NCBI GenBank assembly: GCA_012514535.1
Contig: JAAZAA010000375.1
Location: 1-32,859, forward strand
Reading direction: 5' to 3'
DNA: 32,859 bases
From: Myxococcales bacterium
Lineage (GTDB): Bacteria; Myxococcota_A; Polyangia; Polyangiales; Polyangiaceae
Below the pieces are notes generated by a model. The model was not told the origin of the DNA. It was given only the letters and a program-made list of their open reading frames with translations, and did no database searches. Both the position numbers and the translations under genes were made by a program. This document shows positions 1 to 32,859 of the stretch, in pieces (position 1 is the first letter of the stretch; each line of letters opens with the position of its first letter).

Positions 1-60
1 CCGCAGGGTCTTCGACCAGAGCCGCTCCCAAAAGGATTGATCGTAATCGGGGTTCGTCAT
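1..60 (-). CDS. N-terminus of a probable SAM-dependent methyltransferase (partial)
   Basis: Only the first 20 codons lie in the window; the gene runs off the left edge. The reverse strand from the ATG at 60 reads MTNPDYDQSFWERLWSKTLR with no stop. The pattern of Asp-Tyr-Asp, then Phe-Trp-Glu, then Leu-Trp resembles the opening of small class I SAM-dependent methyltransferases, which often begin with a D-FW-E-Y/W stretch just before the SAM fold. No SAM motif is inside the window, so the function is inferred from this short N-terminus alone. A GGAG lies about 12 bases upstream of the ATG, which is far for a ribosome site. The gene follows the HTTM-like membrane protein on the same strand after a 51-base gap, so the two may be co-transcribed. 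Confidence 0.5.
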   Translation of the reverse strand, partial: MTNPDYDQSFWERLWSKTLR

Positions 61-111
61 CGGGAAGACGGGCTCCTGCTCGTGTTGGTCTCGGACGGCG
101 TCGGCTCACGG

Positions 112-540
112 TCATCGATCGATCACAGCGAGCCGCTTGGATCGGTGCCCCGGGAGCTCATCCAGGAACGCGTGCAGCCGATCTCGATCCAAGAAGGCCA
201 GGTAGGCGCACCATACCATCGCCGAGAAGGTGCTCACCGGGAGCATGACGTAGAAGACCCCGTGGAGGGCGAGCCCGAGGGGCATCAGCCAAGGGCGCGC
301 CCGCGGCAGCCAGAGCCCCACGGCGAGGGCCAGCTCCAAGACCACCGCGCCCGTCCCCGCGAGGAGCGCTACCCAGGAGAGCCAGGGCGAATCCGGTGCC
401 GGCGATGCTACTACGCGGATCCGGTGGTTCGTCACCCGCTGCCCCGCGAGGGAGGCCGCGTCGAGGTGCCCCGCGCAGGTCACCTCGACGCTCCGGAGAC
501 GCTCCGAGACGGGCTCACACCCCCCGCGCCGCTCCGACAT
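112..540 (-). CDS. Short HTTM/DoxX-like membrane protein, possibly 5'-truncated
   Basis: The protein is about 143 residues if it starts at the ATG at 540. Residues about 1-45 are hydrophilic and unrecognised. From about residue 48 there are two or three membrane segments, with stretches such as VVLELALAVGLWLPRARPW, LGLALHGVFYVMLPVSTFS and MVWCAYLAFLDRDRL. That order (helix, Pro-Arg loop, Leu-His-Gly, Phe-Ser, Tyr-Leu-Phe-Leu-Asp) matches the last helices of HTTM-domain proteins, relatives of the vitamin-K-dependent carboxylase membrane domain; DoxX-like proteins are the alternative. Full HTTM proteins are much longer, so this is either a remnant or a minimal relative. It is divergent from ccmH, whose start is 42 bases away, leaving no room for the missing N-terminal half. 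The C-terminal sequence looks clearly protein-like; the start is uncertain. Confidence 0.55.
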   Translation of the reverse strand: MSERRGGCEPVSERLRSVEVTCAGHLDAASLAGQRVTNHRIRVVASPAPDSPWLSWVALLAGTGAVVLELALAVGLWLPRARPWLMPLGLALHGVFYVMLPVSTFSAMVWCAYLAFLDRDRLHAFLDELPGHRSKRLAVIDR

Positions 541-582
541 GGTGCTCGCCCCGACGACGATTCCCGCGTAGGCTCCCAGCCC

Positions 583-1242
583 ATGCAGTGCTCCCTGCGC
601 TCGACACGCACCGCTCCCAGGCGGACGCGACGGACGGCCCCGCTGCTGCGCGCGATCTTCACCGCGGCGCTCGTCCTCGCGGGAGGGCAGGCCCTCGGCC
701 TCGTCCAGGGCCTCGGCATCGCTCAGGCCCAAACTGCGCAGGCCCAGACCGCGCCAGCGGGCGCCGAAGCGCCGCGTCCCGGATCGGAGACGTCGGGGGA
801 GAGCCAGCGGAAGGCGCAGTCCATCGCGCGCCGGACGATGAGCCCCTTCTGCCCCGGGCGCACCCTCGCCGACTGCCCCAGCGAGCACGCCGCTGCCTGG
901 CGACGAGAGATCCAGGTGATGCTCGACGAGGGGCGCACGGCTCAGGAGATCCAGGAGGAGTTCGAGCGCCGCGCGGGGGGTGACCTCTCGGGCAGCCCGA
1001 ACCGCGCCGCGGGGTATGGCCTCTCCCTGGGCCTGGCCGCCGCCTCTCTGGCGGTGCTCTACGGGCTCCTGCAGGTGCTGCGCGGGCGGCGCCCCACGGC
1101 TCCGGACGGCGCTCCCGCGCAGGGGAAGCCCGGTGAGACGAGCGGCGACGCGGCCACCGCGGCGGCGGTGACGGATCCGAAGCTCGACGAGCGCCTCGAG
1201 CGGGAGCTCGCCGAAGAGCTCGACGACGACGAAGACGACTGA
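583..1242 (+). CDS. ccmH: CcmH-like cytochrome c biogenesis protein
   Basis: 219 residues. An Arg-rich N-terminus and a hydrophobic stretch (about residues 21-47) form a signal peptide or anchor, followed by an Ala/Gln-rich AQAQT tract. Residues about 80-135 match the CcmH/CycL fold: a Cys-containing loop SPFCPGRTLADC with C90 and C98, then WRREIQVMLDEGRTAQEI, the usual three-helix bundle. A membrane helix follows (about residues 144-166), then an acidic tail ending in an Asp-rich run. CcmH holds or reduces apocytochrome c cysteines before haem attachment, outside the inner membrane. The classic motif is LRCxxCQ; here the cysteines are seven residues apart, a variant I believe occurs in several non-model phyla. 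No other ccm gene is in the window. The ATG at 583 places the signal peptide correctly. Confidence 0.75.
   Translation: MQCSLRSTRTAPRRTRRTAPLLRAIFTAALVLAGGQALGLVQGLGIAQAQTAQAQTAPAGAEAPRPGSETSGESQRKAQSIARRTMSPFCPGRTLADCPSEHAAAWRREIQVMLDEGRTAQEIQEEFERRAGGDLSGSPNRAAGYGLSLGLAAASLAVLYGLLQVLRGRRPTAPDGAPAQGKPGETSGDAATAAAVTDPKLDERLERELAEELDDDEDD
736..750 (+). repeat. 15-base in-frame repeat unit in ccmH
   Basis: GCTCAGGCCCAAACT (721-735) is followed directly by GCGCAGGCCCAGACC (736-750), two copies of a 15-base unit with four mismatches. They encode the AQTAQAQT tract just after the signal peptide. The unit length matches the intergenic tandem repeats elsewhere in the window. Confidence 0.6.
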
Positions 1243-1348
1243 GCCGACGACGCAGCGGCTCGGCGCGACGGATCGACGGAGCGAGTCGACGGCGCCGCGG
1301 GCCACTGACCCATCGCGGCCCGCTGCGGGCCCGCTCAGCGCCGGTCCC
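1243..1348. terminator. Convergent gap with two GC-rich hairpins
   Basis: This gap separates ccmH (plus) from gor (minus). GAGCCG at 1241-1246, which includes the last bases of the ccmH stop, pairs with CGGCTC at 1256-1261. GGCCC at 1317-1321 pairs with GGGCC at 1327-1331 around a 5-base loop. Neither is followed by a clear T-run on either strand, so they are only candidate transcript ends. Confidence 0.35.
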
Positions 1349-2716
1349 TCAGCGCATCAGCACGAGCTCTTCGGACGCCGTCGGGTGGATGGCGACGGTG
1401 GCGTCGAGGTCTGCCTTCGTGGCTCCCATCTTGAGGGCCACCGCGAAGCCCTGGATCATCTCGTCGGCGCCCCGCCCGATGACGTGGATGCCCACCACCT
1501 TCTCCTTGTTGCCCACGGTCACCAGCTTCATCGCCGTGGGCACCTGGCGGGCGCCGAAGGCATGGTAGAGGTTCGTGAAGCGGGTCGTGTAGCACTTCAC
1601 GTCCGCCCCGTAGCGCTGGATGGCCTCGTCCTCCGTCAGCCCCACGGTGCCGATGGGCGGATGGCTGAACACCACGCTGGGGATGTCGTCGTAGTCGAGG
1701 CGCGCGTCCGGCTGATCTCCGAAGAGGCGATCCGCGAGGCGCCGCCCCGCGGCGATGGCGACGGGCGCGAGGTTCTTGCGATTGGTGACGTCTCCTACCG
1801 CGTAGATCCCGCGCACGTTCGTGGCCTGCCCCGCGTCGACGCGGATGGCGCCCTGGTCGTCGAGCTCCACCCCGAGCTCCGCCAGGCCCAGGCTCTCCGT
1901 GTTCGGCGTGCGCCCGATCGCCCAGAGCACCATGTCGAAGCCCTCCTGGCTCTGGTCGTCGTCCCCGAGGAGCACGAGCCCGTGCGCGTGCTCCTCCAGG
2001 GCCCGCGGCACGAAGCGCGTCACCACGTCCACGCCCCCCGCGGTGAGCTCCTCCAGCAGGGTCTCACGCAGGAGCACGTCGAAGGTCCGCAGCACCTGCT
2101 GCTTGCGCAAGAAGAGCGTGACGGCGCTCCCGAGGGCCGCCAGCATGCCCGCCAGCTCCACCGCGATGTACCCCGCGCCCACCACCGCGACGCGCCGGGG
2201 CTGCGCCTCGAGACGGAAGAAGTCGTCGGAGGTGATGCCGAGCTCCGCGCCCGGGATCTTCGGGAGGGTCGGTCGACCTCCCGTGGCGACCAGGACGTGC
2301 GAGCCCGTCAAGCGGCGACCGGCGACCTCGACCTCCTGGGGCCCCACGAACCGAGCCCACCCCTCGACGTGCTCGACGTCATCCATCTGCAGCCGGTTGG
2401 CGTAGATGCCCCGGAGACGCTCCAGATAGGCGTCCCGCCGCGCCTTGAACGAGGCCCAGTCGAAGGGGTGTCCCCCCTCGGGCGGCGCCTGCAGGTGGAA
2501 ACCATAGGCCCGCGCGTCCGCCAGCTCGTGAGCCAGGGCCGCGGCGTTGAAGGTCATCTTCTTGGGGATGCAGCCGCGGTTGACGCACGTGCCGCCGAGA
2601 TCGGCGCCCTCCACGAGGCCCACCCGAGCGCCGTAGGACGCCGCCCGACGCGCCGCGGCGATCCCGCCGCTGCCACCGCCGATCACCAGGAAGTCGAAAT
2701 GGTCTCGCCTGCTCAT
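1349..2716 (-). CDS. gor: Glutathione-disulfide reductase
   Basis: 455 residues, close to the E. coli enzyme (450). It reduces glutathione disulfide with NADPH, using FAD, in the cytoplasm. An N-terminal FAD-binding GGGSGG lies at residues 13-18. The redox-active disulfide is C44/C49 in [13 protein letters not shown]. The NADPH domain has GAGYIAVE followed by FLRKQQVLR; the two Arg there are the pair that selects NADPH over NADH in glutathione reductases. The second FAD motif is IYAVGDVT, and the C-terminal HPTASEE supplies the catalytic His-Glu to the partner subunit. The CVNRGC spacing and the Arg pair argue for glutathione reductase over lipoamide dehydrogenase or mercuric reductase. The ATG at 2716 overlaps the stop of the upstream membrane-protein gene by 4 bases (ATGA), so translation is probably coupled. 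A glutaredoxin gene near 12.5 kb fits the same thiol chemistry. Confidence 0.93.
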
Positions 2717-3258
2717 GCTTCTTCGGCTTCTTCGGGTTGGGGGAAGTCCATGGACTCGGGGTAGTCGTCGAGGCCAGCGCCCCCGCGCAGGGGGATGGCC
2801 CGCGCCAGGGCGACCCGCTCGAGGGCCGCGGCCAGCCCGGCGGGATCTCCGACCCGGGGCAGGAACTGATAGGAGCCATCCCAGAGCTCCAGCCCGATGG
2901 CCCCGCTGGCCTCCACGTTGATACAGTCGATCTGGGCCCAGCGGTACCGCTTGACCCGGGGCCAGATGCTCGACACCACGTCCCGGAACTCGACCGCGTC
3001 ATGCCGGATGCGCACCCCCCGCATCCCCGAGCGGAGGAACGACGCCACCGCGCTCACCACGATCATCGCCGTCACCGTGCGGGTGTCGATGAGGTGTTGG
3101 CGCATGAACATGTACTCATACAGCCACGTGTCGTGGGGGCCGCGCTCCACCGCCACCACCAGGGCGACCACGGCCGCCGCCACGACCGTGTAGAGGAGCG
3201 CAGGCAGCCGCTGCACGAAGGGAGGCCCATAGACCTCCTCACGGGGGCGATAGGTCAT
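2713..3258 (-). CDS. Small two-helix membrane protein of unknown function
   Basis: 181 residues from the ATG at 3258 ([11 protein letters not shown]). A membrane helix ([20 protein letters not shown], about residues 19-38) and a second, weaker one (about 60-77) are followed by a soluble domain of about 100 residues. That domain includes [32 protein letters not shown] and [16 protein letters not shown]. The pattern of short beta-strands and IGLELWDGS resembles the PH-like domains of small bacterial membrane proteins, but I do not recognise a named family. It is the first gene of a two-gene unit with gor, overlapping it by 4 bases. A longer reading to an ATG at 3339 adds 27 residues of poor quality and moves towards the divergent transaldolase gene, so I prefer 3258. 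Confidence 0.7.
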
Positions 3259-3398
3259 GTCGAAGCCCGGAGGCCGTGAAGGTCGCGCCACGTCCCTAAG
3301 GTAGCCCGGCGCATGCCCGGATGGGCTCGCTTTTGGCAAGGGATGCGCTACAGGGAAGCGCGTGGAGCCGCCCGCGGGCGCGGCTCGGGAGACCCGGC

Positions 3399-4046
3399 GT
3401 GAAGATTTTCATCGATTCTGCAGATGTGGGAGAGATCCGCGAGGCGGCCGCCATGGGCGCCATCGACGGGGTGACGACCAACCCGTCCCTGCTCGCGAAG
3501 TCCGGTCGGCCGACACGCCAGACCATCGCCGAGATCTGTGAGCTCGTCGACGGCCCCGTATCCGCCGAGGTGATCGCCACCGACACCGCCGGCATCCTGG
3601 AAGAGGGACGCTCCCTCGCGGCCATCCACGACAACGTCGTCGTGAAGGTGCCCCTGGTGATGGAGGGGCTGCGCGCCGTCCGTCAGTTCAGCGCCGAGGG
3701 GATCAAGACGAACGTCACCCTCTGCTTGTCCCCGACGCAGGCGCTGCTCGCCGCGAAGGCGGGCGCCACGTACATCTCCCCCTTCGTGGGGCGCCTCGAC
3801 GACGTGAGCGAAGACGGCATGGAGCTGATCGAGAAGCTCGTGACGATCTACCGGAACTACGACTTCGACACCGAGGTGCTCGTCGCGAGCGTGCGTCACC
3901 CGGGCCACGTCGTGCAGTCGGCGCTGCTCGGCGCCGACGCCTGCACCATCCCCTTCAAGGTCATCGCCCAGCTGATCAAGCATCCGCTCACGGATCGCGG
4001 GCTCGCCCAGTTCCTCGAAGACGCCAAGCGGATCCCGCAGGGCTGA
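3399..4046 (+). CDS. tal: Small-type transaldolase / fructose-6-phosphate aldolase
   Basis: 215 residues, the usual length of the compact MipB/TalC transaldolase group (about 215). It should transfer a dihydroxyacetone unit between sugar phosphates in the non-oxidative pentose phosphate pathway; some members are fructose-6-phosphate aldolases instead. The protein opens with [15 protein letters not shown] and has [14 protein letters not shown] near residues 23-36. The Schiff-base Lys is K83 in VVVKVPL, with SPFVGRLDD and VASVRHP further on. The start is the GTG at 3399, where family similarity begins, preceded by GGGAG at 3387-3391; an earlier ATG at 3321 would add an unrelated tail. It is divergent from the gor unit and is followed on the same strand by ybeY. 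Sequence alone does not separate transaldolase from aldolase activity. Confidence 0.9.
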
Positions 4047-4058
4047 TCCGACCCGCCC

Positions 4059-4095
4059 GATGCTCGCCTCGCGGCGGCGCCGCCCTCCGAGCATC
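4059..4095 (+). terminator. Nested hairpin between tal and ybeY
   Basis: GATGCTCG (4059-4066) pairs perfectly with CGAGCATC (4088-4095). Inside, GGCGGC pairs with GCCGCC (4073-4084). There is no T-run, so it is not a classic intrinsic terminator. It may be a factor-dependent stop, a transcript-stabilising structure or an attenuator between the two genes. Confidence 0.45.
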
Positions 4096-4115
4096 GCACG
4101 CCCAGCGATTGGGAA

Positions 4116-4616
4116 ATGCCCGTCTACGTCACGCGCCAGGCCAGAAACTCCCCTCCCCTCGACGCACGCCGCGTCCGCACCCTCGCCGGGCGGATGTTGC
4201 GTGAGCTGGAGCTGGGCAACGCGGAGCTCAGCGTCCTGCTCACGAACGACTCAGGGATCCACGAGCTGAACGTGACCCACCGCGGGAAGGACAAGCCCAC
4301 CGACGTGTTGGCCTTCCCTCAAGACGTCGAGTCCATCGACGAGGGGCGTGACCTGCCCGACGACGGCGCGGGAGTCCTCCTCGGCGACGTGGTGATCTCC
4401 CTCGACACCGCCGCGCGACAAGCTCGCGCCCGGCGACGCGACCTGTTCGATGAGGTGCGCTTCCTCTTGGCTCACGGGCTGCTCCATCTCGTGGGGTACG
4501 ATCACGCCACCCCCGACGAGAAGCGTGAGATGACTCGTATGACGCGTCGGCTCGTGCGCGCGGCCAGCGACGACGGTTCTGGCGTCCCGACGCGAACGGT
4601 CAAGGCCGCCCGCTAG
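4116..4616 (+). CDS. ybeY: YbeY endoribonuclease
   Basis: 166 residues. YbeY is a zinc-dependent single-strand RNase involved in 16S rRNA 3' maturation and ribosome quality control. The signature HGLLHLVGYDH is present with metal-binding H120, H124 and H130, preceded by the strand LLGDVVISLDTA and the KPTDVLAFP segment, all in the family order. The C-terminus after about residue 150 is a short basic tail. GGGA lies only one base before the ATG (4111-4114), so no well-spaced ribosome site is seen. It follows tal after 69 bases that contain a strong hairpin. In many bacteria ybeY sits with phoH or hemolysin-type CBS genes; here it does not. Confidence 0.92.
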   Translation: MPVYVTRQARNSPPLDARRVRTLAGRMLRELELGNAELSVLLTNDSGIHELNVTHRGKDKPTDVLAFPQDVESIDEGRDLPDDGAGVLLGDVVISLDTAARQARARRRDLFDEVRFLLAHGLLHLVGYDHATPDEKREMTRMTRRLVRAASDDGSGVPTRTVKAAR

Positions 4617-4692
4617 CAGCGCGGCGACGCGCCGGGCGACCACGCCGCCGTGCCTCGGCTGCGTCGCCGTGCCTTCGCCGCGCCGTCGCCTG

Positions 4693-4740
4693 CCTCCACG
4701 CTGGTCCTCCACGCTGGGCCTCCACGCCGGGCCTCCACGC
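4693..4740. repeat. 13-base tandem repeat, 3.7 copies
   Basis: CCTCCACGCTGGT (4693-4705), CCTCCACGCTGGG (4706-4718), CCTCCACGCCGGG (4719-4731) and the partial CCTCCACGC (4732-4740). Copies differ by one or two bases. The period is not a multiple of three and there is no gene here. Confidence 0.85.
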
Positions 4741-4861
4741 GCCACGACGCGTCGCGATGGCCGCCCGGCGACATGACCCACGATGCCCCGAAGCGCCCGC
4801 CGGAGCACCGCCGGCGTGCGCTCGTCCGCGCGCGCGGAGGCCTACATGCGCCCCTCGTCTA

Positions 4862-4886
4862 CCCCCTGCGGGGGCTCCGGGAGCCC
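4862..4886 (+). terminator. Overlapping hairpins after ybeY
   Basis: CCCCC (4862-4866) can pair with GGGGG (4870-4874). GGGCTC (4872-4877) can pair with GAGCCC (4881-4886) around the triloop CGG. The two stems share bases and are mutually exclusive. No T-run follows on the plus strand (AAAACAAG does), so a role as the ybeY terminator is only possible. Confidence 0.35.
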
Positions 4887-5092
4887 AAAACAAGGGCCCC
4901 GAGCTCTCGAGCAACCTCTGCAAGATGGTCCATAAACCCATGGTCTTCCTAGAGAACTCGGCGCGGAGAGCCCCCGGACCCGCCCGAAGAATGACGGGGC
5001 AGAGGGGACTCACGAGGGGCTAAGTAGACGCTCCGATCGCCGTTCCAGCAGAAAAAAAGCATGATCCGCCGTTGCCCCTCGACGCTTTCCGC

Positions 5093-5121
5093 TTGAAAGG
5101 CGAAAATTCCCTTGTTATCCG
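5093..5121 (+). promoter_or_regulatory. Candidate promoter for hup
   Basis: TTGAAA (5093-5098) is a good -35 match; 17 bases later TATCCG (5116-5121) is a weak -10. CTTTC (5085-5089) and GAAAG (5095-5099) form an inverted repeat over the -35. The site is about 80 bases upstream of the hup start, in locally AT-richer DNA. Prediction only. Confidence 0.35.
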
Positions 5122-5202
5122 TCGCGGTGCCTCAGTCGATCGCGCAGCGGTTGCGTAGGTCCACGAGGCGAGAGACGGCGTCTTTCACAGGAGATTTCAG
5201 GC

Positions 5203-5511
5203 ATGGCAGGCAAGAGGCTGACGAAGGCTCAGATCATTACGGAGCTCGCGAACTCCACCGATCTCGACAAGAAGACGGTGAACAAGCTGTTCGACGAGAT
5301 GTTCACGCTCATCAAGAAGCAGCTCAGCCCCCGCGGCGCCGGCGAGTTCGTTGTGCCCGGTTTGGTGAAGCTGCGCGTGGTCAAGAAGGCCGCCACCAAG
5401 GAGCGTCAGGGCATCAACCCCTTCACGAAGGAGCCCATGACGATCCCGGCGAAGCCCGCGACGAAGAAGATCCGCGCGACGCCCCTCAAGGCGCTCAAGG
5501 ATCTCGTCTGA
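5203..5511 (+). CDS. hup: HU-family DNA-binding protein
   Basis: 102 residues. HU proteins are small dimeric nucleoid proteins that bend DNA. The protein shows the family order: N-terminal helices (LTKAQIITELANSTDLDKKTVNKLFDEM is split here as residues about 6-33), then GEFVVPGLVKLRVVKKAATKE, the basic arm with NPFTKEPMTIPAKPATKKIR and a final helix LKALKDLV. In canonical HU the strand reads G-FG-F; here it is GAGEFVVPGLVKL, a form I associate with HU-like proteins of deltaproteobacteria and spirochaetes. AGGAGA at 5189-5194 lies 8 bases before the ATG, one of the clearest ribosome sites in the window. A strong terminator follows, so the gene is probably monocistronic and well expressed. Confidence 0.9.
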   Translation: MAGKRLTKAQIITELANSTDLDKKTVNKLFDEMFTLIKKQLSPRGAGEFVVPGLVKLRVVKKAATKERQGINPFTKEPMTIPAKPATKKIRATPLKALKDLV

Positions 5512-5533
5512 GATTGACCCGCCCGTAGAATGT

Positions 5534-5567
5534 CCCCGGTCTCCTCCAGGAGCGCCGGGGCTTTCTC
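5534..5567 (+). terminator. Rho-independent terminator of hup
   Basis: CCCCGG (5534-5539) pairs with CCGGGG (5555-5560). An inner stem CTCC (5541-5544) with GGAG (5549-5552) closes a 4-base loop. CTTTCTCGTTT follows, a T-rich tail. It lies 22 bases after the hup stop. Confidence 0.8.
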
Positions 5568-5651
5568 GTTTGTGGGCTGCCCGTGAGGTGATGACGAGCG
5601 GTGACGACGCCGCCCCTCGGCACCGAGCGGCGACACCGCGCTCGCCCGCGC

Positions 5652-6665
5652 TCACCAGTACACGACGACGCCGAAGCGCAGGAGCCCGCCCCCCGAGGTG
5701 TTCGTGACGAGCATCGTGCTCTCGTCGACGAACTCCGGGTTCTGACGGGACGCCCGATCCACGCGGCCCCGCACGAACCCGAGCAGCTCGAGGGGGAGGG
5801 CGACCCGCGGGCTCAGCCGGATCTCGCCGCCGACGCCCGCGTGCGCGCCGAAATACCCGTAGGTGTGCTCCTCGAAGCTCCCGGTGGTCTCACGTTCGAC
5901 CCGCGCCCACGACCCGTGGAGCCCCAAGGGCATGTACACCTGGAACGTCGCGTCCGGGTTGAAGTAGACGAGCGCGCTCGCCGAGACGAACGACTCCCGT
6001 CGTCGATCACCGTGCCAGTCCCGGCCCCGCAGGGAGTCGAAGCCGAGCTCGAGGGCGAAGTGGGGCACCGGGCGGTAGCGCACGCCGACCCCGAGCCCGC
6101 TCATCTCGACGTCCCGCCCACGGCTGCGTCCGAGCGCCGTCTGCACCCTGCCTGCGACGCCCCACAGGGGCTCCCAGCGGGGGCGAGGGCGCAGCTCGAC
6201 GTGCTCGGGGCGCTCACGCACGCCGATCTCTTCCGGAGGCGGCTCGCCCGGTCGGGTTCGCGGGTCGACGATGATCAGCGGCGGGGGTGCGTCCTCCTCT
6301 TCCCAGGTGCTCCGCCGCGTCTCGTAGATCACCGCGGGCGGCTCGGCGGGTTCGGGGACATCCGGCTCCTCCGGAGCGCCCCCCTCGGGCGGATGTGCCC
6401 CGGGCGGCGGCGCCTCGGAGGGGCTCTGTGCCGCGGACGGGGGCGTCTCCGCGGGTGCGGCGGGCGCCTCGGGGGGCGCCTGCTCCGCGTCGGGCGACGA
6501 CGTCTCCGGTGCCTCGGGGGCGGACGGCGGCGCGGCGGTCGCAGGAGGCGCCGCGGGCTCACAGCTCCAGTCCCCCTCCGCGCAGTCCTGTCCGCGCGCC
6601 GAGCCGGCCATGAGGGAGAGACCCAAGATCAACGGAACAGCACGCGTCGAGTATCCCTGTGCCAT
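5652..6665 (-). CDS. Outer-membrane beta-barrel protein with Pro/Ala-rich linker
   Basis: 337 residues. An N-terminal signal peptide (about residues 1-25, cleavage near SARGQ) is followed by a short Cys pair (DCAEGDWSC) and a long Pro/Ala/Glu-rich linker (about 37-115). The C-terminal half (about 160-337) alternates in beta-strand fashion: LGVGVRYRPVPHFALELGF, SASALVYFNPDATFQVYMPLG, FGAHAGVGGEIRLS. It ends in VVVYW; a terminal aromatic residue is typical of barrels inserted by the Bam complex. The layout resembles the small OmpW/OmpA-like barrels common in Myxococcota. The linker could span periplasm or lie at the surface. The function is not known. It is convergent with hup and divergent from the methyltransferase gene. 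Confidence 0.8.
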   Translation of the reverse strand: MAQGYSTRAVPLILGLSLMAGSARGQDCAEGDWSCEPAAPPATAAPPSAPEAPETSSPDAEQAPPEAPAAPAETPPSAAQSPSEAPPPGAHPPEGGAPEEPDVPEPAEPPAVIYETRRSTWEEEDAPPPLIIVDPRTRPGEPPPEEIGVRERPEHVELRPRPRWEPLWGVAGRVQTALGRSRGRDVEMSGLGVGVRYRPVPHFALELGFDSLRGRDWHGDRRRESFVSASALVYFNPDATFQVYMPLGLHGSWARVERETTGSFEEHTYGYFGAHAGVGGEIRLSPRVALPLELLGFVRGRVDRASRQNPEFVDESTMLVTNTSGGGLLRFGVVVYW

Positions 6666-6720
6666 GGTTGGGCTCCGTGTCGCCGTTCGGGGAAAGCTGC
6701 CGGGAGGAGAGCTGCCGACG

Positions 6721-6751
6721 GAGAGGCGTCGACCGAGAGGCGTCGACCGAG
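6721..6751. repeat. 14-base tandem repeat, 2.2 copies
   Basis: GAGAGGCGTCGACC occurs at 6721-6734 and again, identical, at 6735-6748, followed by GAG. It lies in the 281-base divergent gap (6666-6946) between the outer-membrane protein and the RlmI-like gene. Nothing else is recognisable in that gap. Confidence 0.8.
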
Positions 6752-6946
6752 CCTAGCAATCGACCGCTCATCCGCCAGCGAGCGCGCGCTCGCCGGAAGG
6801 CGCCTTCCTTGGGAGCGCTCGGGCCCGACGTTCGGCGGGGCGCCCGTCTCGCTGCGCCACGGCGGACGCGGATGTGCGTCCCTGTGGGGAGCGCCCTGGA
6901 TGGCGCCCACGTTTACAAGCTCGCCCGGACGGCGTAGGCCGCGCCC

Positions 6947-8116
6947 GTGACGCAGGTGATCCTCAAGGCAGGGCATGTTCAACCGGTCTGGGCGGGACAC
7001 CCTTGGGTGTTCGCGCAAGGGATCGAGCGGATCCGCGGCGACGTGTCCAACGGCGCGGAGGTGCAGGTGCGCGACGCCCGCGACAACGTGCTCGGGCGCG
7101 GCCTGTACTCGGCGCACTCCGCCATCGCCGTGCGGCTGTTCACCCGCGACGCCGATCGTCGCTTCGACGCGAGCCTCGTGGAGGAACGCCTCCGCGCCGC
7201 GCTCCGACGGCGCTCGCGCTTCGGGTTGCCCGGGCCGGAGACCACAGGGTTTCGCGCCATCCATGGGGAAGGCGACGGCCTCCCGGGGCTCATCGTCGAC
7301 GTCTACGGCGCCGCCCTCGTCGTGCAGTTCGGCACGGCGGGTATGTTCGAGCGGCGCCGCATCATCCTGGACGCCCTCGAGCGCGTCTTCGCTCCCGAAT
7401 CGATCCTGGATCGCACGTCGGCGGCGGCGGGCAAGGCGGAGCGCTTCGAGCCGACGTCCGGCCTGATCGCCGGAGCTCCGCTCGAGCGCCTGAGCTTCCT
7501 CGAGCGCGGCCTGCGCTTCGAGATCCCGATCGGGCTCGCCCAGAAGACAGGCTACTATTTCGATCAGCGCCCGCTCCGTGAGCGCATCGAGCAGCTCGCG
7601 GCGGGGCGACGGGTCCTCGACGCCTACAGCTTCGTCGGGAGCATCGGCTTGGGGGCGGCTCGCGGGGGCGCCGCGCAGGTCCTCTGCGTGGACTCGAGCG
7701 GCCCCGCTCACGACACCGGGCGCGAGCTCGCCGCGCTGAACGGCCTCGAGGTGGAGTGGCGGCGCGGCGACGCCGTCGAAGTACTCGACGGCTTCGATCG
7801 GAGCTGGGACCTGGTCGTGAGCGATCCGCCGAAGCTCGCGCCCACCCGCGCGGGTCGTGAGCGAGCCATGAAGGCCCTGCGTCGGGTGGCGCGCTCCTCG
7901 GTGCGGGCCACCGCCGCAGGGGGCCTCGTCTCCCTGAGCTCCTGCTCCGCGGCCCTCGGCGTGCGGGAGCTCGAGCGCGCCTTGGCCCTCGGGGCCCGCG
8001 ATCTCGGCCGCACCGCCTACGTGCTGGAGCGGATCTTCCAGGGGCCGGACCACCCCGTGCCCGCGGCGTTCCCCGAGGGGCTCTACCTGTCGACGCTCAT
8101 CGCGGAGGTGGAGTGA
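6947..8116 (+). CDS. RlmI-like 23S rRNA (cytosine-5) methyltransferase
   Basis: 389 residues, close to E. coli RlmI (396). RlmI methylates C5 of a cytosine in 23S rRNA using SAM. The N-terminal PUA domain (about residues 1-75, with AGHPWVFAQGI and GLYSAHSAIAVRLF) is followed by the EEHUD linker domain with the characteristic GEGDGLPGLIVDVYG, and then YYFDQRPLRERI before the Rossmann fold. Motif IV is DPPK (D293-K296), and the catalytic Cys is probably C333 in SLSSCS. The start is the GTG at 6947. The gene ends in a GTGA overlap with the HAD gene, so the two are co-translated. The exact RNA target cannot be read from sequence; RlmK-like or other COG1092 roles are possible. Confidence 0.85.
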   Translation: MTQVILKAGHVQPVWAGHPWVFAQGIERIRGDVSNGAEVQVRDARDNVLGRGLYSAHSAIAVRLFTRDADRRFDASLVEERLRAALRRRSRFGLPGPETTGFRAIHGEGDGLPGLIVDVYGAALVVQFGTAGMFERRRIILDALERVFAPESILDRTSAAAGKAERFEPTSGLIAGAPLERLSFLERGLRFEIPIGLAQKTGYYFDQRPLRERIEQLAAGRRVLDAYSFVGSIGLGAARGGAAQVLCVDSSGPAHDTGRELAALNGLEVEWRRGDAVEVLDGFDRSWDLVVSDPPKLAPTRAGRERAMKALRRVARSSVRATAAGGLVSLSSCSAALGVRELERALALGARDLGRTAYVLERIFQGPDHPVPAAFPEGLYLSTLIAEVE

Positions 8117-8892
8117 AGCCCCTCGCCGCTCTGACGCGGGATGAGGCCAACCAGCTGCGCGGGCTCCTGTTCGATCTGGACGACACGGTGCTCGACGGCG
8201 GGCGCCTCGGTGAAGAGGCCTACTCGGCGCTCTTCCGCCTGCGGGAAGCGGGGCTGCTGCTCATCGCGGTCACCGGACGACCCGCGAGCTGGGCGGAGCT
8301 CATCGCGCGCCAATGGCCCGTGGACGCGGCCATCGCCGAGAACGGACCCATCGGTTGGTTCGACGACGGAGAGCGCCTGACGCGCTTCGACAGCGTCGAC
8401 GTCGACGAGCGCAACCGCAGGGCCGCGCTCCTGGCGGAGCTGATCGGAGACCTGCGGCGGACGCTCCCCGCCCTCGTCCCCGCCGATGACGTCAACGGCC
8501 GCGTGACGGACTTCGCCTTCGACATCAACGAGCATCACCGCGCGAGCGAAGAGCTCGTGGCCGCCGCCGTGGCGCGCGGCAGGGCGGCGGGAGCCGCCAC
8601 GTTCCGCTCGAGCGTGCACCTGCACTTCACCTTCGATCGCCTCGACAAGGCGACCGGGGCCCTCCGCTACCTCCGCCTGCGACACCACGTCGATCCCACC
8701 GCGGCGCGCCGCCTCTTCGCCTTCATCGGGGACAGCGAGAACGACGCCCCCTGCTTTGCGGCCTTCCGCACCACCATCGCGGTCGCGAACCTCCGCGGCC
8801 GCCCGCCGATCGGCCCGCGCTTCATCACCGAGGCCCCCCAGGGACGCGGCTTCGCCGAGGCGGCACGAGCGCTCGTCGCTTTGCGCGGATAG
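8113..8892 (+). CDS. HAD-superfamily phosphatase (type IIB, Cof/MPGP-like)
   Basis: 259 residues. Motif I is FDLDDT (D21 nucleophile, D23 acid/base), motif II VTGRP, motif III K179 (DKATGALRYL) and motif IV GDSENDAPCF (D207, D211). The large alpha/beta insertion between motifs II and III marks the IIB cap type, shared by Cof phosphatases, mannosyl-3-phosphoglycerate phosphatase and trehalose-6-phosphate phosphatase. The motif FRTTIAVAN just after motif IV fits the mannosyl-3-phosphoglycerate/sucrose-phosphatase branch. Substrate unknown. It overlaps the RlmI-like gene by 4 bases (GTGA). The convergent neighbour makes trehalose or maltose-phosphate, so a sugar-phosphate substrate is attractive but unproven. 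A 40-base near-copy of its 3' part lies just after the stop. Confidence 0.82.
   Translation: MKPLAALTRDEANQLRGLLFDLDDTVLDGGRLGEEAYSALFRLREAGLLLIAVTGRPASWAELIARQWPVDAAIAENGPIGWFDDGERLTRFDSVDVDERNRRAALLAELIGDLRRTLPALVPADDVNGRVTDFAFDINEHHRASEELVAAAVARGRAAGAATFRSSVHLHFTFDRLDKATGALRYLRLRHHVDPTAARRLFAFIGDSENDAPCFAAFRTTIAVANLRGRPPIGPRFITEAPQGRGFAEAARALVALRG
8796..8836. repeat. Direct repeat, copy 1 (inside the HAD gene)
   Basis: A 41-base stretch starting CGGCCGCCCGCCGATCG and ending TTCATCACCGAGGCCC. It recurs 120 bases downstream with one missing base and one substitution. Confidence 0.85.
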
Positions 8893-8915
8893 CGCCGGCC
8901 CACGTGCGCTCCCGG

Positions 8916-8955
8916 CGGCCGCCCGCCGATCGCCCGCGCTTCATCACCGGGGCCC
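8916..8955. repeat. Direct repeat, copy 2 (after the HAD stop)
   Basis: Near-copy of 8796-8836, 40 bases, lacking one G and with G for A near its end. It sits in the 76-base convergent gap between the HAD gene and the treS fusion. No other feature is visible there. Confidence 0.85.
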
Positions 8956-8968
8956 GCTCACCCCGAAC

Positions 8969-12295
<3,327 letters not shown>

Positions 12296-12361
12296 CCGTA
12301 GTCCAATGTCATGCGAGATCGTGAGTGTCCAGGAGCGAGCCGCGGCCTGCCCGGCGGGGCG

Positions 12362-12396
12362 CCTGGCCTCCCGCCGGGCCTCCCCGCCTGGCCTCC
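12362..12396. repeat. 12-13-base degenerate tandem repeat, 3 copies
   Basis: CCTGGCCTCCCG, CCGGGCCTCCCCG and CCTGGCCTCC follow each other in the 174-base divergent gap between the treS fusion and the glutaredoxin gene (GGCCTCC at 12365, 12377 and 12390). No promoter stands out in the gap. Confidence 0.6.
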
Positions 12397-12469
12397 GTCC
12401 CGGAACGCGGGCCGGACGATCACCGGACGCAAGGTGGAACGGCTGGGCGAAGGGAGTACGTTAGGAGCG

Positions 12470-12736
12470 ATGTCCGCGGACGTGCTCCTGTACCGAACGC
12501 CTTACTGCTCCTACTGCACGCGCGCGCGGCTCCTGCTCGAGGAAAAGGGAGTGGCGTTCCGGGAGGTGGACGTGTCCCGCGATCTCGCCTTACGCGCCTG
12601 GCTCCGCGAGGCGACGGGCCGCCACACCGTCCCGCAGATCTTCATCAACGGAAAACCCATCGGCGGTTACGACGATCTCGCGCGGCTCGATCGGGAAGGG
12701 ACCCTCGATCGCCTACTCGCGGAGCCCCCCGGCTGA
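12470..12736 (+). CDS. Glutaredoxin
   Basis: 88 residues, typical single-domain glutaredoxin length. The redox motif CSYC lies in LYRTPYCSYCTRARLLLEEKG split around residues 8-26; cis-proline TVPQIFINGKPIGG and the glutathione-binding GGYDDLARLD follow in the right order. It reduces protein disulfides or glutathione-mixed disulfides with glutathione, and glutathione reductase is encoded 10 kb away. CSYC rather than CPYC is common in GrxC-like proteins. AGGAG (12463-12467) is only 2 bases before the ATG, unusually close. It is divergent from the treS fusion and convergent with the OmpA lipoprotein gene. Confidence 0.9.
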   Translation: MSADVLLYRTPYCSYCTRARLLLEEKGVAFREVDVSRDLALRAWLREATGRHTVPQIFINGKPIGGYDDLARLDREGTLDRLLAEPPG

Positions 12737-12789
12737 AGGAGGGCACGCAGCGTCGAGACGTCCGCTTCCGACGGGCGCGTCGCCAAGGG

Positions 12790-12885
12790 GCAAGCTGCCA
12801 AGACGCTGGCAGCCAAACGCAAGCTGCCAAGACGCTGGCTCCCAAGACGCTGGCCCCCAAGACGCTGGCTCCCAAGACGCTGGCC
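12790..12885. repeat. Nested 29-base and 15-base tandem repeats
   Basis: GCAAGCTGCCAAGACGCTGG begins at 12790 and again at 12819, a 29-base step. CCAAGACGCTGGC then repeats at 12827, 12842, 12857 and 12872, a 15-base step, with CTC or CCC between copies. All core copies are identical over 13 bases. The array is in the convergent gap (12737-12998) between the glutaredoxin and OmpA genes. Open frames across it are repetitive and are not genes. Confidence 0.9.
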
Positions 12886-12940
12886 CTCGACGTCCAAGCC
12901 GCCGAGGCCAGACCTTCGAAACGCCCCCCCACAAAGCAGC

Positions 12941-12972
12941 GAGGGCGGCCCGGGGTTCACCGCGCCGCCCTC
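12941..12972 (-). terminator. Terminator of the OmpA/DUF4398 unit
   Basis: GAGGGCGGC (12941-12949) pairs perfectly with GCCGCCCTC (12964-12972), a 9-base stem with a 14-base loop. Read on the minus strand it lies 26 bases past the OmpA stop and is followed by GCTGCTTTG, a weak T-run. It may also stop plus-strand transcripts from the glutaredoxin gene. Confidence 0.55.
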
Positions 12973-12998
12973 TCGTCAGCCCACTTGGGCCCCCCCGA

Positions 12999-13937
12999 TC
13001 ACTCGGGTTCGACCACCAGCTCGACGCGCCGGTTCATCGCGCGTCCTTCTGCGGTGTCGTTCGTGGCCACCGGACGATCCGGGCCGAGCCCCACCGCCTC
13101 GATCTTCGAGGCGTCCATGCCCTGCGTCACCAGGTGCGCCTTCACGGACTGCGCCCGCTGCAGGCTCAGCTCCTGATTCTTCGCGGCGCTGCCGCGCGAG
13201 TCGGTGTGCCCCTCGATGACGATCTTCTTGTAGCCCTGGTCCTTCAGCGCCGTCGCCACCTCGTTCAGCTTCTCCTTGGCGATCGGCAGGAGGTTGTACT
13301 CGCCGGTGGCGAAGAGCACCGAGCCGGACAGGGTGATGACGACCCCGCGCGACTCCTCCTTGACGCTGCCCATCTCCTTGAGGCTGGCGATGGCCGCGGA
13401 CAGCTTGCCCTCCGCCGCCTTGCGGGCCTCACGCTCTCGCTCGATCTCGGCCTCCTTCTGGGCGAGCGCCTCGTCCTTCTGGGCGAGGGCCTGCTCACCT
13501 GCGGCCGCGCGGCGTCGCTCCTCCTCGAGGCGCGCGCGCATCTTCTCGAGCTCCTCCTTGGTCATGTTCGCCTGCTTGCGCTCGAGCTCCTGATACTCCG
13601 CTTCGAGCTGGGCCAGACGGCGCTTGTTCTGCTCACGCTGACCGGCCGCGGCGGACGCCCGCGCGCGCCGCTCGGCGATGTAGGCGAGGTCCCGGGTGAG
13701 CTCGGAATCCGGATCGTCCTCGAAGGCCGCCTCCGCCTCCTCCAGCGACTGACGAGCCGTGTCCAGCTTGGCCGGCGCCCACTCACTGGCAGGGCTCTCG
13801 ACCGCCTGCTGGTAGGCGGCGCGCGCGTCGACCAGCTCCTGAGGGGGGATGGCGGCGCCGCAGGCGCCGAGCAAAACCGTGATGCCCCCCAAACCGAGGA
13901 GCTGTCGAATCGATCCGATCGAAGAATTCTGGGCCAT
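12999..13937 (-). CDS. OmpA-family lipoprotein with DUF4398 and coiled coil
   Basis: 312 residues. A lipoprotein signal ends in LLGAC with the lipid-bearing C26. Residues about 33-100 are the DUF4398 helical region (ELVDARAAYQQAVESPASEW), about 100-180 a charged Glu/Lys/Arg coiled coil, and about 198-310 an OmpA C-terminal domain with SVLFATGEYNLLP and EGHTDSRGS. D246 and R261 (in LSLQRA) are the residues that bind peptidoglycan diaminopimelate in this family. The protein should be anchored in the outer membrane and grip the cell wall through the OmpA domain. It starts 3 bases after the upstream DUF4398 lipoprotein gene stops, so they form an operon. Confidence 0.9.
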   Translation of the reverse strand: MAQNSSIGSIRQLLGLGGITVLLGACGAAIPPQELVDARAAYQQAVESPASEWAPAKLDTARQSLEEAEAAFEDDPDSELTRDLAYIAERRARASAAAGQREQNKRRLAQLEAEYQELERKQANMTKEELEKMRARLEEERRRAAAGEQALAQKDEALAQKEAEIEREREARKAAEGKLSAAIASLKEMGSVKEESRGVVITLSGSVLFATGEYNLLPIAKEKLNEVATALKDQGYKKIVIEGHTDSRGSAAKNQELSLQRAQSVKAHLVTQGMDASKIEAVGLGPDRPVATNDTAEGRAMNRRVELVVEPE

Positions 13938-13940
13938 GGT

Positions 13941-14291
13941 TCACTGCTCCGTCAGCTGTTGAATACGCTTGAGGGCTCCTTCGGCGTCGCGGCGCGACTG
14001 CTGCTCTTCGGCGAGTGCGAGCGCCAGCTCCGCGTCGGCCTCGGCCCGCTTGAGGACGTAGAGGGCGCGTTCGTTCTCACCCTCCTCGATGAGGCGCTTC
14101 GCGGCCTCGATTTGATCACGAGCGTGCTTCAGGTGGAGCTCCGCCTTGGGCACACCTTGAGCACCGCCCACTTCGGCGGCGCGCACGGAAGCTTCGGCAC
14201 TGGTGATCTGTGCATGCGGCACCGCCGCACCGCCACAGGCTCCCACGCCGAGCCCGCACACCGTCACGAGAAAGAGCGTTTCAAGTCTCAT
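13941..14291 (-). CDS. DUF4398 small lipoprotein
   Basis: 116 residues. The signal peptide ends in the lipobox VGAC (C19). The rest is one long alpha-helical hairpin rich in Ala, Glu and Leu (ELHLKHARDQIEAAKRLIEE, then ALYVLKRAEADAELALALAEE), the DUF4398 type. It resembles the N-terminal region of the OmpA lipoprotein encoded 3 bases downstream, so the pair may have arisen by duplication and may interact in the envelope. GAGGAG at 14300-14305 (minus strand) lies 8 bases before the ATG. Function unknown. Confidence 0.82.
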   Translation of the reverse strand: MRLETLFLVTVCGLGVGACGGAAVPHAQITSAEASVRAAEVGGAQGVPKAELHLKHARDQIEAAKRLIEEGENERALYVLKRAEADAELALALAEEQQSRRDAEGALKRIQQLTEQ

Positions 14292-14313
14292 AGAGTCATC
14301 TCCTCAGGCGGGG

Positions 14314-14342
14314 AATATACGCGAGGACGCCTCGCCACGTAA
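14314..14342 (-). promoter_or_regulatory. Candidate promoter of the DUF4398-OmpA unit
   Basis: On the minus strand TATATT (14319 to 14314) is a good -10, with TTACGT (14342 to 14337) as a weak -35 at 17-base spacing. It lies about 22 bases before the start codon. The gap to the uup stop (14292-14385) holds nothing else that I can see. Confidence 0.35.
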
Positions 14343-14385
14343 GCACCGAGACACGGATGTCACCGGCCCGAATCGGCCAGCGTCG

Positions 14386-16305
14386 TCAGCTCTCGGCGGC
14401 CTCACGCTTCGACTCGAGCTCGAGCCAGCGGTTTTCCAGGCGTTCCGCCTCTGCGCGCGCCTCCCGCAGACGGCGCTCGAGCTCCGCCGCCTCCGCATAA
14501 CGTTCCACGTAGAGAGTCGGATCGGCGAGCTCCGCCTCGAGCCGTGAGACCTCTCCCGCAGCCATTTCCACGCGTTCGAGCAGCCCATCGAGCTCGAGGC
14601 GCTCTGCGTATGTAATACCCTTGCGCACGTTGGAGCCGGTCGCCCTCTCCCCCCGCGCGCGCTCCCGCTGCTCGGTCTTCTCCCGCGTCGCGCGGCGCTC
14701 CTCCTCGGCGCGCCAGGCCAGGTAACTTGAGTAAGTCCCCGGTACGTGTGTGACGCGCCCGTCACCGTGCACGACCAGGATCGACGTGGCGACGCGATCG
14801 AGGAAGTAGCGATCGTGGCTGACGATGAGCGCGCTCCCCTGCAGCTCGATCAGCATCTCCTCGAGGGCGGCGAGGGTCGTCACGTCCAGATCGTTCGTCG
14901 GCTCATCGAGCACCAGCACGTTCGCGGGCTCGAGGAGGAGCTTGGCCAGCACGACCCGCGCCCGCTCACCGCCGGACAGGCTCCCGACGGGCTGCCGCAG
15001 CTTGTCCCCGCCGAGCCAGAAGCGGTCCAGATAAGCGTAGCTGCTCACGGACTGCCCACCGACGGTGAGCGTGGGGCGGCCGCCCGTCACCGTGTCGAGC
15101 ACGCTGCGCTCGGGCTCGAGCCCGCTGCGGCCCTGATCGAAATAGGCGAAGGACGTGTTCTTTCCCTGGACCACGCGGCCACCTGCGGGGTCACGCTCCC
15201 CCAACAGGCACTGCAGGAGGGTCGTCTTGCCCGCGCCGTTGCGGCCGATGATCCCGATCCGCTCTCCCCGGGTGAGATGGAGAGTCAGCCCCTCGACGAG
15301 CCGGCGCCCCCCGATCTCCACGGCCAGGTCGTGCGCCTCGAGGATCGTCGTCCCCAGGCGCTTGCCGGCCACCCGCAGCTCCAGGGAGTCGCCGCTGGCC
15401 GTCGGGGCGCCGCTGCTCTGCGCCTCCTCCGCGCGCTGGATGCGCGCCTTCTGCTTGCCCGTGCGCGCCTTGGGCTGGCGCCTCAGCCACTCGAGCTCGC
15501 GCCGCAAGAAGTTCTGCCGGTTCGCCTCGGTGCGCTTCTCGAGTGCCTGGCGCTCGGCCCGCGCGACCAAGAACTCCTCCCACCCGCCCTCGTAGGAGTA
15601 GAGCTGCCCCCGCTCGATCTCGAGGGTGCGCTGGACCACGCGATCGAGGAGATACCGATCGTGCGTGATGAGGAGGAGCGCACCCGGGAGCTGCTCCACC
15701 AGGTAGGTCTCGAGCCACTCGATCGTCTCTGCGTCCAGGTGGTTCGTCGGCTCGTCGAGGATCGCCAGATCGGGCCGCGCCACGAGCAGCCGCGCCAAGG
15801 CGACACGACGACGCTCGCCGCCGCTGAGTCGATCCACCAGGCGATCGGGCTCGTCGATGTTCAACCGGGACAGCACCCCCCGCGCCTCGCTGCTGCGATC
15901 CCAGCCCCCCAGGCGCTCGACCTCCGCCGCGGCGAGCTGCTGCTGATCGAGCAGCTCCGGATCCGGGGAGTCGCTCGCCGCGAGCCGCGCGCTGATCTCG
16001 TCGTACCGGGCCTTGACCGCCGCCCACACGCCGAGCCCCTCGAGGGTCACCTCCAGGATGGTCTTGCCCTCCGGGAGCCGCGGCTCCTGACGGAGGTACT
16101 CCACTGTGCTCCCTCGGCGCCTGACCAACTGGCCGGTGTCCGGCTCCTCCTCCCCGGCCAGGATGCGCGCCAGGGTGCTCTTGCCGCTCCCGTTGGATCC
16201 CACGAGGCCGACGCGCTCGCCTCGGCGCAGGGTCACCGACGCGCCGTCGAGGAGGACGGAGGCGCCATAGGATTTGCGGAGTTCGATCGCGTCGAGCACT
16301 GGCAT
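14386..16305 (-). CDS. uup: ABC-F family ATPase, Uup-like
   Basis: 639 residues. Two ABC ATPase domains and no membrane segments: Walker [10 protein letters not shown] and GRNGAGKTT, signatures [15 protein letters not shown] and [15 protein letters not shown], Walker [13 protein letters not shown] and [12 protein letters not shown]. Between them is the Arg-rich ABC-F linker. The C-terminal 80 residues are a charged coiled coil ([19 protein letters not shown] and onward), the Uup C-terminal domain. ABC-F proteins act on the ribosome; Uup is linked to ribosome function and to precise excision of transposons. The start is the ATG at 16305, where the conserved [12 protein letters not shown] begins; an in-frame ATG at 16326 adds seven poor residues. 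The gene is divergent from the methionine S-methyltransferase, with 55 bases between starts. Confidence 0.9.
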
Positions 16306-16360
16306 GAGTTGGCCGTGCCATAGCACGCCCCGGCGCCGGAACCCGCTATCCTAGGGAGAC

Positions 16361-19300
16361 GTGGTCTCTTCATTGGCTCACCCGGACGATGCGGCGCGCT
16401 TCCTCGAAGCTTGTCGGGAGAGCTCCGAGGTCATGCACGCGCGGCTGGGAGAGCTCCTCGAACGCCTCGACGATCCCGCGCGCCGCGCCCCCGCCGCGCG
16501 CCTGCTCCACGCCGTCGTCGGGGAGGCCGAGCGGGCCGCCCACGCCCCGTTCTCGGTGACGCGGCTCTCCCTCCCGGGGCATCGGCTCCGCCTCCTCCAG
16601 CTGCCGAGCGTCTTCGCGCCCGAGCAGTGGTCCTTCACCTTCTACGAAGGCCTGCGGCGGATCCCGCATGCGGACTTCGAAGGGCGGGTCGTCGCCGAGC
16701 TCGGCTCGGGCAATGGCTGGATCAGCTTGGCCCTGGCCCGCTTCGGCCTGCCCCGGAAGGTCTACGGCCTCGACATCAACCCCCGCGCGGTGCTGAGCGC
16801 CCGGCTCAACGCTCACCTCGACGCCTCCGCCCCGGACGGTTCGCTCCTCGTCGACTCCACCGGCAAGAGCCTGCTCGACCGGATCGAGTTCCACGTGTCC
16901 GACGTGCTCACCTGGTGTCGAGAACGGCGCCTCACCTTCGATCATATCATCGGCTGCATCCCCCAGGTGCTGGATCCGACCCTGGGCCGCGAGCTGGACA
17001 CTCACGCGCGCTCGGACGGCTTCCTCCACGCCCTGAGCAACTACTGTGGTCGCCAGGGGTTCGTCGAAGATCGCTTCGGGCTGGGTTTGATGGCCCGCGT
17101 CCTCGAGGAGTCCATCGAGCTGCTCGCCCCCGGGGGCAAGGTGACCTTCAACCTGGGAGGGCGGCCAGGGCGCGCCCTGCTACGCCGGCTGTTCGAGCGC
17201 CGCGGCTATCGCGTGAGCGAAATCTGGCGCACCCGCGCGCCCCAGGCCGAAGACACGGACATCCAGAGCCTCGTCGAGATCGAAGCACGCACGGACCATC
17301 GCTTCGAGTTCTTCCTGGGACCACAGAGTGAAGAGAGCGTGGGCGCGCGGACCGCCGCCGCCTTCGCGGCCGCCGGGGGGACGATCTACCACTCGATCCA
17401 CGTCTACCAGGGCGCGCTCGAACACTCGCAACAGGTCAAGGCGCTCTTCGCGGTGCTCCGCGATCCCGTCTTCCAGGACGCGCACGGGGCCATCGATCTC
17501 GCGTTCGGCGACGAGCACGTGGCCGAGGAGAAGCTGAGCTTCCTGGTAGAGCTGGCGGACTGGCTCGCGCGCCCGCGCGGCTTCCCATACGCTCAGACCG
17601 CGGGTCTGAGCGAGTTCCGCGAGCACCTCGCGTCCTATCTGGCGAGCTACTTCCAGGCGCCGATCGCGCCGGACGCGCTGATCGCGACCCCGACGCGCGC
17701 CGCCGCGCTCGTCGCGCTCCTGCTCCATCATCGCCCGCCGCGCGCCCTGATCGATCGGGAGTTGGCGACGCTGCTGCTCGGGCCAGAGCTCGGCACTTCG
17801 ACCACACGCTGGGGCGGCACGGAGGTGCTCGAGGCACCCCGCAGCCTGGAGCTGTGCCGCCAGCTGCTCGAGCGGCTGCGCCCCGGGTTGCTCGTCGTCG
17901 CGCTGACGTCTCCGGAGAGCCAGAGCCTCGACTCGATCCGTCTCCTGGTGGAGACCGCGCGCACCACGAACACCACGTTGGTGCTCGACGTGTCCGCGGG
18001 CTTCGAGCTGTCGAGCGCCCCCGCGCAGCACCCGGCGCTACGGCTGTTGGCCGAGCAGCCCTTGCCGGAGCACGTCACGCTCCTCTGTGGCCTGGTGAAG
18101 GACGACGTGTATCGCGATCTCGAGCTCAGCGTGCTCGTCTCCGAGAACGCGGCCACGCTGAGCGCGCTCGCCGACGTGGCCGAGCTCACCTACAGCCGAC
18201 CGCCGCTGCTCGTGCAGCGTTACTACGCGCGCATCCTGGCGGACCTGCTGAGCTTCCGCATCCAGGGGACCGGAGGCACGCCGCGCCGCCCACGCGCTCC
18301 GGAACGCCCCCCGCCCCCCACCGCCACCGAGCGTCCGGCGGCCCTCGCGCTGCCCGGAGACCCGGCGCGAGCCGACGTGCTCCGGCTCGACTACGGGGAG
18401 AACTCCCTGAGCGCGCCCACGTGCCTGCGGGCCCATCTCCTCGAGGCCTTCGCGCGGCGCCAGCTCGACGAGGCGGAGAGCGACGTTCGCCCCGAGCTCA
18501 TCGCCCTGCTCGAGGCGCGCTTCGGGCTCCAGGACATCGCCGCCGAACGCCTCCACGTCGCGGGAGGGACCGCGCCCCTCTTCACCTCGCTGATGCTGGC
18601 CTGCGCCGCCGCGGGGGGCACCTTGCTCCTGCCGCAGGGGGCCTACGGCTACTTCGAGGGGTGCGCGCGCCTGGTGGGCGCTTCGGTTCGACCCATCGTC
18701 ACCGCCCGCTCCGACGACTACAAGGTCACCCCCGCGGCCCTGACCGCGGCCATCGACGAATGCGCGGCGCCGCATTGGCTCTACCTGAACGCTCCCATCG
18801 TCAACCCCACGGGCGCCGCCTACTCCGCGGCGGAGCTGGCGGAGCTCCTCCGGATCGCGAGCGCCGCGCGGGTGAAGGTCATCCTCGACACGGTGTTCAC
18901 CGGGCTCGACCACGCGCCGCGCCACACCGGCGCGAACACGACTCCCGAACAGCTCGCTGGGGCCTCCCAACCAGCGCCGCTGGGAGACCTCTCTGCCCCG
19001 ACGGAGCTCGTCGTGCTGGGTGGGGTCTCCAAGGAGCTCGCCGCGGGCGGGCTCCGCTTCGGCTACGGCTACGCCAGCACCCCGGACCTCTCACGAGCGT
19101 TGGCGGGGAGCGCTGCCTTCGGCGTGCCCCACCCGACGCTGCGCTTCGCGCTGAAGCGCACCCTCGCCCAGCTCCTCGACCCGGACGCACGCACGCGCCG
19201 CGAGCTCGACGAGCAGCGGGCACTCCTCGCGCGTCGTGCCGCGCTCCTCTGCGACGTGCTCCGAGAGTGCGGCTGGGATCCCATCGAGCCCCAGGGAGGG

Positions 19301-19582
19301 TTGTTCGTGGTCGCGCGCCCGGGCTACGGCGCGCGCACGGTGGAGCTGGTGACCCCCGACGGCCCGCGGTCCTTTCACCTCGGCGCCGGGGGGCTGGTGG
19401 AGGCGCTCTTCGCCACCACGGGGTTGCTCGTCAACGGACCCGCCTGGACGGGCATCCCGGAGCATCACCGCTTCGTGTTGTCCGTACCGCAGGAGGTCTT
19501 CGATGGCGCGCTCGCGGCGCTTCGGCGCTTCCACCGGTTGGTCGAAGACGCTGACCGCGACGCCATGGACAAGGCCCCCTGA
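16361..19582 (+). CDS. mmt: Plant-type methionine S-methyltransferase (methyltransferase + two aminotransferase-like domains)
   Basis: 1073 residues, about the length of the plant enzyme (near 1080). MMT methylates methionine with SAM to give S-methylmethionine. Residues about 60-320 are the methyltransferase: motif I AELGSGNGW (112-120), GLDINPRAVLSARLN, IIGCIPQVLDP (196-206) and VEIEARTDHRFEFF, all shared with plant MMT as I recall it. Residues about 325-640 are a degenerate aminotransferase-like domain (LDVSAGFELSS; CGLVKDDVYRDLE, K580). Residues about 690-1070 are a second one with a full set of PLP contacts: N815 (NPTG), D843, K891 and R899 in SKELAAGGLRFG. The plant C-terminal domain appears to lack that Lys. 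The start is the GTG at 16361, with AGGGAG 2 bases before it. No S-methylmethionine-using gene is in the window. Confidence 0.85.
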   Translation: MVSSLAHPDDAARFLEACRESSEVMHARLGELLERLDDPARRAPAARLLHAVVGEAERAAHAPFSVTRLSLPGHRLRLLQLPSVFAPEQWSFTFYEGLRRIPHADFEGRVVAELGSGNGWISLALARFGLPRKVYGLDINPRAVLSARLNAHLDASAPDGSLLVDSTGKSLLDRIEFHVSDVLTWCRERRLTFDHIIGCIPQVLDPTLGRELDTHARSDGFLHALSNYCGRQGFVEDRFGLGLMARVLEESIELLAPGGKVTFNLGGRPGRALLRRLFERRGYRVSEIWRTRAPQAEDTDIQSLVEIEARTDHRFEFFLGPQSEESVGARTAAAFAAAGGTIYHSIHVYQGALEHSQQVKALFAVLRDPVFQDAHGAIDLAFGDEHVAEEKLSFLVELADWLARPRGFPYAQTAGLSEFREHLASYLASYFQAPIAPDALIATPTRAAALVALLLHHRPPRALIDRELATLLLGPELGTSTTRWGGTEVLEAPRSLELCRQLLERLRPGLLVVALTSPESQSLDSIRLLVETARTTNTTLVLDVSAGFELSSAPAQHPALRLLAEQPLPEHVTLLCGLVKDDVYRDLELSVLVSENAATLSALADVAELTYSRPPLLVQRYYARILADLLSFRIQGTGGTPRRPRAPERPPPPTATERPAALALPGDPARADVLRLDYGENSLSAPTCLRAHLLEAFARRQLDEAESDVRPELIALLEARFGLQDIAAERLHVAGGTAPLFTSLMLACAAAGGTLLLPQGAYGYFEGCARLVGASVRPIVTARSDDYKVTPAALTAAIDECAAPHWLYLNAPIVNPTGAAYSAAELAELLRIASAARVKVILDTVFTGLDHAPRHTGANTTPEQLAGASQPAPLGDLSAPTELVVLGGVSKELAAGGLRFGYGYASTPDLSRALAGSAAFGVPHPTLRFALKRTLAQLLDPDARTRRELDEQRALLARRAALLCDVLRECGWDPIEPQGGLFVVARPGYGARTVELVTPDGPRSFHLGAGGLVEALFATTGLLVNGPAWTGIPEHHRFVLSVPQEVFDGALAALRRFHRLVEDADRDAMDKAP

Positions 19583-19622
19583 GCCCCTCGGCGGCCAAGC
19601 TCGAGGGCGGGCTTCGCTGTAC

Positions 19623-19684
19623 GGGGCTTCGGTTCACGGCGTCGGTGCGCGGCGTCGGTGCGCGGCGTCGGTGCGCGGGGCTTC
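19623..19684. repeat. 13-base tandem repeat, 3 exact copies
   Basis: GGCGTCGGTGCGC at 19638-19650, 19651-19663 and 19664-19676. It is flanked on both sides by GGGGCTTC (19623-19630 and 19677-19684), probably degenerate units. It fills much of the 137-base convergent gap after the MMT gene. Confidence 0.85.
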
Positions 19685-19719
19685 CGTGCGGAGCTGCAGA
19701 GAGCATCGACGCGCGAAGG

Positions 19720-20574
19720 TCAGCGGCCCCAGCCGTCATAAAAGAGGTAGAGCACCCCGATGTGATCGTGGAACCAGGTCCCGAGCTCCTCGCGGCTCCG
19801 GAACATGTACCCGGCCTCGAGGCGCGTGGTGGGGCTCAGCGCGGCGGTGAGGCCGGCCGTGAGTCGATTCTGATTGAACCCTTCTTCGTTCAGCAGGATC
19901 AGCGCCTCGTTCCAGACGAAGGGGAAGATCCGACGCTCCGGCGGCGCGTAGCTGACACGGAGCTGGTTCCGGTAGCGGACCGCGTCGCCGGTGTCGCGCC
20001 AGCGGTACTCGAGGCGGTTGCGATCCGTGAAGGCGAGGTCTCCCCAGCGCCAGTGGACGGTGGGCTCGAGCTCGGCGCGGCGCTCTTCGTCGAAGGCGCC
20101 GCTGGCCAGGTGATCCGCGTACACGGTCGCGTTCAGAGCGAGGAGCAGCCAGGGCGTCACCTCGAACATGGGTCCGAACCGCAGAAAGACCTGATGTAGC
20201 CCATCGCGCCGCCCACTGAAGCGCGTGTCGTTGAACAAGCGGAAGGTGGTGCGGACGGGGAACTCCTCCGCGGTCGCCACGGGGATGCGCATCTCGGACC
20301 AGAGCCACAGCTCGTGATCGGCGCGCGCCGTGCGCGGCAGCTTCACACAGGCGAGGAGGACGGCGCCGAGGAGCGCCCCGCGCAAGGCCCAACGAGCACG
20401 TCGACCCCAGGGAGACTTCTTCCTGGCTGGTCGCCGAGCGCCGGTCGTTCCCCGGTCGAGAGCCCTGTCGCGCCCCTGGGGGGTCGTGTCCAGGAGACGT
20501 CCCGGTTCGCGGGGGAGCGGGCTGCGCGAGTCGAAGTGAGCGTGGTCGGTGGTGTCCAGTCGTGTCCCGGCCAT
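19720..20574 (-). CDS. DUF2490-like outer-membrane protein
   Basis: 284 residues from the ATG at 20574. A long hydrophilic, Arg-rich N-terminus (about 50 residues) precedes a hydrophobic signal segment (WALRGALLGAVLLACVKL) and a probable cleavage at TARAD. The mature part opens DHELWLWSEMRIPV and runs as alternating beta strands: RNRLEYRWRD, NQLRVSYAP, FVWNEALILLNEEGFNQNR, RLEAGYMFR, ending HIGVLYLFYDGWGR. The FNQNR and final Y-F segments fit DUF2490 barrels. The unusually long pre-signal region suggests either a later true start without ATG or a cytoplasmic extension. A GAGG lies 8 bases before the ATG. Function unknown. Confidence 0.75.
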   Translation of the reverse strand: MAGTRLDTTDHAHFDSRSPLPREPGRLLDTTPQGRDRALDRGTTGARRPARKKSPWGRRARWALRGALLGAVLLACVKLPRTARADHELWLWSEMRIPVATAEEFPVRTTFRLFNDTRFSGRRDGLHQVFLRFGPMFEVTPWLLLALNATVYADHLASGAFDEERRAELEPTVHWRWGDLAFTDRNRLEYRWRDTGDAVRYRNQLRVSYAPPERRIFPFVWNEALILLNEEGFNQNRLTAGLTAALSPTTRLEAGYMFRSREELGTWFHDHIGVLYLFYDGWGR

Positions 20575-20780
20575 GATTCGAACCTCGTCGTGTGTCGTCC
20601 TCTCCGGCTCTCGGCGGGAGGAGCAGCTCTCCCGCGACGCACGGGAGCACCGAGCCGGCATCCTACCCGAAGGGCCCCTCCACGCCGAGTCGAGGCGGAG
20701 CCGAGCTAGCGAACGAAAGGAGCGCCAGCCCGGGTCGGTTTCGCGCGGGCGCCGCCGGGAGGATGTCCCGCGACAGCCTG
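20575..20780. other. 206-base gap between OsmC-family and DUF2490 genes
   Basis: No gene, repeat or terminator is convincing here. The sequence is GC-rich and mixed; it probably holds the promoter of the DUF2490 gene, but I cannot point to one. Confidence 0.4.
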
Positions 20781-21314
20781 CTACTCGCCGTTCGTCACGA
20801 CCGGGGGCTTCGTCGAAGCCGGAGGCGCGGCAGCATCAGGCGAAGCACCGTCGCCGGGTTCGACGACGATGTCCGTCCGCACGGAGTTGGCGATGAAGCA
20901 CTCCGCGTGCGCGCGCTCGTGCAGAGCAGCCTCCTCATCGGCGCTCGGCGCCCGCGAGCCGTAGGTGACGTGCGGTCGCAGCACGACGCGGCTCACCCAG
21001 GGCACCCCGCGTTCGTTCTTGGTCATCGTGCCCAGGGCACGATCCTCGTACCCCCGGACCTCGAAGCCGCGGCGGTGGGCCAGGTACAGGAAGGTGAGCA
21101 TGTGGCAGCTCGACACGGAGGCCACGAACGCCTCCTCCGGATCCACGGCGCTCGGATCCGAGTGGGGCGGCTTCACCACGGCGGGGGACGGGGACGCCGG
21201 GAGGCAGAGCCCCCCGTCGAAGGTCCAGGTGTGGGCCCGAGAGTACTGACCCTGGCGGAACGCCCGTGGCTCGCCGTCGAACCGCCAGCGAACCGTGGCT
21301 TCATGGACGGTCAT
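20781..21314 (-). CDS. OsmC/Ohr-family protein
   Basis: 177 residues. The family comprises thiol-dependent peroxidases that detoxify organic hydroperoxides, plus relatives of unknown role. The two conserved Cys are C70 (FVASVSSCHMLTFLYLA) and C139 (AHAECFIANSV), with E61 nearby in DPEEAF as expected. The N-terminal YSRAHTWTFDGG and the central GYEDRALGTM strand also fit. The C-terminal 25 residues are a Pro/Ala tail absent from typical members. It starts 15 bases after the Kazal lipoprotein gene ends, on the same strand, so the two are probably co-transcribed. Electrons could come from lipoamide or glutathione-type thiols; sequence does not decide. Confidence 0.85.
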   Translation of the reverse strand: MTVHEATVRWRFDGEPRAFRQGQYSRAHTWTFDGGLCLPASPSPAVVKPPHSDPSAVDPEEAFVASVSSCHMLTFLYLAHRRGFEVRGYEDRALGTMTKNERGVPWVSRVVLRPHVTYGSRAPSADEEAALHERAHAECFIANSVRTDIVVEPGDGASPDAAAPPASTKPPVVTNGE

Positions 21315-21329
21315 CGGGGAGTGTCCGGA

Positions 21330-21788
21330 TCACCCCGCGTCGTCGGCGCAGGGTCCCTCGGCCGCCACCGCGGTGCCCGCCGCGTTCGCCTCGCAGCGAT
21401 TGGGGTGGGTCTTGCCGTCGCAGCCGCACACGGGCGCGTACTCGCGGGTGCACATCTCGGGTCGCGGTCGGCACACTCCGCTCTGGTCGGCGGCGCCGCA
21501 GTGCGCGTCCAGGGCGTAGTCGCAGAACTCGCCCTCGGCGCACCCGGGCGCGGATCCTGGCCCCTGGAGCCCGCCACAAGCGACCTCTCCGTCCGCGCCG
21601 CCGCTCGTCGGCGCGTCCCCTGCGTCGTCGCCGGGCGACGACTCCTCGTAGGGCGCGGCCTCTCCGGTGCGCTCGGCGCTCGGGGAGGAAGGCTCCTGAG
21701 ACGGACGGCCGCCGCACCCTGCGACCAGGAGGGGAGCGAGGAGGAGGACGCCAGGGAGGACGAGGACGGAAAGGAAGCGCGTGTGCAT
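21330..21788 (-). CDS. Kazal-domain lipoprotein
   Basis: 152 residues from the ATG at 21788. The signal peptide ends in the lipobox LLVAGC (C24 or near). A Ser/Pro/Gly-rich linker follows, then a Cys-rich region: CAEGEFCDYALDAHCGAAD and a Kazal-type module CTREYAPVCGCDGKTHPNRC with a final GPC. Kazal modules inhibit serine proteases in animals. In Myxococcota, Cys-rich lipoproteins of this kind are frequent and their targets are unknown. It should be exposed on an outer-membrane face or secreted. An upstream in-frame ATG at 21917 would overlap the divergent gene and lacks a signal, so 21788 is preferred. Confidence 0.82.
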   Translation of the reverse strand: MHTRFLSVLVLPGVLLLAPLLVAGCGGRPSQEPSSPSAERTGEAAPYEESSPGDDAGDAPTSGGADGEVACGGLQGPGSAPGCAEGEFCDYALDAHCGAADQSGVCRPRPEMCTREYAPVCGCDGKTHPNRCEANAAGTAVAAEGPCADDAG

Positions 21789-21863
21789 CGGCGGGAGTCT
21801 ACGTGATGCCCCCGGCGCCGTCGCTCCCGCGACGAGCCGCGCGCGAGGGCCCACGATTTGCTC

Positions 21864-21891
21864 TTGGCGAGCCGACCGGCGCCCATATACT
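21864..21891 (+). promoter_or_regulatory. Candidate promoter giving a leaderless transcript
   Basis: TTGGCG (21864-21869), 16 bases, then TATACT (21886-21891), a 5/6 match to the -10 consensus. Transcription would start about 7 bases downstream, at or beside the ATG at 21898. No Shine-Dalgarno sequence is present between. Confidence 0.5.
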
Positions 21892-21897
21892 GATCGC

Positions 21898-22155
21898 ATG
21901 AGCAGTGAAATGGTCAATTACGACAGCGACCCGATCCTCCAGCTGGAAATCGAGGGGCTCGACTATCGGATCGACGCCGGAAAGCAGGGCACGGCTCTCT
22001 GTGTGTCCACGCGGCCCGCGGGGGCCTGGGACTGGGAGTACATCGCCGAGGCCCAGTGGGATGCGATGGGGCTGCGTTGCAAGGCCCTGGCCCGACCCCT
22101 CCGGGAGCACCTGACGCGCGCCCTGCGGACGGCCCTGGAGGAGGCGGAGAGCTGA
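21898..22155 (+). CDS. Small acidic protein of unknown function
   Basis: 85 residues, no signal peptide and no membrane helix. The sequence has a beta-strand-like start (ILQLEIEGLDYRIDAGKQ), a middle with TRPAGAWDWEYIAEAQWD and a helical C-terminus (LREHLTRALRTALEEAES). I do not recognise the family. Base use and residue balance look like a real gene: mixed composition, and an ATG right after a good -10 box. It is divergent from the Kazal lipoprotein gene and lies 248 bases before argD. Confidence 0.6.
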   Translation: MSSEMVNYDSDPILQLEIEGLDYRIDAGKQGTALCVSTRPAGAWDWEYIAEAQWDAMGLRCKALARPLREHLTRALRTALEEAES

Positions 22156-22403
22156 CGGTCATCGAGCCCCGCCCTTGCCCCGCCCTCGACCCCTGCCCTC
22201 GAGCCCTCGAGCCGCCTCCGCAACGCTTCCGTGGCGCCGGAGAGCGTCCTCGAGGGCGCCCCCGAGGCCCGCGCACCTCGGGACATTGCCAACGCGCAGC
22301 CCGCTCGGTACCCATTCGCCTTGCCCCAACGACGAGGAGCTCGGGCGGCGTGGCCTCCCTCGACGGGAAGCGCGCGGCCGAGCTCGTCACCGATCCGAAG
22401 AAC
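22156..22403. other. Gap before argD with a degenerate C-rich repeat
   Basis: About 22166-22216 is a run of CCGCCCT/CCTGCCCTCGAG-like units with an 11-12 base period, poorly conserved. An in-frame GTG at 22350 preceded by GAGGAG (22335-22340) could be an alternative argD start. No terminator is clear. Confidence 0.4.
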
Positions 22404-23603
22404 ATGTCCTCACTGCAAACACTCCTCGGCGCTGCACAGCAGCACCTCTATCCCAACTACCGTCAGCCTCCGCTCGTGATCGAACGTGGCGAGGGGGTCC
22501 GACTCTGGGACACGAGTGGCAAGCAGTACATCGATCTCTACGCGGGGATCGCCGTGAGCGCCCTCGGCCACGCTCACCCGGAGCTCGTGGAGGCGATCTC
22601 CCGACAAGCGGGCAAGGTCCTCCACCTCTCCAACTACTACTACAACGAGCCGAACATCCTGCTCGCGGAGAAGCTCTGCGGGCTGGCCCGCATGGACCGA
22701 GCGTTCTTCTGCAACTCGGGCACGGAGGCGATCGAGGCCGTGCTCAAGGTGGCGCGCCGTCATTTCTTCGCCCAGGGACAGACGGAGCGCTATCGCGTGA
22801 TCGCGTTCCACAACGCGTTCCATGGTCGAACCCTGGGCGCGCTGGCGGCTACCGGGCAGCCCAAGTACCGCGACGGCTTCGGCCCGCTCCCGGGGGTCAC
22901 CCACGTGCCCTACGGCGACGCGGAGGCGGTGCGCCGGGAGATGGGCCCGGACGTGGCGGCGATCCTGGTGGAACCGGTCCAGGGCGAAGGCGGCGTGACC
23001 CCCGCCCCGGCGGGCTTTCTGCAGGCCCTGCGCCAGATCGCCGACGAGCACGGCGCGCTGCTCCTCGCCGACGAGGTCCAGACGGGGGTCGGTCGGACGG
23101 GGACGTTCCTCGCCTGCGAGCAGGCGGGGGTGAAGCCGGACGCGGTCGCCCTGGCCAAGGCCTTGGGGGGCGGCATGCCCATCGGCGCGATGCTGTGCAA
23201 GGAGAAGCTCGCGGAGGCGCTCCCTCCCGGCGCCCACGGATCCACCTACGGGGGCAATCCCCTGGCCAGCGCCGCCGCGCTCGCCGTGCTCCAGGTCATC
23301 GAACGGGACGGTCTGATGGCCCACGCCACGCAGATGGGCGAGTACCTCGCCGGCCGCCTGCAGGAGCTCGTCGAGAAGCACGCGGTCGCCGAGTCCCAGC
23401 GAGGTCTGGGCCTGCTACGAGCCCTGGTGCTGCGGGACGACACCGACCCCCGGGCGCTGCTCGAGAGGCTGCGTGAGGAGGGTGTCCTGCTCACCGTGGC
23501 CGGGGGAACCGCGCTCCGGTTCACCCCTCCCCTCATCATTCAACGGAGCGACCTCGACGAAGCCCTCGGCGCCGTCGATCGCGTCCTGGGAGAGCTATCG
23601 TGA
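22404..23603 (+). CDS. argD: Acetylornithine aminotransferase
   Basis: 399 residues. ArgD makes N-acetylornithine from N-acetylglutamate semialdehyde with glutamate as amino donor (PLP enzyme, arginine biosynthesis). Class III aminotransferase marks: GEGVRLWDTSGKQYIDLYAG, NSGTEAIEAVLKVAR, HNAFHGRTLGALAATG, VEPVQGEGGV, LADEVQTGVGRTG and the PLP Lys K252 in ALAKALGGGMPIG. The final STYGGNPLASAAAL fits too. The next gene is argF, which supports ArgD over GabT or other relatives. The ATG at 22404 gives the family's usual N-terminus; an in-frame GTG at 22350 has the better ribosome site (GAGGAG, 9 bases) and would add 18 residues. The stop overlaps the argF start (GTGA). Confidence 0.92.
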   Translation: MSSLQTLLGAAQQHLYPNYRQPPLVIERGEGVRLWDTSGKQYIDLYAGIAVSALGHAHPELVEAISRQAGKVLHLSNYYYNEPNILLAEKLCGLARMDRAFFCNSGTEAIEAVLKVARRHFFAQGQTERYRVIAFHNAFHGRTLGALAATGQPKYRDGFGPLPGVTHVPYGDAEAVRREMGPDVAAILVEPVQGEGGVTPAPAGFLQALRQIADEHGALLLADEVQTGVGRTGTFLACEQAGVKPDAVALAKALGGGMPIGAMLCKEKLAEALPPGAHGSTYGGNPLASAAALAVLQVIERDGLMAHATQMGEYLAGRLQELVEKHAVAESQRGLGLLRALVLRDDTDPRALLERLREEGVLLTVAGGTALRFTPPLIIQRSDLDEALGAVDRVLGELS

Positions 23604-24514
23604 CTCGCCATTTCCTCAACCTCTCGGACCTGGGCCGAGACGGCCTCATCGCCACCCTCGACCGCGCAGATCGTCTGAAGGCGCAGCGCGGCACGACCAA
23701 CGAACGTCCCCTCGCGGGCAAGAGCGTCGCCCTCGTGTTCGAGAAGGCGAGCACGCGCACGCGCCTCTCCCTGGAGGTGGCGGTCGCCGAGCTCGGCGGT
23801 CACCCCATCGTCATCACGAGCCAGGGCTCGCAGCTCGGACGGGGTGAACCCTTGAAGGACACGGCCCGGGTGCTGACCCGGATGGTCCACGCCGTCACCC
23901 TGCGCACCTCCGACGAGTCGCGCATCCTCGAGGTGATGGAGTACTCGACGGTGCCGGTGCTCAACGCCCTCACGGATCAGAGTCATCCCATGCAGCTCCT
24001 GGCGGATTTGCAGACCGTGCGGGCCCATTTCGGCAAGCTCGAGGGGCTGACCTACGCCTGGATCGGAGATGGCAACAACATGGCCAGCTCCTGGATCGAG
24101 GCCGCGGGGCTCCTCGGGCTGCACCTGCGGCTGGCGTGCCCCGAAGGGTATGATCCCGACGAGCGCTTTTGGAACGAGGCGCGGGAGCGGGGCGCTCGCC
24201 TGGAGCTGGTGCGGAGCGCAGCGGAGGCGGCGCAGGGCGCCCACGTCGTGAGCACCGACGTCTTCACGAGCATGGGCCAGGAGGAGGAGAGCGCCACCCG
24301 CTTGCGGGCGTTCGAGGGCTTCCGAGTCGATCGGGCGCTGTTGCAGCGAGCCGCCAAGGACGCGGTGGTGCTGCACTGCCTGCCCGCTCACCGCGGCGAG
24401 GAGATCGAGGAGGAGGTCCTCGAGGGTCCGCAGAGCATCGTCTGGGATCAGGCCGAAGCGCGCCTGCACACCGCCAAGGCGGTGCTGCTCTGGGCGTTGG
24501 GCATGGATGGCTGA
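23600..24514 (+). CDS. argF: Ornithine carbamoyltransferase
   Basis: 304 residues. It condenses ornithine and carbamoyl phosphate to citrulline. Carbamoyl-phosphate-binding STRTR (51-55) and HPMQ (129-132) are intact, as are the ornithine-side SMG (224-226, in DVFTSMGQEE) and the HCLPAHRG loop (259-266) with its reactive Cys. Length and order are normal for anabolic OTC. The start is the GTG at 23600, overlapping the argD stop by 4 bases. The downstream P-type-ATPase-like gene starts inside the last codons of argF (8-base overlap), so all three are probably translated from one message. Confidence 0.95.
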   Translation: MTRHFLNLSDLGRDGLIATLDRADRLKAQRGTTNERPLAGKSVALVFEKASTRTRLSLEVAVAELGGHPIVITSQGSQLGRGEPLKDTARVLTRMVHAVTLRTSDESRILEVMEYSTVPVLNALTDQSHPMQLLADLQTVRAHFGKLEGLTYAWIGDGNNMASSWIEAAGLLGLHLRLACPEGYDPDERFWNEARERGARLELVRSAAEAAQGAHVVSTDVFTSMGQEEESATRLRAFEGFRVDRALLQRAAKDAVVLHCLPAHRGEEIEEEVLEGPQSIVWDQAEARLHTAKAVLLWALGMDG

Positions 24515-27098
24515 GATCGGGCCCGCCCCCCGGCACGTCGGCTGCGGCACCTGCGGCAAGCCTGTCGACGCGCTGCGGGCCCCGCGCGTGCGCTGCATCG
24601 ACTCGCGCCTGTGGTTCTTCTGCTCCGTCGAGCACGCCGAGTCCTTCGACGTGGACAGCGCCGCGGGGCAGCTCCTCTCGGAGCGCGGCTTCGAGGCGCC
24701 CAGGCGCACCTGGGGCCTGCCGGCTCCTCCCCAGCTCCCGGCGGTGGCGCCCCTCGACGGCGCGAGCGCGGGCCCGTTCGACGGCGTCGTCGGTGGTGCC
24801 GGTGACGCCGTCAGCGTCGGGCCTCCGACCATCCGCTCCCAGGAGCTCCCCGACGCTGACGAACTCGGATCCGTCCGCGGGGAGGAGCGCTCGCTGACCC
24901 CCGCGCTCGGAGAGGCCCTGGAACTCGGACCGCCGATCGCTCCCGCCACGCCGCCACCGGCGAACGTGGCCAGCTCCCCGCCCCCCTCCGTCCAGACGAG
25001 GCCCCCCTCCTCGGTTCGCTCCGTGGCTTCCGGAGGCCCGATCTCCGGAGGTCCGGCTTCGAGCGGCCCCGCCTCGGGGCGGAGCGCGCCCCCTACGGCC
25101 GCGTCCACCTGGGATCCTCCGCCGTCCCCATCCCACCCGCACTCGGCCGCGGCGCTCTCCGGAAACGTCCAGGCACCGGCGACCCTCCCCGCCGCCCTCA
25201 ACTCGCTCGGAGGCCGCGAGCCGGCCTCCCGCGGCCAGGAATCACAGGATCTGCTCCTGCTCGGCATCGCCGCGGTGAGCGGAGCCTTCAGCATCGCCCT
25301 CACCCTCGCGGGCCCCTCGGCAGCGGCGCAGACGGGCCGCCTCGCCGTCCTCGGCGCGGGGGCGGGCGTGCTCGTGGCCCAGGCGCTGCTGAGCCCTCGG
25401 GATCCCCGGCAGCTGGATCGCGTGTCGTTGCTCCTGAGCCCGGTACTCACCACCGTGATCGCCGCCACCGCGCACCTGGGGGGACACCCGGACGCTCCCT
25501 CGGCGCTGACGGTCGCTGGCGCCGTGATCATCGCCAGCGCGGTGATCACCGGCCTGGTGCAGCGCTTCACGCAGCCCGTCGACCGCGGGCGACGCTCCCT
25601 CGTCGACCGCCTGCACCTGCAGGCCCGTCGCCTCAGCGGCCACGTCACCGAGCACTGCTCCGCGGACGAGCTCCGCCCCGGCGAGGAGATCCTCGTGGAG
25701 GCCGGCGAGCTCGTCCCGGCGGACGGCACGGTCGTTGCGGGACACGCGCGCATCGTGCCCTGGCTGGGCGCCCACCGCTCGGAGCCCCGCGGCGAAGGGG
25801 AGCCGATCCCGGCGGGCGCCCTGATCGAAGAGGGGGCGCTCCGCATCGTGACGGGGTGGACCGGATCGGACCGCGCCTGGCTGCGGCTGACGGCAGATCC
25901 GACGCGCCGCGTCGATCTGCGTTCGTCCCCTGCGCGGACGGGGTACCTCGCGGCCCAGCGGGGCGGCGTGGCGGCGGCGGGCCTGGTGCTGCTCGCTGGC
26001 TTCGCCCTCGGAGGAGATGGCCTCTTCTTCGCCCTGGCGGCCGCGGCCGTCCACGGAGCATTCGCCCACGCGGGGCTGGCCGAGCTCGCGGCGGCTCGGA
26101 TGGCGCGAGCGACGCTGGAAGGGCTCGACCACGGGATCGCGTTCCACGCGGCGGAGCACCTGGACGAAGCGGGGCGCGCGACCGTGGCGGCCCTCTGCGC
26201 CCGAGGCACCGTGCTTCTGGGAGAGCCGGAGGTCGCGGGGCTGGAGCCGCTGGATCAGCTCTCCCCGGAGGAGCTCCTCGCGCTCGCTGCCGGAGCGGAG
26301 AGCGCGGTGCATCACCCCGTCGCCACCGCGGTGCTGCGAGCGGCCCGGGCCCGCAACGTCCGCCCCGACGCCACGCGCAACCACAACCCCATCGCTGGCC
26401 TCGGCGTCACCGCGGTGACCTCCTCGGGCAAGGGTCTCGTCGTCGGGAGCCGAGCGCTGATGCTCCGGGAAAAAATCAGCGTTGCCCGCGCCGAGAGCCG
26501 CATCACGGAGCTCGAATCCATGGGGCGCACCTCGCTGCTCGTGGCGGTGGATGGTCGCCTGGCGGGCATCCTGGCGCTCCAGGATGGGCTTCGGCCCGGC
26601 GCACGAGCGGCCGTCCAGCACCTCCTCGACCTGGGGGTGGAACCAGTCCTGCTGTCGGGGGATTCCCGGGAGACCACGGACGCCATCGCCCGCAGCATCG
26701 ACATCGAGCACGTGCGCCCGGAGCTCCCCGCAGCGCAACGCGGCGAAGAGATCCGTCAGCTCTCCGAGGGCGGCGCGGTCGTGGCGGTGATCGGCCGCAG
26801 CCCCGTGGACGACTCCGCGCTCTCGGCGGCGGACGTCTCGATCACCTTGCGTGCGGCTGCCGCCAGCAACGCCGATTGGAGCGTCGGCCTCGCCTCCGAC
26901 GACGTACGCGACGCCGCGCGGACTCTGCGCATCGCGCGACGGGCGCGCGATGGCGCGCGCGCGATACTCGCCTTGAACGTCGTTCCACCGACTTTGGCTA
27001 CCCTGGCCGTGGCGTTCGACCTCGTTTCTCCGGCCGTTGCGCCCTGCGCTGCGCTGCTCGGGACGCTCGCGGCGGCCTTTCGGGCCCGCGAAGACTGA
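24507..27098 (+). CDS. Catalytically dead P1B-type ATPase-like protein with N-terminal metal knuckle
   Basis: 863 residues. The N-terminus has a TRASH/YHS-like knuckle: C13xxC16, then C39 and H43 (WFFCSVEHAESF). A Pro/Ser/Gly linker (about 70-240) follows, then about four membrane helices (245-365), an actuator-like domain with ELVPADGTVVAG, two more helices (about 485-530), an N/P-like domain with GEPEV and HHPVATAVL, and probably two C-terminal helices. This is the order of a heavy-metal P1B ATPase, but the working residues are gone. TGE is GAH (421-423), the membrane CPC is absent, DKTGT is CARGT (C564 replaces the phosphorylated Asp), GDGxND is GRSPVDD (763-769), and GDN is GDS. It cannot pump by the known mechanism. 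Its start overlaps argF and a Fur-family gene follows after 34 bases, so sensing, scaffolding or metal binding are possible roles. All roles are inference. Confidence 0.8.
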   Translation: MAEIGPAPRHVGCGTCGKPVDALRAPRVRCIDSRLWFFCSVEHAESFDVDSAAGQLLSERGFEAPRRTWGLPAPPQLPAVAPLDGASAGPFDGVVGGAGDAVSVGPPTIRSQELPDADELGSVRGEERSLTPALGEALELGPPIAPATPPPANVASSPPPSVQTRPPSSVRSVASGGPISGGPASSGPASGRSAPPTAASTWDPPPSPSHPHSAAALSGNVQAPATLPAALNSLGGREPASRGQESQDLLLLGIAAVSGAFSIALTLAGPSAAAQTGRLAVLGAGAGVLVAQALLSPRDPRQLDRVSLLLSPVLTTVIAATAHLGGHPDAPSALTVAGAVIIASAVITGLVQRFTQPVDRGRRSLVDRLHLQARRLSGHVTEHCSADELRPGEEILVEAGELVPADGTVVAGHARIVPWLGAHRSEPRGEGEPIPAGALIEEGALRIVTGWTGSDRAWLRLTADPTRRVDLRSSPARTGYLAAQRGGVAAAGLVLLAGFALGGDGLFFALAAAAVHGAFAHAGLAELAAARMARATLEGLDHGIAFHAAEHLDEAGRATVAALCARGTVLLGEPEVAGLEPLDQLSPEELLALAAGAESAVHHPVATAVLRAARARNVRPDATRNHNPIAGLGVTAVTSSGKGLVVGSRALMLREKISVARAESRITELESMGRTSLLVAVDGRLAGILALQDGLRPGARAAVQHLLDLGVEPVLLSGDSRETTDAIARSIDIEHVRPELPAAQRGEEIRQLSEGGAVVAVIGRSPVDDSALSAADVSITLRAAAASNADWSVGLASDDVRDAARTLRIARRARDGARAILALNVVPPTLATLAVAFDLVSPAVAPCAALLGTLAAAFRARED
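25029..25073 (+). repeat. 15-base in-frame repeat in the linker of the ATPase-like protein
   Basis: TCCGGAGGCCCGATC (25029-25043), TCCGGAGGTCCGGCT (25044-25058) and the more diverged TCGAGCGGCCCCGCC (25059-25073). They encode a Ser-Gly-Gly-Pro linker of five-residue units. Confidence 0.6.
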
Positions 27099-27132
27099 CC
27101 CCCGCGTCATCTCGTGGTAGTGAAACGACACT

Positions 27133-27666
27133 GTGAGCAACGATCGGGAGGACGCCCACTTCGGCCAGCGTGCGCGAAGTCCAAACCTGGAGCGCCTGCG
27201 CCAGGCCCTCGATGACTACATGTCGGACCGGGGGCTGCGCACGACGGAGCAGCGGCGGCTGATCGTCGACACGCTCTTCGACACCACCGAGCACCTGACC
27301 ATCGACGAGCTGCTCGAGAAGGTGCGCGCCGTCGATCCCCGGATCGGGTACGCCACCGTCTATCGCACGATGAAGATGCTGGCCGAGGGAGGCATCGCGC
27401 ACGAGCTCAACTTCGGCGATGGGGTGACTCGCTACGAGCTCGCTGACGAGGACGCTCACCACGACCACCTCATCTGCCAGGAGTGCGGCCACATCACCGA
27501 GTTCGAGGAGCCCCTGATCGAGGAGCTCCAGGAACGGATCGCGGCGCGCTACCGGTTCGTGGTCACCCACCACAAGCACGAACTCTACGGGCATTGCCGC
27601 GAACCGGAGGACTGCGAGCATCGCAAGCGCGCAGCCGACTCGGGGCGTGTACGCCAAACCAGGTGA
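27133..27666 (+). CDS. Fur-family metal-dependent regulator
   Basis: 177 residues. The N-terminal winged helix has LRTTEQRRLIVDTLF and the recognition region GYATVYRTMKMLAEGGIA. The dimer/metal domain has HHDHLICQECG (H109-H112, C115, C118), HHKHELYG and a C-terminal C155/C161 pair; the two Cys pairs form the structural zinc site of Fur and PerR proteins. Whether it senses iron, zinc, manganese or peroxide cannot be read here. A charged 20-residue N-terminal extension precedes the family's usual start. The start is the GTG at 27133, 34 bases after the ATPase-like gene and on the same strand, so co-transcription is likely. It is convergent with the glycosyltransferase. Confidence 0.9.
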   Translation: MSNDREDAHFGQRARSPNLERLRQALDDYMSDRGLRTTEQRRLIVDTLFDTTEHLTIDELLEKVRAVDPRIGYATVYRTMKMLAEGGIAHELNFGDGVTRYELADEDAHHDHLICQECGHITEFEEPLIEELQERIAARYRFVVTHHKHELYGHCREPEDCEHRKRAADSGRVRQTR

Positions 27667-27668
27667 CG

Positions 27669-27703
27669 TGACGCCCTCGTGACGTCCCAGGCGTCGGGCG
27701 TCA
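27669..27703. terminator. Bidirectional hairpin between the Fur-family and glycosyltransferase genes
   Basis: TGACGCCC (27669-27676) pairs with GGGCGTCA (27696-27703), an 8-base stem that includes the glycosyltransferase stop codon. An alternative pairing is GACGCC (27670-27675) with GGCGTC (27690-27695). No T-run. It is a candidate shared stop for the convergent transcripts. Confidence 0.45.
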
Positions 27704-28453
27704 GGAGCGCGGGCGTCTGCGTACGGGCACCGTGGCCACCGTCCAGAGGACCCGCCGCACGATGCGCGCGGGATCGCGGACGGAGTGGAAATGGGTGACC
27801 CGCTCCTCCTCCGGAGGATAGATCACCGAGATCGGCTCCTGGACGATGGGCAGACCGTTGCGCGCGAAGCGAAGGATCACCTCCGCCTCGAAGGCGTAGC
27901 CGGGGTCTCGTGGCTCGAGCTGCAACGTGCGCTCCACGGGATAGCGCCGCAGCCCACACTGGGTGTCCCGCAGGCGCATGCGACCGTAAGCGGACAAGAA
28001 GACGTTGGAGAACGCGTTCGAGAAGCGGTTGGGCAAGGGCGCGCCGTCCCGCCGCAGATCCCGCACGCCGAGGACCAACGCCTGCGGTGACGCGGGCAGC
28101 AGCACGAGACGAACCGCCTCCTCGGGCGGGTGCTGACCGTCCGCGTCCACGCTGACCACGCTGTCGAGCCCTCGCTCCTGCGCCCAGCGCAGGCCCGTGA
28201 GCAACGCAGCCCCCTTGCCCCGGTTCTGCGGGTGGCGAAGGACCGTTGCCCCCGCCGCCTCGGCGCGGGCCCCCGTCTCGTCCCCGGAGCCGTCGTCGAC
28301 CGTCAGGCACAGCGCGTCCGCGTGCCACTGGCTCCGCTCCGAGTCCTCCAGCCGCTCCCAGGCGGTCGCCCACGCGCGCCGCAAGCCATCGATCACGTCC
28401 GCGACGCTGTCTCGCGCGCGATAGGCGGGGATGAGGAAAGCTGCGGTTCGCAC
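27701..28453 (-). CDS. Family 2 glycosyltransferase (DPM1-like)
   Basis: 250 residues. A GT-A fold enzyme: FLIPAYRARDSVADVI at the start, nucleotide-binding VDDGSGDET (52-60), NRGKGAALLTGL, the metal-binding DADGQ (103-107), and RDTQCGLRRYP with FEAEVILRF, which are typical of dolichol/polyprenol-phosphate mannosyl- or glucosyltransferases. There is no C-terminal membrane segment, so it is a soluble DPM1-type rather than a GtrB-type enzyme. It should load a sugar onto a lipid carrier at the inner membrane; donor and acceptor are unknown. The start is a GTG at 28453. The lactonase-like gene is 118 bases upstream on the same strand. Confidence 0.87.
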   Translation of the reverse strand: MRTAAFLIPAYRARDSVADVIDGLRRAWATAWERLEDSERSQWHADALCLTVDDGSGDETGARAEAAGATVLRHPQNRGKGAALLTGLRWAQERGLDSVVSVDADGQHPPEEAVRLVLLPASPQALVLGVRDLRRDGAPLPNRFSNAFSNVFLSAYGRMRLRDTQCGLRRYPVERTLQLEPRDPGYAFEAEVILRFARNGLPIVQEPISVIYPPEEERVTHFHSVRDPARIVRRVLWTVATVPVRRRPRS

Positions 28454-28482
28454 GGTGTCCTCGGGATGTCTACCGGAGTCCG

Positions 28483-28514
28483 CCCCTTCGGCACAGCCCC
28501 TTCGGCACAGCCCC
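28483..28514. repeat. 14-base tandem repeat, 2.3 copies
   Basis: CCCCTTCGGCACAG at 28483-28496 and again at 28497-28510, identical, followed by CCCC. It is in the 118-base gap between the lactonase-like and glycosyltransferase genes. Confidence 0.85.
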
Positions 28515-28571
28515 CGGCGAACTCCGCGTCCAAGCCCTGCCCGAGCTCCCGCTCCGACCTCTCCTCGCGGC

Positions 28572-29555
28572 TCAATAGGCGACGATGTGCTTCGGCGGGC
28601 CCACCCAGTACGCCTTCTCGCCGACGGGAGCCACGAACTGCAACGACAAGCCGCCCGTCTCCCGGTTCCGCTCGAAGCCCACGATGTTCGAGCTCTCCTG
28701 ATTCGCCACCAACAGCCGATCGTCGCCGACGAGGCAGAAGTTTCTGGGGGTCCGCCCCCGGGTGCTCTCGTGGCTCACCAGGGCGAGGCCGTCGTCACTC
28801 GTCTTGAAGATCGCGATGCTGTCGTGGCCGCGATTCGACACGTAGACGAAGCGCCCGTCGGGGCTGACGTGGAGGTCCGCCCCGCTGTCGTCCGATCCCC
28901 GCGGGCCCGGCAGCGTGGACAGGACCTGGAGCGGTCGTAGGCTGGCGCCTTCGACGGCCAGAGTGACCACCGTACAGTCCAGCTCGTCGACGAGATAGGC
29001 GCGGTGCCCTTGGGGATGAAACGCGAGGTGCCGTGGTCCCGAGCCACGCGCCAGCGGAACGACGAAGGGCTCCCCCTCCCACAGCTTCCCGCGCTGGGAA
29101 TCGAAGCGATAGCAGGCGATCGTGTCGCTCCCCTTGTTCGTCACCAGCACGTAGGCGTTCGTCGGATCCGAAAGCACGCAGTGCGGGTGGGCGCCCGAGC
29201 GTTGCTCGTCGCTCAAGGGGCCCAAGGTGCCGTCGTCGAGGATGGGCCAGAGACGCACGGTGCCCCCTCCGTAGTTGGCCGCGAGCACCCAGCGTTCACT
29301 GCGATCCACCGACACGTACGCGGGTCCGCCGGGAGACGCGACCTTCCCGATGAGCACGGGCCGCTCGCCTTCGAGACGCAGGACGCCGATCGCGTCCTCG
29401 CGCTCGTTGACCACGTAAGCGGTGCCGTGGCTGGGAGCGAAAGCCATGAAGGAGGGCAGCGCTCCGGCGTCGACGCGATCCTCCACACGCAGCTCGGCCT
29501 CACCGAGCGAGCAAGCGAACAAATGCCGCTCTCCCCCCACGTAGATGGTCCGCAT
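28572..29555 (-). CDS. Lactonase-family beta-propeller (6-phosphogluconolactonase-like)
   Basis: 327 residues, no signal peptide. Seven-bladed propeller of the YbhE/Pgl lactonase family: it opens MRTIYVGG, then has repeated blades with YVVNEREDAIGVLRLEG, GGPAYVSVDRSERWVLAANYGGG, GSGPRHLAFHPQGHRAYLVDEL, ADLHVSPDGRFVYVSNRGHD and TPRNFCLVGDDRLLVANQES. HPHCVLSDP and the ANYGGGTV and GPRH segments are family hallmarks. E. coli YbhE hydrolyses 6-phosphogluconolactone, but many relatives have other or unknown roles. The ATG at 29555 is preceded by GGAG. Divergent from the folate gene, with 64 bases between starts. Confidence 0.87.
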   Translation of the reverse strand: MRTIYVGGERHLFACSLGEAELRVEDRVDAGALPSFMAFAPSHGTAYVVNEREDAIGVLRLEGERPVLIGKVASPGGPAYVSVDRSERWVLAANYGGGTVRLWPILDDGTLGPLSDEQRSGAHPHCVLSDPTNAYVLVTNKGSDTIACYRFDSQRGKLWEGEPFVVPLARGSGPRHLAFHPQGHRAYLVDELDCTVVTLAVEGASLRPLQVLSTLPGPRGSDDSGADLHVSPDGRFVYVSNRGHDSIAIFKTSDDGLALVSHESTRGRTPRNFCLVGDDRLLVANQESSNIVGFERNRETGGLSLQFVAPVGEKAYWVGPPKHIVAY

Positions 29556-29619
29556 GCGCTCCAAGAATAATCCGCGCCAGCGCCCGCACAAATCGCCGAG
29601 AAGCTGCTAGACAAGACCG

Positions 29620-30276
29620 GTGGCCGACCCGGATTTCCAGCTGGATCCCGAGCACCTGGCAGCCCTCTCCCACCGCGCGAAACGTCAGATCCGCCAGCGG
29701 ATGCGGGCCACCCGTCAGGCCTACCCGTCGACCGCCGTCGCGGCGCGCAGCGCGAAGATCTGTGAACGGCTCCTCGCCCTCCCCATCCTCGCGGGAGCGA
29801 AGGCGGTCGCTTCCTTCGCGCCTTTGTTGGAGCGCCGTGAGGTCGATTTGAGACCCCTGGACGAGGCCCTGCGCCACCGGGGCGTCGCTCTCTATTATCC
29901 ATTCATGGACCCCACGCCGACCGGCTACCGTACGGGTTTCCGGAAGGTCGAACGGCCAGATGACCTCGTCCCCCGCCAGCAGCCCTTCGCGGAGCCGCCA
30001 CCGGACGCGCCGGAGGCCCGACGGGGCGACATCGACGTCGTCCTCGTCCCCGCCCTGGCGGTCGCGGCGGATGGTCACCGGGTCGGGTACGGCATGGGGT
30101 ACTACGACGCGACGCTCCCGGACGTGGTGCCCCCCGCGATCAGCGTCGTGGTCGCCTTCGATTTCCAGCTGCTGACGGAGCTCCCCCACGAGGCTCACGA
30201 TCGCGCCTGCGACTGGGTGGTGACGGACGCGCGGGAGATCGACGTGCGCGGTGGTGTCCCCTCCGATCGGCGCTGA
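29620..30276 (+). CDS. 5-formyltetrahydrofolate cyclo-ligase
   Basis: 218 residues. It converts 5-formyltetrahydrofolate to 5,10-methenyltetrahydrofolate with ATP (folate repair/recycling). It shows an Arg-rich helical N-terminus RRAKRQIRQRMRATR-like (residues about 18-33), a central LYYPFMDP and the signature DGHRVGYGMGYYDATL (151-166), the ATP/folate loop of the family. In E. coli the homologue ygfA follows 6S RNA; here only 64 bases separate it from the divergent lactonase gene, too few for 6S. The start is the GTG at 29620 with no clear ribosome site. Confidence 0.9.
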   Translation: MADPDFQLDPEHLAALSHRAKRQIRQRMRATRQAYPSTAVAARSAKICERLLALPILAGAKAVASFAPLLERREVDLRPLDEALRHRGVALYYPFMDPTPTGYRTGFRKVERPDDLVPRQQPFAEPPPDAPEARRGDIDVVLVPALAVAADGHRVGYGMGYYDATLPDVVPPAISVVVAFDFQLLTELPHEAHDRACDWVVTDAREIDVRGGVPSDRR

Positions 30277-30287
30277 CGGCGTCGCCA

Positions 30288-30418
30288 CGGCGCTCCCCAC
30301 ACGGCGCCCCCGACACCGCGCCCCCCGACACCGCGCCCCCCGACACCGCGCTCCCGACACCGCGCTCCCCACAGGACGCTCTCGACACGGCGCCCCCAAG
30401 TACGGCGCTCCCGAGCCG
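30288..30418. repeat. 14-15-base tandem repeat array
   Basis: CGACACCGCG occurs at 30311, 30326, 30341 and 30355 (steps of 15, 15 and 14), with CCCCC or CTCC between. Degenerate units (CACGGCGCTCCC, TACGGCGCTCCC) extend the array on both sides. It begins a few bases after the stop of the folate gene. Frames through it give repetitive peptides and are not genes. Confidence 0.85.
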
Positions 30419-30585
30419 CACCGGATGCTCGGCCGCCCCATTACCGCCACCGCTGTCGGGCAATGACGCCCCCGCCCCGTTCGAGGGGTCGCGCGCCGCG
30501 GAGCGAATTGGTTGGATCGGGGACCGCGCGGACCGAGTAAAAATCTGCGGAGCGCAGCGGTCACAAGTAACTTCGAGAAAGCCCC

Positions 30586-30615
30586 CGGACAATCCGGCCG
30601 CCGGGCCTTTATACT
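30586..30615 (+). promoter_or_regulatory. Candidate promoter for the REC-GGDEF gene
   Basis: CGGACA (30586-30591), 18 bases, then TATACT (30610-30615). The -10 is the same hexamer seen before the small gene at 21898. Here a 40-base leader precedes the ATG at 30657. Confidence 0.4.
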
Positions 30616-30656
30616 GACTCATACTGCCCAGTGAGCGACCACCCAGACGAACACAC

Positions 30657-31571
30657 ATGGTACGCACGGTCCTGATCGTCGACGACTCCGAGTCCGTGCG
30701 TCACTCCGTCGAGCGCGTGCTGCGGGACCACCAGGTCGCCGATGTCTTCCTCACGGCGCGCGATGGCCGGGAAGCCTGTGCCCTGCTCACCCGGCACACC
30801 GTCACTCTCGTGTTCTGCGACCCCGCGGCGGCAGGGTTCGACGAGTTCGAGCTTCTGCGCCTGAAGGGCGGACAGACGAAGCTCGAGGGCGTGCCCGTGA
30901 TCCTGCTCGCGACCGAGGAGGACACCCGCGCCACCTTGCGTGCCCTCCGTGCGGGAGCCGACGATTACCTCACCAAGCCCTTTCACGACGAAGAGCTCGT
31001 CGCCCGCGCTCGCGTGCACCTGCGCCTGAGGGAGCTCCAGGACGAGCTGCGCGACAAGAGCACGCTCCTCGAGACCCTGAACCGCACGGACGGGTTGACG
31101 GGGCTCCTGAATCGTCGCTCCCTCGTGGAGGTCCTCGGCGCCGAGTTCGCGAAGTGCACGCGCTATCGCGCCCCGCTGAGCCTGGTGATGGTCGACCTCG
31201 ACCGCTTCAAGAAGGTGAACGACACCTTCGGGCACCCCGTCGGAGACGCGGTCTTGAAGACCGTCGCCCGGGTGATCCGCGCGGAGCTACGGGCCTGCGA
31301 CGCGGCGGCCCGGTTCGGAGGCGAGGAGTTCGCGCTCCTGCTCCCTCAGACGGATCGGGCGGGAGCGATCGTGGCCGCGGAACGCTGTCGCACGGCCCTC
31401 GAGGCGGCGCGGGTCCCTACGAGCGCCAGCGCGGTGAGCGTCACCGCGAGCTTCGGCGTGGCGACCTGGCCCCATCCCCAGGTGGCGCGCCTCGACGATC
31501 TGGTGAGCCAGGCCGATCAGGCCCTGTATCGCGCCAAGAGCGAGGGTCGCAATCGCGTCGTCGCCCTGTGA
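30657..31571 (+). CDS. Response regulator with GGDEF domain (diguanylate cyclase)
   Basis: 304 residues. The N-terminal receiver domain (1-125) has VLIVDDSESVR, D55 as the likely phospho-acceptor, T/S86-region LLATEEDT and K107 in YLTKPF. The usual Met-Pro after the Asp is replaced by Ala-Ala. A short coiled coil (about 122-142) leads to a GGDEF domain (143-304) with DGLTGLLNRRSL, the active-site GGEEF (221-225) and DQALYRAKSEGRNR. The inhibitory I-site RxxD is intact at R212-D215. It should make cyclic di-GMP when its receiver is phosphorylated (PleD/WspR type). No histidine kinase is adjacent. It is convergent with the protease gene, 14 bases apart. Confidence 0.93.
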   Translation: MVRTVLIVDDSESVRHSVERVLRDHQVADVFLTARDGREACALLTRHTVTLVFCDPAAAGFDEFELLRLKGGQTKLEGVPVILLATEEDTRATLRALRAGADDYLTKPFHDEELVARARVHLRLRELQDELRDKSTLLETLNRTDGLTGLLNRRSLVEVLGAEFAKCTRYRAPLSLVMVDLDRFKKVNDTFGHPVGDAVLKTVARVIRAELRACDAAARFGGEEFALLLPQTDRAGAIVAAERCRTALEAARVPTSASAVSVTASFGVATWPHPQVARLDDLVSQADQALYRAKSEGRNRVVAL

Positions 31572-31585
31572 CGTGGTTCGTGGGG

Positions 31586-32752
31586 TCACCTGGGAGAGGC
31601 GCGATCCAGGCCGAACCAAGCTCCGATGCAGCCGAGCGCGAACCCCACGGGCGCCACGCTGGCCGCGACCACGAGCGCCATGGGCTCGGTGATGCTGAAC
31701 ATGCCGAGGGTGACCAGGATGGCCGCGCCCGTGGACCAGGCGGGCTCGATCACGCTGCGTGCCCCGCTCGCGCGCGCGACCAGGTACCCTGATACGGGGA
31801 ACGCCGCCAGCAGGGCGGAGCCGAGCAAGGCGAGGGGCACGCTGGCGACCAGCTCCGACTCGTCCACCTGAGCGAAGTCCACCCCGTAGCGGTGCCCGAT
31901 CCACACCGCGGCGGCGAGGAAGGCGAGGGTGACCCCGAGGGTCACGAGAGCCCCCACGAGGATCCAATGCACCATCAGCGGCTGCCCCGTGCCGCGCATG
32001 GCTTCGCGCACGGTGCGGACCGAAGGCGGCTCGAACACCCCGCCAGGAACGGAGCCCGGCGCGCTCGGCTCATGACGCAGCATCATCCATGTCCCCACGA
32101 CCATGAGCAGGAGCACCGGGACGACGACCACGAGCAGCGCCGGCCCGCGCCCGAAGACCACGTGATCGTACCCGCCGTGGATCAGGGCCACGCCGAGCCA
32201 CAACCTCGGCAGGGATCCCTGGCGCCCCCGCCCCAACGCGTAACCCCACAGAGATGCGAAGAACAGGTGCGCCGGCAGCGCGATGGTCGAGCGCAGCACG
32301 TCGAGCCAGTCTCGCAAGCCCGCCACGAAGTACGCCGACAACACCTCGCAGGCAGCGAAGCCGCTGGCTGCGGCGACCGCGTGCAGCACACCGACGCGAC
32401 CGCTCGTGAGCCGGCGCCGCAAGAACGACGGCCACACGACCGCGATCTTCAACGCCTCTTCGAGGGGGCCGACCACCAGCAGCATGATCAACGCCGCGCC
32501 GACGGGGCTCGCCAGAGAGCCCCGCAGCGGCACGCCGGTCCAGGCCACCAGGCGCGCCTCGAGCACCGCGGCGACCACCGCCGCCAGCCCCCCGAACCCG
32601 CAGGTGAGCAGGACGACGCGCCCGGAGACGTGGCGCGTCTCGGCGATCCGCCGAAACAACCACCAGGTCAGCAGCAACGGGATCGCGGCGCTCGAACAGG
32701 CGATGGTGGCGCGCAACCAATCCACGGCGCCCGGTCCTTGTATCACCAGCAC
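31586..32752 (-). CDS. PrsW-family intramembrane protease
   Basis: 388 residues, about ten membrane helices. PrsW proteases cleave membrane-bound anti-sigma factors in Bacillus; relatives belong to the CAAX-protease-like clan. The active-site features are all present: GPLEEALK (E98, E99, K102), GFAACEV (E136), LPAHLFFASLWGYALG (H162) and LIHGGYDHVVF (H192, D196). About 160 further residues with four helices follow, joined by a soluble Pro-rich loop (about 230-250), an extension beyond the PrsW core. The start is a GTG at 32752; the ATG at 32754 is in another frame and stops at once. No sigma or anti-sigma gene is in the window. Confidence 0.85.
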   Translation of the reverse strand: MLVIQGPGAVDWLRATIACSSAAIPLLLTWWLFRRIAETRHVSGRVVLLTCGFGGLAAVVAAVLEARLVAWTGVPLRGSLASPVGAALIMLLVVGPLEEALKIAVVWPSFLRRRLTSGRVGVLHAVAAASGFAACEVLSAYFVAGLRDWLDVLRSTIALPAHLFFASLWGYALGRGRQGSLPRLWLGVALIHGGYDHVVFGRGPALLVVVVPVLLLMVVGTWMMLRHEPSAPGSVPGGVFEPPSVRTVREAMRGTGQPLMVHWILVGALVTLGVTLAFLAAAVWIGHRYGVDFAQVDESELVASVPLALLGSALLAAFPVSGYLVARASGARSVIEPAWSTGAAILVTLGMFSITEPMALVVAASVAPVGFALGCIGAWFGLDRASPR

Positions 32753-32859
32753 ATGCCGCTCAGACCCGGGCTAGGGTCCCACGGCACGCAGTTTCGGGAG
32801 AGGGTCGCCGTGAGGTCCTTGGGGTCTGATCCCCGGTTCTGAGATAGGCGCCCTCGACC
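32753..32859. other. Right-edge segment, nothing identified
   Basis: No open frame of use. GGGG (32821-32824) can pair with CCCC (32831-32834), a weak hairpin. This may be upstream DNA of a gene beyond the window. Confidence 0.3.

Follow-up and report, generated by a model that had tools for sequence, protein, structure and literature searches.

An open reading frame in the 32,859-nucleotide stretch of myxococcal DNA analysed here (the window) encodes a protein with the fold of a P1B metal pump which, to judge from its sequence and those of some 38 distinct orthologues from nine or more families of one Myxococcota order, is almost certainly dead as a pump. Taken as a whole, the evidence is best explained by a non-pumping membrane pseudoenzyme that responds to a ligand and serves as a scaffold or regulator, perhaps in arginine synthesis, and to this reading we give a probability of roughly 0.6. 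The protein, hereafter the pseudo-pump, is classed as a pseudoenzyme of a transporter family and not as a P1B ATPase, being P1B by fold and descent only.

Architecture and catalytic motifs

The pseudo-pump frame runs from an ATG start to a TGA stop with zero internal stops, so that the intact frame of 863 codons reported in the first-pass annotation is borne out (Table 1). Long antisense reading frames lie opposite, but the plus-strand coding frame is nonetheless secure, as the orthologues align in that frame and their differences fall mostly at the third codon position (93/69/251 at positions 1/2/3 between L012 and L009). The Pfam models E1-E2_ATPase and Hydrolase both match above cut-off, at 34.5 and 49.5 bits respectively, and residues 386-817 match CopA in a phmmer search of PDB sequences (E 1e-31). 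The NCBIfam heavy-metal P-type model TIGR01525 gives 179 bits against a cut-off of 346, and the broad TIGR01494 is the only one of these two P-type models that the protein passes, so automatic annotation would probably label such proteins P-type ATPases. The window's genome has seven further strong E1-E2 ATPase matches.

Table 1. Features of the pseudo-pump and its neighbours in the window.
Feature	Position	Strand	Basis
argD, acetylornithine transaminase, conserved neighbour	22056..23603	+	profile matches, synteny
argF, ornithine carbamoyltransferase; stop overlaps pseudo-pump start by 8 bases	23600..24514	+	profile matches, synteny
Pseudo-P1B-ATPase ORF, 863 aa	24507..27098	+	Pfam, PDB sequence search, about 38 distinct orthologues
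N-terminal knuckle, residues 13-43 (C13, C16, C39, H43), TRASH/YHS-like	24543..24635	+	conservation, HHalign, pLDDT about 80-90
Predicted disordered linker, residues 61-229	24687..25193	+	pLDDT under 50; dN/dS near 0.65-1.0 in close pairs
TM helices 1-4, residues 241-369	25227..25613	+	model, hydropathy
A-like domain, residues 370-455; TGE replaced around W419-H423	25614..25871	+	alignment, model
TM helices 5-6, residues 474-541; holds CPC position	25926..26129	+	alignment, model
P/N head, residues 546-812, most constrained part	26142..26942	+	dN/dS 0.07-0.13 in close pairs; CopA P/N match
C564-A-R566-G-T replacing D-K-T-G-T	26196..26210	+	39-sequence orthologue alignment
G763-R764-S-P-V-D768-D replacing GDGxND	26793..26813	+	39-sequence orthologue alignment
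TM helices 7-8, residues 819-861	26961..27089	+	hydropathy, model
Fur-family regulator, neighbour in part of clade	27133..27666	+	profile match, synteny

An AlphaFold2 (AF2) model built from a 17-sequence alignment (mean pLDDT 77.7, most of the body above 85-90) has eight transmembrane (TM) helices with A-like, P and N domains, the full P1B set. Its closest structure is AfCopA (7r0g; Z 26.6 and rmsd 7.3 over 612 residues by Foldseek and VIA-align, for a predicted model), and its P and N domains match those of CopA with Z 23.7. Modelling, which the first-pass annotation had proposed as a check, thus indicates that the P1B fold is retained. The A-like domain has been lost in frame in two orthologues, L016 (5944-8154) and L042 (625-2613), in which the P/N head is kept, indicating that an E1/E2-type cycle is not under selection.

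The first-pass annotation had read every catalytic motif as lost, naming GAH for TGE, CARGT for DKTGT, GRSPVDD for GDGxND and a missing CPC. All of these substitutions are present on inspection, but the wider statement goes slightly too far, as the N-domain GxG, Glu598, the motif II Ser-Gly and D768 are kept. In the window copy TGE is replaced by W419-L-G-A-H and the CPC position reads H521-A522-G523; neither TGE nor CPC was found in any orthologue alignment inspected. Among the 38 orthologues covering the site, position 564 is never Asp (C in 26, S in 6, N and V in 2 each, A and F in 1 each), and position 566, the Thr of DKTGT, is R (32) or H (6). The first Asp of GDGxND, position 764, is likewise absent in 38/38 (R18, H14, Y2, and one each of K, T, N and S), while the second, position 768, is D in 37 and E in one. 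The motif-III Lys has become Arg in 37 of the 39 aligned orthologues and Gln in the other 2. As the losses are identical in every orthologue covering the sites, they are not due to chance. On these alignments the requirements of a P-type cycle, namely the phosphorylatable Asp, the TGE, the first Mg-binding Asp and the transmembrane CPC, are absent.

The N domain keeps its GxG (G631, G633) in 39/39 and Glu598 in 32/39, its HP is present in the window copy and variable among relatives, and the motif II Ser-Gly lies at residues 717-718. Alongside the losses, R/H566, R624, E670, D708, H735, R/K737, R745 and E748 are fixed in pseudo-pumps and rare in intact pumps, and the new fixed residues at or around former catalytic sites are R/H566, R624, R649, E670, R721 and R745. 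At the former Mg/phosphate site two acids are gone and conserved bases have appeared at 566, 745 and mostly 764, with R721 beside motif II. By homology to the HAD fold, in which motifs I to IV ring one site, the conserved Arg and His residues would face a single basic pocket. Such fixed residues indicate that a new state is conserved, beyond the mere absence of decay.

Orthologues, descent and selection

A search of genome contigs recovered 16 relatives, together with a distant pump of the ordinary kind, and a family search added ten further distinct orthologues, with a match in 14/16 genomes. An order-wide profile search then placed the pseudo-pump in 14/18 genomes and at least nine families, overturning an apparent restriction to one family; the survey covers a sample of genomes and is no full census. 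Of the four order genomes without it, three are small (3.1-3.3 Mb), with hits whose scores resemble those of intact pumps, and the fourth is 85% complete. The profile scored only at intact-pump level in the 17 genomes searched from other orders of the class, and all eight loci read from outside-order genomes carry DKTGT. One orthologue, L091, lies in a seemingly closed genome (G045:C1, one contig of 10,327,335 bases). The alignment holds 39 orthologues, two of them identical in the aligned core.

Orthologues with intact motifs, which the first-pass annotation had named as the finding that would count against it, were sought in the order and class samples and none was found; indeed, all orthologues that cover the sites share the same losses. 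In the phylogenetic tree a 100/100 branch separates every pseudo-pump from 19 intact pumps, which for the most part come from the same genomes; the sampled pumps and orthologues include no intact intermediate. A single clade with this support makes the motif loss look ancestral to the sampled families. Judging by the tree, the pseudo-pump arose before these families of the order split and has been retained since. Its ancestor was probably a P1B metal pump with a YHS domain. A CcoI/FixI-type pump as ancestor, linked by a PF12156-like N-terminus, was considered and rejected, as PF12156 is found in 0/17 members and the N-terminal knuckle matches local YHS domains instead.

Whole-protein dN/dS (NG86) is 0.13-0.29 in the closest pairs (dS about 0.4-0.6), well below 1 as the first-pass annotation had proposed for a gene under purifying selection, and since high-GC codon bias compresses dS the true values are probably lower. 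By domain, the cytosolic P/N head has the lowest values across the three closest full-length pairs, followed by the A-like domain and TM5-8 segments (about 0.16-0.32) and TM1-4 (0.27-0.60), with the linker highest. A pseudogene or frameshift is ruled out by the intact frames, the shared losses and these ratios. The earlier view that this is not simple decay therefore stands, on the shared losses, the low dN/dS and the fold kept in the model, and a selected role other than transport is very likely from the sequences.

The N-terminal knuckle and the gene neighbourhood

The C-C-C-H knuckle described in the first-pass annotation is real: C13, C16 and C39 are invariant across 36 sequences, and most orthologues have Cys as the fourth ligand, position 43 being C in 34 and H in two, among them the window copy. 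These 36 sequences show the conserved C-C-C-C (or D-C-C-C) metal-ligand pattern of TRASH/YHS domains. HHalign relates the knuckle to YHS domains of working pumps from the same family at 95%, and the Pfam TRASH model PF24273 matches 7/17 members weakly (best E 0.012). Its CxxC...C..C spacing resembles that of the TRASH/YHS domains of ribosomal L24e, which binds Cd via four Cys, and of the Mycobacterium phlei adenylyl cyclase, the mycobacterial cyclase YHS domain being a copper sensor (PMC4626032); unlike in these, the knuckle is fused to a dead pump. The first ligand is Cys as in L24e, whereas the YHS domains of local pumps have Asp. From this pattern the knuckle is likely to bind metal.

The YHS-bearing P1B copper pumps of the same family (L044, L046, L047, L055) and CopA (7r0g, 4bbj) share with the pseudo-pump the domain order, eight TM helices, A/P/N fold, N-domain GxG and N-terminal knuckle. 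The pseudo-pump differs from them in having no DKTGT Asp, TGE, CPC or GDGxND, in its motif-III Arg, in its first knuckle ligand and in its separate clade.

The gene contexts in arginine biosynthesis are new in this analysis. In the window's clade argD or argF lies directly upstream on the same strand at 21 of the 23 loci with readable upstream sequence, the exceptions (L005, L007) having an rlmI-like gene there instead. In the sister clade argH adjoins the pseudo-pump at 8/10 loci, immediately downstream in the same orientation at seven of them and divergently at L093, with lysA usually next; neither gene adjoins it at L084 or L091. That two different arg genes are neighbours suggests a functional tie, although one ancestral arg cluster, later split, may give the same contexts without functional meaning. 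Searching the literature for an arginine link turned up nothing.

A Fur-family gene, the only strong Fur match of its genome, begins 34 bases past the window's pseudo-pump, and Fur is directly downstream also at L004, L006, L017, L019, L058, L059 and L062. Neither the Labilithrix-type clade nor the sister clade has Fur beside the pseudo-pump, and Fur as a constant partner was rejected, its adjacency being confined to part of one clade. In the Labilithrix-type clade a large Ser/Thr kinase takes its place (L013:8611-11583, L012:8067-11093 and L014:7874-12853); the L012 and L013 kinases carry HEAT repeats and the L014 kinase DUF4388.

Other neighbours recur. The block upstream of argD is conserved and comprises a HAD-like hydrolase (weak Pfam Hydrolase_3 match) and an RlmI-like methyltransferase (L011:2935-3918, L013:2872-4506, L017:2855-3697). 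A gene for a YkuD L,D-transpeptidase recurs in the sister clade beside or near the pseudo-pump, upstream at L091, L092, L094 and L095, downstream at L084 and facing it at L093, a possible envelope connection. Downstream in the window are genes for a 5-formyltetrahydrofolate cyclo-ligase (29611-30273, plus strand), a response regulator with GGDEF (30657-31571, plus strand) and a PrsW-family intramembrane protease (31589-32770, minus strand).

Possible functions and significance

Our preferred reading is of a regulator or scaffold, which would probably act through the P/N head, the part under strongest selection. The TM bundle would anchor this head to the membrane, while the former ATP/phosphate site, with its presumed lining of conserved Arg and His, may bind an anionic ligand, whether nucleotide, phosphate or metabolite, and leave it unhydrolysed. 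The four-ligand knuckle would hold a transition metal in a structural or a sensing role, and the head could dock or modulate a cytosolic partner, for which the best candidates are the arginine-biosynthesis enzymes encoded alongside. The first-pass annotation had proposed a metal sensor, chaperone or membrane scaffold; the neighbouring genes speak for arginine biosynthesis more than for metal handling, but a functional link to arginine synthesis is put forward only tentatively. A fuller version, which we regard as doubtful, is that a whole pump was turned once, before the families split, into a membrane allosteric protein of arginine biosynthesis that takes up an anionic intermediate or a nucleotide in its basic pocket and controls or anchors ArgD, ArgF or ArgH through its knuckle and P/N head.

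Among the alternatives, a metal sensor coupled to Fur would have the knuckle sense Fe, Zn or Cu, with the adjacent Fur either receiving a signal from the membrane protein or being sequestered by it. The three invariant Cys with a fourth Cys/His ligand, the copper-sensing precedent of the mycobacterial cyclase (PMC4626032) and the eight loci with Fur directly downstream, in the window next to the only strong Fur of the genome, all fit such a sensor, but it is the P/N head and not the knuckle that selection constrains most, and with Fur adjacent in neither the Labilithrix-type nor the sister clade we consider it improbable. A transporter kept active by some unconventional chemistry, or a TM bundle that lets metal pass passively, could account for the retention of eight TM helices and the entire P1B architecture; it is very hard to reconcile with the absent CPC, TM segments less conserved than the head and the lack of a phosphorylatable residue at the Asp position.

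A working HAD-type enzyme with Cys564 as nucleophile is, if anything, less credible still: Cys is indeed commonest at the Asp position (26/38), but other members have S, N, V, A or F there, and a base replaces the first Mg-binding Asp in most members, and Cys564 as a replacement nucleophile was rejected because position 564 is not conserved. The most remote of the four is a decaying gene or assembly error, to which the lost motifs might point, as might L042, which is from the window's own genus, is the most divergent orthologue, may be eroding and is also without the A domain; at the level of the whole family this reading is refuted by intact frames in about 38 genomes, the shared losses, the low dN/dS and the newly fixed residues.

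No characterised bacterial P-type ATPase is known to us that stands alone, is catalytically dead and is nevertheless conserved throughout an order, and no bacterial pseudo-P-type ATPase is described in the open-access literature searched. Degenerate P-type-like proteins have been described in eukaryotes. The Plasmodium guanylate cyclase beta has a P-type ATPase domain in which most signature residues are not identifiable, differing from the pseudo-pump in that this degenerate domain is P4-ATPase-like and fused to a cyclase (PMC6592433). TMEM94, whose status is disputed, is also a P-type-like membrane protein, reported without TGES or a phosphorylation cycle, but it has ten TM helices, is not P1B and keeps the Asp at the proposed site, D417 (PMC12134183). 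The pseudo-pump is a natural experiment in the uses of a pump scaffold without phosphorylation, and the arginine link, if true, would reveal an unexpected membrane layer of control over a textbook pathway.
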